Positions 1-64,000 of a DNA stretch of 64,000 bases are shown piece by piece; positions within the stretch are counted from its first letter, which is position 1; each line of letters starts with the position of its first letter. The stretch spans positions 4,650,001 through 4,714,000 of the forward strand of contig NZ_CP154796.1 in the NCBI RefSeq assembly GCF_039566955.1. Reading direction: 5' to 3'. Position numbers and translations under genes: made by a program. This DNA is from Micromonospora sp. DSM 45708 (GTDB lineage Bacteria > Actinomycetota > Actinomycetes > Mycobacteriales > Micromonosporaceae). The notes under the pieces were generated by a model. That model worked only from the letters and a program-made list of their open reading frames with translations. It searched no databases and was not told where the DNA came from.

Positions 1-274
1 CGATCAGGCCGATGCGCTCGGTGACGGTGGCCAGCGCGGCGAGCAGCGTGAGCGGCTCGAAGACGGCCTGGATGTTGTGCCGGACGGCCGGACCGACGGC
101 CAGCCCGTCGGCGAGGAAGACCGAGTCGAGGGTGCCCCGCTCGGCGATGCGGGCCAGCTCCTGGAAGTGCCGCACGTCGGCGAGGCGGCCGGGGTCGGTG
201 CGTGGGTGCCGCCAGGCGGCCTCGTGGTGGCCGACGCCCATCAGGAAGGCGTTCAGGTGCAGGGTGCGGGTCAT
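1..274 (-). CDS. LLM-class flavin-dependent monooxygenase, NtaA/SnaA/DszA type (partial, N-terminus only)
   Basis: The first 91 residues of a luciferase-like flavin monooxygenase; the gene continues past base 1. It opens MTRTLHLNAFLMGVGHHEAAWR, and ADGLAVGP plus the following FEPLTLLAALA stretch fit the NtaA/SnaA/DszA branch, which uses reduced FMN and O2 to attack C-N or C-S bonds. The ATG at 274 follows a GAGAGGA ribosome site and lies 11 bases after the permease stop, so it is the last visible gene of the ABC-importer operon. With a sulfonate-type importer and a cysteine-type leader upstream, a role in releasing sulfur from an imported organosulfur compound is likely. Substrate is inferred; family assignment is firm despite the truncation. 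Confidence 0.85.
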   Translation of the reverse strand, partial: MTRTLHLNAFLMGVGHHEAAWRHPRTDPGRLADVRHFQELARIAERGTLDSVFLADGLAVGPAVRHNIQAVFEPLTLLAALATVTERIGLI

Positions 275-285
275 GGCGGTTCCTC

Positions 286-1134
286 TCAGGCGGTGGTGAC
301 GTCGACGCGCCAGGTGGAGAAGCGACGTTCCCCGGCGACGAGGAGCTGGTTGACCACCAGCCCGATGGCGGAGATGGTGATGATCCCGGCGTACATGTCG
401 GGGATCGCGAAGTTGTACTGCGCGTAGTTGACGAGGTAGCCGAGCCCGGCCTTCGCGCCGACCATCTCGGCGGCGACCAGCACCAGGATCGAGTAGGCAC
501 CGGCCAGCCGGACGCCGGTGAAGATGGTCGGCACGGACGCCGGCAGGATCACCTTCTGGAACAGCCGCAGGTGGTCCAGGCCCATCGAGCGGGCCGAGCG
601 CACCAGCAGCGGGTCGACGCCCTTCACGCCGGCGATGGTGTTCAGCAGGATCGGCCAGGAGCAGGCGTAGACCACCAGCGCGATCTTGGAGGTCTCGCCG
701 AGGCCGAGGATGAGCACGAAGACCGGCAGCAGCGCCAGCGCGGCGGTGTTGCGGAACACCTCCAGCAGCGGGCTGAGCAGGTCCGCGAGGGGCCGGTACC
801 AGCCGATCAGCAGGCCGAGCGGGATGGCGGTGACCACCGCCAGCGCCAACCCGGTCAGCGAGCGGGTCAGGCTGGCGCCGACGTGCTCGGCGAGCTGCCC
901 GCTGCGCAGCAGCTCCCACCAGGCGACGAGCACCTCGGACAGCGGGGGCAGGAAGACCCGGTCGACCAGGCCGGTGCGGGGCACGGTCTCCCAGATCGCG
1001 GCCAGCGCCAGCAGCGCGACGCTGCGGTGCAGGGCCCGGCCGCCGAGCGCGAGCAGCCGGCCGGGACGGCGGGGTGCGACGGCCGGGGCGGGCGGGGCCG
1101 CCGGGCGGGCCGGAGGTGCGGCGACGTCAACCAA
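286..1134 (-). CDS. ABC transporter permease, SsuC/TauC-like
   Basis: Membrane component of an importer for sulfonate, nitrate or taurine-type solutes (282 residues). After a Pro/Ala-rich cytoplasmic start there are about six hydrophobic segments. A BPD-type coupling loop reads ARSMGLDHLRLFQKVILPA, where the ATPase docks. Its start overlaps the end of the ATPase gene by 8 bases, indicating translational coupling. Length and topology match SsuC/TauC proteins. The transported compound cannot be read from the sequence; the sulfur leader upstream and the monooxygenase downstream favour an organosulfonate. Confidence 0.9.
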   Translation of the reverse strand: MVDVAAPPARPAAPPAPAVAPRRPGRLLALGGRALHRSVALLALAAIWETVPRTGLVDRVFLPPLSEVLVAWWELLRSGQLAEHVGASLTRSLTGLALAVVTAIPLGLLIGWYRPLADLLSPLLEVFRNTAALALLPVFVLILGLGETSKIALVVYACSWPILLNTIAGVKGVDPLLVRSARSMGLDHLRLFQKVILPASVPTIFTGVRLAGAYSILVLVAAEMVGAKAGLGYLVNYAQYNFAIPDMYAGIITISAIGLVVNQLLVAGERRFSTWRVDVTTA

Positions 1135-1945
1135 CGCGGGCCTCCTCGCGGACGGCGGACTGCGCGGCGCGTACCTCGTCGCGCAGCAGCGTCCAGATCT
1201 GGTGCCGGTGGTGCCGGAACGCGTCGGTGGAGCGGACGTCCTCCTCCGCCTCCCGGTCGCCCAGCTCGATGTCGATGACCTGCTTGATCCGGCCGGGGCG
1301 GGACGTCATCACGGCGACCCGTCCGCCCAGGTGCACGGCCTCGTCGATGCCGTGCGTGATGAACACGATGGTCTTGCCGGTGGCCTGCCAGATCCGGACC
1401 AGCTCGTCCTGGAGCGAGTCGCGGGTCTGCGCGTCGAGCGCGGCGAACGGCTCGTCCATGAGCAGCACGTCCGGGTCGTACGCGAGGCTGCGGGCGATGG
1501 CGACGCGTTGCTTCATGCCGCCGGACAGCTCGTGCGGGTAACGGTCGGCGAAGCCGGTGAGGCCGACCAGTTCCAGGTGGTGGGCGACGCGTTCGGCGCG
1601 TTCGGCGCGGGGCAGGCCCTTGGCCTCCAGGCCGAACGCGACGTTGCCGGCGGCGGTGCGCCAGGGCAGCAGCGCGTACTGCTGGAAGACGATGCCCCGG
1701 TCCAGGCCGGGACCGGTGACCGGCCGGCCGTCGACGAGCACCTGCCCCGCGGTCGGGGTGGTCAGCCCGCCGAGCAGGTCGAGCAGGGTCGACTTGCCGC
1801 AGCCGCTGGGGCCGACGACGACGAGGAACTCGCCGGGGCGTACGCCGAGGGTGAGGTCGTCGAGCGCGGTGACCGCGCCGCCGCCGGCACGCCGGCCCGG
1901 GAAGACCTTGCGCACCCGGTCGAAGCGGATCTTGTCGGTGCTCAC
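1127..1945 (-). CDS. ABC transporter ATP-binding protein, SsuB/TauB-like
   Basis: Cytoplasmic ATPase that powers the importer. Visible motifs are Walker A GPSGCGKST, the Q-loop in FQQYALLPW, signature LSGGM, Walker B VLLMDEP and the switch His in FITHGIDEA, in the normal order for SsuB/NrtD-like proteins. The chosen start is GTG at 1945 (MSTDKIRF, 272 residues). It overlaps the stop of the binding-protein gene by 4 bases (GTGA), and upstream in-frame sequence is only a shadow of that gene. Confidence 0.92.
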   Translation of the reverse strand: MSTDKIRFDRVRKVFPGRRAGGGAVTALDDLTLGVRPGEFLVVVGPSGCGKSTLLDLLGGLTTPTAGQVLVDGRPVTGPGLDRGIVFQQYALLPWRTAAGNVAFGLEAKGLPRAERAERVAHHLELVGLTGFADRYPHELSGGMKQRVAIARSLAYDPDVLLMDEPFAALDAQTRDSLQDELVRIWQATGKTIVFITHGIDEAVHLGGRVAVMTSRPGRIKQVIDIELGDREAEEDVRSTDAFRHHRHQIWTLLRDEVRAAQSAVREEARVG

Positions 1946-2973
1946 GCGCCACCGCCCGGGTTGGCGAACGCGTTGAACCGGTTGGTGTAGAGGTCGCCCG
2001 GCTTCGGCCGGGCGCCCTTGAGTTCGCCGGCGTCGGCCAGCCAGTCGATCCAGGTGGCGAACTCCCGGTCGGTGATGACGCCGCCGGTCTCGGCCACGCC
2101 GCTGGACTTCCAGTAGTCGACCAGGGTGGCGTCCTCGTTGCGGCCCCGCTTGCCGATGATCTCCTTGAGTCGGGCCACCACGGTCGCCCGGGGCTGGGTG
2201 CGCGCCCACTCGATGGCCTTGCCCACACCGGTGACGAACGCGCGGACGGTGTCCGGGTTGCGGGCGATGAAGTCGTCGCGGAAGACGTAGCTGCCGGCGC
2301 TGAACGCCCCGAGCAGCTCGAAGTCGGTGAACACGGTGCGGATGCCGCCGGCCGCGACCGCCTTGTCGCGGATCACACCGCCGAGCACCGCGACGTCGAT
2401 CTGCTTGGCGCGCAGCGACTGTTCGGTGTTGACCGGCGGCAGCGCGACAAGTTCGACGCGGCCGATCTCGTCGGCGGTCAGACCGCCCCTGGCGAGCCAG
2501 GTCCGCAGCACGGCCTCGGCGTGCGCGCCGAGCGTGTTCATGCCGACCCGCTTGCCGATCAGGTCGCGCGGGCCGCGGATCGGGCTGTCGTCGCGCACGT
2601 AGTAGCCCTGGAAGGTCTGTGCGTCGGAGCCGTAGTAGCTGACCACGGCCGTGATCGGCGCGTTGGCGGTCTGGAGCTTGACGATCGCGCCGTTGAACGC
2701 GCCGCCGAAGTCGCTCTGGCCGGTGGCGGTGGCCTGGATGTCGGCCGGGCCGCCGGTGACGTTGCCGATCCAGGTGAGCGTCACGTCGCCGAGGTAGCCG
2801 AGGTCGGCGGCGAGTTCGGGGAGCGTCACCTGACCGACCGAGCCCTGGTAGCGCAGTTCGGTGGTCTGGCTGCCGGTGGCGGCGGCGCGGGCGCCGCAGC
2901 CGGTGGCGGCGGTGAGGGCGAGCAGGGCGACGGCGGCGGCGAGGGCACGCCGGGGTGAGCTGGTCGAGGGCAT
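1942..2973 (-). CDS. ABC transporter substrate-binding lipoprotein, SsuA/NrtA-like
   Basis: Extracytoplasmic receptor of the importer, 343 residues. It starts MPSTSSPRRALAAAVALL and has a lipobox ending ALTAATGC, so Cys is probably lipidated after signal peptidase II cleavage. The remainder looks like an SBP_bac/NMT1-type domain (DLIGKRVGMNTLGAHAEAVL, then VFTDFELLGAFSAGSYVF). The ATG at 2973 is preferred over an in-frame start 45 bases upstream because GGAGACACC sits in front of it. It is first in the operon and is separated from a short cysteine-type leader peptide by 138 bases. Confidence 0.9.
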   Translation of the reverse strand: MPSTSSPRRALAAAVALLALTAATGCGARAAATGSQTTELRYQGSVGQVTLPELAADLGYLGDVTLTWIGNVTGGPADIQATATGQSDFGGAFNGAIVKLQTANAPITAVVSYYGSDAQTFQGYYVRDDSPIRGPRDLIGKRVGMNTLGAHAEAVLRTWLARGGLTADEIGRVELVALPPVNTEQSLRAKQIDVAVLGGVIRDKAVAAGGIRTVFTDFELLGAFSAGSYVFRDDFIARNPDTVRAFVTGVGKAIEWARTQPRATVVARLKEIIGKRGRNEDATLVDYWKSSGVAETGGVITDREFATWIDWLADAGELKGARPKPGDLYTNRFNAFANPGGGA

Positions 2974-3111
2974 GGCGGTGTCTCCTGATCTGTCCACGAT
3001 GCGGTGGAGGGGGCCCACGTGGGGGCGGAGCGCACGCCGTGCCGCGCCGGGCCACGATGCGCCGGCGACGGGAACGGACGGGCGGAGAGGGGGGAACGAC
3101 GAGCGCTTGGC

Positions 3112-3189
3112 TCAACAGAGCGCGCTCGCGTGCCGGACCAGGTCGACGTGCACGCGAGCGGTGAGGAGAAGCTCGTCCCGCTGCGACAT
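3112..3189 (-). CDS. Short leader peptide upstream of the sulfur importer (cysteine attenuator type)
   Basis: A 25-codon ORF beginning MSQRDELL, with core ARVHVDLVRHASALC, ending Ala-Leu-Cys-stop. Short peptides with an R-x-HVDL-x-R-x-x-SA-x-C ending precede sulfate, cysteine and sulfonate genes in many actinobacteria and are regarded as putative attenuator leaders. A purine-rich GAGGG lies just before the ATG. The Cys codon next to the stop suits ribosome stalling when Cys-tRNA is low. It lies 138 bases before the binding-protein ATG, on the same strand. That it regulates the operon is inferred from family and position. Confidence 0.7.
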   Translation of the reverse strand: MSQRDELLLTARVHVDLVRHASALC

Positions 3190-3433
3190 GCCCTCATGCT
3201 GCCGACCGTCGTCCCCGCCGGTCAACGCTCTTCCAGTCAGTGAGACTTTCATTGCTGGCTTTGTTACAACCCGCCTCCACCAGCATTTACCACCCCTTAA
3301 CACCTACCCGTTGGATAGAGATTGTGCCGGGCGCGACGCCCACCGTCCAGACCGGACCGCACCGGGTTTCGCGTTTCGTCGATCCGGGCATGTTCCCCTC
3401 GCAGAAGCAGGGAGATCGAAGGAGGCACCCCCG

Positions 3434-3607
3434 ATGGGCGTCCAGTTCCGCAAGCGCAAGAAGTACGGGCCACTGATCCTCCACTTCACCCAGAACGGGT
3501 TCTCCTCGTGGAGCATCAAGATCGGCCGTTGGTCCTGGAACTCGAACACCCGCGCCCACCGCGTGGACCTTCCGGGGCCGCTGTCCTGGAAGCAGGACAA
3601 GGCCTGA
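3434..3607 (+). CDS. DUF4236-type small protein
   Basis: A 57-residue basic protein beginning MGVQFRKRKKYGPL, the usual opening of short actinobacterial DUF4236 proteins, with a Trp/Ser-rich core (FSSWSIKIGRWSWN). No signal peptide or membrane helix is visible. The ATG follows GAAGGAGG with normal spacing. It is monocistronic: a perfect hairpin follows the stop. Function is unknown. Confidence 0.8.
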   Translation: MGVQFRKRKKYGPLILHFTQNGFSSWSIKIGRWSWNSNTRAHRVDLPGPLSWKQDKA

Positions 3608-3610
3608 TCC

Positions 3611-3665
3611 CCGGGCGACGAACTCCGGTGCCGACGGTCCGTCGGCACCGGAGTTCGTCGCCCGG
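3611..3665. terminator. Perfect 25-bp hairpin, probable terminator
   Basis: Arms at 3611-3635 and 3641-3665 are exactly complementary and flank the five-base loop GGTCC. It starts four bases after the DUF4236 stop codon and lies before the K+ channel gene. No U-tract follows, as is common for actinobacterial terminators. Confidence 0.7.
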
Positions 3666-3712
3666 TCCGGTGTTCCGCCGACGCGACCGGGTCCAGGGCG
3701 CACAATCGCGAC

Positions 3713-4231
3713 ATGGTGGACCTGACCCCGCGGCGGATGCGGCGGCGGGCCGTGGCGGCCTCCGCGCTGATGCTGACCGGCTACTTCCTGGTCCCGGTCG
3801 AGGCGGATCCGAACGGGCTGCGGCTGGCCCTGCGCTCCGTCGCCACGGTGCTGCTGGTGGCGGCGGTCGCGTTCCTGGTGACCGGCCAGGTCCGGCGTCA
3901 GCTCACCCGCGACCAGCCGACCGGCGACGCGGAGGACCGCGCGCTCACCCGCCTCGCCATCGCGTTGATCGCCGGGCTGCTGGTCTTCGCGCTGGCCGAC
4001 TACGTGGTGGCGAACACCCGCCCCGGTGAGTTCGTCGGGTTGCGCACCCGGATCGACGCGCTCTACTTCGCGCTGGCCACGCTCACCACGATCGGCTACG
4101 GCGACGTGCACGCACAGGGGCAGATCGCCCGGGTGGCGGTCTGCGCGCAGATGGTGTTCAGCATCGGCGTGGTCGCCACCGGCGCGTCGGTGGTGGTCAG
4201 GCAGATGACCCAGCGGTCCTCACGGCGCTGA
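3713..4231 (+). CDS. Potassium channel family protein (ion channel pore domain)
   Basis: Integral membrane K+-selective channel of 172 residues. Hydrophobic segments lie near residues 13-28, 37-57, 80-100 and 138-163. A re-entrant pore carries the selectivity filter TIGYGD at 126-131. No RCK or cyclic-nucleotide domain follows, so any gating domain is missing or supplied by another protein. It has its own short upstream region after the 3611-3665 hairpin. Its 3' end overlaps the convergent gene at 4197-5096 by 35 bases. Confidence 0.88.
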   Translation: MVDLTPRRMRRRAVAASALMLTGYFLVPVEADPNGLRLALRSVATVLLVAAVAFLVTGQVRRQLTRDQPTGDAEDRALTRLAIALIAGLLVFALADYVVANTRPGEFVGLRTRIDALYFALATLTTIGYGDVHAQGQIARVAVCAQMVFSIGVVATGASVVVRQMTQRSSRR

Positions 4232-5096
4232 TCACCACGTCCCCACCGAGCCGGCCGGGCTCCGGGTCGCGGGTCACCGCGCCGCCGGCGAGCAGCGAGG
4301 CGAGCGCCCGGTTGGCGTCGGCGGTCCGGTAGACAGTGGCGGTGGCCGCGAACCGGCGCAGCTCGGTCACCGTACGGGGGCCGGAGCGGGCCAGCTCGGC
4401 CAACAGCTCACGGCGCAGCGGGCCCGCCTCCGGGTCGAGCGTGACGTCGAGCAGCGGTCCCGCCGGGTCGGCCGGGTCGCGGTAACGCACACCGGCGAAC
4501 CCGTCGACCGCCCAGAGCGCGTCCTTCACCGTCTCCAGGCCGCGGTCGGAACCGGTGGCGTAGCCGAGCAGCCGGGCCGGCCCGTCCTCCGGCACCAGCT
4601 CCACCTCGGTGACCAACGGGAAACCGGCCCCGGTCAACGCCGGCCGCAGCGACCGGCCGGGCGCGGTCACCAGCAGCAGCTCGGCCGGGCGGCCGGCGGC
4701 CACGGCGGCCAGCAGGGCCGGGTCGGGCTCGCCGCCGTCGACCACGGCCAGCAGCGGCGCGCCGGCCGCGCCGGCCGCCTTGAGCGCCACCGGCAGCCGG
4801 TCCGGCCGGCCGGGCACCAGGTGCACGGCCACGTCCGCCGGGAGGGCGGCCTCGGCGGCGCCGAGCCGTGCCGGCAGCTCCGCGTCGCCCTCGGCCAGCA
4901 CCAGCACGGTCAGCCGCCGCCCGCGCAGCCGGTCGGCGAACTCGGCCACCACGCGCAGCGCCGCCTCCGCGCCGCCGGCGTCTCCCCCGGCGTACGCCAG
5001 GGCGAGCGTGGCCCGCCGCGCCCGGTGCAGCGCCGCGGGGAGCCAGTGGTCGAGCTGGCGGACGAGCAGCTCGCGCAGGACGGCGTCGGTCGACAT
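4197..5096 (-). CDS. Hypothetical protein with possible C-terminal winged helix
   Basis: A 299-residue Ala/Leu-rich cytoplasmic protein that I do not recognise. The N-terminal two thirds alternates hydrophobic strands and helices (LTVLVLAEG, LLAVVDGG, ELLLVTAPG), suggesting a Rossmann-like or phospholipase D-like alpha/beta fold without visible catalytic signatures. The last 80 residues (LRRELLAELARSGPRTVTEL and onward) resemble a winged-helix domain. It converges on the K+ channel and overlaps it by 35 bases. Steady high-GC third-position usage supports it as a real gene. Confidence 0.65.
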   Translation of the reverse strand: MSTDAVLRELLVRQLDHWLPAALHRARRATLALAYAGGDAGGAEAALRVVAEFADRLRGRRLTVLVLAEGDAELPARLGAAEAALPADVAVHLVPGRPDRLPVALKAAGAAGAPLLAVVDGGEPDPALLAAVAAGRPAELLLVTAPGRSLRPALTGAGFPLVTEVELVPEDGPARLLGYATGSDRGLETVKDALWAVDGFAGVRYRDPADPAGPLLDVTLDPEAGPLRRELLAELARSGPRTVTELRRFAATATVYRTADANRALASLLAGGAVTRDPEPGRLGGDVVISAVRTAGSSA

Positions 5097-5144
5097 GGTG
5101 CCGTTTCTACCGCACCCGACCGGGCGGCCGGCCGGGAACCCCGG

Positions 5145-5666
5145 TCAGGCCGGGACGGAGACGCCCACGCCGCCGCGGGTCTGGCCGCCGTAGCGTTGCC
5201 GTTCCCGGTCGAGGTCGAGCCGACCGATCCGCTTGCGGGCGGTGAGCGCGGCGTCGTCCAGCAGGTTCGCCGGGACGATCCAGACGATCTCGAACTCCAG
5301 CCCGTCGGGGTCGCGGCCGTAGAGGCTCTTGGTGGTGCCGTGGTCGGACGCGCCGGCCAGCGCGTCGGCGGCGGCCAGCCGCTCGGCGGTGGCGGCCAGC
5401 TCGTCGAGCGTGTCCAGCTCCCAGGCGAGGTGGTAGAGGCCGACGGTGCCCCGGCCGGCCTGGGACGCCCCGGCCGCCGCGCCGATCTCGAACAGCCCGA
5501 GGTCGTGGTCGTTGGTGGAGTCGGGCGCCTGGAGGAAGGCGGCGCCGCGGAAGCCGTCCGGCGTCATCGGGACCCGGCGGAAGCCCAGCACGTCGCGGTA
5601 GAAGGCGACGCTGCGCTCCAGGTCACTGACGTAGAGGACGGCGTGGTTGAGCCGGTGGATTCCCAT
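5145..5666 (-). CDS. VOC family protein (glyoxalase/extradiol dioxygenase-like)
   Basis: A 173-residue single-domain vicinal-oxygen-chelate protein. It starts MGIHRLNHAVLYVSDLERSV with the typical first metal-ligand His. Later landmarks are GTVGLYHLAWEL and a YGRDPDGLEFEIVW ending that supplies the remaining His/Glu ligand positions. These proteins bind a divalent metal and act as dioxygenases, lyases or resistance proteins; substrate is unknown. ATG at 5666 follows GAGGGC. It is divergent from a MarR gene with a shared 59-base spacer, so it is the natural MarR target. Confidence 0.85.
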   Translation of the reverse strand: MGIHRLNHAVLYVSDLERSVAFYRDVLGFRRVPMTPDGFRGAAFLQAPDSTNDHDLGLFEIGAAAGASQAGRGTVGLYHLAWELDTLDELAATAERLAAADALAGASDHGTTKSLYGRDPDGLEFEIVWIVPANLLDDAALTARKRIGRLDLDRERQRYGGQTRGGVGVSVPA

Positions 5667-5690
5667 GCCCTCGACGGTACCGCGTTTTGA

Positions 5691-5718
5691 TTGAGCGTTC
5701 AACCATTGGCGCTATGAT
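5691..5718 (+). promoter_or_regulatory. MarR promoter with overlapping palindromic operator
   Basis: TTGAGC at 5691-5696 and TATGAT at 5713-5718 form a sigma-70-like promoter with a 16-base spacer. Transcription would start near 5725, directly at the MarR ATG (leaderless). TTGAGCGTTCAA at 5691-5702 is a near-palindrome with TTGA/TCAA arms over the -35 and is a plausible MarR operator covering both divergent genes. Confidence 0.55.
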
Positions 5719-5725
5719 GGGCGTC

Positions 5726-6187
5726 ATGACCCGGTGGCTGGACCCCGACGAGCAGCGGACCTGGCGGGCCTTCCTCGCCGCCTCCCGCGCGCTGATGGAC
5801 ACGCTCGACCGCGAGCTGCAACGCGACGCCGGCATGCCGCACGCGTACTACGAGATCCTGGTCCGGCTCTCCGAGGCCCCCGACCGGCGGCTGCGGATGA
5901 GCGAGCTGGCCGATGCCACCGGCTCCTCGCGCAGCCGGCTCTCGCACGCCGCCGCCCGGCTGGAGGCCGCCGGTTGGATCCGCCGGGAGGACTGCCCCAC
6001 CGACCGGCGCGGCCAGCTCGCCGTGCTCACCGACGACGGCTTCGCCACGCTGGGCGCCGCCGCGCCCGGGCACGTCGAGGGGGTACGCCGGCACCTGTTC
6101 GACGCGCTCAGCCCGGCCCAGGTCGACCAGCTCCGCCGGATCAGCGAGACGCTCGCCGACCACTTGACCCAATCGGCACCAAACTGA
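5726..6187 (+). CDS. MarR family transcriptional regulator
   Basis: A 153-residue winged-helix regulator. The DNA-binding core runs MSELADATGSSRSRLSHAAARLEAAGWIRRE, shown here only as positions about 54-84, and the wing contains DCPTDRRGQLAVLTDDG. It probably represses itself and the divergent VOC gene, responding to a phenolic or oxidant ligand (family knowledge; ligand unknown). ATG at 5726 is chosen over ATGs at 5714 and 5717 because those fall inside the apparent -10 element, making 5726 a leaderless start. Confidence 0.88.
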   Translation: MTRWLDPDEQRTWRAFLAASRALMDTLDRELQRDAGMPHAYYEILVRLSEAPDRRLRMSELADATGSSRSRLSHAAARLEAAGWIRREDCPTDRRGQLAVLTDDGFATLGAAAPGHVEGVRRHLFDALSPAQVDQLRRISETLADHLTQSAPN

Positions 6188-6235
6188 TCCACTCCGGGGG
6201 TTGTACTTACCGTCGCCGGATGAGCACGATGGGGC

Positions 6236-7912
6236 GTGTCCTCCGGCTTCGCTGACCTGACCGTCCAGGCGCACCAACTGGTGTCCGAAGGCGACCTCAC
6301 CGGTGCGCAACGGCTGCTCGCCGACGCGCTCAGCGACGCCGACCCGCGCCCCGGCAACGCCTCCCCCGAGCTGGCCGAGGCGGCCGGCCTCCAGGCGCGA
6401 CTGCTCGTCGCGCTCGGCGAACCGCACTCCGCGCGCGGCTGGGCCGCGTTCGCGTACGCGGCGGCCACCCGCCTGTTCGGCCGCTCCGACGAACGCACCG
6501 TCACCGCCGCCGCGACGCTGGCCGCGGTGCTGCACCGGGTCGGCAGCGACGCCCGCGCCGCCCGGCTCTACTCCGACGTCATCATCGAGCTGACCGCCCG
6601 CGACGGGCCCGAGTCGCAGCGGGTGCTGGCCGCGCACGCCGACCTGGCCACGGTGGAATACGCACGCGGTCAGTGCGAGGTGGCCCGCGACCGCCTCGCC
6701 GACGCGTGGGAGCTGCACCGCGAGGTCTACGGCGACGACCACCCCAGCGGCATCAAGATGCTGGCCAAGCTCGGCGCCATGGAACGCGACTGCGGCCGGT
6801 ACGCCGAGGCGCACGAGCACCTGGCGCTCGCCGAGGACCTGTGCCGCCAGCACCTGGCCGTGGACGACCCGCTCGCCGTCCAGGTGGCCGGCCTGGCCCG
6901 GGCCGCCGCCGACCCCGACCATGTCTGCGCCGCGCCCGAGCCACCCGCGCCACGGACGCCGGTGGTGCCCGCCGCCCGGGTCGCCCCACCCGTCGAGGGT
7001 CCACCCGACCTGCCGCCCTACACGCCGCCCGCGCTCGACGAGCCGGTGCAGACGCCGCTCTACCACCCGCCGGGCCGGGCCACCGACGCCGGGCACGTGC
7101 CCACGCCCCGCACCCCGCCCGAGGCCGACGGCGAGCCGTTCGACGACTACCCGTGGCCGCCGGAGCATGAGCAGCCCTGGCGACCCGACGGGCCCGCGGA
7201 GCAGCGCTGGCAGCCGGCCGACCAGCCCTGGCCGCCGGACGAGCCGGCCGACCCCCGACGGGCCGGCGGGTCGGCCGAGCAGCCCTGGCCGCCGGGCGAG
7301 GACGCGTTGCCGCCCACCGTGGTCGGGCTCGCCGACGACGCGCCGCCCGGCGTACGCCGGGTGCCGCCGCCCCCGGCCCCCGAGTCGCCGTCGCGCTACC
7401 TGCCGGTGCACGTGCCCCGGCCCCCCGCCACGCCCCGGCGCGAACGGCCCTGGCTGCCGCTGGCGGTGCTCGGCGTGGTGGTGGCGCTGCTGCTCGGCAC
7501 CATCGCGGTGATCGCCGGCGTGTCGCGGGTGGGCGGTGGCCACGACACCCCGGCCGCCCCGTCGGGCGGACCGCCGACGAGCGGACCGCCGCCGACCTCC
7601 GCGCGCCCGACCGCAAGTGCCCGGCCGGCCGCCTCCCCGGGCACCCCACCGGGCCGGTTCGCGCTCACCGACCGACGCGACAGCATCGTGCTGAGCTGGA
7701 CGTACCCGGCCGGCGCGGAAGGGCCGGTGGTGGTCGCCGGGGGCCGCGCCGGCCAGCCGCAGCACACGTTCGCGACACTGCCCGCCGGCTCGGGCGACTA
7801 CATCGCCTACGGGCTCGACCGCACCACCGACTACTGCTTCACCGTGGCGCTGGTCTGGTCCACCGACACGGTCGCCCGCGCCGCCCCGGTCTGCACGAAG
7901 CGACGCCGCTGA
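6236..7912 (+). CDS. TPR-containing single-pass membrane protein with fibronectin-like C-terminus
   Basis: A 558-residue multidomain protein of unrecognised function. Residues 1-225 form helical tetratricopeptide-like repeats (AQRLLADAL, AARLYSDVIIEL, ARDRLADAWELH, AHEHLALAEDLC). Residues about 226-395 are a Pro/Trp-rich disordered region with repeated PWPP motifs. A single membrane helix lies near 405-428, followed by a Ser/Thr/Pro linker and a beta-rich, FN3-like end (SIVLSWTYPAGAEGPVVVAG). The likely topology is TPR inside, FN3-like outside. The start is GTG at 6236. It may link cytoplasmic protein interactions to the cell surface. Confidence 0.8.
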   Translation: MSSGFADLTVQAHQLVSEGDLTGAQRLLADALSDADPRPGNASPELAEAAGLQARLLVALGEPHSARGWAAFAYAAATRLFGRSDERTVTAAATLAAVLHRVGSDARAARLYSDVIIELTARDGPESQRVLAAHADLATVEYARGQCEVARDRLADAWELHREVYGDDHPSGIKMLAKLGAMERDCGRYAEAHEHLALAEDLCRQHLAVDDPLAVQVAGLARAAADPDHVCAAPEPPAPRTPVVPAARVAPPVEGPPDLPPYTPPALDEPVQTPLYHPPGRATDAGHVPTPRTPPEADGEPFDDYPWPPEHEQPWRPDGPAEQRWQPADQPWPPDEPADPRRAGGSAEQPWPPGEDALPPTVVGLADDAPPGVRRVPPPPAPESPSRYLPVHVPRPPATPRRERPWLPLAVLGVVVALLLGTIAVIAGVSRVGGGHDTPAAPSGGPPTSGPPPTSARPTASARPAASPGTPPGRFALTDRRDSIVLSWTYPAGAEGPVVVAGGRAGQPQHTFATLPAGSGDYIAYGLDRTTDYCFTVALVWSTDTVARAAPVCTKRRR

Positions 7913-7915
7913 CTG

Positions 7916-9312
7916 TCACTCCGGGTCCGGCTCGACCAGCGTGGGCAGCCGTACCGTCGCCCGCAGCCCCGGCACGGCGGCGCCCGGCGTCGCGTCCGTT
8001 AGCTCCACCGTGCCGCCGGCCCGGCGCACCAGCTCCCGCACGATGGCCAGGCCGAGGCCCGCGCCGCCGGCGTCCCGGGCCCGCGCGTCGTCCAGCCGGG
8101 TGAAACGGGCGAACACCCGCTCCCGGTCCGCCGCCGGGATGCCCGGCCCGTCGTCGGTCACCGTGACCAGGTGGTACGCGCCCTCCGGGCCGGTGACCGC
8201 CAGCCGCACCTCGGCGTGCGCGTGCCGCAGCGCGTTCTCCACCAGGTTGACCAGCACCCGGCGCAGCTCCCCCGGATCCCCCTCGGTCCACCACGCCCCG
8301 GCCGGCACCGCCAGCCGCACCGGCGGCGACGGGTAGCGGGCCGCCACGCCGCGCAGCAGCTCACCCAGTTCCACCGGACCCACCGCCGCCGGCCGCGCGG
8401 GGTGCGCCTCGGCCTCGTCGAGGCGGGCCAGCAGCAGCAGGTCGTCGACCAGACGGCTCAGCCGCTCGGTGTCGGCGAGCAGGTCGTCGGCGACCGCCGG
8501 CCAGTCGGTGTCGTCACCGAGACGCCGGGCCACCTCCAGCTCGGTCCGCATGTTCGTCAACGGGCTGCGCAGCTCGTGCGCGGCGTCGGCCACGAACGCC
8601 CGCTGCCGGTCCCGGGACGCGGCCAGCCGGTCCAGCATGTCGTTGAGCGTGACCGCGAGGCGGTGGATCTCGTCCTGCCCGGCCGGCACCGGCAGCCGTT
8701 CCGCCCCGGCCCGCCCGGTGATCTCGGCGGCGCCGCTGCGCAGCTCCTCCACCGGGCGCAGCGTCGCGCCCACCACCCGCCAGGCCACCACCGCCAGGCC
8801 CGCCACCAGCAGCGGGAAGCCGACCAGCAGCAGGTTGCGCACCACGTGCAGGCTGTGCCGCACGTCGGAGAGCGACTTGGCCACCAGCACCGTGCGCGGC
8901 TCCGCCGGCGTACCGGCCGGCACCGTGACCACCCGGACCGGCCCGGACAGGCCGACCCGCTGGCCGTCCACCACCAGCCGCTGCCGCTGGCCGGGCCGCA
9001 ACCGGTCCGGGCCGAGCATCGGCACCAGCCGGTCCGCGTCGATCGAGGCGGCCCGGATCCGGCCCTGCCCGTCCACCACCTGTACGCGCAACTGCCCGCC
9101 GGCCACCGGCAGCGGGTCCGGCAGCGCGTCCTCGGCGGTGAGCAACGCGACCGCGTCGGCGGTCCGTAGCGCCTCCGCGTCGACCGAGCGTTGCAGCGTC
9201 CAGCCGAGCGCGCCGAGCAGCAGCGCCCCGCCGAGCGCGAACCCGAGCACCAGGCCGAGCACGCCCAACGCGAGCAGCCGGGCCCGCAGGCCGGGGCTCC
9301 GCAGCCGACGGA

Positions 9313-9316
<4 letters not shown>
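7916..9316 (-). CDS. Sensor histidine kinase (HAMP-HisKA-HATPase)
   Basis: A 466-residue membrane kinase. A first membrane helix lies near residues 14-36, an extracytoplasmic sensor of about 130 residues follows, then a second helix near 170-190, a HAMP linker, the phospho-acceptor HELRSPL near 245, and the ATPase core with N-box NLVENALRHA, G1 DDGPGIP and G2 GLGLAIV. It phosphorylates the regulator encoded immediately upstream, whose stop it overlaps (ATGA). The organisation resembles TcrY/MtrB/CseC-class actinobacterial kinases. The stimulus is unknown. Confidence 0.92.
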
Positions 9317-9969
<653 letters not shown>

Positions 9970-10065
9970 CGGTCCAGGGTGCCACCACCGGGTCACCCGT
10001 AGGGGATCTCCTCAGCGTGGTCACAGCGACGATCCCGCAGCATGGGGCGCAGGAGGTGCACACTT

Positions 10066-11211
10066 ATGTCCGTGATGAAGAACCGCGCCGTGCTGCGCTG
10101 GCTGGTCCCGGTGACCGCGGGGGTCGCCGTGATCGGGGGCGGCGCCGCCGTCGGCACGTTCGCCGCCGGCGCCGACCCCGCCCTGCCGCCGCGCAGCGCC
10201 GCCCAACTGCTCGACGACCTGCGTACGTCCCGCCTGGACGGGCTCTCCGGCACCGTCGTGCAGCGCGCCGACCTCGGCCTGCCGCCGATCGCCGCGCTCG
10301 CCGGCCGGGCCACCGGCAACGAACTGGCCGGCCTGGTCAGCGGCACGCACACGCTGCGCGTCTGGTACGGCGGCGAGGACCGGCAGCGGATCGCCCTGGT
10401 CGACACGCTCGGCGAGCAGGACGTGCTGCGCAACGGCCGCGACGTCTGGACCTGGCGCAGCCGGGAGAACACCGCCGTCCACCGCCGGCTGCCCGCCGAC
10501 GGCAAGGCCCTGCCGTCCGCGCCGGCCACCCCGGCCGACGCCGCCCAGCAGGCGCTGGCCGCGATCGACCCGACCACCGCGGTGACCGTCGGCCGGTCCG
10601 CCACCGTGGCCGGGCGGGACGCGTACGAGCTGGTGCTCACGCCGCGCGACACGGCGTCGCTGGTGCACCAGGTCCGGATCGCGCTGGACGCGAAGGAGCA
10701 CGTGCCGCTGCGCTTCGAGGTGCTCGCCGACGGTCAGGACGAGCCGGCGTTCGAGGTGGCGTTCACCCAGGTCGACTTCCGCACGCCGGACGCCGACCAG
10801 TTCCACTTCAACCCGCCGCCCGGTGTGAAGGTCACCGAGGAGACGGCCGGCGCGCGCCCCGGCCCGGCCGGCAAGGCGCCCGACAAGTCGCCGGGCAGGC
10901 GGCCCGGCGGGGCGGAGCGGCCGGACGTGCGTACCGTCGGCACCGGCTGGACCACGGTGGTGGTCGCCAAGCTCGGCGACCCGGCCACGCTCGACGGCGC
11001 GGCCAAGGCCGGCGGCGCGAAGGCCGGCGCGGACGCGCCGGACGCCGACATGCTGGCAAAGGTGCTCGGTGACCTGCCGAAGGTCAGCGGCGACTGGGGC
11101 AGCGGCCGGCTGCTCAGCGGCAAGCTGTTCAGCGTGCTGCTGACCGACGACGGTCGGGTGGTGGCCGGTCTGGTCACACCGGAGCGGCTCTACCAGGCCG
11201 CGAAGGGCTGA
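10066..11211 (+). CDS. LolA/RseB-like secreted protein (outer-membrane-lipoprotein-carrier fold)
   Basis: A 381-residue exported protein. An N-terminal hydrophobic segment (VPVTAGVAVIGGGAAVGTFA) acts as signal or anchor. A LolA/RseB-like half-barrel follows (LSGTVVQRADLGLP, HTLRVWYGGEDRQRIALVDT, DVWTWRSRENTAVHR). A Pro/Gly-rich linker near residue 270 precedes a second alpha/beta stretch ending in LTDDGRVVAGLVTPERLY. Proteins of this type in actinobacteria are often annotated DUF2092 or sigma-E regulatory RseB-like and bind lipid or peptide ligands. ATG 10066 follows AGGAGG. The divergent OmpR-type pair may sense the same envelope process. Confidence 0.8.
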   Translation: MSVMKNRAVLRWLVPVTAGVAVIGGGAAVGTFAAGADPALPPRSAAQLLDDLRTSRLDGLSGTVVQRADLGLPPIAALAGRATGNELAGLVSGTHTLRVWYGGEDRQRIALVDTLGEQDVLRNGRDVWTWRSRENTAVHRRLPADGKALPSAPATPADAAQQALAAIDPTTAVTVGRSATVAGRDAYELVLTPRDTASLVHQVRIALDAKEHVPLRFEVLADGQDEPAFEVAFTQVDFRTPDADQFHFNPPPGVKVTEETAGARPGPAGKAPDKSPGRRPGGAERPDVRTVGTGWTTVVVAKLGDPATLDGAAKAGGAKAGADAPDADMLAKVLGDLPKVSGDWGSGRLLSGKLFSVLLTDDGRVVAGLVTPERLYQAAKG

Positions 11212-11242
11212 TCGAACGTCGGGCCCCGAGCCGTGTCCGGGC

Positions 11243-11331
11243 TTGGTCGAATGGCGGGCGACGCGCTATCTTTCTCAGTTCAGACACAGAAAAGGAATGG
11301 CTTTTGAATGCCATTCCTGCGGCAATTTTAG
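11243..11331 (+). promoter_or_regulatory. HelD-like gene promoter, leader hairpin and 7-codon upstream ORF
   Basis: TTGGTC at 11243-11248 and CTATCT at 11266-11271 (17-base spacer) form a promoter. The transcript would carry an approximately 70-base leader. In it, AGGAATGGC (11293-11301) pairs perfectly with GCCATTCCT (11310-11318), and a short T-run follows (CAATTTTAG). An ATG at 11308 inside the hairpin opens a seven-codon ORF, MPFLRQF-stop (11308-11331), with AAGGAA upstream. The stop lies 16 bases before the main start. The layout is that of a translation-coupled attenuator; this function is inferred. Confidence 0.45.
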
Positions 11332-11347
11332 TCAATGAGGAGCCCGC

Positions 11348-13639
11348 TTGTCAACGCACTCCGACGTGTCGGGTGAGCTGCACCAGGACGACGAGATCGG
11401 TCGCGAGCAGGAGTACGTCTCGATGCTCTACGACCGGCTGGACGGGCTGCGCGAGCAGGCCGCCCGCCGGCTCGACGAGGAGCTGCGCCTGACCGGCGGC
11501 ACCCAGCAGGCCCGCTCGCAGCGCGACTCCACCGTGGCGATGTACGCCGACCAGGTCGAGCAGTACTCGGCCGTCGAGTCCGGCCTCTGCTTCGGCCGCC
11601 TCGACGGTGACGACGACGCCGCCCGCTACATCGGCCGGATCGGCATCTTCGACACGTCGGGCGAGTACGACCCGCTGCTGATGGACTGGCGTGCCCCGGC
11701 CGCCCGCCCGTTCTACCTGGCCACCGCCGCCAACCCGCAGGGCGTACGCCGACGTCGGCACCTGCGCACCCGCGACCGCAAGGTCACCGGGCTCAACGAC
11801 GAGGTGCTGGACATCACCGCCGCCTCCCCCACCGCGCACGAGGAGGTCACCGGCGAGGCGTCGCTGCTCGCCGCGCTCAACGCCGGACGCACCGGCCGGA
11901 TGCGCGACATCGTCGAGACGATCCAGGTCGAGCAGGACCGCATCATCCGCGCCGACCTGCCCGGCGTCATGGTGGTGCAGGGCGGGCCCGGCACCGGCAA
12001 GACCGCTGTCGCGTTGCACCGGGCCGCGTACCTGCTCTACACCCACCGCCAGCAGCTCTCCACCCGCGGCGTGCTGCTGGTCGGCCCGAACGCCACGTTC
12101 CTGCGCTACATCTCCCAGGTGCTGCCGGCGCTGGCCGAGACCGGCGTGCTGCTGCGTACCCAGGCCGACCTGTTCCCGGGCGTGCACGCCCGACGGGCCG
12201 AGCCGGCGACCACCGCAGCGCTGAAGGGTCGCGCGGTGCTGACCGAGGTGCTCGCCGGCGCGGTCCGGGACCGGCAGTGGGTGCCGGCCGAGCCGATCAC
12301 CGTCGAGCTGCCCCAGCGGGAGGTGCTCACGCTCGACCCGGAGACGGTCCGCCAGGCCCGCGACCGCGTCCGGCGCACCGGCCGCCCGCACAACCTGGCC
12401 CGCGCGCTGTTCGACATCGAGATCGTGCACGCGCTCGCCGACCAGGTGGCCGAGCGGATCGGCGCCGACCCGCTCGGCGGGGAAAACCTGCTCTCCGAGG
12501 CCGACCGGGCGGAGATCCGCCGTGAGCTGCGCGAGGAACCGGAGATCGTGGCCGCGCTCGACGAGCTGTGGCCGGTGCTCACCCCGCAGCGCCTGCTCGC
12601 CGACCTGTTAGCGTCGCCGGAGCGGATCGCCACCGCCGCGCCGATGCTCACCGACGCCGAGCGGGCCGCCCTGCACCGGGAGCCCGGCGGCTGGACACCG
12701 GCCGACGTGCCGCTGCTCGACGAGGCCGCCGAGCTGCTCGGCGAGGACGAACGCGCCGCCGCCGCCCGCCGGGACCGGATCCGCGCGATGGAACGCGAGT
12801 ACGCCGAGGGTGTGCTGGAGATCTGGCGTGGCTCCCGCTCGATCGACGTGGAGGACGAGGCCGACGGCGGCGAGATCCTCGGCGTGACCGACCTGATCGA
12901 CGCCGCCCGGCTCTCCGAACGGCAGGAGGAGTCCGACCGGCTCACCACCGCCCAGCGCGCCGCCGCGGACCGGACCTGGGCGTTCGGGCACGTCATCGTG
13001 GACGAGGCCCAGGAACTCTCGCCGATGGCCTGGCGGCTGCTGATGCGCCGCTGCCCGAGCCGTTCGATGACGATCGTCGGGGACGTGGCGCAGACCGGCG
13101 CGCTGGCCGGCACGCCGTCCTGGGGCGCGGCGCTCGCCCCGTACGTGGCGGACCGGTGGCGTCTGGAGGAGCTGACCGTCAGCTACCGCACCCCGGCCGA
13201 GATCATGGCGGTCGCCGCCGACGTGCTCGCCGAAATCGACCCGGCGCTGCGTCCACCCCGCTCGGTACGCGCCACCGGCGTACCGCCGTGGGACCGGACC
13301 GTGCCGGCGGACCGGCTGGCCGCCGAGCTGGTCGACGCGTGCGCCCGCGAGGCGACCGGGCTGGCGGACGGCCGGCTCGGCGTGATCGTGCCGGCCGGGC
13401 GGGTGGCCGACCTGGGCGCGGCGGTGGTGGCGGCGCTGCCCGAGGCGGCCGTCGGCGAGCAGCCGGAACTGGCGAACCGGGTGGTGGTGCTCACCACCGA
13501 GCAGGCCAAGGGCCTGGAGTTCGACTCGGTGCTGGTGGTGGACCCGGACCGGATCGTCGCCGAGTCCCCCCGCGGCCACAGCGACCTCTACGTCGCCCTC
13601 ACCCGCGCCACCCAGCGCCTCGGCATCCTCCGGACGTAA
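11348..13639 (+). CDS. HelD/HelR-superfamily RNA polymerase-associated ATPase (UvrD-like)
   Basis: A 763-residue superfamily-1 ATPase. The N-terminal 150 residues are a helical, coiled-coil-like arm (EIGREQEYVSMLYDRLDGL) followed by LLMDWRAPAARPFY, as in HelD proteins. Walker A is GPGTGKT near 213-219, Walker B VIVDEAQELSP, later motifs SMTIVGDVAQTG and LTTEQAKGLEFDSVLVV. HelD-type proteins free stalled RNA polymerase, and actinobacterial HelR relatives also protect it from rifamycins. It could be an AAA ATPase of unknown role. TTG 11348 is chosen for its GAGGAG site. No rifamycin-associated palindrome is evident upstream. Confidence 0.85.
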   Translation: MSTHSDVSGELHQDDEIGREQEYVSMLYDRLDGLREQAARRLDEELRLTGGTQQARSQRDSTVAMYADQVEQYSAVESGLCFGRLDGDDDAARYIGRIGIFDTSGEYDPLLMDWRAPAARPFYLATAANPQGVRRRRHLRTRDRKVTGLNDEVLDITAASPTAHEEVTGEASLLAALNAGRTGRMRDIVETIQVEQDRIIRADLPGVMVVQGGPGTGKTAVALHRAAYLLYTHRQQLSTRGVLLVGPNATFLRYISQVLPALAETGVLLRTQADLFPGVHARRAEPATTAALKGRAVLTEVLAGAVRDRQWVPAEPITVELPQREVLTLDPETVRQARDRVRRTGRPHNLARALFDIEIVHALADQVAERIGADPLGGENLLSEADRAEIRRELREEPEIVAALDELWPVLTPQRLLADLLASPERIATAAPMLTDAERAALHREPGGWTPADVPLLDEAAELLGEDERAAAARRDRIRAMEREYAEGVLEIWRGSRSIDVEDEADGGEILGVTDLIDAARLSERQEESDRLTTAQRAAADRTWAFGHVIVDEAQELSPMAWRLLMRRCPSRSMTIVGDVAQTGALAGTPSWGAALAPYVADRWRLEELTVSYRTPAEIMAVAADVLAEIDPALRPPRSVRATGVPPWDRTVPADRLAAELVDACAREATGLADGRLGVIVPAGRVADLGAAVVAALPEAAVGEQPELANRVVVLTTEQAKGLEFDSVLVVDPDRIVAESPRGHSDLYVALTRATQRLGILRT

Positions 13640-13681
13640 GGAGGGGCCCCTTCTCAACGCTTCCGGTAGAGAAGGGGCCCC
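13638..13681 (+). repeat. Palindromic repeat copy A (AAGGAGGGGCCCC element), also a hairpin terminator
   Basis: GGGGCCCCTTCTC (13643-13655) pairs perfectly with 13669-13681 around the core AACGCTTCCGGTA. It begins within the HelD-like stop codon and probably terminates transcription between convergent genes. The same palindrome and core recur at 22529-22576 and 59850-59900 (inverted) and 41634-41680 (direct). Confidence 0.75.
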
Positions 13682-13695
13682 GTCTCGACCAACGC

Positions 13696-14118
13696 TCAGC
13701 CGGGGTTGGCGTTCTCGTCGGTGACGTTGCCGACCTGGGCGCCGGGGGCCGAGGCGTCACTCGTCGAGCCGCCGGCCGGGGTGCTCAGTCCGCCGGTGGT
13801 GGCGTCCCCGGTGGTCGTCGGCGCCACCCTGCCCCGGTGCTGTTCCGGCTGCCGGGCCACCCGGCGCACACTGGCCGGGCCGGCCGTGCCGCCGGTCGTG
13901 GTCAGCGCGCCCTGGCCCCGGGTCGGGCCGCCGTCGCGCAGCACCTCCGGGTCGACCGCCACGTGCGCCGGGTCGTCCCGATCCGACTCCTGCATCACCC
14001 GCTGTTCGTCGGTCCGCGGCACCGTGACCTCGTCCAGCGCGCCCTCGCCGTACACGCCGCCGGCGACCCGCTGTTCGGCCCGCCGGGCGGCGTCCTGCCG
14101 GATGTCGTCCTCACGCAC
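13696..14118 (-). CDS. Hypothetical hydrophilic protein
   Basis: A 140-residue acidic, low-complexity protein from GTG 14118 (MREDDIRQDAARRAEQRV). The first half is charged and probably helical; the second is Gly/Thr/Ser/Ala-rich and disordered. There is no signal peptide or membrane helix. The site GAGGTGG precedes the start, which is why the much longer in-frame extension upstream is rejected. It converges on the HelD-like gene across repeat copy A. Function is not recognised. Confidence 0.55.
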   Translation of the reverse strand: MREDDIRQDAARRAEQRVAGGVYGEGALDEVTVPRTDEQRVMQESDRDDPAHVAVDPEVLRDGGPTRGQGALTTTGGTAGPASVRRVARQPEQHRGRVAPTTTGDATTGGLSTPAGGSTSDASAPGAQVGNVTDENANPG

Positions 14119-14446
14119 GTCAACCACCTCGCAGCTCTCGGTGTGGGTACCCCGGTGCGTGCCCGACGCCCGATCGCTGAAACCGCCCCACCTTCCCGCA
14201 CCCCTGGTCGTCGAGCGTGGCGTTGCGGCACCTCCGATAACCGACAAAACGGTCGAACGTGGCACCGCAGGCCCACGACCGGCGCAGTCGGTGGGGTGGG
14301 ATACGGCCGGCGCCCGGCGGTTAGCTTGTCTCGGGGGCCGGGTAGTCGGAGGGTGCCCCCGCCACAGTGTGCGAACCGTGCCGTGGCCGACCTGCGGCAG
14401 CGGGGCGAGGGTGCCGTACGACTCATCAAATCCTGAGGAGGACCAG
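14119..14446. other. 328-bp intergenic region between divergent small genes
   Basis: It separates the hypothetical protein (minus) from the small membrane protein (plus) and must hold both promoters. A CGATAACCGACAAAAC stretch at 14237-14252 is the only AT-leaning part. A TAGCTT near 14333 could be a plus-strand -10. No RNA gene or clear operator was seen. Confidence 0.4.
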
Positions 14447-14824
14447 ATGAGCACGCAGGCCGCATCCACCAGGCCGATGAACCGGCCGATGTCGGACGTC
14501 CAGAACCGGTCGAGCATGATGGAGTCGCCGACCCGTCCGATGCCGTCGATGCACGACGGCCACCGGGAGGAGATGCCCGCTCCCGGCACCGAGACGAAGC
14601 AGGCGTTCCTCACCACCGAGTTCTGGGTGTACGCCGCAGCCGCCGCGGTGGTCGTGATCGCCGCGTTCTGGAAGGGCACCACCGCCAACGGCCTGAACAT
14701 CAACAACCCGAACCAGGCCTGGTGGTACCTGACCGCGCTGACCGGCGCGTACCTGATCAGCCGTGGTCTGTCCAAGGCGGGCAGCGCGCGCCGCTCCGGC
14801 AGGGAGCGTCGAGGCCGGCGCTGA
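14447..14824 (+). CDS. Small membrane protein, hypothetical
   Basis: A 125-residue protein. The first 50 residues are Met/Ser/Pro/Arg-rich and disordered. Two membrane helices follow (near residues 56-76, FWVYAAAAAVVVIAAFW, and 88-106, WYLTALTGAYLISRGL), then a strongly basic tail (RRSGRERRGRR). ATG 14447 is preceded by TGAGGAGG. It is followed directly by a strong hairpin. Function is unknown; similar two-helix proteins are frequent in Micromonosporaceae as far as I recall. Confidence 0.75.
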   Translation: MSTQAASTRPMNRPMSDVQNRSSMMESPTRPMPSMHDGHREEMPAPGTETKQAFLTTEFWVYAAAAAVVVIAAFWKGTTANGLNINNPNQAWWYLTALTGAYLISRGLSKAGSARRSGRERRGRR

Positions 14825-14843
14825 CCCGCGCCGCGCGACCGGC

Positions 14844-14873
14844 GACGCCCCCGGGATCCGTCCCGGGGGCGTC
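14844..14873 (+). terminator. Perfect hairpin terminator between convergent genes
   Basis: GACGCCCCCGGGA (14844-14856) and its exact complement (14861-14873) enclose the loop TCCG. It lies between the small membrane protein and the convergent Spo0M gene and could serve both. Confidence 0.75.
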
Positions 14874-14884
14874 GTCGCGTGCCG

Positions 14885-15862
14885 TCACTCGTCGCCGAAG
14901 TCCCCGCCGTCGTCGCCCTCGAAGGCGTCCTCGAGCATCTCGCCGGCCACCAGACCGCCGGCGACGCCCAGCGCGGCGCCCGCCACCATGCCGCCCATGC
15001 CGCCGCCACGACGACCGTGGTGACCCTGCGGGCCGTAGTGACCGGGGGCGCCGTAGTGGCCGCCGAAGCCCTGGGCGCGCAGGCCGCCGTACCGGGACGT
15101 GGTCTCCCGCAGCCAACCGTCGACGACCTGCGCCCAGTCGGTGCGCGCGGCGTCGCTGTGCGGGACGGCGTACCGCCCGAAGACGTCGTGCCCGGCGCTG
15201 AGGAAGCCGCCGCGCTTGTCGCACTCCAGGATCACCTCGACGCCCTGCTGGCTGGTCACGAACGTCAGCTCGACCTCGGTGACCGTCTGCGCGTACTGCG
15301 GCGAGGCGAAGAACTCGATCTCCTGGTAGAACGGCAGCGTCTGCGGCACGCCGGAGATGTGGCCGCGCTCCAGGTCCGCGTGCTTGAACCGGAAACCCAG
15401 CGCCTGGAACGCGTCGAGGATCCGCTCGTGGATCGGCAGCGGGTGCACCGACACCTGGTCCAGGTCGGACTTGTCGACCGCCCGCGCCACCGCCAGCTCG
15501 GTACGCAGGCCCATCGTCATGCCGTGCAGCCGCTGGCCGAAGACGTCGGTGACCGGGGTCTCCCACGGCACCGGCATCTGGAACGGGATGGCGAGCTGCT
15601 GCTTCGGCGCCAGCTCGAACGCGCCGCTGACCGGCATCCGGTGGAACTCCATGATGCCGGCGTACTCGCTGTCGCCGCCCTCGATCTCGACCCGGGTGAC
15701 CAGGCCGACGGTGATCTGCTCGATGCGCGCCGGCGCGTCGCCGCCGACCAGGTTGACGTGCCCGTCCAGGGCCAGCCCAGGCCTGGTGTTCGGGTTGGTG
15801 AGCACGGTGTCGACGCTGGGACCGCCCACGCCGAACGCGCTCAACATCTTCTTGAAGACCAT
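14885..15862 (-). CDS. Spo0M-like sporulation-control protein (arrestin-like fold)
   Basis: A 325-residue cytoplasmic protein. Residues 1-240 are a Spo0M domain: MVFKKMLSAFGVGGPSVDTV, LNPNTRPG-type opening, then ITVGLVTRVE, PFQMPVPWETPVT and ECDKRGGFLSAG. Spo0M proteins have an arrestin-like beta sandwich and affect sporulation and cell-envelope control in Bacillus and actinobacteria. The tail (about 265-325) is Gly/His-rich, then a glycine-zipper-like MVAGAALGVAGGLVAGEML and an acidic end. It converges on the small membrane protein gene across a hairpin. Confidence 0.88.
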   Translation of the reverse strand: MVFKKMLSAFGVGGPSVDTVLTNPNTRPGLALDGHVNLVGGDAPARIEQITVGLVTRVEIEGGDSEYAGIMEFHRMPVSGAFELAPKQQLAIPFQMPVPWETPVTDVFGQRLHGMTMGLRTELAVARAVDKSDLDQVSVHPLPIHERILDAFQALGFRFKHADLERGHISGVPQTLPFYQEIEFFASPQYAQTVTEVELTFVTSQQGVEVILECDKRGGFLSAGHDVFGRYAVPHSDAARTDWAQVVDGWLRETTSRYGGLRAQGFGGHYGAPGHYGPQGHHGRRGGGMGGMVAGAALGVAGGLVAGEMLEDAFEGDDGGDFGDE

Positions 15863-15994
15863 CGGTCACTCCCGCGGGACGGCGCTCCGACATGGACCGT
15901 CGGACGCGTGGTGAGGGGACCCTAACCGGCGCCGCTGAGAAGTGCCTGTGAGGCGCGCCCATCCGGCCGGCCGGGGCGGAGGCGCGGGGGCAGG

Positions 15995-16771
15995 TCAGGT
16001 GGTGGGGACGATGATCAGCTCGCCGACCTGGTCGCCGAGTTCGCGGCGGGCCGGCGCGGGCAGGCCGGCGTCGGTGATCAGCACGTCGGCCTCGTCCAGC
16101 GGCGCGATGGTGGCGATGCCGATCGTCTCCCACTTGGTGTGGTCGGCGAGCACCACCAGCCGGCGGGCGGCGCCGATCAGCCGCCGGTTCACCGCCGCCT
16201 CCAGCAGGTTGGGGGTGGTGAAGCCGGTACGCCGGCTCATCCCGTGCACGCCGAGGAAGAGCAGGTCCACGTTGAGCGCGGCGATGGCCGCCTCGGCGAC
16301 CGGGCCGGTCAACGCGTCCGACGGGGTACGGATGCCGCCGGTGAGCACCACGCTCTGGTCGGCGCGGGGATTCTGGTAGAGCGCGTCGGCGACCGGGATC
16401 GAGTTGGTGACCACGGTCAGCCCGCGTACCCCGGCGAGCCGGGCGGCCAGCGCGGCGGTGGTCGTGCCGGCGGAGAGCGCCACCGCCATGCCCGGCTCGA
16501 CCAGCCCGGCGGCCCGCTCGACGATGGCCCGCTTCTCGGCCCGCTGCCGCACCGACTTGGCGGCGAAGCCGGGCTCCTCGGTCGAGCCGGGGCCGGCCAG
16601 CGTCGCGCCGCCGTGCACCTTGTCGATCAGCCCGCGCTCGGCCAGCACCTCCAGGTCGCGGCGGATGGTCATGTCCGACACGCCGAACCGGTCGACCAGG
16701 TGGCTGACCCGGACGCCGCCGCGCTGGCGGATCAGCTCCAGGATGGCGCTCTGCCGTTGCTGGGCGAGCAT
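15995..16771 (-). CDS. DeoR/GlpR-family transcriptional regulator
   Basis: A 258-residue sugar-phosphate-responsive regulator. The N-terminal DeoR helix-turn-helix reads RVSHLVDRFGVSDMTIRRDL, followed by the DeoRC effector domain with the family's SAGTTTAALA and HTKW motifs. It probably represses the adjacent galactoside genes and releases them when a phosphorylated sugar binds; the ligand is inferred. Its ATG overlaps the beta-galactosidase stop by one base (TGATG), so both are co-translated from one transcript. Confidence 0.92.
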   Translation of the reverse strand: MLAQQRQSAILELIRQRGGVRVSHLVDRFGVSDMTIRRDLEVLAERGLIDKVHGGATLAGPGSTEEPGFAAKSVRQRAEKRAIVERAAGLVEPGMAVALSAGTTTAALAARLAGVRGLTVVTNSIPVADALYQNPRADQSVVLTGGIRTPSDALTGPVAEAAIAALNVDLLFLGVHGMSRRTGFTTPNLLEAAVNRRLIGAARRLVVLADHTKWETIGIATIAPLDEADVLITDAGLPAPARRELGDQVGELIIVPTT

Positions 16772-18762
16772 CAGACCGGCTCCTCGCGGACCACCGCCAC
16801 CTCCCCCGCCGGCACCACCAGGTCCCCGTCGCACCGCTCACCGGTGAGCAGCTCGACGCCGGTGGCCGGCAGCCGGGCCGGTCCGTCCGTGTGGTTGACC
16901 ACGAACAGCCAGCTCCGCCGCGTCGAGCGGCGCCGCACCACCTCCACGCCGGTCGGGGCGGGCACCGGCGGGCGGACCCCGGCCTCGGTGAGCAGCCGGG
17001 CCACCAGCCGGTCGGTGGCCGCGTCGTCGAGCCGGGTGCCGACGTACCAGGCGGCACCCGCGCCGACGGCGTGCCGGGTCAGCGCCGGCACGCCGGGCAG
17101 CGGCCCGTCGGCGTACGCGGCGAGCACCTCGGCGCCCTCGGCGTGCAGCCACTCGGTCCACACGTCGGCGTGGGCGCCGTCGTCGAGGCGTACCGTCTCG
17201 CCGGCGCGCAGCGGGAAGAACTCCTCCACGCGTACGCCGAGCAGGTCACGGAACGCGCCCGGGTAGCCGCCGAGCCGGATGTGGTCGTGCTCGTCGACGA
17301 TGCCGCTGAAGTAGGTGACGAGCGCGGTGCCGCCGGCTTCGACGAAGCGTCGCAGCGCGTCGGCGTCGGCGTTGCGGATCAGGTAGAGCGTGGGCACCAG
17401 GACCAGCCGGTAGCGGGACAGGTCGGTGGACGGGTGCACCACGTCGGCGGTGACGCCGGCCCGCCACAGCGCGGCGTGCAGCGCGGCCAGCCGGTCGGTG
17501 TAGGTGACGTCGACGCTGGGATGGGAGTCGAGTTCCGCGCCCCACCACGCCTCGTAGTCGAACAGCACGGCGACGTCGGCGTCGACGCGGCTGCCGCGGA
17601 CCTCGGCGAGCGCGCGCAGGTCGGCGCCGAGCCGGCTGACCTCGCGGAACACCTTCGTGTCCGGCCCGGCGTGCGGGAGCAGCGCGGAGTGGAACTTCTC
17701 CGCGCCGGCCCGGGACGCGCGCCACTGGAAGAAGAGCACCCCGTCGGCGCCGCGCGCGACGTGCGCCAGGCTGTTGCGGCGTAGCTGGCCGGGCGTCTTG
17801 GCCACGTTGCGGGGCTGCCAGTTGACCGCGCTGGTGGAGTGCTCCATGAGCAGCCAGGGGGCGCCGCCGGCCACGCCACGGGTGTGGTCGGCGGCGAGCG
17901 CGAGGTTCACCTGCGGCTGCGGGTCGGCGGCGGGGAGGTAGTGGTCGTTGGCGACCACGTCCACGTCGGACGCCCAGGCGTGGTAGTCCAGGTGCTTGAT
18001 GCCGGTGCCGATCATGAAGTTGGTGGTGACCGGTTGGGTGACGAGCCGGTCGAGCAGCTCCCGTTCGGCGCGGAGCTGGGCGCGCTGCTCGTCGGAGGAG
18101 AAGCGCAGGAAGTCGAGCTGCTGGGTCGGGTTGGCGAACGTGGGCGCGGCACGCGGCGGGTTCACCTCGGCCCAGTCGTGGTAGCGCTGGCTCCAGAACG
18201 CGGTGCCCCAGGCGGCGTTGAGCGCGTCCAGGTCGCCGTACCGCGCGCGCAGCCAGCGGCGGTACGCCTCGGCGCTGACGTCGCAGAAGCAGTGCACGTT
18301 GTGGCAGCCGAGTTCGTTGGAGACGTGCCAGAGCACCACCGCCGGGTGGGCGGCGTACCGCGTCGCGACGGCCTCGACCAGGGCGAGCGAGCGGTCCCGG
18401 AAGATCGGCGAGCTGGGGCAGTAGGCCTGCCGGCCGCCGGGCCACAGCACGGTGCCGTCGGCGCGGCGGGGCAGCGTCTCCGGGTGCCGGTGCGCCAGCC
18501 ACGGCGGCGGGCTGGCGGTGGCGGTGGCCAGGTCGACGCTGATGCCGCCGTCGTGCAGCAGGTCGAGCACGCGGTCGAGCCAGCCGAACTCGTACCGGCC
18601 GGGAGCCGGCTCCAGCAGGGCCCAGGAGAAGATGCCGACCGAGACCAGGTTGACCCCGGCTCGGCGCATCAGCGCGACGTCCTCGGGCCACACCTGCTCG
18701 GGCCACTGCTCCGGGTTGTAGTCGGCGCCGTACCAGATGCCCTCGCCGTGCCAGTTCCGCAT
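16771..18762 (-). CDS. Beta-galactosidase, GH42
   Basis: A 663-residue cytoplasmic (no signal peptide) GH42 enzyme that hydrolyses terminal beta-galactosides. The TIM barrel starts at GADYNPEQWPE. Acid/base Glu150 lies in WHVSNELG and the probable nucleophile Glu307 in LLMEHSTSAVNW. Cys115, Cys153, Cys158 and Cys160 match the zinc cluster of the family. The trimerisation and C-terminal beta domains follow normally. It is divergent from the sugar importer and co-translated with DeoR. It should act on short galacto-oligosaccharides brought in by that importer. Confidence 0.95.
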   Translation of the reverse strand: MRNWHGEGIWYGADYNPEQWPEQVWPEDVALMRRAGVNLVSVGIFSWALLEPAPGRYEFGWLDRVLDLLHDGGISVDLATATASPPPWLAHRHPETLPRRADGTVLWPGGRQAYCPSSPIFRDRSLALVEAVATRYAAHPAVVLWHVSNELGCHNVHCFCDVSAEAYRRWLRARYGDLDALNAAWGTAFWSQRYHDWAEVNPPRAAPTFANPTQQLDFLRFSSDEQRAQLRAERELLDRLVTQPVTTNFMIGTGIKHLDYHAWASDVDVVANDHYLPAADPQPQVNLALAADHTRGVAGGAPWLLMEHSTSAVNWQPRNVAKTPGQLRRNSLAHVARGADGVLFFQWRASRAGAEKFHSALLPHAGPDTKVFREVSRLGADLRALAEVRGSRVDADVAVLFDYEAWWGAELDSHPSVDVTYTDRLAALHAALWRAGVTADVVHPSTDLSRYRLVLVPTLYLIRNADADALRRFVEAGGTALVTYFSGIVDEHDHIRLGGYPGAFRDLLGVRVEEFFPLRAGETVRLDDGAHADVWTEWLHAEGAEVLAAYADGPLPGVPALTRHAVGAGAAWYVGTRLDDAATDRLVARLLTEAGVRPPVPAPTGVEVVRRRSTRRSWLFVVNHTDGPARLPATGVELLTGERCDGDLVVPAGEVAVVREEPV

Positions 18763-18796
18763 GAGAGCTGAGGCTGCCCCCGTTCGGCGGCCAAGT

Positions 18797-18838
18797 CAAC
18801 ACTTTCCAACATCGACAGCGATTACAACGTTTACCATC
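18797..18838. promoter_or_regulatory. Direct repeats, candidate DeoR operator
   Basis: CAACACTTTCCAAC (18797-18810) and CAACGTTTACCATC (18825-18838) match at 10 of 14 positions, 28 bases apart. They lie in the AT-richer spacer between the divergent GH42 and importer genes. The spacing places both on one DNA face, as expected for DeoR-family binding. Binding is not shown. Confidence 0.4.
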
Positions 18839-18990
18839 TTTTTTCCCTGCCACAGCACGGTTATCGCTGCCCTTTTGTCCTCTTGACAGCGCCGAACCAA
18901 GGGGTAGCTTCAACCGCCACCGGCTATTTCTGTTCGGACGTGTGGATTCTCGGTGGATCTCGTAGCCACCTCGTCCCCGCAGGAGGCACC

Positions 18991-20322
18991 ATGTCTCGTC
19001 CCCGCTCGCAAGCCGAGTACCTCGCCCGGCTCGTCCCCCCGTCCGCCGCCGGCCTGCACCGGCGCTCACTGCTGGCCGGCGCGGCCGGCGCGGGCGCACT
19101 GCTCGGCACCGGCCTGCTCGCCGGCTGCGGCGACTCCGACTCCGGTTCCGGCACGGACGCGAAGAGCGTCACGCTCGGCTCGAACCAGTCGGATCCGAAA
19201 CCCAAGGACGTCATCGCCAAGGTGATGGACGGCTTCAAGACGTCGTCCGGGGTGACCGTCAACATCAACACGGTCGACCACAACACGTTCCAGGAGAACA
19301 TCAACAACTACCTCCAGGGCAAGCCGGACGACGTGTTCACCTGGTTCGCCGGCTACCGGATGCGGTTCTTCGCGGCCAAGGGCCTGGCCGGTGACCTCAG
19401 CGACGTGTGGGGCAAGCTCGACGGCTACTCCGACGCGTTCAAGAAGGCGTCCACCGGCGACGACGGCAAGCAGTACTTCGTGCCGGCGTCGTACTACCCG
19501 TGGGCGGTCTTCTACCGCAAGTCGGTCTGGCAGCAGCGCGGCTACCAGGTGCCGACCACCCTGGACCAGCTCAGCGCGCTCGGCGCGCAGATGAAGAAGG
19601 ACGGCCTGACCCCGATCGCCTTCGCCGACAAGGACGGCTGGCCGGCGATGGGCACGTTCGACATCCTCAACCTGCGGATCAACGGCTACCAGTTCCACAT
19701 CGACCTGATGGCCGGCAAGGAGGCGTGGACCTCCGACAAGGTGAAGAAGGTCTTCGACACCTGGGCCGGGCTGCTCCCCCTGCACCAGCCGGACGCGCTG
19801 GGCCGCACCTGGCAGGAGGCCGCCCAGTCGTTGCAGCAGAAGAAGAGCGGCATGTACCTGCTCGGCCTCTTCGTCGGCCAGCAGTTCAGCGGCGCGGACC
19901 TGGAGGACCTGGACTTCTTCACGTTCCCGGAGGTCGACTCCACCATCGGCGCGAAGAGCCTGGACGCGCCGATCGACGGCTACATGATGGCCCGCAAGCC
20001 GAAGTCCAAGGACGCCGCCACCAAGCTGCTGACGTACCTGGGCTCGAAGGACGCCGCGAACGTCACGGTCAAGAACGACCCGAGCACGCTGGTCGCCAAC
20101 AGCGGCGCGGACACCGCCGGCTACACCGCGCTCCAGAAGAAGGCCGCCGAACTGGTCGGCTCCGCCACCGAGATCGCCCAGTTCCTGGACCGGGACACCC
20201 GGCCGGACTTCGCCTCCACCGTGATCATCCCGGCCCTCCAGCAGTTCATCAAGAACCCGAAGGACATCGGCGGAATGCTCACCAGCGTCGAGAACCAGAA
20301 GAAGTCGATCTTCACAAGCTGA
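18991..20322 (+). CDS. Carbohydrate ABC transporter substrate-binding lipoprotein
   Basis: A 443-residue extracellular solute receptor of the SBP_bac_1 (MalE) type. The N-terminus has RRSLLAGAAGAGALLG and lipobox LLAGC, so it is a lipoprotein, and the twin Arg suggests Tat export. The mature part shows FTWFAGYRMRFF, VPASYYPWAVFYRKSVW and DGWPAMGTFDIL, usual for oligosaccharide binders. ATG 18991 has AGGAGG upstream; longer in-frame starts lack one. It is first gene of the importer/alpha-galactosidase operon, so an alpha- or beta-galactoside such as melibiose or raffinose-type sugar is the likely ligand. Confidence 0.92.
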   Translation: MSRPRSQAEYLARLVPPSAAGLHRRSLLAGAAGAGALLGTGLLAGCGDSDSGSGTDAKSVTLGSNQSDPKPKDVIAKVMDGFKTSSGVTVNINTVDHNTFQENINNYLQGKPDDVFTWFAGYRMRFFAAKGLAGDLSDVWGKLDGYSDAFKKASTGDDGKQYFVPASYYPWAVFYRKSVWQQRGYQVPTTLDQLSALGAQMKKDGLTPIAFADKDGWPAMGTFDILNLRINGYQFHIDLMAGKEAWTSDKVKKVFDTWAGLLPLHQPDALGRTWQEAAQSLQQKKSGMYLLGLFVGQQFSGADLEDLDFFTFPEVDSTIGAKSLDAPIDGYMMARKPKSKDAATKLLTYLGSKDAANVTVKNDPSTLVANSGADTAGYTALQKKAAELVGSATEIAQFLDRDTRPDFASTVIIPALQQFIKNPKDIGGMLTSVENQKKSIFTS

Positions 20323-20344
20323 CGGCGGAAGGGGGAAGGACACC

Positions 20345-21301
20345 ATGTCCGACCTGCCCCTGATCCAAGCGGATCGCGCCGTGCCGCCACCGGCCGCGAC
20401 CACCACCACCGGTGGTCGCGGTCGACGGCTACGGCTCCTGTCCGGCACCGACCGCGTGGTGATCACGCTGATGGTGCTGGTACCCCTGCTGCTCGTCCTC
20501 GCCCTGGTCTGGCTGCCCGCGGCGGCGACCGTGCTGCTCTCCGGCACGGACTGGGACGGCATCGGCCCGCTCGGCGAGATCGACTGGGTCGGGTGGCGGA
20601 ACTACGACGACGTGGTGAACAACTACCCGCCGTTCGTCCCCGCGGTGCAGAACAACCTGCTCTGGCTGGCCGCGCTCTTCGTGGTCGCCACCCCGCTCGG
20701 CATGTTCCTCGCCGTGCTGCTGGACAAGGAACTGCGCGGCAGCCGGTTCTACCAGACCGCGCTCTACCTGCCGGTGGTGCTCTCGCTGGCGCTTGTCGGC
20801 TTCATCTGGCAGCTCATCTACAGCCGGGACCAGGGCCTGCTCAACGGCGTGTTCGGCGGCGACACCGACTGGTACGGCGACCCGCACGTCAACATCTGGG
20901 CGGTGCTGGTGGCCGCCGGTTGGCGGCACGTCGGCTACGTCATGCTGCTCTACCTGGCCGGTCTGAAGGGCGTCGACCCGTCGCTGCGGGAGGCCGCCGC
21001 CGTGGACGGCTCCTCGGAGACCAGCACGTTCTTCCGGGTCGTCTTCCCGGTGATGCGCCCGATCAACATCATCGTGCTGGTGGTGACCGTGATCGAGTCG
21101 CTGCGCGCGTTCGACCTGGTCTGGGTCATCAACAAGGGCCGCAACGGGCTGGAACTGATCTCGGCGCTGGTCACCCAGAACGTGGTCGGCGAGGCGAGTC
21201 GGATCGGCTTCGGCTCCGCGCTGGCCACCATCATGCTCGCCGTCTCCCTGATCTTCATCACCGTCTACCTCTGGACCGTCATGCGGGAGGACAAGCGATG
21301 A
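20345..21301 (+). CDS. Sugar ABC transporter permease, MalF/UgpA-like
   Basis: A 318-residue inner-membrane permease with about six helices. The first is near residues 38-65. The EAA coupling loop is REAAAVDGSSETSTFFRVVFPVM. It starts 22 bases after the binding-protein stop, with GGAAGGGGGAAGGA ahead of the ATG, and its stop overlaps the second permease by ATGA. No ATPase gene is present, as is usual where a shared MsiK-type ATPase encoded elsewhere serves several importers. Confidence 0.93.
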   Translation: MSDLPLIQADRAVPPPAATTTTGGRGRRLRLLSGTDRVVITLMVLVPLLLVLALVWLPAAATVLLSGTDWDGIGPLGEIDWVGWRNYDDVVNNYPPFVPAVQNNLLWLAALFVVATPLGMFLAVLLDKELRGSRFYQTALYLPVVLSLALVGFIWQLIYSRDQGLLNGVFGGDTDWYGDPHVNIWAVLVAAGWRHVGYVMLLYLAGLKGVDPSLREAAAVDGSSETSTFFRVVFPVMRPINIIVLVVTVIESLRAFDLVWVINKGRNGLELISALVTQNVVGEASRIGFGSALATIMLAVSLIFITVYLWTVMREDKR

Positions 21302-22182
21302 CCGCCGCCGTCTCCCCCGGCCGCCGCCGGCCGCTGCGGCCGGCCCGGGTGGTGCTGCACCTCTTCCTGGGTACGATCGCCGTCGGCTGGTTGTTCCCGC
21401 TGTTCTGGGCGGTGCTCACCTCGTTCCGCTCGTACCAGTACACCGCCGTGCACGGCTACGTCTCGTTCGGCGGCTGGACGATCGACAACTACGTCACCGC
21501 GTGGCGGACCGCCGAGTTCGGCAGGCACTTCCTCAACTCGGTCTACATCACCGTGCCGGCGGTGCTGCTCACGCTCTTCCTCGCCTCCTGTGTGGCGTTC
21601 GTGATCGCCCGGTTCAGTTGGAAGCTCAACATCGCGCTGCTGGGCCTCTTCACCGCCGCGAACCTGCTGCCGCAGCAGGCGCTGCTGATCCCGCTGTTCC
21701 GGATGTTCACCCAGATCCCGCTGCCGGCCTGGATGAGCGACTCGGAGCTGCTCTACGACAGCTACTGGGGGCTGATCCTGGTCAACGTCGCGTTCCAGTG
21801 CGGCTTCTGCGTCTTCGTGCTGAGCAACTACATGAAGGCGCTGCCGCACGAGCTGTACGAGGCCGCGATGGTCGACGGGGCCAGCGTGTGGCGGCAGTAC
21901 TGGCAGGTGACCATGCCGCTGTGCCGACCGGCCCTGGCCGCGCTGGCCACGCTGGAGGTCACCTGGATCTACAACGAGTTCTTCTGGGCGACCGTGCTGA
22001 TGCGTACCGGCGACAAGTTCCCGGTGACCAGCTCGCTGAACAACCTGCGCGGCCAGTTCTTCACCGACAACAACCTCGTCTCGGCCGGCTCGGTGCTGGT
22101 CGCGATCCCCACCCTGGTGATCTTCTTCCTGCTTCAGAAGCAGTTCGTCCGGGGCCTGACGCTGGGAGCCTCCAAGGGATGA
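21298..22182 (+). CDS. Sugar ABC transporter permease, MalG/UgpE-like
   Basis: A 294-residue partner permease. An N-terminal helix (LFLGTIAVGWLFPLFWAVLT) is followed by about five more. The coupling loop is YEAAMVDGASVWRQYWQVTMP. It begins inside the stop of the first permease (ATGA) and ends overlapping the alpha-galactosidase start (ATGA), so four genes are translationally coupled from the first permease onward. Confidence 0.93.
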   Translation: MTAAVSPGRRRPLRPARVVLHLFLGTIAVGWLFPLFWAVLTSFRSYQYTAVHGYVSFGGWTIDNYVTAWRTAEFGRHFLNSVYITVPAVLLTLFLASCVAFVIARFSWKLNIALLGLFTAANLLPQQALLIPLFRMFTQIPLPAWMSDSELLYDSYWGLILVNVAFQCGFCVFVLSNYMKALPHELYEAAMVDGASVWRQYWQVTMPLCRPALAALATLEVTWIYNEFFWATVLMRTGDKFPVTSSLNNLRGQFFTDNNLVSAGSVLVAIPTLVIFFLLQKQFVRGLTLGASKG

Positions 22183-24410
22183 CGATCCTCCACCTGCACC
22201 GGGCCGGAACCAGCCTGGTGCTCGACGCGCGCGGCCCGGGGCTGCCCCGGGTCGTGCACTGGGGCGCCGACCTCGGGCCACTGTCGGCCGAGGAGCTGCC
22301 CGCGCTCGTCGACGCCACCGTGCCGCCGGTGGTGCCGAGCAGCTTCGACGCGCCGACCGTGCTGTCGCTGCTGCCGGAGGCGAGCGCCGGCTGGGGCGGC
22401 CGGCCCGGCCTGGCCGGTCACCGCGACGGCCGGGACTGGTCGACGGCGTTCCGGCTGACCGGGCTCGACGTCCACGACGACCCCGCCCCACCGTCACCCA
22501 CCTCCCCCTCCCCCGCCCCCGAGCGGTTAGGAGGGGCCCCCGCACCTGCACCAGGCGTTAACCGGGGGCCCCTCCTTTCCCGCGGGCGGGTGGTGGTGCG
22601 GGCGGCGGACCCGGGCGCGGGGTTGAGCCTGACGATCGAGATCACGCTGGACCCGGCGGGGTTGCTGACGCTGCGGCACCGGCTGCGCAACGACGGCGAC
22701 GGCCGCTACGAGCTGCGCGAGCTGACCCCCGTGCTGCCGGTGCCGGCGGTCGCCACCGAGCTGCTCGACCTGACCGGGCGTTGGTGCCGGGAACGCGAGC
22801 CGCAGCGGCACCCGTGGCCGATGGGCGCCTGGGTCCGCGAGGGGCGGCACGGCCGCACCGGGCACGACGCCACGTTGCTGCTGGTGGCCGGCACGCCCGG
22901 CTTCGGCTTCGGGCACGGCGAGGTGTGGGCGGTGCACACCGCGTGGAGCGGCGACCACGTCACGGTGGCCGAGCGCCGCCCCACCGGCGAGGCCACACTC
23001 GGCGGCGGTGAACTGCTCGCACCCGGCGAGATCGTGCTCGGGCCCGGCGAGGAGTACGCCACGCCGCTGCTGTACGCGGTCCGGTCGTCGGACGGGCTGG
23101 ACGGGCTCAGCCACGTGCTGCACACCCACCTGCGCGCCCGGCCGGGGCATCCGCCCGCGCCGCGCCCAGTGACGCTGAACGTGTGGGAGGCGGTCTACTT
23201 CGACCACGACCTGGACCGGCTGCGGGCGCTCGCCGACCGGGCCGCCGAGGTGGGCGTGGAACGCTTCGTGCTCGACGACGGCTGGTTCCGCGGCCGGCGG
23301 CACGACCTCGCCGGGCTCGGCGACTGGTGGGTCGACGAGCAGGTGTGGCCCGGCGGCCTGCAACCACTCATCGACCACGTCCGCGGGCACGGCATGCAGT
23401 TCGGGCTCTGGGTCGAGCCGGAGATGGTCAACCCCGACTCCGACCTGTTCCGCGCCCACCCCGACTGGGTGCTCCAGGCACCCGGCCGGCTGCCGCTGCC
23501 GTGGCGGCACCAGCAGGTGCTGGACCTGGCCCACCCGGACGCGTACGCGTACCTGCGCGACCGGCTCGACGCGGTGCTGCGCGAGCACGCCGGGATCGCG
23601 TACCTCAAGTGGGACCACAACCGTGACCTCACCGAGGCCGGGCACGCCGGCCGGCCCGGCGTGCACGCGCAGACCGTGGCCGTCTACCGCCTGCTGGACG
23701 AACTGCGCGCCCGGCACCCCGGCCTGGAGATCGAGAGCTGCTCGTCCGGCGGAGCCCGGGTAGACCTGGAGATCCTGCGTCGTACCGACCGGGTCTGGGC
23801 CAGCGACTGCAACGACGCGCTGGAACGGCTGGCCGTCCAACGCTGGACCGGCCTGCTGCTCCCGCCGGAGCTGATCGGCACGCACATCGGGCCGGACCGC
23901 TCGCACACCACGCACCGCGTGCACGACCTCGGCTTCCGGGCGGTCACCGCGCTCTTCGGCCACCACGGCATCGAGTGGGACATCACCGCGATCGACGCGT
24001 CCACCCGGGCCGAACTGGCCGCCTGGGTGGCGTTGCACAAGCGGCTGCGCCCGCTGCTGCACGGCGGGCGGGTGGTCCGGGTCGACCACCCGGACCCGGC
24101 CGTGCAGGCCCACGGCGTGGTCGCCCACGACCGCTCCCGGGCGGTGTACGCGGTCAGCCGGGTCGCCACGTCCGTCGCCCAGGTGCCAGGCGCGGTGCGG
24201 TTGCCGGGGCTGGACCCGCGGCGGCGCTACCTGGTGCGTCCGCCGGCCGGGGTGCCGGAGCCGGCGCTGCTGGAGCTGACCCCGCCGGGTTGGCTGGCGT
24301 CCGGCGCCGGGGTGACGCTGCCCGGGTCGGTGCTCGGGACGGTCGGCCTGCAACTGCCGGCCCTGCACCCGGAGCAGGCGCTGCTGTGGGAGGTCACCGC
24401 ACTTTTCTGA
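22179..24410 (+). CDS. Alpha-galactosidase, GH36, with repeat-encoded insert
   Basis: A 743-residue cytoplasmic GH36 enzyme releasing terminal alpha-galactose. The barrel starts near VWEAVYFDHD; the substrate-aspartate motif is VLDDGWF. The nucleophile Asp479 is in YLKWDHNRD and the acid/base Asp543 in WASDCNDA. After about residue 100 the N-terminal beta domain is interrupted by a Pro/Ser linker and RLGGAPAPAPGVNRGPLLS (residues 117-136), encoded by a palindromic repeat. The reading frame is intact. It hydrolyses sugars brought in by the operon's importer. Confidence 0.93.
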   Translation: MTILHLHRAGTSLVLDARGPGLPRVVHWGADLGPLSAEELPALVDATVPPVVPSSFDAPTVLSLLPEASAGWGGRPGLAGHRDGRDWSTAFRLTGLDVHDDPAPPSPTSPSPAPERLGGAPAPAPGVNRGPLLSRGRVVVRAADPGAGLSLTIEITLDPAGLLTLRHRLRNDGDGRYELRELTPVLPVPAVATELLDLTGRWCREREPQRHPWPMGAWVREGRHGRTGHDATLLLVAGTPGFGFGHGEVWAVHTAWSGDHVTVAERRPTGEATLGGGELLAPGEIVLGPGEEYATPLLYAVRSSDGLDGLSHVLHTHLRARPGHPPAPRPVTLNVWEAVYFDHDLDRLRALADRAAEVGVERFVLDDGWFRGRRHDLAGLGDWWVDEQVWPGGLQPLIDHVRGHGMQFGLWVEPEMVNPDSDLFRAHPDWVLQAPGRLPLPWRHQQVLDLAHPDAYAYLRDRLDAVLREHAGIAYLKWDHNRDLTEAGHAGRPGVHAQTVAVYRLLDELRARHPGLEIESCSSGGARVDLEILRRTDRVWASDCNDALERLAVQRWTGLLLPPELIGTHIGPDRSHTTHRVHDLGFRAVTALFGHHGIEWDITAIDASTRAELAAWVALHKRLRPLLHGGRVVRVDHPDPAVQAHGVVAHDRSRAVYAVSRVATSVAQVPGAVRLPGLDPRRRYLVRPPAGVPEPALLELTPPGWLASGAGVTLPGSVLGTVGLQLPALHPEQALLWEVTALF
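22529..22576 (-). repeat. Palindromic repeat copy B, in frame inside the GH36 gene
   Basis: AGGAGGGGCCCCCG (22529-22542) pairs perfectly with 22563-22576. Read on the minus strand it runs AAGGAGGGGCCCCC, then GGTTAACGCCTGG, then the returning arm, matching copies A, C and D. It is an exact stem of 14 base pairs within coding sequence and adds about 16-20 residues without a stop. Confidence 0.7.
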
Positions 24411-24504
24411 AAAACTTCGCTGACGGATGTCGAGACGCGGGGTGGTGGCTTCTACCTGAGCGTGGAAGCACCGACAATCGGTGCTCGGGCGTGAGGAGCG
24501 AATC

Positions 24505-24906
24505 GTGAAGTACATGCTGCTGATGCAGTTCAGCGCCGCCGGGACCGACTTCCCGCCGGTGGACACCTGGACGCCGGAGGAGTTCCGGGCGCACATCGAC
24601 TTCATGGGCGAGGTCAACGCGAAGCTCATGGCCGACGGCGAGTTCGTGCAGGGCGAGGGGCTGGGCGGCCCGCAGCAGGCCCGGATCGTGCGGGCCGGCG
24701 AGAACGGCGCGCCGGTGGTCACCGAGGGTCCGTTCGCGGAGACGAAGGAGTTCCTGGCCGGCTTCTGGATCGTCGACTGCGAGACGCCGCAGCGGGCGGT
24801 CGAGATCGCCGCGTTCATCTCCGCCGCGCCCGGCCCGGGTGGCCGGCCGCTGCACATGCCGATCGAGGTGCACCCGGTGATGTCCGGGCCGCCGCAGGAG
24901 ATGTGA
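24505..24906 (+). CDS. YCII/DGPF-domain protein
   Basis: A 133-residue protein starting MKYMLLMQFSAAG, with EGPFAETKEFLAGFWIVDC and the end EVHPVM, the standard YCII (DGPF) layout. These proteins have a ferredoxin-like fold with a conserved His/Asp pair; their biochemical role is unsettled. GTG 24505 follows GAGGAG. The stop overlaps the ECF sigma gene by GTGA. The YCII plus ECF42 pair is a conserved actinobacterial module, and YCII proteins are typical ECF42 targets. Confidence 0.9.
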   Translation: MKYMLLMQFSAAGTDFPPVDTWTPEEFRAHIDFMGEVNAKLMADGEFVQGEGLGGPQQARIVRAGENGAPVVTEGPFAETKEFLAGFWIVDCETPQRAVEIAAFISAAPGPGGRPLHMPIEVHPVMSGPPQEM

Positions 24907-26156
24907 CCCTGGCCGGGCACGTCGTCGAGGGCCTGCTGCGCGAACTGGCGCCGCAGGTCCTCGGCGTACTCGCCCGCCGCTTCGGTGACTTCGCCACCGC
25001 CGAGGACGCGGTGCAGGAGGCGCTGCTCGCGGCCAGCCGGCAGTGGCCGGTCGAGGGGCTGCCGACGCATCCGCGTGGCTGGCTCACGCAGGTCGCGTAC
25101 CGGCGGATGATCGAACTGGTGCGTGCCGAGACGGCCCGACGGGACCGGGAGGACCGCGCGGCCCGCCGCTCCGGCGACGACCGGCGGACCGCACCCGCCG
25201 CCGACGAGCCGTTGACCGGCGACCGGGACGACACGCTGGTACTGCTCTTCCTCTGCTGCCACCCGTCGCTGACCACGCCCTCGGCGATCGCGCTGACGCT
25301 GCGCGCGGTGGGTGGCCTGAGCACCGCCGAGATCGCCCGCGCGTTCCTGGTGCCCGAGGCCACCATGGCGCAGCGGATCAGCCGGGCCAAGCAACGCATC
25401 AGCGACTCCCGGCTGCCGTTCCGGCTGCCCGAGCCGCCCGACCGGCAGGCCCGGCTCGCCGCCGTGCTGCACGTGCTCTACCTGATCTTCACCGAGGGGC
25501 ACACCGCAAGCCTCGGCGACGACCTGCGGCGGGTCGACCTCTCCGACGAGGCGATCCGGCTGGCCCGCGAGATGCACCGGCTGCTGCCCGACGACAGCGA
25601 GGTCGCCGGGCTGCTCGCCCTGATGCGGCTCACCGACGCCCGCGCCGCCGCCCGGACCGGCCCGTCGGGCGAGCTGATCCCGCTCGCCGAGCAGGACCGC
25701 TCCCGCTGGGACGCCGCCGCGATCGCCGAGGGCACGACGCTGGTCACCGACGCGATGACCCGGGGGCCGGTGGGGCCGTACCAGCTCCAGGCCGCCGTCG
25801 CCGCGCTGCACGACGAGGCGCCGACCGCGGCGGCCACCGACTGGCCGCAGATCCTCGCGCTGTACGGGGTGCTGGAGCGGCTCACCGGCAGCCCGGTGGT
25901 GGCGTTGAACCGTGCGGTGGCGACCGCCATGGTGCACGGGCCGACCGCCGGGCTGGACGCGCTCGCCGGCCTGGTCGACGATCCCCGGCTGGCCGGCTCG
26001 CACCGGCTCGACGCGGCCCGCGCCCACCTGCACGAGATGGCCGGCGACCACGACGCCGCCGCGGCCCACTATCGTGCCGCCGCCGCGAGAACCACCAGCC
26101 GCCCCGAACAGGAGTACCTGCTGACCCGCGCCGCCCGCCTCCACCCTCCCCGCTGA
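24903..26156 (+). CDS. RNA polymerase sigma factor, ECF42 type (DUF6596/TPR-like C-terminus)
   Basis: A 417-residue extracytoplasmic-function sigma factor. Region 2 includes FGDFATAEDAVQEALLAASRQ and GWLTQVAYRRMIELVRAE; region 4 includes ALTLRAVGGLSTAEIARAFL and TMAQRISRAKQRI. The 230-residue C-terminal extension (FTEGHTASLGDDL, PYQLQAAVAALHDEAP, ALNRAVATAM) is the TPR-like tail of ECF42, which replaces an anti-sigma factor. It starts GTG 24903 overlapping YCII. Family studies link ECF42 to YCII gene expression; the signal is unknown. Confidence 0.92.
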   Translation: MTLAGHVVEGLLRELAPQVLGVLARRFGDFATAEDAVQEALLAASRQWPVEGLPTHPRGWLTQVAYRRMIELVRAETARRDREDRAARRSGDDRRTAPAADEPLTGDRDDTLVLLFLCCHPSLTTPSAIALTLRAVGGLSTAEIARAFLVPEATMAQRISRAKQRISDSRLPFRLPEPPDRQARLAAVLHVLYLIFTEGHTASLGDDLRRVDLSDEAIRLAREMHRLLPDDSEVAGLLALMRLTDARAAARTGPSGELIPLAEQDRSRWDAAAIAEGTTLVTDAMTRGPVGPYQLQAAVAALHDEAPTAAATDWPQILALYGVLERLTGSPVVALNRAVATAMVHGPTAGLDALAGLVDDPRLAGSHRLDAARAHLHEMAGDHDAAAAHYRAAAARTTSRPEQEYLLTRAARLHPPR

Positions 26157-26188
26157 CCCCGCGCTGTCCCTCACCCCCGCTGTACCCG

Positions 26189-26247
26189 GTGATCAAGGAG
26201 TTCGCGTCGGTGGCCGGCCTGGCTGGTGACGCGAACCCCTTGATCAC
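26189..26247 (+). terminator. Long imperfect hairpin after the sigma-factor gene
   Basis: Twenty-base arms (26189-26208 and 26228-26247) differ at one position and flank a 19-base loop. The arms begin GTGATCAAGG. It lies 33 bases after the ECF42 stop and may terminate that transcript. Its length and near-perfect pairing are also like a dispersed palindromic repeat, although no second copy occurs here. Confidence 0.5.
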
Positions 26248-26495
26248 GCGGTCAGGGGGTGGCCGGGCTGCGGGTGGTGGGTGGTGGGGTCGCGGAGGTG
26301 GAGTGGTGCTGTCGGAGGAAGTGGGTGCGCGCCGCCCCGCGTACGTCCGCAGCCCCCTGACTCTTTGTCGTCGCCCGCTCTCGTACCAGGCCGGACGGTG
26401 CCTACAAACCTGATGGCGCAGACGAGTCACCGTGGGTGACCCGTTCACGCCCTCAACCTCGTAGGCCCACGCACCCTGCCGAGCGGCCAGAAGAA
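26248..26495. other. G-rich intergenic stretch
   Basis: No convincing gene. Bases 26255-26300 are packed with GGG and GGGG runs on the plus strand (GGGTGGTGGGTGGTGGGG), enough for a potential G-quadruplex. The rest shows no promoter, RNA gene or repeat that I can support. Confidence 0.4.
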
Positions 26496-26527
26496 GGGTG
26501 GCCGGGTCCGTGCGGACCCGGCCACCC
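26496..26527 (-). terminator. Perfect hairpin terminator for the mannanase gene
   Basis: GGGTGGCCGGGTCC (26496-26509) and its complement (26514-26527) enclose GTGC. It lies 14 bases beyond the mannanase stop on the minus strand. Confidence 0.75.
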
Positions 26528-26540
26528 GATGCGCGGTCGG

Positions 26541-27923
26541 TCAGCTCGCGGTGCAGGTCACCGCCGGCGTGGCGGCGCTGCCGTTGCCGATGAAGCCGAA
26601 CGTGGTGCTGGCGCCGGCGCCGAGCCGGCCGTTGTAGTCGACGTTGCGGGCGGTCCAGGCCGACCCGCTGCCGCTGACCGTGGCGTTCCACGCCTGGCTG
26701 ACGGTCTGGCCGTTGGCGAACGTCCACTTCGCCGTCCAGCCGGTGATCGCGGCGGAACCGGCGGTCACCTTGACGTCGCCCTGGAAGCCGCCCTGCCACG
26801 AGTTGACGACGGTGAGGGTGGCGGTGCAGCCACCGGCCGGCGGCGGCGTGCTGGTCGGCGGCGTGGTCGGGGTGGGGCTGGTGGTCGGGCTGGGGCTCGT
26901 CGTCGGGGTCGGGCTGGTGGTCGGGCTCGGCGAGCTGCCGGAGTAGACCGAGGCCTCGCGGGAGGTGGCGGCGATGCCGTTGGCGCCGTTGAAGATGCGC
27001 TGACCCCAACTGGTGAGCTGGGCCGGGTTGAAGCCGGTGGTCATGTCCAGGTATTCCACGCCGCCGCCGTTGCCGCTCCACGACCAGCCCAGGTAGCCGA
27101 TCCGGTTGGTCTGGGCGTAGGACATGATGGCGTCCTCGTCGGGGTTGCCGTCGGAGTGGTTGAAGCCGAACTCACCGACCACGATGGGCAGCCCGGCGGT
27201 GCGGAACCGGCCCAGGTAGTCGCTGATCTCCGCGGCGGTGTCGAACACGCCGTACATGTGGATGGAGAAGACGGTGTTGCGCTGCGGGTCGGCGTTGAAG
27301 ACGGTGCCGGCGTTGTCGCGCATGGTGAACGACCAGTCCTGGCCCCAGTTCGGCGCGTCCACCATGATCGTGTGGGTGAGGCCGCCAGCGCGCAGCCGCT
27401 TGATCGCGTTCGAGGTGTCGGTGGTCCAGGCGCTGTAGCCCTGGTTGCCGAACGGCTCGTTGCCGATGTTGACGATGACGTACTTCTCCTGGCCCTTGAG
27501 CACGTCGGCGATGCTCAGCCAGTAGTCGGTCGCCTTGGCCAGCGTGGTGGCGGCGCCGTCCTCACCGTAGCCGGTGGTGTCGTGCACCTCCAGCACGCAG
27601 ATGAGCCGGTTGGCCTTGCACAGCGAGATCACGTTGGCCACGTCGGCGGCGCTGTTCGTGGTCCAGCGGTCGCCGCTGGCCAGCACCACCCGGACCGTGT
27701 TGGCGCCGAGCGCCTTGATGTTGGCGAACGAGCTGGTCTGCTGCGGGTACCAGGTGTGCGCGTGGTTGACGCCGCGCATCACGAACTCGGTGCCGTTGGC
27801 GTCGTAGAGCCGACCGTTCGAGACGGAGAACCCGGTCGCGGCCTGCGCCGGCTGCCCGAAGGCGAAGACGGCGGTGAGCGCCGTCAGCAGGGCGACGCCC
27901 GCGGCGGAGAGCATTTTCTTCAT
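26541..27923 (-). CDS. Secreted endo-beta-1,4-mannanase, GH5 (subfamily 8-like) with CBM2
   Basis: A 460-residue exported polysaccharide hydrolase. The Sec signal peptide ends AQA near residue 28. The GH5 domain covers about 29-325: FVMRGVNHAHTWYP, acid/base Glu156 in NIGNEPFG, nucleophile Glu251 in VVGEFGFNHSDGNPDED. It closely resembles actinobacterial Man5A sequences as I remember them, more than cellulases. A Thr/Ser/Pro linker (331-362) joins a C-terminal CBM2 (363-460) with paired Cys and Trp residues for cellulose or mannan binding. ATG 27923 follows AGAGGA. It degrades plant mannan outside the cell. Confidence 0.9.
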   Translation of the reverse strand: MKKMLSAAGVALLTALTAVFAFGQPAQAATGFSVSNGRLYDANGTEFVMRGVNHAHTWYPQQTSSFANIKALGANTVRVVLASGDRWTTNSAADVANVISLCKANRLICVLEVHDTTGYGEDGAATTLAKATDYWLSIADVLKGQEKYVIVNIGNEPFGNQGYSAWTTDTSNAIKRLRAGGLTHTIMVDAPNWGQDWSFTMRDNAGTVFNADPQRNTVFSIHMYGVFDTAAEISDYLGRFRTAGLPIVVGEFGFNHSDGNPDEDAIMSYAQTNRIGYLGWSWSGNGGGVEYLDMTTGFNPAQLTSWGQRIFNGANGIAATSREASVYSGSSPSPTTSPTPTTSPSPTTSPTPTTPPTSTPPPAGGCTATLTVVNSWQGGFQGDVKVTAGSAAITGWTAKWTFANGQTVSQAWNATVSGSGSAWTARNVDYNGRLGAGASTTFGFIGNGSAATPAVTCTAS

Positions 27924-28030
27924 GGCTGTCCTCTGAAGGGAGATCTCCCCCGTGCCCGTGTGGGGGTGCGGTGATGGTGATGACGGTCCCGGACGCCGGC
28001 ATCAGCGTAGGCCGATGGACTGTCGAAGGC

Positions 28031-28131
28031 AACCGGTTAAGTCCCGTGACGGCCCGCGTCATCACGGGCCGCCACAGGGGCGGTCATCCCCACCACAGGA
28101 TGGTGCGCCTCCCCGGCCTGAACCGGTTAAG
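28031..28131. promoter_or_regulatory. Pair of AACCGGTTAAG sites upstream of the mannanase
   Basis: AACCGGTTAAG occurs at 28031-28041 and again at 28121-28131, 90 bases apart, in the 326-base spacer between the mannanase and the divergent oxidoreductase. AACCGGTT is palindromic with the central CG typical of LacI-family operators. A loop-forming pair of repressor sites for the mannanase is plausible but untested. A separate inverted repeat (CCCGTGACGGCCCG with CGGGCC) lies just after the first site. Confidence 0.4.
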
Positions 28132-28249
28132 CCGGACTGTAGGCAGCATCCGACGGCCCGTCAAGAGATCCGGCCGGAGAAGCGGACACCAGGGTTGACC
28201 CGCGCCCGGCGGGGTATCCCGGGACGATCCACCCGGGAGGAGAGGCGCC

Positions 28250-29212
28250 ATGGTGAACGTCGGCTACACCCTGATGTGCGAGCAGGCCGGACCGAAGGAG
28301 TTGGTCGACCACGCGGTGCGCGCCGAAGCCGCCGGTTTCGACCACCTGGTCATGTCCGACCACTACTACCCGTGGCTGGAGTCGCAGGGCCACTCGCCCT
28401 ACGCCTGGTCGGTGCTCGGCGCGGTCGCCCACGCCACCACCCGGCCCGAGCTGCTGTCGTTCGTCACCTGTCCGATCCGCCGCTACCACCCGGCCGTGGT
28501 GGCGCAGAAGGCCAGCACCATCGGGGTGCTCTCGGACGGGCGGTTCACGCTCGGCCTCGGCGCCGGGGAGAACCTCAACGAGCACGTGGTGGGTGGCTGG
28601 CCGCACGTGCAGCAGCGGCACGAGATGTTCGAGGAGGCGCTCCAGATCATCCGGCCCCTGCTCAACGGCGAGACGCTGACGTTCTCCGGCAACCACTTCG
28701 ACGTGCCCGACGCGTACGTCTGGGACCGGCCCGAGCGGCCGGTGCCGATGGCGGTGGCGGCGTCCGGCCGACAGTCCGCCACGCTCGCCGCCGAGTACGC
28801 GGACGCCATGATCGCCACCGATCCGCTGTCCCACCTCGTCGACATGTACGAGGAGGCCGGCGGCGCGGGCCGCCCCCGCTACGGCCAGGTGGCCATCTGC
28901 TACGGCCCGGACGAGGACGAGTGCCGCAAGATCGTGCACGACCAGTTCCGCTGGTTCGGCATGGGCTGGAAGGTCAACGCGGACCTGCCCAACCCGGACG
29001 CGTTCGACGCGGCCACCCAGTTCGTCCGCGAGGAGGACGTGGCCGAGGGCATCTCCTGCGGCCCGGACGTCGAGCGGCACGTCGAGGCGTTCAAGAAGTT
29101 CGTCGACGCCGGCTTCACCCACGTGGCGCTGGTCCAGGTCGGCGGCGACCGGCAGCCGATGTTCCTGGACTGGGCCCAGGAGGAGCTGCTGCCCCGGCTG
29201 CGCGAGCTGTGA
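28250..29212 (+). CDS. F420-dependent LLM-class oxidoreductase (TIGR03557-like)
   Basis: A 320-residue luciferase-fold enzyme that should use reduced coenzyme F420. Landmarks are MVNVGYTLMCEQAGP, FDHLVMSDHYYPWLESQGHSP, LGLGAGENLNEHVVGGWP and MAVAASGRQSATLAAEYAD, in line with the FGD-like TIGR03557 family. Residues around the SDHYYPW motif form the F420 pocket. The substrate is unknown. ATG 28250 follows GGGAGGAGAGG. It is followed closely by a decayed hydrolase and a tiny membrane protein gene. Confidence 0.9.
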   Translation: MVNVGYTLMCEQAGPKELVDHAVRAEAAGFDHLVMSDHYYPWLESQGHSPYAWSVLGAVAHATTRPELLSFVTCPIRRYHPAVVAQKASTIGVLSDGRFTLGLGAGENLNEHVVGGWPHVQQRHEMFEEALQIIRPLLNGETLTFSGNHFDVPDAYVWDRPERPVPMAVAASGRQSATLAAEYADAMIATDPLSHLVDMYEEAGGAGRPRYGQVAICYGPDEDECRKIVHDQFRWFGMGWKVNADLPNPDAFDAATQFVREEDVAEGISCGPDVERHVEAFKKFVDAGFTHVALVQVGGDRQPMFLDWAQEELLPRLREL

Positions 29213-29603
29213 CGGGTTTCGGGCCGGCGGAGCTGCGCCGCGCCCCGGCCGGCCGTTCCCGGCGCGGCCAGATCGGCCGGTGGCTGGTCGACACGCTGCG
29301 GAGGCGCCGTGACAGGTGCCGGTCCTGCTCCGCGACGTGCGCGACGCGCGTCCGACGCTGGTGCTGGCCGGCGCCCGGGACCCGGTCGCGCCGGCCGGCT
29401 GGCGGGCCGAGGCCGCCCGGCTGCTGACCGACGGTCACGCGGTGACCGTGCCCGGCGCGGCGCACAACGTGGTCACCACCGCGCCCGGCCCGGTCGCCCG
29501 GGCGATCCGCGACCTGCTCACCCCGGACGACGAGGAGCTGACGTCATGCGTATCGGAAACACCGAGATCCGGCCCGCTGGCGGCGGGCTCGGCTGCCTCC
29601 TGA
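29213..29603 (+). pseudogene. Remnant of an alpha/beta hydrolase C-terminus (frameshifted)
   Basis: Two frames together resemble the end of an alpha/beta hydrolase. Bases 29220-29315 read RGQIGRWLVDTLRRR in one frame. From 29316 another frame reads VPVLLRDVRDARPTLVLAGARDP, then GAAHNVVTTAPGPVARAIRDLL. The second carries the late Asp and the His of the usual triad positions (ARDPVAP, AAHNV). The N-terminal half with the nucleophile Ser is absent. Decay by deletion plus frameshift is the simplest reading; a short independent gene is possible. Confidence 0.4.
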
Positions 29604-29665
29604 TGATCCTGTTCTCGATCGTGGCCTCGGTGGTGCTGACCGTGCTGATCAACCTGATCCTCTGA
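29546..29665 (+). CDS. Small single-pass membrane protein (39 residues)
   Basis: MRIGNTEIRPAGGGLGCLLM followed by a strong hydrophobic helix rich in Ile/Leu/Val to the C-terminus. ATG 29546 is preceded by GAGGAGCTG. It overlaps the tail of the hydrolase remnant in another frame. The good ribosome site and clean helix argue for a real gene. Function unknown. Confidence 0.6.
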   Translation: MRIGNTEIRPAGGGLGCLLMILFSIVASVVLTVLINLIL

Positions 29666-29712
29666 ACCCGGCCGCGACGCGACCTCGCCTGCCCCGCCCG
29701 CCCAGGCCGAAT

Positions 29713-30516
29713 TCAGCCGTGCCGGGGCGCGAGGTCCAGCTCGGCCAGGACGGGGTAGTGGTCGGAGGCGGTGTCGGCGTCGCCGTCGCGGACCACCCGG
29801 ACGCTGCGGACCCGGTCGGCCAGGGCCGGCGTGGCGAGCAGGTAGTCCAGCCGCATCCCGGCGAACTCCGCGCCACCGTGGCCGGTCGGCACCGTCAGCC
29901 CGCCCGGCCCGTCGCCGCCGGCGCGCGGCCAGAGATCGACCAGGCCGCCGTCGAGCAGCCGGGCCACCGCGCGGGTGTCCACGGTACGGCCGTCGCGGCG
30001 CAGGTGCCGACGCCGGTACGCCGCGGCGAGCCCGGCCAGGCGGGCGGTGTGGTCGACGGCCGGCTCCAGCGTGTTCAGGTCCCCGGCGAGCAGGGCCAGC
30101 TCTCCCCCGGTGCGTCGCACGGCCGCCGCCAGCCAGCCCGCCTCCCACCGGCGCCGCCCGCCCGACCACGGGTTCAGGTGGGTGCTGAACACGGTCAGCG
30201 GTCCCGCCCCGGTGGCCACCCGCACCCGGGCGGCGGCGTGGTGGAACGGCCGGCGGACCCGCCCGGAGGACAGCACCCGCAGCGGCGGGCGGACCAGCAC
30301 CGCCACCGGCTGGCCGAAGCAGGACCGGGCGACGTACGGCACCAGACCCGTCCGCTCCGCCAGCCCGCCCAGTGTGCGGTCCAGGCCGCGCAGCTCCTGG
30401 AGGGCCAGCACGTCCGGACGCTGCGCGGCGACGACCGAGACGATCCGGTCCCGGCGGTCGGTGCCGTCACGGTCCCGACCGCCGGTGCGGATGTTCCAGG
30501 TCATCACCCGAAGCAT
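29713..30516 (-). CDS. Endonuclease/exonuclease/phosphatase (EEP) family protein
   Basis: A 267-residue metal-dependent phosphoesterase. Motifs in order: MTWNIR, ALQEL (metal Glu), FSTHLNPW, LAGDLNT, RLDYLLATP and ASDHYPV (final His). The fold cleaves phosphodiesters in nucleic acids, inositol phosphates or sphingomyelin. No signal peptide is visible. It lies four bases after the double PAP2 phosphatase gene and so ends a minus-strand group of membrane-lipid genes, which suggests a lipid or headgroup substrate. That is inference. Confidence 0.88.
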   Translation of the reverse strand: MLRVMTWNIRTGGRDRDGTDRRDRIVSVVAAQRPDVLALQELRGLDRTLGGLAERTGLVPYVARSCFGQPVAVLVRPPLRVLSSGRVRRPFHHAAARVRVATGAGPLTVFSTHLNPWSGGRRRWEAGWLAAAVRRTGGELALLAGDLNTLEPAVDHTARLAGLAAAYRRRHLRRDGRTVDTRAVARLLDGGLVDLWPRAGGDGPGGLTVPTGHGGAEFAGMRLDYLLATPALADRVRSVRVVRDGDADTASDHYPVLAELDLAPRHG

Positions 30517-30520
30517 CGGG

Positions 30521-32011
30521 TCAGTCCGGCCGGCCGGCCTTGGCCAGCTCGTCGTCCAACTCGTCCACCTGCTCGGACCCGATCGCCGGCTGGTTGCCCT
30601 GCGCGACGTCGGCGTTGGGCCGGATCACCCACCAGAGCAGCGACAGCCAGAGCGCGCCGAGCAGGATCGCGCCCATGAAGTCGGTCGGGTGGTGCATGCC
30701 CCGGTACATCCGGGAGGTCGCCACGCCGACCGGCATGATCACGGCCATCGCCACGAACAGCCACCGCCACCAGCGGTCGGTGCGGGGAAACACGATGATC
30801 GCCATGGCGGCCCAGAGGCAGATGGTCGCCGCGATGTGCCCGGACGGGAACGACGAGGTGGGCATCTGGCCGTCCAGGTTCTCCACCGGCGGTCGGGGCC
30901 GCTCCACCACGCGGGCGCTGGCCAGGAACAGGCTCAGCTCGCCGAACATGGCCAGCACCACGAACAGGACCGGTCGCCAGCGCCGCCACACGGCCAGCAC
31001 GATCGGGCAGAACACCAGCGAGACCAGCAGGATGGCGTGGGTGTCGCCGAACTTGCTCCACCACCAGCTCAGGTCCGTGAGCGCGTCGGTGTGCCGGGCG
31101 GCGAACCAGCGTGGGACCTCGGTGTCGAGCGTGTCGAAGAACGTGCCCTTGGCGTGGTAGCTGACGTACATGCCGAAGGCGTACAGCACGCCGAAGACGA
31201 TCACCCAGCCGACCAGCAGCTCGGCCACCGCGGAGCGGGGGTGCTCCAGCACCTTCTCCTCGGCCGGGGCGGGAGAGATCTCCCGGCCCGCCTCGGGCTC
31301 CAGGCCCTCGCTCAGCGGCGGCACCGGCCGGCCGCGCTCGCGCCGCCAGAGCCGGAACGCGTACGCGGTGACGCCCAGCCAGGCCGCGCCGAGCAGCCAA
31401 CCGCCGAGCACGTCCGACACGAAGTGCACGCCCAACGCGATCCGGGTCAGCCCGACCAGGAGGACCAGCACGGCGGCGACGGCGATGGCCGGCTTGCGCC
31501 AGCGCGGCGCCATGGCCGGCAGGAACACCAGCAGCAGCGCGCCGTACGCGACGAACGAGCCGAGCGCGTGGCCGCTGGGGAAGCTGTTGCCGGGGGCGCT
31601 GGCGATCGGCACGTCCACCACCGGGCGCAGCCGCCCCACCAGCGCCTTGAGCGACGGATCGAGGATCAGCCCGCCCACGCCGGTGACGATCAGGTAGACC
31701 GCGAGCCGGGACTGGCGGCGGATCAGCAGGCCCACCACGGCGATGGTGATCAGCCAGATCAGCACCGGGCGACCGCCCAGGTCGGTGATCGCCTGGAGCA
31801 CGGCGACCAGCGGCTTGTGCGGTGCCACGAGGCTGTTGAACCACTCGGCCGCCTCGTGGTCGGCGTGTTGCAACGGGCTCCAGCGGAACCGGACGAGCAT
31901 GAGCAGCACGCCGAATGCGACGCCCGCGCCGGCCACCGCGAGCAGCCCGACCAGGCTCCGCTCGGCGAAGTGGCCGAGCGGCCGGCGCCCGGCTTCCTTG
32001 ACCGCTGTCAC
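30521..32011 (-). CDS. Tandem PAP2-superfamily phosphatase, membrane-bound
   Basis: A 496-residue polytopic protein with two complete PAP2 domains. Domain 1 (about 30-230) has KALVGRLRP, SFPSGHALGSF and RIALGVHFVSDVLGG. Domain 2 (about 270-470) has ARVVERPRPP, SSFPSGHIAATI and RMYRGMHHPTDFMGA. Each holds the conserved Arg/His catalytic set, so both could be active. Substrates are normally phosphatidate, diacylglycerol pyrophosphate or undecaprenyl pyrophosphate. GTG 32011 follows GGGAGG. Diacylglycerol kinase lies two genes upstream, giving opposed phosphorylation and dephosphorylation of lipids. Confidence 0.9.
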   Translation of the reverse strand: MTAVKEAGRRPLGHFAERSLVGLLAVAGAGVAFGVLLMLVRFRWSPLQHADHEAAEWFNSLVAPHKPLVAVLQAITDLGGRPVLIWLITIAVVGLLIRRQSRLAVYLIVTGVGGLILDPSLKALVGRLRPVVDVPIASAPGNSFPSGHALGSFVAYGALLLVFLPAMAPRWRKPAIAVAAVLVLLVGLTRIALGVHFVSDVLGGWLLGAAWLGVTAYAFRLWRRERGRPVPPLSEGLEPEAGREISPAPAEEKVLEHPRSAVAELLVGWVIVFGVLYAFGMYVSYHAKGTFFDTLDTEVPRWFAARHTDALTDLSWWWSKFGDTHAILLVSLVFCPIVLAVWRRWRPVLFVVLAMFGELSLFLASARVVERPRPPVENLDGQMPTSSFPSGHIAATICLWAAMAIIVFPRTDRWWRWLFVAMAVIMPVGVATSRMYRGMHHPTDFMGAILLGALWLSLLWWVIRPNADVAQGNQPAIGSEQVDELDDELAKAGRPD

Positions 32012-32087
32012 ACCGCACCTCCCTTTTCTTCTGCGAGGCGCGCTGTACCCGATCGGCGTGGCTCTCACACGCCGGGTCGGCGCGGCG

Positions 32088-33089
32088 TCAGAGCGCGGTC
32101 ATCTCCCCGGTGTCGAACAGCTCCTCGCGCTGCGCCTCCGGCTCCCACAGGTCCGGCTGGGCCGGCTCCTCCACCCCGATCCGCATGGCCTCCAACTGGG
32201 CGGCGAAGGCCAGTCCGCCGAAGAGCGCCATCCCGGTGAGGTTGGCCCAGAGCAGCAGCGCCATCATGCCGGTCAACGCGCCGTAGGTCTGGCCGAACCC
32301 GCCGCTGTACTTGACGTACGCGGCGAGCAGCAGGCTGGCCAGCCACCACAGCGCGATGGCGATGCCGGCGCCGAAGAAGAGCCAGGACAGGCCGGGTTGC
32401 TTGCGCCGGGGCGCGTGCCGGAACAGCACCGCCACGGCGAGCACGGTCAGGCCGAGGCTGAGCGGCCAGCGGATCACGTCCCAGACGACGGTGGCGGCGT
32501 CGCCCCACTCGTAGTGCCGGCGCACCGAGTCGCCCAGCGCGCCGCCGCCGACCAGGATCAGGAACCCGGTCAGCGCGGGCACGCCGGCGACCACCGCGAG
32601 GACGGCGGCGCGGACGTACTTGGCGAACGCCGGGCGGTCCCGCTCGACGCCGTAGATCCGGTTCGCGCCGCGCTCGATCTGCGCCATCGTGGTGGTCAGC
32701 GCGACCAGCCCGGTGATCAGGCCGAGGGTCAGCGCCAGCTCGCCGGCGTCCTCGGTGCGGTCGGTGTCGGACAGCAGCTCCTGCACCACCGTCTCGCTCT
32801 GACCCGGGGTGATCGCCAACACCGTGTCGGCGACGACCTTGCCGCCCTCGTCCGCGCCGAGGTCGGTGATCAGGCCGGTGAGCGCGATCAGGAACGGCAC
32901 CACGGCGAGGCAGAGCTGCAACGCCAGCGCCCGGGAGTGGCTGAAGCCGTCGCCGTAGCGGAACCGGATGAACGCGTCCCGCAGCAGGGACCAGCCGCCG
33001 TGCCGGCGAAGGGTGCGCCAGGCGTCGTCGGCGGACAGCTCGTCGGAGGTCATCAACCGGGTCTCGGGGACGAGCTTGGTGCTACTCAC
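32088..33089 (-). CDS. YihY/BrkB family membrane protein
   Basis: A 333-residue polytopic protein with about six helices. It shows the family's SRALALQLCLAVVPFLIALT opening (helix 1) and FLILVGGGALGDS, with GQTYGALTGMMALLLWANLT near the end. YihY proteins were once called RNase BN; their role is unresolved, with transporter or envelope function proposed. GTG 33089 overlaps the lipid-kinase stop by 8 bases, so they are coupled. Long acidic C-terminal tail. Confidence 0.9.
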   Translation of the reverse strand: MSSTKLVPETRLMTSDELSADDAWRTLRRHGGWSLLRDAFIRFRYGDGFSHSRALALQLCLAVVPFLIALTGLITDLGADEGGKVVADTVLAITPGQSETVVQELLSDTDRTEDAGELALTLGLITGLVALTTTMAQIERGANRIYGVERDRPAFAKYVRAAVLAVVAGVPALTGFLILVGGGALGDSVRRHYEWGDAATVVWDVIRWPLSLGLTVLAVAVLFRHAPRRKQPGLSWLFFGAGIAIALWWLASLLLAAYVKYSGGFGQTYGALTGMMALLLWANLTGMALFGGLAFAAQLEAMRIGVEEPAQPDLWEPEAQREELFDTGEMTAL

Positions 33090-34089
33090 GGCGCGCCTCG
33101 TCGATCAGGCGCTCGCCGCGCTCGGCGGCTGCCTCGGCGTCCTCCGCCAGGTCGGGGTGGTCCGCCGGGCGCGGCACGCAGAGCCAGAGCGACTCGGGCC
33201 GGATGGTGGCGGTGAGCGAACGGCCCGGCTCGATCAGGTCACCGTCGAGCTGCCGGGGCTGGGCCCGGTTGCTGGCGATCTCGACGGTGCGGGCCCGGAA
33301 CACCTCCATCCGGGGCACGCTGCCGCGGCGGCGGACCAGCGCCCAGCCCATGGCGACCCAGTGGCCGAGCGTGCGCGGGGTCAGCACCGCCACGTCGAGC
33401 CAGCCGTCGTCCGGCTCGGCGTCGGTGAGCAGCCGCACCCCGCCCTGGAGGCGGCCGACGTTGGCCACCAGGACCGAGCGGGCGCGGCGGCGCAGCGGGG
33501 GCCGACCGTCGATGCGGACCGAGACCCGCATCGGCCGGTCCCGCAGGTGGCGGGCGGCGCCGACCAGGTAGGCCGGCCAGCCGATCCGCTTCTTGGTGGT
33601 CTCGGAGGTGGAGTCGAGCATCTGGGCGTCGAAGCCCATCCCGGCCATCACCGCGAAGCACTGGTCGTCGACCACGCCGACGTCGAGCCGGCGCATCCCG
33701 CGCTCGACGGCGACCTCCAGCCCGGCGGCCAGATCGCCGGAGAGGCCGAGGTTGGCGGCGAGCAGGTTGCCGGTGCCCTGGGGCAGCACGGCCAGCGCCA
33801 CGTCGGTGCCGGCCAGCGCGGTGACGCAGGCCATCACGGTGCCGTCGCCGCCGCAGGCGAAGATCACCTCGGCGCCGGCCTTGACCGCCTCCTCCGCCTG
33901 GCCGCGACCCGGGTCCTCGACCGTGGTCTCGTGCCAGGTCGGGGCCGGCCAGCCGGCCGCGGCGAGCGCGCCGTCCACGGTCTGCCGGAACTCGTCGAGG
34001 TCGGCCACCTTGACCGGGTTCACCACCACGGCCGAGCGCGGGGTCCGGTTCTCCGCGGTCACCGGAAGCTTGTCGTCTGCACCGTCCAC
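33082..34089 (-). CDS. Diacylglycerol kinase-family lipid kinase (YegS/BmrU/DagK-like)
   Basis: A 335-residue kinase. The nucleotide motif is FACGGDGTVMACVTALAG, followed by AVLPQGTGNLLAANLGL and a C-terminal beta sandwich with VLVANVGRLQGGVRLLTDAEP. It phosphorylates diacylglycerol or a related lipid alcohol with ATP. GTG 34089 (MDGADDKLPV) is chosen because a longer frame has no family similarity; there is no strong ribosome site. It is coupled to YihY downstream. Confidence 0.9.
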   Translation of the reverse strand: MDGADDKLPVTAENRTPRSAVVVNPVKVADLDEFRQTVDGALAAAGWPAPTWHETTVEDPGRGQAEEAVKAGAEVIFACGGDGTVMACVTALAGTDVALAVLPQGTGNLLAANLGLSGDLAAGLEVAVERGMRRLDVGVVDDQCFAVMAGMGFDAQMLDSTSETTKKRIGWPAYLVGAARHLRDRPMRVSVRIDGRPPLRRRARSVLVANVGRLQGGVRLLTDAEPDDGWLDVAVLTPRTLGHWVAMGWALVRRRGSVPRMEVFRARTVEIASNRAQPRQLDGDLIEPGRSLTATIRPESLWLCVPRPADHPDLAEDAEAAAERGERLIDEARRE

Positions 34090-34181
34090 GGCGCCAGTGT
34101 GCAGGACGCCGGTCGCGGCGGCGACCCGGCGGGCGGGGTCGTTGCGAGGACCGCAATCAGGTTTGGATTCCGGCGGGGGTG

Positions 34182-34757
34182 TCAGGCCGTCTCGCGCAGC
34201 GCCGCGTCGACCCGCCGCCGCAGGTCGTCGACGTCGACGCCGGCCTCGGTGAGCACCTGCGCGGCCAGGCCGTCGCCCTCGCGGAGCAGGCCGAGCAGGA
34301 TGTGCTCGGTGCCGATGTGCCGGTGGCGCAGCCGGAGCGCCTCTCGCAGCGACAGCTCCAGCACCTTCTTGGCCCGTGGCGAGAACGTGCCCAGGTCGGG
34401 CCGGCGGCGCCACCACCGGCGCGGCCGGGGCGCCGCCTCGCGGAGCGCGTCCGGGCCGAACGACTCCTCGATCCGGGCCACGATGGCGGCCAGGTCGATG
34501 CCGATCTCGCGCAGCGCCGCCGCGTCCGCCGCGCCGAGCCCGTCGACGCCCTGCGCGGTGTGGCGGGCCACCGCCGCGCGCAGGCCGTCGGCCTCGACGC
34601 CGCCGGCGGCGAGCAGCCGGACCGCCAGGTTGTCGCCGTCGGCCAGCACGCCGAGCAGCAGGTGCTCGGTGCCGACCGGGCGCCGGCCCTCCGCCCGGGC
34701 CTCGGTGACCGCATGGTGCACCACGGCACGGGCCCGGTCGGTGAATCGTTCGAACAT
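34182..34757 (-). CDS. ClpN (Clp N-terminal domain) repeat protein
   Basis: A 191-residue protein made of two ClpA/ClpC N-terminal repeats (FTDRARAVVHHAVTEARAEG and TEHLLLGVLADGDNLAVRLL; then FSPRAKKVLELSLREALRLR and TEHILLGLLREGDGLAAQVL) without an AAA ATPase. The repeat pair normally recruits substrates or adaptors to ClpC, so this may be an adaptor or decoy. ATG 34757 overlaps the upstream HTH stop by one base (TGATG). Confidence 0.88.
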   Translation of the reverse strand: MFERFTDRARAVVHHAVTEARAEGRRPVGTEHLLLGVLADGDNLAVRLLAAGGVEADGLRAAVARHTAQGVDGLGAADAAALREIGIDLAAIVARIEESFGPDALREAAPRPRRWWRRRPDLGTFSPRAKKVLELSLREALRLRHRHIGTEHILLGLLREGDGLAAQVLTEAGVDVDDLRRRVDAALRETA

Positions 34758-34993
34758 CACGCCTCCCAGCTCTCGCGCACCGCCGGTCGCCCGGCGTGTT
34801 TCTTGTGGACCGCCTGTCGGCTGACCTCGAGCGCGTCGGCGATCTCCTGCCAGGACCAGCCCTGTCGACGGGCGTTGTCCACCTGGATCACCTCGAGCCG
34901 TTCGAGCAGCCGGCGCAGGGCGAGCACGGCGCGCAGGCCGACCTTCGGGTCGGTGCTGCCGGCTGCCGCCGCGAGTTCCGTCGCCTGACTCAT
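34757..34993 (-). CDS. Small helix-turn-helix regulator (autoregulated, first in operon)
   Basis: A 78-residue protein. An N-terminal helix pair (LRAVLALRRLLERLEVIQ) precedes the DNA-binding WSWQEIADALEVSRQAVHKK. Small HTH proteins paired with ClpN-repeat genes are common in actinobacteria. ATG 34993 is six bases after a TACATT -10, so translation is probably leaderless. Palindromic TTGACA/TGTCAA sites cover its own promoter, which argues for autorepression. It is coupled to ClpN downstream. Confidence 0.82.
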   Translation of the reverse strand: MSQATELAAAAGSTDPKVGLRAVLALRRLLERLEVIQVDNARRQGWSWQEIADALEVSRQAVHKKHAGRPAVRESWEA

Positions 34994-34995
34994 GC

Positions 34996-35039
34996 TGTCA
35001 ATGTAGGTTGACAGCGTGGATTCGTCAACCCCGGTTGAC
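34996..35039 (-). promoter_or_regulatory. Promoter with two TTGAC palindromes, HTH/ClpN operon
   Basis: On the minus strand TTGACG (35023-35028) and TACATT (35000-35005) are 17 bases apart. TGTCAA-N6-TTGACA (34996-35013) covers the -10, and GTCAACCCCGGTTGAC (35024-35039) covers the -35. The two share the half-site GTTGAC, giving a likely cooperative operator for the HTH product. Confidence 0.6.
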
Positions 35040-35095
35040 ACGAGACACGCCGTGACCTGCCCGTTCGCGGGCTGCGGCGGTGCTACGGTCCGCTG

Positions 35096-35941
35096 ATGTT
35101 CCGCCGCCGTCCACCGGACCGGCCGGTCGAGGCCGCCCGCCGGCTGACCGCCGGCCGGCTCACGCTGGAGGTCGCCGGCGGCAGCGTGCTCGGGCACCGC
35201 TACCCGGCGAACTACGACGTGCTGCACGTCGACGAGGAGCTGCCGCTGGCCGTGGTCTGCGACGGCATGGGCGAGGGCGAGGGCAGCCGGGTCGCCGGCA
35301 CGACCGCGACGCAGACCTTCGTCGGGCGGGTCCGCGCCGCGTGGCCGGCCGTCGACGCCGCCGGGCTGCACGCCGCCGCCGCCGAGACCCAACGCCGGGT
35401 ACGCCGGGCCGGCGCCACCCGCACCGGACTGACCGGGTGCACGCTCACCGCGCTGGTGGTCGAGCCGGACGGCGACCGGGGATGGCTGGTGCACCTCGGC
35501 GACTCCCGGGCGTACCGGCTGCGCGACGGGCTGCTGGAGCTGGTCACGGCCGACCACACCATGGCCTGGCTCGGGCTGCTGCACGGCTGGTGGCCGGCCG
35601 GTTCCCCGGAGGCGGCGCGGGCGCGCTACCAGTTGCTGCGCTACGTCGGCCACCCGGACCAGCCGGAACCGGACCTGCTCGCCACCCGGCTGCGTCGCGG
35701 GGACACCTGGCTGCTCTGCACCGACGGGGTGAGCGACCAGCTCGGCTACCACCGGCTGCGGGATCTGCTGGCCGCCCGCCGGGACCCGGCACGCACCGTC
35801 CGGGCGCTGCTCGACGCCAGCCTGGAGGCCGGCGGCGAGGACAACGCCACCGCCGTCGTGCTGCGCGTCCACCCCGCCCTGCCGCTCCCCCCGCTGAGCG
35901 CGCCCGCGCCACGGCGTGACCGGGGACACTTGACGTCCTGA
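35096..35941 (+). CDS. PP2C-type Ser/Thr protein phosphatase
   Basis: A 281-residue cytoplasmic phosphatase. The metal-binding motifs are VCDGMGEGEGSR, HLGDSRAYRLRDG, CTDGVSDQ and GEDNATAVV. It has the four Asp positions that bind Mn/Mg. It is divergent from the HTH/ClpN operon, with 102 bases between them. Actinobacterial PP2Cs oppose Ser/Thr kinases such as PknB-type enzymes; the substrate is unknown. A TACGGT lies six bases before ATG 35096, so it may be leaderless. Confidence 0.9.
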   Translation: MFRRRPPDRPVEAARRLTAGRLTLEVAGGSVLGHRYPANYDVLHVDEELPLAVVCDGMGEGEGSRVAGTTATQTFVGRVRAAWPAVDAAGLHAAAAETQRRVRRAGATRTGLTGCTLTALVVEPDGDRGWLVHLGDSRAYRLRDGLLELVTADHTMAWLGLLHGWWPAGSPEAARARYQLLRYVGHPDQPEPDLLATRLRRGDTWLLCTDGVSDQLGYHRLRDLLAARRDPARTVRALLDASLEAGGEDNATAVVLRVHPALPLPPLSAPAPRRDRGHLTS

Positions 35942-35963
35942 CATTCTGTGCAAGACTTGTCAG
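35930..35963 (+). promoter_or_regulatory. TetR promoter/operator
   Basis: TTGACG (35930-35935) is a -35; the -10 would fall at 35953-35958 (AGACTT, weak), again placing the start of transcription at the ATG. CTGACA (35938-35943) and TGTCAG (35958-35963) form an inverted repeat 14 bases apart across the promoter, a plausible TetR operator. Confidence 0.45.
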
Positions 35964-35964
35964 C

Positions 35965-36525
35965 ATGTCGAACGACCGGTTGGAGACGATCCTGACCGCC
36001 GCGTACGCGTGCTTCACCCGGCACGGCATGCGGCGCACCACCATGGACGACATCGCCGCCGCCGCCGGCATGTCCCGGCCGGCGGTCTACCAGTACGTGC
36101 GCAACAAGGACGACGCCTACCGGCGGCTGGCCGAGCGGCTCTTCGCCGACTCGCTCGACCGGGCCCGACGGGTCGCCGCCACCCCCGGCGCGCTGACCGA
36201 CCGGCTGCACGACGTGCTCGCCGCCAAGCTGGAGCTCACGCTCACGCTGCACCGGGACAGCCCGCACGCCACCGAGCTGCTCGACGCCAGCGGGAAGCTC
36301 ACCGGCGACCTCGTCGAGGCGTACACCGCCGAACTGACCGACCTGGTGGCCGACACGCTGGCGGACGCCGCCGGGCCCCGGGCCCGCGCGGTGGCCGACG
36401 TGCTCGTCGCGCTCACCCGCGGCCTGGAGGCCGACCTCACCGACCCCGACCTGCCCCGGCAGCGGCTGCGCGACGGCGTCGCGCTGCTCGTCGCCGGCCT
36501 GCCCCCTCAGGGAGACCACGCATGA
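35965..36525 (+). CDS. TetR family transcriptional regulator
   Basis: A 186-residue repressor. The N-terminal TetR domain reads ILTAAYACFTRHGMRRTTMD, with DNA-recognition AGMSRPAVYQYVRNKDDAYR. The C-terminal ligand domain is helical. It is coupled by ATGA to the SDR gene, so it probably represses its own operon until a ligand related to the SDR substrate binds. Confidence 0.9.
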   Translation: MSNDRLETILTAAYACFTRHGMRRTTMDDIAAAAGMSRPAVYQYVRNKDDAYRRLAERLFADSLDRARRVAATPGALTDRLHDVLAAKLELTLTLHRDSPHATELLDASGKLTGDLVEAYTAELTDLVADTLADAAGPRARAVADVLVALTRGLEADLTDPDLPRQRLRDGVALLVAGLPPQGDHA

Positions 36526-37346
36526 CCGCCGTCCTCATCACCGGCACCTCCTCCGGCATCGGCCGGGCCACCGTCGCGCGGCTCGCCCGCCGCCCCGACC
36601 TCACCGTGTACGCCACCGCACGCCAGGTCGACGCGATCGCCGACCTGGCCGACACCGGCGCCCGGCTGCTCCCCCTCGACGTGACCGACGAGGCGTCCAT
36701 GCGCGCCGCCGTGGCCGCCGTGGAGGCCGCGCACGGCCAGGTCGACGTGCTGGTCAACAACGCCGGCTACGGCGAGTACGGCCCGATCGAGGAGGCCCCG
36801 ATGGACCGGGTGCGCGCCCAGTTCGAGACCAACGTCTTCGGGCTCGCCCGGCTCACCCAGCTCGTGCTGCCCGGCATGCGCCGTGCCGGCCGGGGCCGGA
36901 TCGTCAACGTCAGCTCGATGGGCGGCCGGCTGGTCTTCCCCGGCGGCGGCTACTACCACGCCAGCAAGTACGCGGTGGAGGCGATCTCGGACGCGCTGCG
37001 CCAGGAGGCGCGGCCGTTCGGGGTGGACGTGGCGGTCATCGAGCCGGGCCTGATCCGCACCGGCTTCGGCGCGGTGGCCGCGTCCTCGCTCGGCGGCGGC
37101 ACCGCGCCGTCCGGGCCGTACCGGTCGATGGTGGCCGCGGTGGACGCGGCGATGGCGAAGTCCTACCGGAACCCGGTGCTCGCCGCCGGACCGGACGCGG
37201 TGGCCCGGGTGATCGAGCGGGCCGTGGTGGCCCGCCGCCCCCGCACCCGCTACCTGGTCACCGCCGCCGCGTGGGCGATGGTGCACACCCGCCGGCTGTT
37301 CGGCGCCCGGCTCTTCGACGCGGTCAACCGCCTCCAGTTCCGCTGA
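36522..37346 (+). CDS. SDR family oxidoreductase
   Basis: A 274-residue classical short-chain dehydrogenase. The nucleotide motif is TGTSSGIG, then NNAGYG, catalytic Ser in VNVSSMGG, and YYHASKYAVEA with Tyr/Lys. It acts with NAD(P)H on an alcohol or ketone, unknown which. It is co-translated with TetR and precedes the stress-response block by 66 bases. Confidence 0.92.
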   Translation: MTAVLITGTSSGIGRATVARLARRPDLTVYATARQVDAIADLADTGARLLPLDVTDEASMRAAVAAVEAAHGQVDVLVNNAGYGEYGPIEEAPMDRVRAQFETNVFGLARLTQLVLPGMRRAGRGRIVNVSSMGGRLVFPGGGYYHASKYAVEAISDALRQEARPFGVDVAVIEPGLIRTGFGAVAASSLGGGTAPSGPYRSMVAAVDAAMAKSYRNPVLAAGPDAVARVIERAVVARRPRTRYLVTAAAWAMVHTRRLFGARLFDAVNRLQFR

Positions 37347-37412
37347 CCCGGTCCGGCCGGCCCGGCCGCCCGACTACCGTGGGTGAAGAGCGCGGTCGGG
37401 AGGTGAGCCGGA

Positions 37413-38243
37413 ATGGCCGCACCCAGCCACGGCGCGGTGGTGGTCGGCGTCGGCCGGTCGGCGGAGGCCCTGACGGTGGTCCGCACGGCCGCCGTCGAGG
37501 CCGCCGCCCACGATCGGCCGCTGCACCTGCTGCACGCCTTCAACTGGGCCGCCACCGGCGGCCCCGCCCCGGCCGGCGGCACCCGCATCGACGCCGAACG
37601 GCTGCTGGAACGGGCCGGCCAGCTCGCCGCCGACGCCGCGCCGGAGGTGCCGGTCAGCGACGAGATCGTCGAGGGCTCACCGGTCGAGGCGCTGCTGCGG
37701 GCCGCCGGCACCGCGTTCCTGGTGGCGCTCGGTGACGGCGGCATCTCCACCTGCCCGGCCTGCGTACCGGCCGACGGGCCCGCCGTCGAGCTGGCCGCCC
37801 GCGCCGGCTGTCCCGTCCTGGTCGGCCGGTCCGAGCCGGCCCCGCCCGGGCCGCTGCTCGTCGGCTACGACGGCTCGCCGGGCGCCCACCACACGCTCGG
37901 GTACGCCTTCGACTGCGCCGAACGCCGGGGCGCCCGGCTGCTCGCCGTCCGGGTGGTCGAACCGGAGCGCCGCGACGCCGACGACGGCCTGCTGGAAGCG
38001 GCGGTCAACGCGCACGCCGTCCGGCATCCCCGGGTGACCGCCGACTGCCGGACCGTGCGCGGCGAGCCCGCGGACGTCCTGCTCGACCGCTCCCGGTCGG
38101 CGCAGCTCGCGGTGGTCGGCGCACGCGGCGACGGGCCGGTGCGGTCCAGCCTGGGCGAGGTCAGCCAGGCTCTGCTCTACCACTCGCCGACCCCGCTGAT
38201 CGTCGTCCGGGGGCTCGACCCGGGCGCCCGGGAGGGGGCATGA
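37413..38243 (+). CDS. Universal stress protein, tandem USP domains
   Basis: A 276-residue protein with two USP domains. The second has GYDGSPGAHHTLGYAF and the ATP-loop variant GARGDGPVRSSLGEVSQALL. The first is degenerate: it lacks a full G-2X-G-9X-G(S/T) loop. Tandem USPs are the dominant products of dormancy regulons in mycobacteria. ATG 37413 follows GGGAGGTGA. It is first of a block with phosphoketolase and a second USP. Confidence 0.9.
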   Translation: MAAPSHGAVVVGVGRSAEALTVVRTAAVEAAAHDRPLHLLHAFNWAATGGPAPAGGTRIDAERLLERAGQLAADAAPEVPVSDEIVEGSPVEALLRAAGTAFLVALGDGGISTCPACVPADGPAVELAARAGCPVLVGRSEPAPPGPLLVGYDGSPGAHHTLGYAFDCAERRGARLLAVRVVEPERRDADDGLLEAAVNAHAVRHPRVTADCRTVRGEPADVLLDRSRSAQLAVVGARGDGPVRSSLGEVSQALLYHSPTPLIVVRGLDPGAREGA

Positions 38244-38257
38244 CGCCCACCGGACCC

Positions 38258-38272
38258 GGGACCTCCGGCCCT
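38258..38272. promoter_or_regulatory. DosR-like box 1 upstream of phosphoketolase
   Basis: GGGACCTCCGGCCCT matches the mycobacterial DosR 14-mer GGGACTWWAGTCCC at 10 positions. It is identical to the sequence at 47708-47722. It lies 100 bases before the phosphoketolase ATG. Confidence 0.5.
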
Positions 38273-38371
38273 GACCGGCACCCCCGTCCGGGCGCGAGAG
38301 TGGACGCGCCGGGGACGGACGTCTCCTCCCCGGGTGGCAGCCGACCCCGAGCCACGAGAGGCTAACGCAGC

Positions 38372-40774
38372 ATGGACACCGCGCTGGACCTGCACAGCCC
38401 CCTGACCGACGACGAGCTGCGCCGGCTGGACGCCTACTGGCGGGCCGCGAACTACCTGACCGTCGGGCAGATCTACCTGCTCGACAACCCGCTGCTCCGC
38501 GAGCCGCTCCGGCCCGAGCACGTCAAGCCCCGCCTGCTGGGCCACTGGGGCACCAGCCCCGGCCTCAACCTGCTCTACGCGCACCTCAACCGCGTCATCG
38601 TCGACCGGGACCTGTCCGCCATCTTCGTCACCGGCCCCGGTCACGGCGGCCCGGCGCTGGTCGCCAACACCTGGCTGGAGGGCACCTACAGCGAGCTGTA
38701 CCACCACATCCCGCGCGACGAGGTCGGCATGCAGCGGCTGTTCCGCCAGTTCTCGTTCCCCGGCGGCATCCCCAGCCACGTGGCGCCGGAGGTGCCGGGT
38801 TCGATCCACGAGGGCGGCGAGCTGGGGTACGCGCTGAGCCACGCGTACGGTGCCGCGTTCGACAATCCGGACCTGCTGGTCGCCTGCGTGATCGGTGACG
38901 GCGAGGCGGAGACCGGCCCGCTGGCCGGGAGCTGGCTGTCCAACGTGTTCCTCAACCCGGCTCGCGACGGCGCGGTGCTGCCGATCCTGCACCTCAACGG
39001 CTACAAGATCGCCAACCCGACCGTGCTGGACCGGATCCCCGCCGAGGACCTGCGGGACCTGATGCGTGGCTACGGCTACCAGCCGTACCTGGTCGAGGGC
39101 GACGACCCGGCGACCGTGCACCAGGTGCTCGCCGCGACGCTCGACCGGGCGGTCGACGAGATCGCCGAGATCCAGCGCCGGGCCCGCTCCGGCGGGGAGG
39201 TCGAGCGCCCCCGCTGGCCGATGATCGTGCTGCGGACACCGAAGGGCTGGACCGGTCCGGCGGAGGTGGACGGCAAGCAGGTCGAGGGCACGTTCCGCGC
39301 CCACCAGGTGCCGGTCGCGGAGGTGCGCGACAACCCGGCGCACCTGGCCGAGCTGGAGCGCTGGCTGCGCAGCTACCGGCCGGAGGAGCTGTTCGACGCC
39401 ACCGGCGGCCCGGTCGCCGAGCTGGCCACGCTGCCGCCCACCGGCGACCGGCGGATGAGCGCCAACCCGGTGGCCAACGGCGGCCGGCTGCTGCGCAACC
39501 TGGAGCTGCCGGACTTCCGCGACTACGGGGTCGACGTCGAGGAGCCCGGCGGCACGGTGGCCGGTGCGGCCGGCACGCTCGGCCCCTGGGTCCGCGACGT
39601 GATCGCCCGCAACCCGCAGACGTTCCGCCTGTTCGGCCCGGACGAGGTCGCCTCGAACCGGCTCGGCGCGGCGTTCGAGGTCACCGACCGGGCGTTCGTC
39701 GGCCGCCGGCAGCCCGGCGACGACCACCTCTCCCCCGACGGCCGGGTGATGGAGGTGCTCTCCGAGCACCTCTGCGAGGGCTGGCTGGAGGGCTACCTGC
39801 TGACCGGCCGGCACGGCATCTTCACCAGCTACGAGGCGTTCATCCACATCGTCGACTCGATGGTCAACCAGCACGCCAAGTGGCTCAAGGTGACCCGGCA
39901 CATCCCCTGGCGGGAGCCGATCGCCTCGTTGAACTACCTGCTCTCCAGCCACGTCTGGCGGCAGGACCACAACGGCTTCTCGCACCAGGACCCGGGCTTC
40001 ATCGACCACGTGGTCAACAAGAAGGCCGAGGTGGTCCGCGTCTACCTGCCGCCGGACGCCAACACGCTGCTCTCCACCATGGACCACTGCCTGCGCAGCC
40101 GGCACTACATCAACGTGGTGGTGGCCGGCAAGCAGCCGGCGCCGAACTGGCTGACCATGGACGAGGCGATCCAGCACTGCCGCCGCGGCCTGGGCATCTG
40201 GGACTGGGCCAGCACCGACGAGGGCACCGAGCCGGACGTGGTGCTCGCCTGCGCCGGCGACGTGCCGACGCTGGAGACGCTCGCGGCGGCCGACCTGCTG
40301 CGCCGGCACCTGCCCGACCTGAAGGTGCGGGTGGTCAACGTGGTCGACCTGATGCGCCTGCAACCGCCCTCGGAGCACCCGCACGGCCTGCCGGACAACG
40401 AGTTCGACACCATCTTCACCCGCGACAAGCCGGTCATCTTCGCCTACCACGGCTACCCGTGGCTGATCCACCGGCTCACCTACCGCCGGGCCAACCACGA
40501 GAACCTGCACGTGCGCGGCTACAAGGAGGAGGGCACCACCACCACGCCGTTCGACATGGTGATGCTCAACGACCTGGACCGCTTCCACCTGGTCATCGAC
40601 ACCATCGACCGGGTGCCGGGGCTGCGCTCGCGCGCCGCGCACCTGCGCCAGGAGATGGTGGACACCCGGCAGACCTGCCGCGACTACACCCGCGAACACG
40701 GCGAGGACGACCCCCGGGTCGCCGAGTGGCGCTGGATCCGCGAAACCGACCCGGCCGTGAAGGGTGACGCATGA
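38372..40774 (+). CDS. xfp: Phosphoketolase (xylulose-5-phosphate/fructose-6-phosphate)
   Basis: An 800-residue thiamine-diphosphate enzyme that splits xylulose-5-P or fructose-6-P with phosphate to acetyl phosphate plus a sugar phosphate. Landmarks are [47 protein letters not shown] and the ThDP motif [16 protein letters not shown] near residues 170-185, with [15 protein letters not shown] in the pyrimidine domain. Full length for the family. It sits between two stress-protein genes and its stop overlaps the next (ATGA), tying a redox-neutral acetyl-phosphate route to the stress block. Confidence 0.95.
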
Positions 40775-41634
40775 GCAACGACGAGATCCTGGTCGGCTAC
40801 GACGGCTCGACCGACGCGTCGGTGGCCCTGGACTGGGCGCTGGACGAGGCGGGCCGCTCGGGTCGGCCGGTGCGACTGGCGTACGTCTTCGAGTGGTTGA
40901 CCGTGGCCGGCTGGATCGGTCCCGGGGTGGCCCCGGGGATCTGGCCGGACGACAACGCCCGCCGGCAGGTCGAGGAACTGGTCCGCAAGGCGGCGGTGGA
41001 CGCCGCCGCCGAGCGGCCCGGCCTCACGGTGCACGGCGAGGTGTTCGACGGCCCGCCCGCGCTGGTGCTCCAGGAACGCTCCGCCGAGGCGGGCCTGCTG
41101 GTGCTCGGCAGCCGGGGGCACGGCGGCTTCGGCGGCCTGCTCGCCGGCTCCACGGCGGTCTCCGTCACCGCGCACGCCCACTGCCCGGTGGTGGTGGTCC
41201 GCGACGGCCAGGCGGCCACGTCCGGGCCGGTGGTGGTCGGCTCGGACGGCTCCCCCTCGGCGCTGCGGGCGCTCGGGTTCGCCGTGGAGCGGGCCGCCCA
41301 GCGGGACGTGCCGGTGCGGGTGCTGCGGGTCTGGGAGCCGCCGGGTGGCCGGTGGATGCCGCCGGACTTCGACCCGGAGGAGACCGCGGCGAGCGAGCGG
41401 GCCGCTGTCGAGGCGGAGCTGGCCCCGTGGCGGGAGACCTTCCCCGACGTGCCGGTGGAGATCGTGGCGGTCCCCGGCAGCGCCGCGTCGCTGCTGGTGG
41501 AGGCGAGCCGGCCGGCGCAGCTCGTGGTGGTCGGCAGCCGGGGCCGGGGCGGACTGCGCGGCATGCTGCTCGGCTCGGTCAGCCAGCAGCTCATCCAGCA
41601 CGCGCACTGCCCCGTCGCGGTGGTCCGGGAATGA
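40771..41634 (+). CDS. Universal stress protein, two intact USP domains
   Basis: A 287-residue tandem USP. Both halves keep the ATP-binding loop: [20 protein letters not shown] and [20 protein letters not shown], each after a GYDGST or GSDGSP start. It resembles dormancy-regulon USPs of M. tuberculosis. It is coupled to phosphoketolase by ATGA and is followed by repeat copy C. Confidence 0.93.
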
Positions 41635-41680
41635 AGGAGGGGTGCCCCCTTTTAACGCCTCCGGCAGAGGAGGGGGCCCG
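41634..41680 (+). repeat. Palindromic repeat copy C
   Basis: AAGGAGGGGTGCCCCCTTTT, then TTAACGCCTCCGGCAGAGGAGGG, shown here by position 41652-41674, then GGCCC. It is related to copies A, B and D but the stem has an extra TG. It separates the convergent USP and P-type ATPase genes and probably serves as a terminator. A second TTAACGCC at 41683 supplies the ATPase stop codon. Confidence 0.65.
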
Positions 41681-41682
41681 TG

Positions 41683-44022
41683 TTAACGCCCCGAGGCACC
41701 CTCGGCGGGGTTGAGGGAGAAGAAGTCCTCCTCCTCCTGGGCCAGGTGCAGCCGCAGCACCGCGTCCAGGCCGTAGAGCGCGGCCAGCAGGTCGGGCACC
41801 TCATCGGCGGGCAGCCGGCCGTCCAGCGCCGCCAGGTGCCCACCGACCCGCTCCACCAGCCGGACGATCTCCACGTGCGCCCGGCTCATCGTCGAGGTCG
41901 CCTCGTCGCTGCCGAGCGGGCCGGCCAGCGCCGGATAGAGCTGCCGTTCCTCGGCCGCGTCGTGCGGCAGCACCTCGTCGACCAGGCGCCGGTGCACGTC
42001 CCGCAACGCCGGTACGCACCCCGGGTCGTCCGGACGGGTCGCCACCAGGTCGGCGGTGTCCCGCAGCCGGGCCAGCACGTCCCGGACGCCGCCGTGCTCG
42101 CGCTCGTACCGGTCGAGCAGCTCCCGGGTGTGCGGGGGCACCTGCCGCTGCCGCAGGCCGCCACCCAGGGCCCGCAGCGCGTTGAGGATCACCACCACGT
42201 CGATGCCCTCCTGGAGGAACGCGCCGGCGACCGGGGGCAGCCGACCGGCGGCGGCCACCAGCATCGCCAGAACCGCCAGGCCCATCCCGACGGTGGCGCT
42301 CTGCACCGCGATGCGGCGGGCGTACCGGGCGATCTCGACGGCGTCGGCGAGCCGGTCCAGCCGGTCCACGGTGAGCACCGCGTCGGCCACGTCGGCGGAG
42401 GCGGTCGCCCCGGTAGCGCCCATCGCCACCCCGACGTGCGCCTCGGCCAGCGCCGGGGCGTCGTTGACGCCGTCGCCGACCATCACGGTCACCGCCCGCG
42501 CCGACTCCGCGCGTACCCGATCGGCCTTCTCCGCCGGCGCGCAACGCGCGATCACGTCGTCCACGCCGACCACCTGGGCGACCTGCCGGGCCGTACGCGG
42601 ACGGTCGCCGGTCACCATGACCAGCCGGGTCAGGCCCGCCTCGCGCAGCCGACGCACGGTGCGCCGGGCGTCCGGGCGGACCGGGTCCTCCAGCAGGATC
42701 GCGCCCAGCGGCCCGTGCTCGTCGCTGACCCAGACCGTGGACCGGCCGGACCGCTCGGCCCGCTCCCGGACCCGGTCCGCCCACGACGGCGGCTCACCGT
42801 CGAGCTGGCCGACCCGGATCGTCCGGCCGTCGACCCGGCCGGCCACGCCACGCCCCGGCTCCTCGGTCACGCCGGTCGGCTCGGCCAGCCGCACCCCCCG
42901 CTCGCGGGCCTGCCGAACCAGCGCGGCGGCCAGCACGTGCGGTGAGAGCTGCTCGACGGACGCGGCGAGCCGCAGCACCTCGTCCCGGTCGCCGCCCGGC
43001 GCGACCACGGTCTCCGCGGCCCGGGGCCGGCCGGCGGTGAGCGTGCCGGTCTTGTCCAGCAGCAGGGTACGGGCGCGGCCGAGCTGCTCCAGCGACCCGC
43101 CGTCACGCACCAGCACGCCCCGGCGGGCCACCCGGGACAGCCCGGAGACCACCGCGATCGGGGTGGCCAGCAGCAACGGACACGGGGTGGCCACCACCAG
43201 CACCGCCACCGCCCGCACGAACTCGCCCGAGAACAGCCACGCCAGCCCGGCCAGCAGCAGCGTGAACGGCACGAACGCGGCGGCGTACCGGTCGGCCAGC
43301 CGCACCATCGGAGCCTTGCGCGCGGTGGCCTCCCCGGCCAGCCTGACGATGCCGGCGTAGGTGCTCTCCGCCGCGTTGCGGTCGGCCCGCAGCCCGAAGC
43401 CGGCACCGGCGTTGACCACGCCGCTGGCCACCCGCTCGCCGACGGCGCGCCCGACCAGCCGGGACTCGCCGGTCACCACCGACTCGTCGAGCGTGGCCGC
43501 CTCCTCGACCGTGCCGTCCACCGGCACCACGTCACCGGGGCCGACCACCAGCCGGTCGCCGGCGACGACCCGGTCCAGCGGCACCACCTCGATCCCGCCG
43601 TCCGCGGTGCGCCGCCGTGCCTGCCGGGGCGCGCGCTCCAGCAGCGCCCGCAGGTCGCGGGTGGCCCGGCGCCGGGCGTACTCCTCCAACGCCCGCCCGG
43701 TGGCGACCATCACCGCGATCACGGCGCCGGCCAGGTACTCCCGCACCAGCAACGCGCCGAGCAGCGCCAGCACCGCGATGACGTCCACCCCGAACTGCCG
43801 ACGCCACAACTGGCGCAGCATCGTCCAGGCGGCCGGAGCCAGGGCCACCACGGTGACCGCGGCCCAGACCAGACCGGCCACGCCCCGCGCCCCCGCGAAC
43901 CACAACGCCGCGCCGGCCAGCACGGCCACCGTGAGCAGCGCCAGCGCGGCCCACTCGGCCGTCCCGGCCCGCCGGGCGCGGGCCGGCCGTTCGGGTACGC
44001 ATTCGCGCGGTTCCGTCCCCAC
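41683..44022 (-). CDS. P1B-type cation ATPase fused to a C-terminal hemerythrin HHE domain
   Basis: A 779-residue membrane protein. The ATPase (1-625) has actuator TGES at 184-187, metal-site TPCP at 279-282, phosphorylation Asp323 in DKTGTLT, and hinge GDGVNDAP at 516-523. The nucleotide domain has SPHVLA at 360-365 where P1B pumps usually have a His-Pro pair, so the order is reversed. Residues 630-770 form an HHE fold with H631, H643, H677, H687, H716 and H759 plus EEED, able to hold a diiron centre. No N-terminal metal domain is present. GTG 44022 is inferred. Confidence 0.9.
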   Translation of the reverse strand: MGTEPRECVPERPARARRAGTAEWAALALLTVAVLAGAALWFAGARGVAGLVWAAVTVVALAPAAWTMLRQLWRRQFGVDVIAVLALLGALLVREYLAGAVIAVMVATGRALEEYARRRATRDLRALLERAPRQARRRTADGGIEVVPLDRVVAGDRLVVGPGDVVPVDGTVEEAATLDESVVTGESRLVGRAVGERVASGVVNAGAGFGLRADRNAAESTYAGIVRLAGEATARKAPMVRLADRYAAAFVPFTLLLAGLAWLFSGEFVRAVAVLVVATPCPLLLATPIAVVSGLSRVARRGVLVRDGGSLEQLGRARTLLLDKTGTLTAGRPRAAETVVAPGGDRDEVLRLAASVEQLSPHVLAAALVRQARERGVRLAEPTGVTEEPGRGVAGRVDGRTIRVGQLDGEPPSWADRVRERAERSGRSTVWVSDEHGPLGAILLEDPVRPDARRTVRRLREAGLTRLVMVTGDRPRTARQVAQVVGVDDVIARCAPAEKADRVRAESARAVTVMVGDGVNDAPALAEAHVGVAMGATGATASADVADAVLTVDRLDRLADAVEIARYARRIAVQSATVGMGLAVLAMLVAAAGRLPPVAGAFLQEGIDVVVILNALRALGGGLRQRQVPPHTRELLDRYEREHGGVRDVLARLRDTADLVATRPDDPGCVPALRDVHRRLVDEVLPHDAAEERQLYPALAGPLGSDEATSTMSRAHVEIVRLVERVGGHLAALDGRLPADEVPDLLAALYGLDAVLRLHLAQEEEDFFSLNPAEGASGR

Positions 44023-44079
44023 GTGCGGATCGTCTCAGTGCCGAAGCGGGGCAGGTAGGGCGAACGCGGGTAATCCGGA

Positions 44080-44093
44080 GGGCCGAAGGCCCC
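44080..44093. promoter_or_regulatory. DosR-like box 2 in the ATPase/nitroreductase divergent spacer
   Basis: On the minus strand GGGGCCTTCGGCCC, the same pattern as boxes near phosphoketolase and the second nitroreductase. It lies in the 170-base spacer shared by the HHE-ATPase and the first nitroreductase and could control both. Confidence 0.5.
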
Positions 44094-44192
44094 GTGCGGC
44101 CGGGTGCGGGCATGCCCGAGGATGGAGCGGCAACCCCACCCGGGCGTCCCGGGCGTGGGGCACGATGGGGAGAGACAGGAAAGGTCGTGACG

Positions 44193-45203
44193 ATGAGCCA
44201 CGAGACGCCGGCTACCGATCGCCCGCTGACCACCGCGCTCGCGGAGGCCGCCGGAACGGCCGGCCACGCCCCGTCGGTGCACAACACCCAGCCCTGGCAC
44301 TGGACGGTGCTGCCCGACGCGCTGGAGCTGCGGGTGGTCCGGGAACGGCACCTCAGCGCCATGGACCCGGAGGGCCGGCTGCTGGTGGTGAGCTGCGGCG
44401 CCGCGCTGCACCACGCCCGGGTGGCGCTGGCCGCCGAGGGCTGGACCCCGGTGGTGGAACGCCTGCCCGACCCGCACCAGCCCGACCTGATGGCCCGGAT
44501 CACCGGGCTGCGCCACACCGGCGCCGACCCGGACGCCATGCGCCTGGTGCAGTGCATGCGGGTGCGGCACACCGACCGGCGGCCGGTCAGCGACGAGCAG
44601 ATCCCCACCGCCGTGCTCGGCGACATCGACCGGGCCGCCACCCGGGAGGGCGTCAACCTGCAACTCCTCGACGACATGCAGAAGATCGAGCTGGCCGGCG
44701 CCGCCCAGCACGCCGCCGCCGTCGAGGCGGACAGCCCGGAACTGCGCGAGGAGCTGGCGTACTGGACCAACCGGGCCGGCACCGGCACCGGCCTGCCGCC
44801 GGAGGTGCTGCCCGACCAGGCGGCGCAGACCACCGTGCCGGGCCGCGACTTCGGCGCCCCCGGCTCGCTGCCGATCGGCCCCGGCCACGACAAGGCCGCC
44901 GTCTACGCCATCCTCTGGGGCGCCGAGGACGAGCCGCTGAGCTGGCTGCGCGCCGGTGAGGCGCTCTCCGCCGCCTGGCTCGAAGCCACCCGGCACGGGG
45001 TGTCCCTGGTGCCGCTCTCCGGCGTGGTCGAGGTCGACGGCACCCGCGAGGTGCTCCGGCAGACACTGGCCGGCCTGGGCCACCCCTACCTGAGCATGCG
45101 GCTCGGCGTGGCCGACCCGGAGCACGCCGGCCCGCCGCACACCCCGCGGCTGGACGCCGCACAGACCGTCGACACGTCGGCGGTCCGCGACCAGCCGTCC
45201 TGA
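44193..45203 (+). CDS. Acg-family (nitroreductase-like) protein
   Basis: A 336-residue protein of the Acg group, FMN nitroreductase homologues that in M. tuberculosis (Rv2032 and relatives) are strongly DosR-induced. Landmarks are APSVHNTQPWHWTV at the start, CGAALHHARVALAAEGW, RRPVSDEQIP, and a second half with a degenerate nitroreductase fold ending YLSMRLGVADPE. Acg proteins are thought to bind FMN without clear catalysis. ATG 44193 is preceded by AGGAAAGG. It is divergent from the HHE-ATPase and precedes the DevS-like kinase. Confidence 0.88.
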   Translation: MSHETPATDRPLTTALAEAAGTAGHAPSVHNTQPWHWTVLPDALELRVVRERHLSAMDPEGRLLVVSCGAALHHARVALAAEGWTPVVERLPDPHQPDLMARITGLRHTGADPDAMRLVQCMRVRHTDRRPVSDEQIPTAVLGDIDRAATREGVNLQLLDDMQKIELAGAAQHAAAVEADSPELREELAYWTNRAGTGTGLPPEVLPDQAAQTTVPGRDFGAPGSLPIGPGHDKAAVYAILWGAEDEPLSWLRAGEALSAAWLEATRHGVSLVPLSGVVEVDGTREVLRQTLAGLGHPYLSMRLGVADPEHAGPPHTPRLDAAQTVDTSAVRDQPS

Positions 45204-45215
45204 CGGGCTCGTCGG

Positions 45216-46964
<1,749 letters not shown>

Positions 46965-46976
46965 CCCGGTCGGCGG

Positions 46977-47615
46977 TCAGTGGGTCTTGCCGAGCAGCCG
47001 GGTGGCCAGCACCGCCGCCTGGGTGCGCCGCTCCAGGCCCAGCTTCGCCAGCACGCTGGAGACGTAGTTCTTCACCGTCTTCTCCGCCAGGAACATCTTG
47101 CCGGCGATCTCACGGTTGGTGAGCCCCTCGGCGACGTACTCCAGGATCCGCCGCTCCTGCTCGGTGAGCGACTTCAGCTCCCGCGGCTGCTCCACCCCGC
47201 TGCGGATGCGCTCCAGCACCCGGGTGGTGATCGCCGGGTCGAGCAGCGACTGCCCGGCCGCGACCCGGCGGACCGCGTCCACCAGGTCGGTGCCGCGGAT
47301 CTGCTTCAGCACGTAGCCGGCCGCACCTGCCATGATCGCCGCGAAGAGCGCCTCGTCGTCCTCGTACGAGGTGAGGATCAACCCCTTGATCGACGAGTCC
47401 ACGGCGCGGACGTCCCGGCACACGTCGATGCCGTTGCCGTCGGGCAGCCGGGCGTCGAGGATCGCCACGTCGGGGCGGAGCGCGGGAATCCGCCGCGTTG
47501 CCTCCTGGGCCAGGCCGGACTCGCCGACCACCTCGATGTCGCCGCTGCTGGTCAGCAGGTCGGCCAGGCCACGACGGACGACCTCGTGGTCGTCGAGCAG
47601 AAACACCCGGATCAT
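46977..47615 (-). CDS. DevR/DosR-like response regulator (NarL family)
   Basis: A 212-residue regulator closely matching remembered M. tuberculosis DevR: MIRVFLLDDHEVVRRGLADL, phospho-Asp54 in ILDARLPDGNG, LILTSYEDDEA, and effector LTNREIAGKMFLAEKTVKNY with the KNYVSSVLAKLGLERR continuation. The helix-turn-helix carries the DevR-type Lys and Asn used for base contact. It converges on its putative kinase (12-base gap) instead of being in one operon with it. ATG 47615 is preceded by AAAGGACGG. It should bind the nearby boxes. Confidence 0.93.
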   Translation of the reverse strand: MIRVFLLDDHEVVRRGLADLLTSSGDIEVVGESGLAQEATRRIPALRPDVAILDARLPDGNGIDVCRDVRAVDSSIKGLILTSYEDDEALFAAIMAGAAGYVLKQIRGTDLVDAVRRVAAGQSLLDPAITTRVLERIRSGVEQPRELKSLTEQERRILEYVAEGLTNREIAGKMFLAEKTVKNYVSSVLAKLGLERRTQAAVLATRLLGKTH

Positions 47616-47651
47616 CCGTCCTTTCTACCCGCTGCCCCCCACCCCCCGCAC

Positions 47652-47722
47652 GGGTCGAAGGTCCCGTCGTTGCCGCGCCGCCCCGGGCCGGTCGGACCCG
47701 CCCAGGTGGGACCTCCGGCCCT
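47652..47722. promoter_or_regulatory. DosR-like boxes 3 and 4, DevR/nitroreductase divergent spacer
   Basis: GGGACCTTCGACCC (minus strand, 47652-47665) and GGGACCTCCGGCCCT (47708-47722) lie in the spacer between the DevR-like gene and the second Acg gene. A weaker GGGCCGGTCGGACCC is at 47685-47699 between them. Multiple boxes near devR itself fit autoregulation. Confidence 0.55.
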
Positions 47723-47791
47723 GCTCAGGGCGCATCCCGGTGACGCACCGTAGAAACCGGAAGCCCGACGCCGTACGGAGGGAGCACGACC

Positions 47792-48766
47792 ATGACGACC
47801 GGATACACCGTCGGGCAACTGCGGGCCGCGGTCGCCGACGCGGTACGCGCGCCGTCGCTGCACAACACCCAGCCGTGGCGGTTCCGACTGCACGACGGCG
47901 GCATCGAGGTCGCCCTCGACCCGCTGCGCGGGCTGCCGGCCACCGACCCGACCGGCTGGGGCGCGCGGATCGCGTGCGGGGCGGCGCTGTTCAACCTGCG
48001 GCTCGCGCTGGCCGTGGCGGGCACCCCGGCGACGGTCCGGCTGCGCCCGTACCCGGCCGAACCGGACGTGGTGGCCCGACTGCTGCCCCAGACGCCGCGC
48101 CCACCCACCCCGACCGAGCAGAGCCTGTACGGGGCGGTCGGCCGCCGGTTCAGCAACCGGGCGCCGTTCTGGCCGGACCCGGTGCCGGCCGACGCCCGCT
48201 GGCGGCTCGGCGAGGCGGCCCGCGCCGAACAGTGCTGGCTGGAACTGGTCATCGGCACCAGCGCGGTCAACGCGTTCGCCGAGGTCGCCCGCAGCGCCCA
48301 CCGGGTGCTGGAACGCGAGCCGGCGTACGTGGCCGAACGGGTGGCGTGGATGCGCTCCGAGCCGGCCCCGGACGGCGTGCCCACCGGCGCCGGGGGCCCG
48401 CAGAGCGAACCGCAGGACCTGCTGCCGCAGCGTGGCTTCGGCGGGCGCAACCGCGCACCCGGCCGGGACTTCGAACCCGAGCCGCTGGTCGCCGTGCTCG
48501 GCACCCCCGGCAACACCGGCACCGACCAGGTCGCCGCCGGGCAGGCCCTGCAACGGGTGCTGCTCACCGCCACCGACGCCGGGCTCGCCGTGTCGATGCT
48601 CTCCCAGCCGATCGAGGTGCCGGCGGCGCGGGAGGCGCTGCGGCTGTCCCTGGGCCGGTTCGGCACGCCGCAGATGGTGATGCGGATCGGGTACGGCCAA
48701 CCGGGCCGCGCCACCCCGCGCCGCCCGGTCGACGAGGTGCTCGACCTGCCGGTCACGCGGCCCTGA
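47792..48766 (+). CDS. Acg-family (nitroreductase-like) protein, second copy
   Basis: A 324-residue relative of the protein at 44193-45203. It has ADAVRAPSLHNTQPWRFRL, CGAALFNLRLALAVAG, RRFSNRAPFWPDPVP and QMVMRIGYG. It probably binds FMN. ATG 47792 follows GGAGGGAG. It is divergent from the DevR-like gene with boxes 3 and 4 between, so it is the best candidate direct target. Together with the first copy it flanks the two-component genes. Confidence 0.88.
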   Translation: MTTGYTVGQLRAAVADAVRAPSLHNTQPWRFRLHDGGIEVALDPLRGLPATDPTGWGARIACGAALFNLRLALAVAGTPATVRLRPYPAEPDVVARLLPQTPRPPTPTEQSLYGAVGRRFSNRAPFWPDPVPADARWRLGEAARAEQCWLELVIGTSAVNAFAEVARSAHRVLEREPAYVAERVAWMRSEPAPDGVPTGAGGPQSEPQDLLPQRGFGGRNRAPGRDFEPEPLVAVLGTPGNTGTDQVAAGQALQRVLLTATDAGLAVSMLSQPIEVPAAREALRLSLGRFGTPQMVMRIGYGQPGRATPRRPVDEVLDLPVTRP

Positions 48767-48784
48767 CGTCCCCGCCCCGGCCGG

Positions 48785-49786
48785 TCAGGCCGGCAGGCTG
48801 GCCAGCAGCGCCGCCTCCCGCTCCGGGGCCAGGCCCACCGGGGCGCGCGCCGGTCGGCCCGCCCGCGCCGGCACCCGACCCACCTCCCGCAGCCACCGCC
48901 AGGTGTCCGCGACCGTCTCGGCGACCGGCCGGCAGACCAGACCCGCCGCGTACGCGCGCTCGACGTCGCGCTCCTGCAACCAGCGGTACTCGTGCCCGCG
49001 CGGGATCCAGATCGGCAGGTCGTTCCACGGCTCCACCCCGGCGGCGAGGATCGGCGCCGGCGCCGTCCAGCGCAGCGTCGCGTCCGAGCCGGTCGCCGCC
49101 ACCACCGCGTCGAGCAGCTCACCCATCGTCGTGTGCCCGCTCCGACTCACCACGTTGTACGCCCCGCCGACGCCCTCGGCACCCCGGTCCAGCAGCCAAC
49201 CCGCCAGGTCGCGGACGTCCACGTACTGCACCGGCAGATCCCGTGGCCCGGGGGCCAGCACGTCCCCGCCCCGGGCCACCCGGTGCAGCCACCACGGCAG
49301 CCGCCCGATGTCCTCCCCCGGCCCGAGGATCAGCCCGGCCCGCACCAGCAACGCCCGGCCGCCGAACACCTGCACGGCGGCCCGCTCCGCGCCGGCCTTG
49401 TTGCTCGGGTAGTCGCCGTCGTCGGCGTCCGGTTCGGCCGCGACGGTCGGCGCCTCCTCCCCGGTGCCCGGCCCGGCCGTCGGCGCGTACACCGAGCCGC
49501 TGGAGACGTAGACGTAGTGCGGCACCGCGCCGGTCAGGACCCGCGCCGCGTCCCGCACGGCCCGGGGCGCGCCGTCCCAGGTGTCCACCACCATGTCCCA
49601 CTCGCCACCGGCGAGCGCGGCCAGCCCGTCCGGCGCGGTGCGGTCACCCCGCAACCGGTGTACGCCGGCCGGCACCTCGCCGTGCACGCCACGGTTGAAG
49701 ACGGTCACCGCCCAGCCGCGGCGTACCGCCTCGGCCACCACCGCCCCACCCACGAAACCCGTACCACCCAGCATCAGCAGTCGCAT
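48785..49786 (-). CDS. NAD-dependent epimerase/dehydratase family protein
   Basis: A 333-residue extended SDR enzyme. The N-terminal Rossmann motif is MLGGTGFVGGAVV, with catalytic VYVSSGSVYAPT and YPSNKAGAE giving Ser/Tyr/Lys. VRAGLILGPGEDIGRLPWWL and the C-terminal substrate region are typical of NAD(P)-binding reductase/epimerases acting on nucleotide sugars or isoflavone-like substrates. ATG 49786 (MRLLMLGG) is chosen because all family similarity begins there. It converges on the second Acg gene. Confidence 0.88.
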   Translation of the reverse strand: MRLLMLGGTGFVGGAVVAEAVRRGWAVTVFNRGVHGEVPAGVHRLRGDRTAPDGLAALAGGEWDMVVDTWDGAPRAVRDAARVLTGAVPHYVYVSSGSVYAPTAGPGTGEEAPTVAAEPDADDGDYPSNKAGAERAAVQVFGGRALLVRAGLILGPGEDIGRLPWWLHRVARGGDVLAPGPRDLPVQYVDVRDLAGWLLDRGAEGVGGAYNVVSRSGHTTMGELLDAVVAATGSDATLRWTAPAPILAAGVEPWNDLPIWIPRGHEYRWLQERDVERAYAAGLVCRPVAETVADTWRWLREVGRVPARAGRPARAPVGLAPEREAALLASLPA

Positions 49787-50209
49787 ACGTCCCACCCTGC
49801 CCCCGGCGGCCGGCACCGCATGCCCCCGTTCACCCTGAGCGGATCTCCCCACAGCAGAACCCCACCCACCCCCCGGTTTGTGGCATCGGTGGTGTCGCAC
49901 CGGGTGTGCCGGGTGGGTGGGGTGTCCGGTTTCGGGGTGGTGGGTGGCACCCCGGCGGTGGAATGGGTCGGGGGGTCGCGGCGTTGTATCCCGGTGCACG
50001 GCCGAGGAAGGCGAGCGCCCCCGCGCACCCGCCGACCCCCCGCCGGGAATGATGGTGGGCCCCCGGTCGTTGGACAGTCTTCCGGCGCCGCGTAGAGGCC
50101 CTGCCCCGTGAGCAGCCGGATCCCCCGTGAACTTTCTTGAGTGCCTGACGGTGCTCGCCCACCCGTGCCCCCCGGTGCGGGTGTGTCGACCCCCGAATGG
50201 AGCCCCCTC
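49787..50209. other. 423-bp intergenic region, G-rich with long leader
   Basis: No credible gene. Bases 49905-49975 carry many G runs on the plus strand (GGGTGGGTGGGG, GGGGTGGTGGG), with quadruplex potential. An inverted pair GTGGCACC/GGTG lies around 49944. The downstream half is the likely promoter and leader of the secreted lysozyme-like gene. A c-di-AMP riboswitch was looked for but its hallmark GGGGAACC and GGGGTGAA blocks are absent. Confidence 0.4.
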
Positions 50210-50764
50210 GTGAACACGATTCTGCGTAAGAGCGTTCTGGGTATTGCTGGTCTGGCGTTTACCGGTGGTGTGTTCGCCGGTCCGATCGCCGCGCACGCCG
50301 ACACCGCCCACGCCGCCACGGCTGGTAAGCCGGTCGCGGTTGCCGCGGTGCAGGGTGAGCAGTCGACGATCGGTCTGGACGACGAGCAGACCGTCAACGT
50401 GAAGGCGATCATCGCGGCGACGAAGAAGGCCGGGTTGCCGGAGCGGGCGGCGGTCATCTCGATCGCGACGAGCTTGCAGGAGTCGAAGTTGGAGAACCTG
50501 GGCCATCTCGGCGACCGTAATGACCACGACTCGCTGGGGCTGTTCCAGCAGCGTCCGTCCAGTGGTTGGGGCACGGCCGAGCAGATCACCGATCCCGAGT
50601 ACTCGACGCTTGCGTTCCTGAAGGGCCTGAAGCAGGTCGACGGTTGGCAGGACATGCCGTTGACCAAGGCCGCCCAGACCGTGCAGGTGTCGGCCTACCC
50701 GGATGCGTACGCGCAGTGGGAGAAGCAGGCCACCGACCTGGTCGCCAAGTACTGGAACAGCTAA
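50210..50764 (+). CDS. Secreted lysozyme/transglycosylase-like protein
   Basis: A 184-residue exported protein from GTG 50210. The signal peptide is NTILRKSVLGIAGLAFTGGV and ends near AHA. The mature core reads ISIATSLQESKLENL, with Glu in the ESK position typical of SLT-type catalytic sites, then DHDSLGLFQQRPSSGWG and YPDAYAQWE. The pattern (QES...SLGLFQQRPS.GWG) is that of lysozyme-fold proteins that cut peptidoglycan, often found in Micromonospora as small secreted proteins. GGAGCCC precedes the start. Codon use is less GC-extreme than neighbours. Confidence 0.8.
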   Translation: MNTILRKSVLGIAGLAFTGGVFAGPIAAHADTAHAATAGKPVAVAAVQGEQSTIGLDDEQTVNVKAIIAATKKAGLPERAAVISIATSLQESKLENLGHLGDRNDHDSLGLFQQRPSSGWGTAEQITDPEYSTLAFLKGLKQVDGWQDMPLTKAAQTVQVSAYPDAYAQWEKQATDLVAKYWNS

Positions 50765-50770
50765 GAACGC

Positions 50771-50804
50771 GAAGGCCGGCACCCCCAAGCGGGTGCCGGC
50801 CTTC
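50771..50804 (+). terminator. Perfect hairpin terminator
   Basis: GAAGGCCGGCACCC (50771-50784) pairs with 50791-50804 around CCAAGC, seven bases after the lysozyme-like gene's stop. It could also serve the convergent LamG/PKD gene. Confidence 0.75.
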
Positions 50805-50824
50805 AGCGCGTACCGGAAACGGGG

Positions 50825-52471
50825 TCAGGCCGGGGGTAGGACGAACGTCCACGTGGTGGTGGTCGTGCTCGCCGCCGCGCCCGTCGCGGCCAGCCCGCCG
50901 TAGCTGCCCACCGGGACGCTGCTCGCCGAGTCCGCCAGCAGGCCGGTCACCCGGCCGCCCCCGGTCTGCGAACTGTTGCTGCGGACCGCGACGCCGGCCG
51001 GCGGGGTGAGCGCGGTGGAGGCGGCGTCACCGTGCAGCCAGTACGACACGGCCCAGCTCTGCGCGGCGGTCACCGGCGCGAACGGGGTGATCCGCGTGGC
51101 GGTGCTGGCCGGATCGGTGGCCCGGGCGAAGACCGGCGCGCCCGGCGCGACCCCCCGGTACGCGGCCACCACCAGGTTGGCCTTCGCCTGGCTGTCCAGC
51201 GCCACCCGCACCGCCGTGCCCGCGTCCCCGGCGGTCGCGGTCTTCCACCAGGCGGTGGTGGTGGCGTAGCCGCCGTCGAACCGGTCGAGGCGCGTCCAGC
51301 CGGTCACCCCGGTCGGCTCTCCGGTGCCGGTGTGGGTGTTCTGGCCGAGCAGGAGCAGCAGCGTGTCGCCGGGCTGCACGCCGGACGGGACGGTCACGGT
51401 GTGGCTGGTCCAGTTGGCGTTGGCGGTGGCCTGCCCGACGAACGCGATCCGTTCCGGCACCGGCGCGACGGTGACGTCGACGGTCGTGGTGCCGGTGGCG
51501 CCCCGGTCGTCGGTGACGGTCAGCGTGACCGGGTAGGTGCCGGCCGCGGCGTACGTGTGCGAGGTGGTCGGCACGGAGACGGTGTCGACGTCGGATCCGT
51601 CGCCGAAGTTCCACCGGTGGTCCTGGATCGCGCCGTCCGCGTCGGTGGAACCGGCGCCGGAGAACGTGCACACCAGCCCGGCGCAGGACGGCGCCAGGTG
51701 GGCCACCGGCGCCTGGTTGGCCGGCCCGCCGGAGCCCTTGAGGATCTTCACGTAGTCGATGTCACCGGCGAAGTAGTCGCAGGTCACCTTCGTACCGTCG
51801 CACTGGCTCTTGCCGCCGACGGAGAGCTGCCACGAGTTGGCGATGGTGCCGGTCGGCCCGGACAGCCGGCTGGTCCGTACCCCGTCGACGTACATCTCCA
51901 CGTACGCGGCGGTGCGGTTGCACGTGACGGTGTGCCACTGGCCGTCGGCGATCGGCACGTCGGTGTAACCGGTGCGCGAGGCGCCGTCGCCGCCGCGGAA
52001 CAGGCACTTCGGCTTGCCGCCCGGCGCCTCGAACTTCCAGTAGCCGCCGGCGGTGTTCCCCTGTCCCTTCTGGAGGATGTTGCCGAACGAGTACGTCGTG
52101 CGGTAGCGGATGGTCACCGAGAAGTCCCCGGCGTCCGGGTTGAGGTCGGTGCTGTGCGGCACCAGGTCCACGTGGCCGGGCACGTACTCCTGGTCGGTGG
52201 GCAGGTGGGTGGCGAACCGGTGCCCGGTGGCCCCGGCGTAGAGCGCGCCGGTGACCACCTCGCCACCGACCGCGCCGTGCCGACCGCTGCCACTGCTGTC
52301 CGTCAGGACGGTCGACGACGCCGGCTCGTCCATGCTCCAGAACGCCACGGTCCGGGTCGCGGTGGCCTGTGCGGGCGCGCCGCCCACCGTCACCCCGGCC
52401 GCCGCGACGACCACTGCCACGCCCAGCCGGGCGGCCGTGCGCCGCCATCGTCCCTGCCCGATCCTCGGCAT
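50825..52471 (-). CDS. Secreted LamG/PKD-domain protein
   Basis: A 548-residue exported protein. The signal peptide ends near AQA (residue 32). A concanavalin-like LamG domain covers about 40-235 (TVAFWSMDEPAS, WHTVTCNRTAAYVEMYVDG, DIDYVKILKG). A PKD domain covers about 240-325 (CTFSGAGSTDADGAIQDHRW, NFGDGS, HTYAAAGTYPVTLTVTD). The C-terminal 220 residues form a beta-rich module (GDTLLLLLGQNTHT, TTTAWWKTATAGDAGT) that I do not recognise. No catalytic residues are apparent; adhesion or carbohydrate binding is likely. ATG 52471 follows GGAGGCGG. Confidence 0.85.
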   Translation of the reverse strand: MPRIGQGRWRRTAARLGVAVVVAAAGVTVGGAPAQATATRTVAFWSMDEPASSTVLTDSSGSGRHGAVGGEVVTGALYAGATGHRFATHLPTDQEYVPGHVDLVPHSTDLNPDAGDFSVTIRYRTTYSFGNILQKGQGNTAGGYWKFEAPGGKPKCLFRGGDGASRTGYTDVPIADGQWHTVTCNRTAAYVEMYVDGVRTSRLSGPTGTIANSWQLSVGGKSQCDGTKVTCDYFAGDIDYVKILKGSGGPANQAPVAHLAPSCAGLVCTFSGAGSTDADGAIQDHRWNFGDGSDVDTVSVPTTSHTYAAAGTYPVTLTVTDDRGATGTTTVDVTVAPVPERIAFVGQATANANWTSHTVTVPSGVQPGDTLLLLLGQNTHTGTGEPTGVTGWTRLDRFDGGYATTTAWWKTATAGDAGTAVRVALDSQAKANLVVAAYRGVAPGAPVFARATDPASTATRITPFAPVTAAQSWAVSYWLHGDAASTALTPPAGVAVRSNSSQTGGGRVTGLLADSASSVPVGSYGGLAATGAAASTTTTTWTFVLPPA

Positions 52472-52644
52472 GTGACCGCCTCCCTGCGTATCGGGCTCAC
52501 CCTGACACGCGTCGGGCCGGCGGCCCATAACCCGCACGGTGGATCTTTACCGGCCCTCGGGCCGGATGGTGACCGGTGTGGCCGGTGCCGGCCGCCGGTG
52601 GGGGATGCCCGCCGGTCGTCCGGCGGCAGAAGGGTGATCTTCGG

Positions 52645-52716
52645 TGGGCGATACTGGGTTTGAACCAGTGACCTCTTCCGTGTCAAGGAAGCGCGCTCCC
52701 ACTGCGCCAATCGCCC
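52645..52716 (-). tRNA. tRNA-Val(GAC), copy 1
   Basis: A 72-nt cloverleaf: acceptor GGGCGAT with ATCGCCC, anticodon stem CTTCC/GGAAG with loop TTGACAC (anticodon GAC), T-loop TTCAAAC, discriminator A. No encoded CCA. Identical to the copy at 54198-54269. It follows tRNA-Gly on the same strand, 14 bases apart. Confidence 0.95.
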
Positions 52717-52730
52717 CGGGGCAGTTCGCG

Positions 52731-52803
52731 AGCGGACGACGGGATTCGAACCCGCGACCCTCACCTTGGCAAGGTGATGCGCTACCAGCTGCGCTACGTC
52801 CGC
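52731..52803 (-). tRNA. tRNA-Gly(GCC), copy 1
   Basis: A 73-nt cloverleaf: acceptor GCGGACG with CGTCCGC, anticodon loop TTGCCAA, T-loop TTCGAAT, discriminator T. Identical to the copy at 54389-54461. It lies upstream of tRNA-Val in the same minus-strand transcript. Confidence 0.95.
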
Positions 52804-52953
52804 GTCGTCGCCGGCTCGCGTCGGCGACGAGAGGAACTCTACCCGACGCCAAGATCGCCCTGCGGCAGCCCCCCGGGGAACCGCGGTTGCGCTGCTCGCC
52901 GCCGGGGTACTGACCCACGCGACAGCACAATCATCCCCCTGAAGGAGGCTGTC

Positions 52954-53196
52954 GTGGGTATCGGTACGAGCATCTTCCTGATCGCGGTCGGCGCGATCCT
53001 CACGTTCGCGCTGAACGCCAGCGTCGGTGGCGTCGACCTCGACGTCGTCGGTTGGATCCTGATGGCGGCCGGCGTGCTCGGCCTGATCATGACCACGCTG
53101 GTCTGGGGCCGTCGCCGTCAGGTGGTCACCACCGTCGACCAGCCGGTGGAGTACCGCCGGGTCGAGGAGCGCCGGGACGTCGCCCCGCCGATGTGA
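52954..53196 (+). CDS. DUF6458-type small membrane protein
   Basis: An 80-residue protein with two hydrophobic helices: MGIGTSIFLIAVGAILTFAL and DVVGWILMAAGVLGLIMTTL, then a basic/acidic tail (EYRRVEERR). The opening fits DUF6458, common in actinobacteria. GTG 52954 follows GAAGGAGG. It lies alone between tRNA groups. Function unknown. Confidence 0.85.
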   Translation: MGIGTSIFLIAVGAILTFALNASVGGVDLDVVGWILMAAGVLGLIMTTLVWGRRRQVVTTVDQPVEYRRVEERRDVAPPM

Positions 53197-53247
53197 TCCG
53201 ACCGCACACCCGGGGGCCGACGGAGCTGATCGGTCCCCGGCCGAGCC

Positions 53248-53279
53248 CGGACGGGGGCGCCGCTGGGCGTCCCCGTCCG
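53248..53279. terminator. Hairpin between convergent DUF6458 and PEP-mutase genes
   Basis: CGGACGGGGGCGCC (53248-53261) pairs with 53266-53279 with one G-U pair and loop GCTG. Bidirectional terminator. Confidence 0.7.
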
Positions 53280-53289
53280 CGTTCCCGGG

Positions 53290-54108
53290 TCAGTCCCGCA
53301 TCAGCGCGTTGAGCGTGCCGTGGTCGAGTCCGCCGGCCAGCGCCTCGTACGTCCCGGCGTCGAGCGCCTCCGTCGCCGCCCGCCGGGCCACCGCGTACGC
53401 CGCCCCGAAGACCGTCGACCCGAGGCTGATCCGGGCCACCCCGAGCCGCGCCAACTCGGTCACCGTCGGCGCGCCCGGCCTGACCAGCACGTTCAGCGGG
53501 GCGGGGATCGCCGCCACCAGTGCCGCGATGGTCTCCGGATCGACCGTCCCCGGCACGAAGACGCCGTCCGCGCCGGCGGCCAGGTAGGCCTCGGCCCGGG
53601 CCGCCGTCTCCGGTACGCCGCCGGCGCCACGCAGGAACGTGTCGACCCGCGCGTTGACGTACAGCGGGACGTCGGCGCGGTCGGCGGCGGCGCGGGCCGC
53701 GGCCAGGCGGGCGCACTGCTCGTCGACCGGGCGCAGCGGCGGGCCCGCGTCGTACCGGGCGTCCTCGATGTTCACGCCGACCGCGCCGGCCGCGAGCACC
53801 GCGGTCACCGTCCGGGCCACCTCGTCGGGGGTGTCGCCGTAGCCGGATTCGATGTCGGCGGTGACCGGCAGGCGCACCGCGGCGGCGATCCGGTGGATCA
53901 CGTCGACGGCGGCCTCGCGGGTGAGCGCGTCACCGTCCGGCGCGCCCCGGCTCCACGCCACGCCGGCGCTGGTGGTGGCGACCGCGCGGGCGCCGGCCGC
54001 GGCCATGATCCGGGCGCTCGCCGCGTCCCAGGCGTTGACCAGGACCAACGGCTCGCCGGGCACGTGCAGGGTGCGGAATTGCTGGGCTCGGGTCTGCTGT
54101 TCGTTCAC
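53290..54108 (-). CDS. Isocitrate lyase/PEP mutase superfamily protein
   Basis: A 272-residue (beta/alpha)8-type protein. Landmarks are LVNAWDAASARIMAAAGARA, ADIESGYGDTPDEV, VNIEDARY and PLYVNARVDTFLRG, with metal-binding Asp/Glu in ADIESGYG and VNIED. The group includes carboxyphosphonoenolpyruvate mutases and lyases of 2-methylisocitrate type; the Cys-containing KKCGH lyase loop is absent, so isocitrate lyase activity is unlikely. GTG 54108 is used, upstream of which lies the tRNA terminator. Confidence 0.88.
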   Translation of the reverse strand: MNEQQTRAQQFRTLHVPGEPLVLVNAWDAASARIMAAAGARAVATTSAGVAWSRGAPDGDALTREAAVDVIHRIAAAVRLPVTADIESGYGDTPDEVARTVTAVLAAGAVGVNIEDARYDAGPPLRPVDEQCARLAAARAAADRADVPLYVNARVDTFLRGAGGVPETAARAEAYLAAGADGVFVPGTVDPETIAALVAAIPAPLNVLVRPGAPTVTELARLGVARISLGSTVFGAAYAVARRAATEALDAGTYEALAGGLDHGTLNALMRD

Positions 54109-54157
54109 CCGGCCAGTCTCGGCCAACCGGGGCGTTCCCGGGGCCCGTGAACGACGA

Positions 54158-54191
54158 GAAAGGCCGTGTCGAATGATCGACACGGCCTTTC
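54158..54191 (-). terminator. Terminator of the Gly-Cys-Val tRNA transcript
   Basis: Fifteen-base perfect arms (54158-54172, 54177-54191; GAAAGGCCGTGTCGA) with loop ATGA. On the minus strand it ends in GGCCTTTC, just after tRNA-Val copy 2. Confidence 0.8.
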
Positions 54192-54197
54192 CGATGG

Positions 54198-54269
54198 TGG
54201 GCGATACTGGGTTTGAACCAGTGACCTCTTCCGTGTCAAGGAAGCGCGCTCCCACTGCGCCAATCGCCC
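54198..54269 (-). tRNA. tRNA-Val(GAC), copy 2
   Basis: Identical to copy 1 over all 72 nt, with the same anticodon loop TTGACAC. It is the last tRNA of a three-gene minus-strand transcript and is followed by a hairpin terminator. Confidence 0.95.
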
Positions 54270-54282
54270 TCGTCAACTGCCG

Positions 54283-54353
54283 AGGTGGAGACGGGATTTG
54301 AACCCGTGTACACGGCTTTGCAGGCCGTTGCCTCGCCTCTCGGCCACTCCACC
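54283..54353 (-). tRNA. tRNA-Cys(GCA)
   Basis: A 71-nt cloverleaf: acceptor GGTGGAG/CTCCACC, anticodon stem ACGGC/GCCGT with loop CTGCAAA, T-loop TTCAAAT, discriminator T. It lies between the Gly and Val copies and has no counterpart in the 52.6-52.8 kb pair. Confidence 0.95.
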
Positions 54354-54388
54354 GAGGTTGCCCCCGAACTGCGTGGCGGCATTCTCCG

Positions 54389-54461
54389 AGCGGACGACGG
54401 GATTCGAACCCGCGACCCTCACCTTGGCAAGGTGATGCGCTACCAGCTGCGCTACGTCCGC
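54389..54461 (-). tRNA. tRNA-Gly(GCC), copy 2
   Basis: Identical to copy 1 over 73 nt, anticodon loop TTGCCAA. It is the first tRNA of the Gly-Cys-Val transcript and lies 32 bases after a good promoter. Confidence 0.95.
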
Positions 54462-54493
54462 ACGCCCCCGGCGTTTCCCGGTGACGGATGAGA

Positions 54494-54522
54494 ACTTTAG
54501 CCGAGCGAGGGAACGTTGCCAA
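54494..54522 (-). promoter_or_regulatory. Promoter of the Gly-Cys-Val tRNA operon
   Basis: On the minus strand, TTGGCA (54517-54522), a 17-base spacer and TAAAGT (54494-54499). It is the best sigma-70-type promoter in the region and points into tRNA-Gly copy 2. Confidence 0.65.
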
Positions 54523-54734
54523 ATCGGATTGCCTCTCCGGCGCGTCCGGGTGAGCGGTGCGCGATCTCCGGTGGGCATCCTAGGAGCCTGGGTGGCAGGC
54601 CGAGCGGGTGGATCACAGGCACGTCCACCTGCGGATCCTGACCACCGGCCGAGTGTCCGGCATCCGACTGTCCCATCGCCGACCGGCCGGTCCGGTAACT
54701 CCTCGTGGTCATTCGGATGGGCTACCGTAACGGC

Positions 54735-55337
54735 GTGACGAGACGAGCCGCCGAGATCCGCCTGGACGCGCTGCTGCGTACGGCCTGCGAGGTGATCGCG
54801 GAACGAGGGCTCGCCAACACGCGCACCGCCGACGTGGCGGAAGCCGCCGGGGTCAGCCAGGCGCTGGTCTTCTACCACTTCGCCACCAAGGACCGGTTGC
54901 TCGCGCAGGCGTTCGCGTACGCGGTCGAGCAGGACCTGGCCCGCCTGGACGGGGTGCTCCGCTCCGCCGCGCCGCCGCTGGCGAAGCTGCGGCGGATGCT
55001 CCGCCTCTACGCGCCGACCGGCCGGGCCGCCTCCTGGTCGATCTGGATCGACGGCTGGTCCGAGTCGCTGCGTACGCCGGAGCTGGAGAAGCTCTCCCGC
55101 CGCCTCGACCTGCGGTGGCGGCAGGACCTGGCGACGGTGATCACCGACGGGGTCGCCGACGGCACGTTCACCTGCCCCGACCCGGCCGGCGCGGCCTGGC
55201 GGATCAGCGCCGTGATGGACGGCCTGGCGGTGCAGCTCTCGGTGCACGAACGGGTGATCACCCGCCGACAGATCGCCGAGTGGATCCGCCTGGTCGCCGC
55301 CCGCGAGCTGAGCCTGGAACCCGGCCAGCTGGACTGA
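54735..55337 (+). CDS. TetR/AcrR family transcriptional regulator
   Basis: A 200-residue regulator: LLRTACEVIAERGLANTRTA, recognition AGVSQALVFYHFATKDRLLA and a C-terminal helical ligand domain containing SWSIWIDGWSESLRTPEL, as in BetI-like TetRs. GTG 54735 is chosen because TACCGT lies six bases upstream, a leaderless arrangement; an in-frame ATG at 54717 is upstream of that -10. It converges on, and overlaps by 80 bases, the AlkB-like gene. Confidence 0.88.
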   Translation: MTRRAAEIRLDALLRTACEVIAERGLANTRTADVAEAAGVSQALVFYHFATKDRLLAQAFAYAVEQDLARLDGVLRSAAPPLAKLRRMLRLYAPTGRAASWSIWIDGWSESLRTPELEKLSRRLDLRWRQDLATVITDGVADGTFTCPDPAGAAWRISAVMDGLAVQLSVHERVITRRQIAEWIRLVAARELSLEPGQLD

Positions 55338-56487
55338 GCGCGCCGGCGGCCACCGCGCGGGCCAGCCGGGCGCGGGCCGGTGGATGGACGTTCGCGGCGG
55401 ACAGGTCGCCCCGGTAGTGGGCCAGCACCCGGTGGTCCATCACGCGGCGCCAGACCGGCGGCAGCAGCGCGGCGACCACCATGGTGGCGTAGCCGGCCGG
55501 CAGTTGCGGGGAGGCGTCGAAGCTGCGCAGCACCTGGTAGCGGCGCAGCGGATTGGCGTGGTGGTCGCTGTGCCGCTGGAGCTGGAACAGGAAGACGTTG
55601 GTGACGACGCGGTCGCTGTTCCAGCTGTGCCGCGGATCGACCTTCTCGTAGCGACCGGCGGCGGTGCGCTGCCGGGCCAGACCGTAGTGCTCCAGGTAGT
55701 TGACGGCCTCCAGCAGGGAGAAGCCGACCACCGCCTGGAGCACGAGGAACACCAGCACGCCGGGGCCGAACACCACCGCCAGCAACGCGTAGAGCAGCAC
55801 GGTCATCGCCCAGGCGTTGAGCACCTCGTTGCGCCAGGTCCACGGGCTGCGCCCGCGCAGCCGCAAGCGGCCGGCCTCCAACCGCCAGGCCGAGCGCAGG
55901 CTGCCGGCGACGGTACGCGGCCAGAATGCCCAGAACGTCTCGCCGAGGCGCGAGCTGGCCGGATCCTCGGGCGTGGCGACGCGTGTGTGGTGGCCCCGGT
56001 TGTGCTCGACGTGGAAGTGCCCGTACCCGGTCGGCGCCAGCGCGATCTTCGACAGCCGGCGTTCCGCCTTCTCCCGCTTGTGCCCCAACTCGTGGGCGGT
56101 GTTGATGGCGATGCCGTCGACCACCCCGACGGTGGCGACCAGGCCGGCGGCGACCGCCCAGGAGAGCCGGCCGCCGGCCCACACCGCGCAGCACAGCACC
56201 AGGGCCGCGTACTGGGCGGGCAGCCAGAGGTAGGTGAGCCAGCGGTAGTAGCCGTCGGCCTGCAACGCCGGCACCGCCGCCTCGGGCGGGTTCGCCCGGT
56301 CGTCGCCGATCAGCAGGTCGACCGCCGGGATGGCGCCGAACACCACCGCCGGGGTGAGCCACCAGGCCCAGCCGGAGCCGGTGGTGTGCCAGAGCCCCCA
56401 CGCCAGGAACGGCAGCACCGGCACGAGCAGCGCGAGCGGCCAGAGCGGCTTGCGGGGGTCCCGCCACGGAACGGTGTCGGTACGCAT
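55258..56487 (-). CDS. AlkB-type alkane/fatty-acid hydroxylase (membrane diiron)
   Basis: A 409-residue membrane monooxygenase/desaturase. The His clusters are NTAHELGHK, EHNRGHH and QLQRHSDHHANP, with NYLEHYGL between, as in AlkB (HELxHK, EHxxGHH, LQRHSDHHA and NYxEHYG). Four to six helices precede and separate them. It hydroxylates n-alkanes or related chains and needs rubredoxin and a reductase, neither of which is adjacent. ATG 56487 follows GGAGTCC. Its 3' end overlaps the convergent TetR gene by 80 bases. Confidence 0.92.
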   Translation of the reverse strand: MRTDTVPWRDPRKPLWPLALLVPVLPFLAWGLWHTTGSGWAWWLTPAVVFGAIPAVDLLIGDDRANPPEAAVPALQADGYYRWLTYLWLPAQYAALVLCCAVWAGGRLSWAVAAGLVATVGVVDGIAINTAHELGHKREKAERRLSKIALAPTGYGHFHVEHNRGHHTRVATPEDPASSRLGETFWAFWPRTVAGSLRSAWRLEAGRLRLRGRSPWTWRNEVLNAWAMTVLLYALLAVVFGPGVLVFLVLQAVVGFSLLEAVNYLEHYGLARQRTAAGRYEKVDPRHSWNSDRVVTNVFLFQLQRHSDHHANPLRRYQVLRSFDASPQLPAGYATMVVAALLPPVWRRVMDHRVLAHYRGDLSAANVHPPARARLARAVAAGALSPAGRVPGSARGRRPGGSTRRSVGG

Positions 56488-56540
56488 CGTCGGACTCCGA
56501 TCGGTTGCTCCTGATCCGACTGTGTCAGTCACCGGCGGGT

Positions 56541-56565
56541 TTTACAAGAGAAAAGTTTTTGTAAA
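56541..56565. promoter_or_regulatory. Inverted repeat upstream of the AlkB-like gene
   Basis: TTTACAA (56541-56547) and TTGTAAA (56559-56565) are perfect 7-base arms 11 bases apart, in the only strongly AT-rich stretch nearby and 54 bases before the AlkB start. Candidate operator, possibly for the convergent TetR. Confidence 0.45.
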
Positions 56566-56769
56566 GCGAGCCACCCCTACCAACCCCTGCTTTCAGTGAC
56601 TGTCACCTATGCGCTTGGTTATCGTGAATCATCCTCACGGCATTTTCCGGCCGCCACCCCCTGGCCGGTCCCCTCCCGCACGCCCGCGTCGGCGGTCCGC
56701 AACGAACCCGCCGCGCCCGGTGGCCCCGGTGGCGCACGTCCGCCGCGGACCGACGAACGGAGATCACGC

Positions 56770-58131
56770 ATGTCGTCGCAGCCCCCCGGCTCCCCCGAGC
56801 TGACCGTGGTGATGCCGACCTACCAGGACCCGCACTGCCTGGAACTGACCCTGCGGGCGCTGGCCCGCCAGACGCTGTCACCGGACCGCTTCGAAGTCGT
56901 CGTGGTGCGCGACGGCGGATCAGCCGACGGCTACCCGCAGGCGCTGGCCGCCGGCGCCGGCCTGCGCCTGCGGCTGGTCGAGCTGGCCGAGCGCCGTGGC
57001 CGATCCGGCGTCCGCAACGAAGGGGTACGGCACGCCGCCGCGCCCCTGATCGTCTTCCTCGACGCCGACTCCTGGTCGATGCCCGACCTGCTGGACCGGC
57101 ACCTGGCCCACCACCGCACGCCCGGCGCCGCCCCGGTGCTGATCGGCCGCCGGGACGACATCGGCCTGGCCCACCTGCCCGCCGTGCTGCGCGACGAGCC
57201 GGCGGCGATCCCCCGCCTCTCGCCGTACGCCGGCGACATGCGCTTCCCCCCCGACGGCGTGCCCGACGAGCGCCGGGACTGGCTGGAGATCGGCTGGACC
57301 GTCGCCTACACGCACAACATCTCGCTGTCCCGCGAGCTGTTCGACCGGGTCGGCGGCTTCCGCGAGGAGTTCGCGCTCAGCTACGGCATGGAGGACATCG
57401 AGCTGTTCTACCGGGTCGACCAGGCCGGGGCGAGCTTCGGGTACGACGACGACGCCCGCGTGATCCACCTGCCGCACCACCGCAACATGGGCCGCAACTG
57501 GGCCGAGATGATGGCCAACACCCGGTCGATCATGGCGCTCTACCCCTGCCTGGAGTGGGAGTTCCTCAGCGTCATCGTGGGCCCGGAGGCGGTCAAGCGG
57601 ATCCTGTTCTACCGCTCCCTGATCCGCGCGTCCGTCACGCAGCCGACGTGCGCCATCGGCCCGGCCGTGACCCGGCTCGCCGACCGGCTGCCCGGCCCCC
57701 GGGTGCTCTGGGTGGGCAGCGGCAGCGCCGACGCCGGGCTGCCCCCGGAGGCGTTGACGTTCGACCACACCGCCCCGGTCGGGCCGTCCAACTTCCACCT
57801 GATCGGACTCGCCCCGCCGCTGGCGCCGGGCAGCCTCGACGCGGTGGTCAGCGTGGACTTCTGGCGCTACCTGCTCTGGCCGGAGCTGTGCCAGTTCGTC
57901 AACGCGTCGCTGCTGCTGGCCGGCGAGGTGCACCTGGTCGCCACCGGGGACAGCGCGCCGGAGATGTGCGCCGTCGACCCGGAGTCGCTGGCGTACCTGC
58001 ACCGGTCACTGGCGGCCGAGTTCACCGTCGACCGGCAGGAGGTGCCGGGCCTCGGCGCGGTGCTGTCGCTGCGCCCGCCCCGGGCCGCCGGCGGCGCGCC
58101 CGCGTACGCGCAGGCCGCAGCCGCCGGCTGA
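56770..58131 (+). CDS. Glycosyltransferase family 2 protein fused to a methyltransferase-like domain
   Basis: A 453-residue cytoplasmic protein. Residues 1-270 are a GT-A fold: VVMPTYQDPHCLELTLRAL, VVRDGGSADG, the metal-binding FLDADS, RSGVRNEGV and GMEDIELFYRV. Residues about 315-430 read VLWVGSGSADAGLP, LAPGSLDAVVSVDFWRYLLW and NASLLLAGEVHLVATG, which follow the pattern of a class I methyltransferase Rossmann fold with an atypical SAM loop. The second half may be a non-catalytic module. ATG 56770 follows ACGGAG. Sugar acceptor unknown. Confidence 0.82.
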   Translation: MSSQPPGSPELTVVMPTYQDPHCLELTLRALARQTLSPDRFEVVVVRDGGSADGYPQALAAGAGLRLRLVELAERRGRSGVRNEGVRHAAAPLIVFLDADSWSMPDLLDRHLAHHRTPGAAPVLIGRRDDIGLAHLPAVLRDEPAAIPRLSPYAGDMRFPPDGVPDERRDWLEIGWTVAYTHNISLSRELFDRVGGFREEFALSYGMEDIELFYRVDQAGASFGYDDDARVIHLPHHRNMGRNWAEMMANTRSIMALYPCLEWEFLSVIVGPEAVKRILFYRSLIRASVTQPTCAIGPAVTRLADRLPGPRVLWVGSGSADAGLPPEALTFDHTAPVGPSNFHLIGLAPPLAPGSLDAVVSVDFWRYLLWPELCQFVNASLLLAGEVHLVATGDSAPEMCAVDPESLAYLHRSLAAEFTVDRQEVPGLGAVLSLRPPRAAGGAPAYAQAAAAG

Positions 58132-58137
58132 GGCCGG

Positions 58138-58995
58138 TCACCGCCACCGTCGCGGGGTCCGTCGTCGTGCGAACGACGGCGCCGGGCCCCCGGCCGGCTC
58201 ACCGGTCGGCTCTCCGGCGGGGCGGAGCAGGCGCCGCATCCGCAGCAACAGCCCGGCCCCGAGGAAGAGCAGCAGCCCACCGAGCCCGAAGGCGGCCTGC
58301 ACCACACCGAAGCCGCCGGTCTCGGCGACCGGCCGCCCGGCCGCGCCCGGCAGCGGCGGCTCGACCACCGTCGCCCCGGTGGACGCGTCCGCCGCCGGCT
58401 CCTCGGCGGGCGGCTCCTCACCGGGCGGGTCGGTCGGCTCGGCGCTGGTCGGCGTCGGCTCCGGCGTCGGCTCGGCCGCCTCGCCCACCACCTGACGCGA
58501 GGCGGTCCGCCGGGCCAGCAGCCGCAACTGCGGGTCGTACGCCTCGGCGGCGATGCTCACCCGGCCGCGCCCCACGTCCTCGGCGAACGCCACCCGGTAG
58601 CGGGCGGTCACGGTGCGCCCCGGGCAGAGCACGCCCGGGTCCAGCTCCCGGTCGGTCAACCGCGCGGTGTCCCCGTCGGTGCGGATCTCCAACGGGAACG
58701 AGCCGGTCTCCTCCACCCGGTCCACCTTGACCTGGTCCAGCCGCAGGCCCTGCACCTGGAGCAGCATCGACCAGCGCACCTTGACGCAGTCGGAGCGGGC
58801 ACCCCGGTCGGAGCGGGACACCACCGCGGAGAGCGTCTCCACCCGGTCGCCGCCGGTGAACTCGTCCGGCAGGCCGCTCAGCTCCGTGGAGAAGGCCGCC
58901 GCCGCCCGCGCCGGCGCGGCCCCGGCATACCCGGAACCCGCCAGGCAGGTCAGCACCAGCCCGATCCGCAGCGCGTGCCGCCACCCGCCCACCAC
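58138..58995 (-). CDS. Cell-surface protein with LAxTG-like sorting tail
   Basis: A 285-residue exported protein, start GTG 58995 (or GTG 58992, better spaced from AGGAGG). The signal peptide ends near ARA (residue 32). The mature domain (about 36-165) is a beta-rich region with Cys pairs (SDCVKVRWSML and PGVLCPGRTV). A Pro/Glu/Thr linker (172-225) leads to PVAETGG, then a membrane helix and a basic tail (RMRRLLR). This matches the LAxTG signal for class E sortases loosely (A for L). Function unknown. Confidence 0.7.
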   Translation of the reverse strand: MVGGWRHALRIGLVLTCLAGSGYAGAAPARAAAAFSTELSGLPDEFTGGDRVETLSAVVSRSDRGARSDCVKVRWSMLLQVQGLRLDQVKVDRVEETGSFPLEIRTDGDTARLTDRELDPGVLCPGRTVTARYRVAFAEDVGRGRVSIAAEAYDPQLRLLARRTASRQVVGEAAEPTPEPTPTSAEPTDPPGEEPPAEEPAADASTGATVVEPPLPGAAGRPVAETGGFGVVQAAFGLGGLLLFLGAGLLLRMRRLLRPAGEPTGEPAGGPAPSFARRRTPRRWR

Positions 58996-59169
58996 GCCTC
59001 CTCGCCTCGGTCGTGTCCACCGGCAACGCTAGGAGCGGCCCCGGCCGGCCGGTAGACGGGCGTGTTCGCACCCAACGTCAACATCGACCGGTGGTTTCAC
59101 CGACCGTGGTGAACCGGTCACGACCGCCCGCCGACACGCCCGGGATCGGCCGTGCGACACAATCTCCCG

Positions 59170-59841
59170 GTGTCCGAGCTGTCCGCCGCCTTCGTCCGGC
59201 TGCACGCCCGTCTCGCCCCGGTCGCGTTCGTCCCCGAGGTGCGGCTGCACCAGGCCGACGAACCGATCGGCCTCTGGGAGCTGACCGAGGGTGAGTTCCG
59301 CAGCAGCCAGCCGCCGCCGTTCTGGGCCTTCGCCTGGGCCGGCGGGCAGGCACTCGCCCGGTACGTGACCGACCACCCGGAGCTGGTCGCCGGCCGCCGG
59401 GTGCTCGACCTCGCCGCCGGCTCCGGCCTGGTCGCGATCGCCGCCGCCCGGGCCGGCGCGGCCACCGTCCGGGCGGTCGAGGTGGACGAGCGGGCCGTCG
59501 CGGCCGTCGCGCTCAACGCCGAGGCCAACGGGGTACGCGTCGACGCCGAACTCGGCGACGTGCTCGACGCCGACGCCGGGGACGCCGAGGTGGTGCTGGC
59601 CGGCGACGTGTTCTACAGCGAGGCGATGGCCCGACGGATGCTGCGCTTCCTGCTCCGGGCCGCCCGGTCCGGCGCGCGGGTGCTGGTGGGCGACCCGGAC
59701 CGGGCGTTCCTGCCCCGCGAGCGCTTCCACGAACTGGCCGGGTACGAGGTGCCGGTGCCGGAGGCGCTGGAGAGCGTCCGGGTGAAGCACACCCGGGTGT
59801 GGGAACTGGACCCGAGCCCGCCCGGCGCCCGCCGCGCCTAG
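59170..59841 (+). CDS. Class I SAM-dependent methyltransferase (ETFB/Nnt1-like)
   Basis: A 223-residue enzyme. It has PFWAFAWAGGQALARYV, motif I VLDLAAGSGLVAIAAARAG, acidic loop VEVDERAVAA and AGDVFYSEAMA, typical of protein-lysine or nicotinamide methyltransferase-like proteins. The target is unknown. GTG 59170 is favoured over GTG 59152, because CACAAT (59158-59163) sits six bases before it, a leaderless layout seen repeatedly in this window. Repeat copy D follows the stop. Confidence 0.85.
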   Translation: MSELSAAFVRLHARLAPVAFVPEVRLHQADEPIGLWELTEGEFRSSQPPPFWAFAWAGGQALARYVTDHPELVAGRRVLDLAAGSGLVAIAAARAGAATVRAVEVDERAVAAVALNAEANGVRVDAELGDVLDADAGDAEVVLAGDVFYSEAMARRMLRFLLRAARSGARVLVGDPDRAFLPRERFHELAGYEVPVPEALESVRVKHTRVWELDPSPPGARRA

Positions 59842-59849
59842 CCGGGGCG

Positions 59850-59900
59850 TGGAAAGGGGCCCCGGCTAGACCGAAGGCGTCAAGAAGGGGCCCCGCCTTA
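59850..59900 (-). repeat. Palindromic repeat copy D
   Basis: Two self-complementary GGGGCCCC blocks (59856-59863 and 59887-59894) flank a core that on the minus strand reads TTGACGCCTTCGGTCTAG. It matches copies A-C and lies just after the methyltransferase gene. Confidence 0.7.
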
Positions 59901-59969
59901 CCAAAGTCAGGGTGGGTGGGTGCCGTTCGATGGCGGTGGGACGCCCCGGCCGCCGCCTAGCGTCAGCGC

Positions 59970-60902
59970 ATGATCACACTTCGTGGGTTGACGAAACGGT
60001 TCGGCGGGGTGACCGCCGTCGACGACCTGACCGTCGAGATCCGCCCCGGCCAGGTGACCGGGTTCCTCGGCCCGAACGGCGCCGGCAAGTCCACCACCAT
60101 GCGGATGGTGCTCGGCCTGGACCGGCCCACCGCCGGGACGGCCCTGGTCAACGGGCGCGCGTACCGCACACTTCGGCACCCGCTGTACGAGGTCGGCGCG
60201 CTGCTCGACGCCACCGGCGTGCACCCGGCCCGCGCCGGCGTGGCGCACCTGCGGGCGATGGCGCGCAGCAACGGCGTACCGGCCCGACGGGTCGCCGAGG
60301 TGCTCGACCTGGTCGGCCTGGACGCCCGGGCCGCCGGCAAGCCGGGCCGGGCGTTGTCGCTGGGGATGGGACAGCGGCTCGGCATCGCCGGCGCGCTGCT
60401 CGGTGACCCGCCGGTGCTGCTGCTCGACGAACCGGTCAACGGCCTCGACCCGGACGGGGTGCGGTGGATCCGCGGGTTCACCCGCCGGCTCGCCGACGAG
60501 GGCCGCACCGTGCTGATCTCCAGCCACCTGATGAACGAGATGCAGCAGACCGCCGACCGGGTGGTGGTGCTCGGCCGGGGCCGGCTGGTCGCCGACGCGC
60601 CGCTGGCCGAGCTGATCGCCACCCGGCCCGCCGCCTCGATCCGGGTACGCGGGCCGGAACCGGCCGCGCTCGCCGCGCTCGGCGACCGACTGGCCGCCGA
60701 GGGCGCGACCGTCACCGCCGAGCACGGCGGCCTCGCCGTGGCCGGCAGCACCGCCGGCCGGGTCGGCGACCTGGCGTACGAGCTGGGGGTGCGGCTGCAC
60801 GAGCTGACACCCGTCGCGCCCTCCCTGGAGGAGGCGTTCCTGGAACTGACCGCCGGCAGCGTCGAGTACGTCGCCGGCCCGACCGGAGGCGGGACCCGAT
60901 GA
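59970..60902 (+). CDS. ABC transporter ATP-binding protein (exporter type)
   Basis: A 310-residue ATPase: Walker A GPNGAGKST, signature variant LSLGMGQR (an L replaces the usual second G), Walker B VLLLDEP, ISSHLMNEM switch. A C-terminal regulatory segment (230-300) includes SIRVRGPEPAALAAL. The type resembles antibiotic-resistance or lantibiotic exporters (CcmA/DrrA-like). It is coupled by ATGA to its permease, and a NarL-type two-component system follows on the opposite strand. Confidence 0.92.
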   Translation: MITLRGLTKRFGGVTAVDDLTVEIRPGQVTGFLGPNGAGKSTTMRMVLGLDRPTAGTALVNGRAYRTLRHPLYEVGALLDATGVHPARAGVAHLRAMARSNGVPARRVAEVLDLVGLDARAAGKPGRALSLGMGQRLGIAGALLGDPPVLLLDEPVNGLDPDGVRWIRGFTRRLADEGRTVLISSHLMNEMQQTADRVVVLGRGRLVADAPLAELIATRPAASIRVRGPEPAALAALGDRLAAEGATVTAEHGGLAVAGSTAGRVGDLAYELGVRLHELTPVAPSLEEAFLELTAGSVEYVAGPTGGGTR

Positions 60903-61720
60903 CCGCGCTGCCCACGCTCGACCCGACTCGGCCGGTGTCCCGGCCCGCTCCGGCCGGCCACCCGCTCGCCGGCGCGGTGGCCGCCGAGTGGACCAAGCTC
61001 TGGTCGGTCCGCTCCACCTGGTGGACGCTGGTCGCGGCGCTCGTCACCATGGCGGCCACCGCCGCCCAACTCGCCATCTACGTGGTGAACGCGAACACCG
61101 ACGACGACCCGACCGTGGACCCGGGCGTGCTGCCGGTCGGCGACGTGGTGGCCGGCTCGCTGGAGCTGACCCAGTTCGTCGTGCTCGCGCTCGGCCTGTT
61201 CGCGATCACCAGCGAGTTCGCCACCGGCACCATCCGCACCACGCTGCGCTGCACCCCGTCCCGCGGCCGGGTGCTGGCGGCCAAGGCGCTGGTGGTCGGC
61301 GCGGTGACGTTCGGCGTCGGGCTGCTGCTCGGCGGCGTCGGCGCGGCGGTGGCCCGGCCGGTGCTGGGCGGGTGGGGCCGCGCGCCGCTGGGCGGCACCG
61401 TGGCCGACGTGGTCGCCTGCGCCGCGTACCTGGCGCTGGTGAGCGTGCTGGCGCTCGGGCTCGCCGCGGCGCTGCGCGGCCCGGTGCTGACGCTGACCGT
61501 GCTCCTCGCGCTGCTCTACATCGTGCCGCTGTCGTTGCAGGAGCCGGACATCACGGCGCTCACCCGGATCGCCGACGCGTTCCCCGGGGTGGCCGGCGGC
61601 CACTTCCTGGCCGGCGACACCGAGCCGTACCCGGCGGTCGTCGGGCTGCTGCTGCTCGTCGGCTGGGCCGCCGCCGCGCTGGCGCTCGGCCGCTGGGCGC
61701 TGGCCCGGCGCGACGCCTGA
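60899..61720 (+). CDS. ABC transporter permease (ABC-2 type)
   Basis: A 273-residue permease with about six helices. After a Pro-rich cytoplasmic start come AVAAEWTKLWSVRSTWWTLV (typical ABC-2 opening), ALGLFAITSEFATGTIRTTL and helices near 120-270. It forms the membrane part of the export pair. The signal EYATGTIR-like motif supports the DrrB/ABC-2 family. The substrate is unknown. Confidence 0.9.
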   Translation: MTALPTLDPTRPVSRPAPAGHPLAGAVAAEWTKLWSVRSTWWTLVAALVTMAATAAQLAIYVVNANTDDDPTVDPGVLPVGDVVAGSLELTQFVVLALGLFAITSEFATGTIRTTLRCTPSRGRVLAAKALVVGAVTFGVGLLLGGVGAAVARPVLGGWGRAPLGGTVADVVACAAYLALVSVLALGLAAALRGPVLTLTVLLALLYIVPLSLQEPDITALTRIADAFPGVAGGHFLAGDTEPYPAVVGLLLLVGWAAAALALGRWALARRDA

Positions 61721-61745
61721 CCCCGGCCGGCAGGGGCGGGGCTGG

Positions 61746-62423
61746 TCAGCCGGTGGGCGGAACCAGCCCCGCCTCGTACGCGAGGATCGCCGCCTGCACC
61801 CGGTTGCGCACGTCCAGTCGGGTGAAGACGCTGTTCAGGTAGCTCTTCACGGTGCCCTCGACCAGGTGCAGCCGGCGGGCGATCTCGGCGTTGGACAGCC
61901 CCGCCCCGACCAGCGCGAGCACCTCCCGCTCCCGGTCGGTCAGCCCGGCCAGCCGGTCCCGCGCGTACGGGCCGCGGGCGAGGCGGCCACCGCTCAGCTC
62001 GATCACCCGCCGGGCCACCCGCGGCGACAGGTACGCCCCGCCGTCGGCCACCGCGCGCACCCCGGCCAGCAGTTCCCGGGGATCACCGGACTTGAGCAGG
62101 AAACCGGCGGCGCCGTGGCCGAGCGCGCGGGCGATCAGGTCGTCGTCGCCGAACGTGGTGAGCATGACCGCGGCGGTCCCCGGCACCAGGCGGCGGATCT
62201 GCGCCGCCGCGCTCAGCCCGTCGCAGCGGGGCATCCGGATGTCCAGCAACGCCACCCGGGGCCGGTACGCGCGCACCAGCTCGACGGCGACGTGGCCGTC
62301 ACCGGCCTCGCCGACCACCTCGATGCCCGGGTCGGCGGCCAGGATCGCCCGGACCCCGGCGCGGACCATCGCCTCGTCGTCGGCGAGCACCACCCGCACC
62401 GGGCGCCCGTGGTCGTCGGTCAT
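61746..62423 (-). CDS. NarL/LuxR-family response regulator
   Basis: A 225-residue regulator. The acidic pocket is VVLADDEAMVRAGV, phospho-Asp in LLDIRMPRCDG, and the LuxR-type effector reads LTDREREVLALVGAGLSNAE and EGTVKSYLNSVFTRLDVRNR. ATG 62423 overlaps the kinase stop (ATGA), so both are co-translated. It converges on the ABC exporter, its likely target by analogy with DesR-type systems. Confidence 0.92.
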   Translation of the reverse strand: MTDDHGRPVRVVLADDEAMVRAGVRAILAADPGIEVVGEAGDGHVAVELVRAYRPRVALLDIRMPRCDGLSAAAQIRRLVPGTAAVMLTTFGDDDLIARALGHGAAGFLLKSGDPRELLAGVRAVADGGAYLSPRVARRVIELSGGRLARGPYARDRLAGLTDREREVLALVGAGLSNAEIARRLHLVEGTVKSYLNSVFTRLDVRNRVQAAILAYEAGLVPPTG

Positions 62424-64000
62424 GATGCGATCCGCTCCTTGCTGACCAGCCGTCCGTCGACGAAACACAGCCGCCAGGTCGGCTGCGCGAACGGGAAGTT
62501 GCCGTCGGTGTAGAACTCGCAGCCCGGGGCGGCGCCGGTCGCGGGCGGGTCAGCCTGCCGTCGGGGCAGCCCGAGCGTGTCCCGCTGCTCGCCCAGCCGC
62601 AGCCGGTCGTAGCCGGGCCGGTCCAGCACCGCGCCGGCGGTGGCGAGCGGGTAGTAGACGAGCGCGAGCGCCAGGGCCAGCCCGGCCGGCGCGCCGAACG
62701 CGACGAGCAGGCTGCGCCGGACCCGCCGCCGGGCCTCCCGCAGCCGCCGCGCCGCCTCACCGGCCCGGTCGCCCCGACGCGGACCGCCGGAGCCGTCGGC
62801 CGGCGCCGGACCGGCGTCCGCACCGCCGGCCGGCGGGTGGTCGTCCGTCGCGGTGCCGTCGGGAACGCCGGTCAGCGGAAGACGGGCCGTGACCGCCCAA
62901 CCGCCGTCGCGGGGGCCGGCGTCCACGGCGCCGCCGGCGAGGCGTACCCGCTCGCGCAGCGCCAGCAGCCCCGAGCCGTGCGACGCCGGGCCGGGCAGCG
63001 GGCCGGTCGGGGGCGGCGGGTTGACCACCGCGACGGTGACCGCGTCGACGGCGCGCTCCACCGTGACCGTGACCGGGGCCGCCGGGGCGTAGCGGGCGGC
63101 GTTCGTCAGCGCCTCCCGGACCACCCGGTGCACGGCGTGCGCGACCAGCGGTGGCAGACCGGCGCCCGCCGCACCGCCGTCCCCGACGCCCGCGTCCCGC
63201 AGGCGCAGGTCGACCGCCATGCCGGCGTCGCGGGCGCCGTCGACCAGGTCGGCGACCGTCTCCCCCGGCGGTCGCCGGGTGGGCTCCTCGCGCAGCACGC
63301 CGATCACCTCGTGCAGCCGCTCGATGGCGACGGTGACGCTGGTCCGCAGTTCCCCGGCCGCCTTGCGGTGGACCGGGGACAGCTCGGACGCCAGCTCCAA
63401 CGCGCCGGCCCGCAACGCGATGAGGCTCAGGTCGTGCCCGAGCGAGTCGTGCATGTCCTGGGCGATCCGGGCCCGCTCGCGCAGGCGTACCCGCTCCACC
63501 ACGCCGCGCCGCTCCGCCTCGGCGTGCCGCCGCCCGGCCGCGGCGAGCGCCCGGTGCTGCCGCCGCAGTCGACCCAGCAGCCACGGAAAAACGCCGGCGA
63601 AGAGCAGCACCGAGGCGAGCTGGAACCAGACGGCCGGCTCGGTGTCGAGCAGCCCCAGGTTGAGCCCGGTGCCGGTCACCGCGATGGCGGCGAACACGGC
63701 CGCCGCCGGGGCGGCCCGGACGCTGCGCAGCCCGGCCAGGTAGCCGAAGACCGGGATGGCGAACACCACGTTGCCGTCGACGAGCGAACCGGCCACCACC
63801 GCCAGCACCGCCACGAGTGGCCACCGGCGGCACACCGCGACCGACACCGCGAGCAGCGCCAGCACGCCGGCCAGCAGCGGCACGTCGTGCGGCCGCCAGG
63901 GCGGGCTGAGCCGGGCGGCCGTCACCGGCGTCGCGAGCGCGGCCCACAGCAGCAGGTCACCGGCCCGGCTACGGGGTGTCGGGGACGACGGACGCGGGTG
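62420..64000 (-). CDS. Sensor histidine kinase (HisKA_3), partial at the window edge, with an unusual membrane-anchored C-terminal tail
   Basis: The frame stays open to base 64000, so the N-terminus is cut off; no start is assigned. Several membrane helices precede RIAQDMHDSLGHDLSLIALR, the phospho-acceptor motif, and ATPase motifs VREALTNAARYAPA and GSGLLALRERVRLAGG. After the kinase core, a charged linker (RRGDRAGEAARRLREARRR) leads to another hydrophobic segment (LLVAFGAPAGLALALALVYY) and a 75-residue tail with GCEFYTDGNF and RLCFVDGRLVS, probably outside the cell. Most DesK-like kinases end at the ATPase domain. Confidence 0.88.
   Translation of the reverse strand, partial: HPRPSSPTPRSRAGDLLLWAALATPVTAARLSPPWRPHDVPLLAGVLALLAVSVAVCRRWPLVAVLAVVAGSLVDGNVVFAIPVFGYLAGLRSVRAAPAAAVFAAIAVTGTGLNLGLLDTEPAVWFQLASVLLFAGVFPWLLGRLRRQHRALAAAGRRHAEAERRGVVERVRLRERARIAQDMHDSLGHDLSLIALRAGALELASELSPVHRKAAGELRTSVTVAIERLHEVIGVLREEPTRRPPGETVADLVDGARDAGMAVDLRLRDAGVGDGGAAGAGLPPLVAHAVHRVVREALTNAARYAPAAPVTVTVERAVDAVTVAVVNPPPPTGPLPGPASHGSGLLALRERVRLAGGAVDAGPRDGGWAVTARLPLTGVPDGTATDDHPPAGGADAGPAPADGSGGPRRGDRAGEAARRLREARRRVRRSLLVAFGAPAGLALALALVYYPLATAGAVLDRPGYDRLRLGEQRDTLGLPRRQADPPATGAAPGCEFYTDGNFPFAQPTWRLCFVDGRLVSKERIAS

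Follow-up and report, generated by a model that had tools for sequence, protein, structure and literature searches.

A probable DevR/OsdR-type regulon island in a Micromonospora genome

The best parallels to the locus described here are the OsdR/OsdK system of Streptomyces coelicolor (SCO0167-SCO0219, PMC5069765) and the DosR/DevR regulon of Mycobacterium tuberculosis. In S. coelicolor, a DevR-type regulator and a DosT-like kinase are, as in the Micromonospora locus, linked in an island with USP, nitroreductase-family, and hemerythrin genes, and many of the predicted OsdR sites surround osdR itself. Urem et al. 2016 (PMC5069765) reported binding of OsdR to targets of M. tuberculosis DevR, and Table 1 of that paper lists among the predicted sites AGGGACCTTCGGCCCC, upstream of a USP and narG2, and CGGGACCTTCGGCCCT, both with the core found in Micromonospora; this core, GGGACCTTCGGCCC, is predicted in S. 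coelicolor at SCO0167c, SCO0216, and SCO5979. The M. tuberculosis regulon likewise contains a regulator, a haem GAF kinase, USPs, and Acg (Rv3131-type) proteins.

We analysed a 64-kb stretch of DNA (the window) from a Micromonospora genome that is a single contig of 7,016,307 bases (C1 in the genome coordinates below). An earlier note on this DNA had proposed an island at 37413-48766, and all eight of its genes lie at the positions given there. The phosphoketolase, the cation pump fused to a hemerythrin domain, and the two Acg nitroreductases, both above the NCBIfam cut-off for the Rv3131 type, were as described, but the two USPs called tandem have the phosphoketolase between them. The frame GGG.C....G.CCC (a match to which is called a frame box or frame site below) occurs at six places in the window: the four boxes listed here, 22393, and 38547.

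37413..38243, + strand: USP1, two Usp stretches; no frame box upstream
38258..38271, + strand: DevR-type box GGGACCTCCGGCCC, centred 107.5 bp ahead of the phosphoketolase start
38372..40774, + strand: phosphoketolase (XFP)
40771..41634, + strand: USP2, two Usp stretches; first 4 bp shared with the XFP end
41683..44022, - strand: P1B-type heavy-metal ATPase, TPCP motif at residue 279, hemerythrin domain at the C-terminus
44080..44093, - strand: DevR-type box GGGGCCTTCGGCCC, in the gap that separates the divergently oriented ATPase and Acg1 genes
44193..45203, + strand: Acg1, Rv3131-type FMN nitroreductase-like protein (NF047509, 274.5 bits, cut-off 199)
45246..46964, + strand: DosS/DosT-like GAF-GAF-HisKA_3 sensor kinase (His148, Tyr170, Gly86; HisKA_3 His391)
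46977..47615, - strand: DevR/OsdR-type NarL-family response regulator (Asp54)
47652..47665, - strand: DevR-type box GGGACCTTCGACCC, centred 43.5 bp ahead of the regulator start codon
47708..47721, + strand: DevR-type box GGGACCTCCGGCCC, centre 77.5 bp before Acg2
47792..48766, + strand: Acg2, Rv3131-type (NF047509, 312 bits, cut-off 199)

All four 14-bp boxes lie in promoter gaps, those at 47652 and 47708 being 56 bp apart from centre to centre. The earlier note had their positions right, but as palindromes they are imperfect (four of seven mirror pairs match), and among the genes of the island the regulator, Acg, and phosphoketolase genes have a box, USP1 has none of its own, and USP2 lies behind the phosphoketolase, with which it probably forms a single transcription unit. 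Acg1 and the kinase are probably co-transcribed as well, because the kinase starts 43 bp past the end of Acg1 on the same strand. The regulator gene converges with the kinase gene and diverges from Acg2; the two partners are not an operon, whereas osdR-osdK is one in S. coelicolor (PMC5069765).

The regulator combines a NarL-type receiver with a LuxR HTH and is identical to M. tuberculosis DevR (3c3w) at 120 of 207 residues (58%), which agrees with its previous description as DevR-like. It shares with DevR Asp54, Lys104, Lys179, Lys182, Asn183, Thr198, and Thr205, among which we take Lys179, Lys182, and Asn183 to be the DNA-contact residues. The role of Asp54 in DevR has been described (PMC3029386). 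The nearest named relatives of the regulator are from Micromonospora, with 95-98% identity in the closest loci.

The kinase has the composition of the DosS/DosT haem kinases, that is, GAF domains with a proximal His and a distal Tyr, HisKA_3, and HATPase. Its first GAF domain matched DosT and DevS best (89 of 144 residues identical to DosT), and His148, which had been proposed as the haem position, is in place and is separated from Tyr170 by the same 22 residues as the haem His149 from the distal Tyr171, the roles of which are described in PMC4082495. Gly86 of the kinase corresponds to Glu87 in DosS and to Gly85 in DosT, and at the seven residues that distinguish DosS from DosT (list from PMC4082495, alignment read by eye) the kinase is DosT-like at four, DosS-like at none, and neither at three. 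Overall, the kinase looks DosT-like. These residues also bear on the idea that the island responds to the redox or quinone state and not to O2 or NO, which we regard as unlikely. DosS has indeed been argued to be a redox sensor, but Glu87, argued to favour autooxidation, is replaced by Gly86 in the island kinase, and the distinguishing residues point to DosT; the same paper also cites work opposing the Glu87 argument (PMC4082495).

The pump contains the TPCP, HxxxE, and HxE stretches, and its last ligand stretch is HLAQEE (HxxxE) rather than HxxxxD. TPC in the transport helix is a feature of P1B-5 ATPases. The hemerythrin ligand pattern of this class is H-HxxxE-HxE-HxxxxD, and the P1B-5 ATPases of Acidothermus and Sinorhizobium likewise join a P1B pump to a C-terminal hemerythrin domain with HxxxE and HxE (PMC9388753); the island pump differs from them in having HLAQEE for HxxxxD and in being encoded in a DevR island. 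It is P1B-5-like, a kind of protein that is already known from that work. In four relatives (G003, G007, G013, and G015) the match to the ATPase stops near residue 621-638, so the hemerythrin part seems to be absent or diverged there and the fusion varies within the genus.

All four boxes fit the relaxed mycobacterial consensus RRGNCYWNNGNMM; at position 6 of the stringent consensus GGGACTTNNGNCCCT they carry C where it has T (PMC6448022). The centre of the consensus reads CTYC in the island and GATC in S. coelicolor (PMC5069765). A box variant special to the island, which the earlier note thought might be new, was rejected, since the core is present in the published OsdR sites AGGGACCTTCGGCCCC and CGGGACCTTCGGCCCT (PMC5069765) and the relaxed consensus also fits. 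The compact linked regulon was likewise suggested to be new; as a linked OsdR island and the same core have both been published, the kind is known and the Micromonospora case is a member in another family. Overall, boxes that fit the published consensus lie upstream of the regulator and nitroreductase genes, as in an OsdR/DosR regulon. The gene content follows that of M. tuberculosis for the regulator, kinase, USPs, and Acg proteins but not for a boxed HSP20: hspX/HSP20 is under a box in M. tuberculosis, whereas neither of the two HSP20 loci in the Micromonospora genome has a frame box. HSP20 is absent from the S. coelicolor table too (PMC5069765) and is thus not defining for the wider kind.

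The pattern GGGRCCTYCGRCCC had seven exact matches in the 7,016,307 bases, four of them in the island. Because this pattern had been derived from the four boxes, we repeated the genome test with the published S. coelicolor site core GGGACCTTCGGCCC (at most one mismatch) and obtained 12 sites genome-wide, four of which fall inside a 9,464-bp stretch of the island. The chance of this clustering is 1.6e-9 for one pre-named stretch and, by our own estimate, about 1e-6 once the choice of stretch is allowed for. With two mismatches, the window held 12 matches against a shuffle mean of 22.45, from which it follows that only near-exact boxes are unusual. With two mismatches, GGGACCTTCGGCCC matched the genome 134 times against 209 for its reversed control. 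A relaxed box pattern matched it 17 times against 33. The genome-wide scan that had been proposed as a check thus found the exact matches concentrated in the island but the looser ones below their controls: what marks the motif in this genome is clustering, not frequency.

The relatives were surveyed through 80 named loci, the best of 574 that have a regulator homologue; 21 of the 80 (L038-L058) were taken as Micromonosporaceae by record title, leaving 59 others. In 29 of the 80, the 300 bp ahead of the regulator contain a frame site (at 40-60 bp in 15), and the 51 regulators without one were distributed as 4 of the 21 Micromonosporaceae and 47 of the 59 elsewhere. In 14 of the 21 Micromonosporaceae loci, a frame box stands 49-50 bp ahead of the regulator start. 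Near-exact boxes were counted in the 250 bp ahead of each gene, the starts being extrapolated from tblastn. Within Micromonosporaceae they precede the regulator in 14/21 cases, the phosphoketolase in 6/10, Acg2 in 7/15, Acg1 in 4/14, and the ATPase in 2/6, with 0/7 for USP1, 1/15 for the kinase, and 1/17 for USP2; in the other 59 loci the counts were 10/62 for the regulator and 12/39 for USP2. The reversed control gave 0 throughout upstream of genes (0/21 for the regulator), and tiles across all 80 loci, which include these promoters, gave 102/5,886 for the box and 8/5,886 for the reversed control. In the genus, GGGACCTTYGGCCC had 102 sites in 62 of 81 genomes compared with 27 sites in 21 for its reversed control. 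When the window was aligned with 12 of the 80 loci, chosen largely for having the box, the columns GGGAC-TT-G-CCC were invariant in the 13 sequences, and a GTAGAAA-like stretch was partly kept about 24 nt beyond the box, right before the start codon.

NarL-type regulators are numerous in actinomycetes, and the boxes might belong to another member of this family in the same cell, with the island regulator a bystander. In S. coelicolor, SCO3818 is, besides OsdR, a cognate regulator of OsdK (PMC5069765). We nevertheless find this improbable: the conserved box 49-50 bp ahead of the regulator's own gene is what self-control predicts, and the recognition residues that were compared are the same in the island regulator and DevR.

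The promoter geometry was derived from 266 frame sites with full flanks over the 80 loci, from which 39 directionless sites were dropped; these sites are partly orthologues, hence not all independent. ANNNT, the main -10 motif in Mycobacterium smegmatis (PMC6448022), was used as the -10-like element. Among the 101 sites with at most two mismatches to GGGACCTTCGGCCC, read in the GGGACCTT direction, the onset of ANNNT falls 23 nt past the box at 36 sites and 24 nt past it at 11, compared with 5 and 0 in the opposite direction, that is, 47/101 on one side versus 5/101 on the other, with about 4 expected (background 0.019 per position). The weaker sites with three to four mismatches (n=114) gave 24 versus 9, and the 12 worst sites none. 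Removal of similar downstream stretches left 105 of 116 near sites and the peak persisted (34 and 12), with 6 and 0 of 109 on the other side. There are also secondary peaks at offset 44-45, which we read as the neighbouring box itself; divergent pairs of boxes, like that at 47652-47721, thus seem to be a recurrent arrangement with a gap of about 42-43 bp.

In the island, the hexamers exactly 24 nt from the box are GAGAGT (phosphoketolase), GAGGAT (Acg1), TAGAAA (regulator, without the final T of ANNNT), and CACCGT (Acg2). The box at 44080 contradicts the polarity rule: its -10-like GAGGAT lies on the Acg1 side, and there is no ANNNT at 14-32 nt toward the ATPase. If transcription starts about 7 nt past the hexamer, the box centre would be near -44, beside or in place of the -35 element, in agreement with the description of M. 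tuberculosis DevR, the proximal site of which overlaps -35 much as proposed for the Micromonospora boxes (PMC3029386). The fixed place before the regulator, the fixed one-sided -10 spacing, and the box counts in relatives, which greatly exceed the reversed control, together make it highly improbable that GC-rich promoters gave rise to the box similarity by chance, even though the matches with two mismatches are fewer than in shuffles of the window or reversed controls of the genome.

Outside the island, one locus retrieved from the same genome by the relaxed box pattern (L122) contains a cydA (cytochrome bd) gene, upstream of which, at C1:2990614-2990651 (L122 1477-1514), two DevR-frame boxes stand in tandem with TAGTAT at 24 nt. 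The best cydA locus per genome was then taken from 30 genomes of the genus including this one (L177-L206), of which 29 were parsed. In 27/29 genomes the 320 bp ahead of the first conserved peptide contain a frame box, and TAGTAT is exactly 24 nt past the box in 20/29; the interior of the proximal box varies while its frame holds, and the distal box GGGTCATTGGTCCC is found in 21/29. Common descent explains part of this conservation. The TAGTAT adjoins or sits within a palindrome-like stretch GTAGTA...TACTAC, so a second regulator probably acts at cydA.

A probable second regulon place lies around the exact box at C1:4063855, where a divergent Crp-like/USP pair and an acetyltransferase gene are found near C1:4063855-4064839 (L173, C1:4061500-4068500). 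Two GGGACCTTCGGCCC sites (at most one mismatch) lie there within 1 kb of each other, neither with ANNNT at 20-27 nt, and the pair resembles SCO0168/SCO0167c, which has predicted boxes in S. coelicolor (PMC5069765). The exact box at C1:1101135 has GACGAT at 24 nt and is ahead of a 170-aa ORF that matches no Pfam family. The one at C1:3633624, which starts 3 nt past a molybdopterin oxidoreductase ORF and lacks ANNNT at 20-27 nt, was set aside as probably due to chance. At C1:5985987, a USP match is accompanied by GGGCCGGCCGCCCC and, at 23 nt, CACGCT, whereas the USP/Acg loci at C1:5918404, 5920130, 2949014, 3699489, 5050900, and 144899 have no frame box, nor does the locus of the single acetate kinase gene of this genome. 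For narG, the genome gave three weak matches, none above the cut-off, one of them at a locus with a frame site and CATGTT at 24 nt. At C1:3680236-3680782 (L035/L174), a broken Acg-like gene with the near-box GGGTCCTCCGGCCC directly upstream has the look of a decayed regulon member. Another near-box, GGGTCCTTCGGCCC at C1:5236602 (L172 2103), has ANNNT at 24 nt and lies near ECF sigma factor and MauE-type genes.

Taken together, protein identity, sensor residues, conserved boxes, and gene set make the assignment to a DevR/DosR-type regulon island well supported, and we consider it very likely that the island is the core of a DevR/OsdR-type hypoxia/NO regulon with the boxes as putative activator sites at -35. 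Box conservation and promoter geometry are read directly from sequence; for binding, activation, and the signal we infer the following course from the described relatives. The kinase would bind haem through His148 and read O2, NO, or CO, and as O2 falls it would phosphorylate the regulator at Asp54. The phosphorylated regulator would then bind the boxes at about the -35 position, with a weak ANNNT-like -10 following after 24 nt, and activate phosphoketolase-USP2, Acg1-kinase, Acg2, the regulator itself, and perhaps the P1B-5-like pump. Against this assignment we counted the 51 of 80 regulator loci without a box, the off-rule box at 44080, and the ATPase orthologues, only 2/6 of which are boxed. 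We further counted the incomplete ANNNT (TAGAAA) at the regulator, the matches with two mismatches that fall below their reversed control in this genome, the unboxed HSP20 loci, the absence of a narG match above the cut-off, and the two boxes at the second regulon place that lack ANNNT at 20-27 nt.

A broader reading, which we hold to be rather doubtful, is that the DevR/OsdR box of actinomycetes is a polarised promoter element, the asymmetric core of which determines the direction of transcription and places the -10 at 23-24 nt, and that in Micromonospora the regulon includes cydA through paired boxes and is joined to an acetyl-phosphate loop. Its polarity and cydA parts come from the sequence comparisons given above. 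The loop is speculation: acetyl phosphate made by the phosphoketolase might phosphorylate the OsdR/DevR-type regulator and so sustain its own production. Acetyl phosphate has been reported to phosphorylate OsdR (PMC5069765) and DevR (PMC3029386) in vitro.

The phosphoketolase and the P1B-5-like pump are additions to the DosR/OsdR gene lists that we compared: the word phosphoketolase is absent from the main text of PMC5069765, and the pump of the Micromonospora island sets it apart, as a P1B-type protein, from the M. tuberculosis regulon. Among the matches listed in the open-licence literature (title and start of abstract), none tied phosphoketolase to DosR or DevR, nothing on point joined Micromonospora with DevR and hypoxia, and none on a DosR, OsdR, or dormancy regulon named Micromonosporaceae. 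What this analysis adds is the box polarity, the presence of the phosphoketolase and the P1B-5-like hemerythrin pump in the island, and the same-frame boxes at cydA. The rule of a box followed on one side, after 23-24 nt, by ANNNT could sharpen regulon prediction. The dormancy-type switch, the box core of which is known from published Streptomyces sites, appears as a common arrangement among the sampled Micromonosporaceae loci, and it would tie phosphoketolase, and perhaps cytochrome bd, to the sensing of O2/NO.
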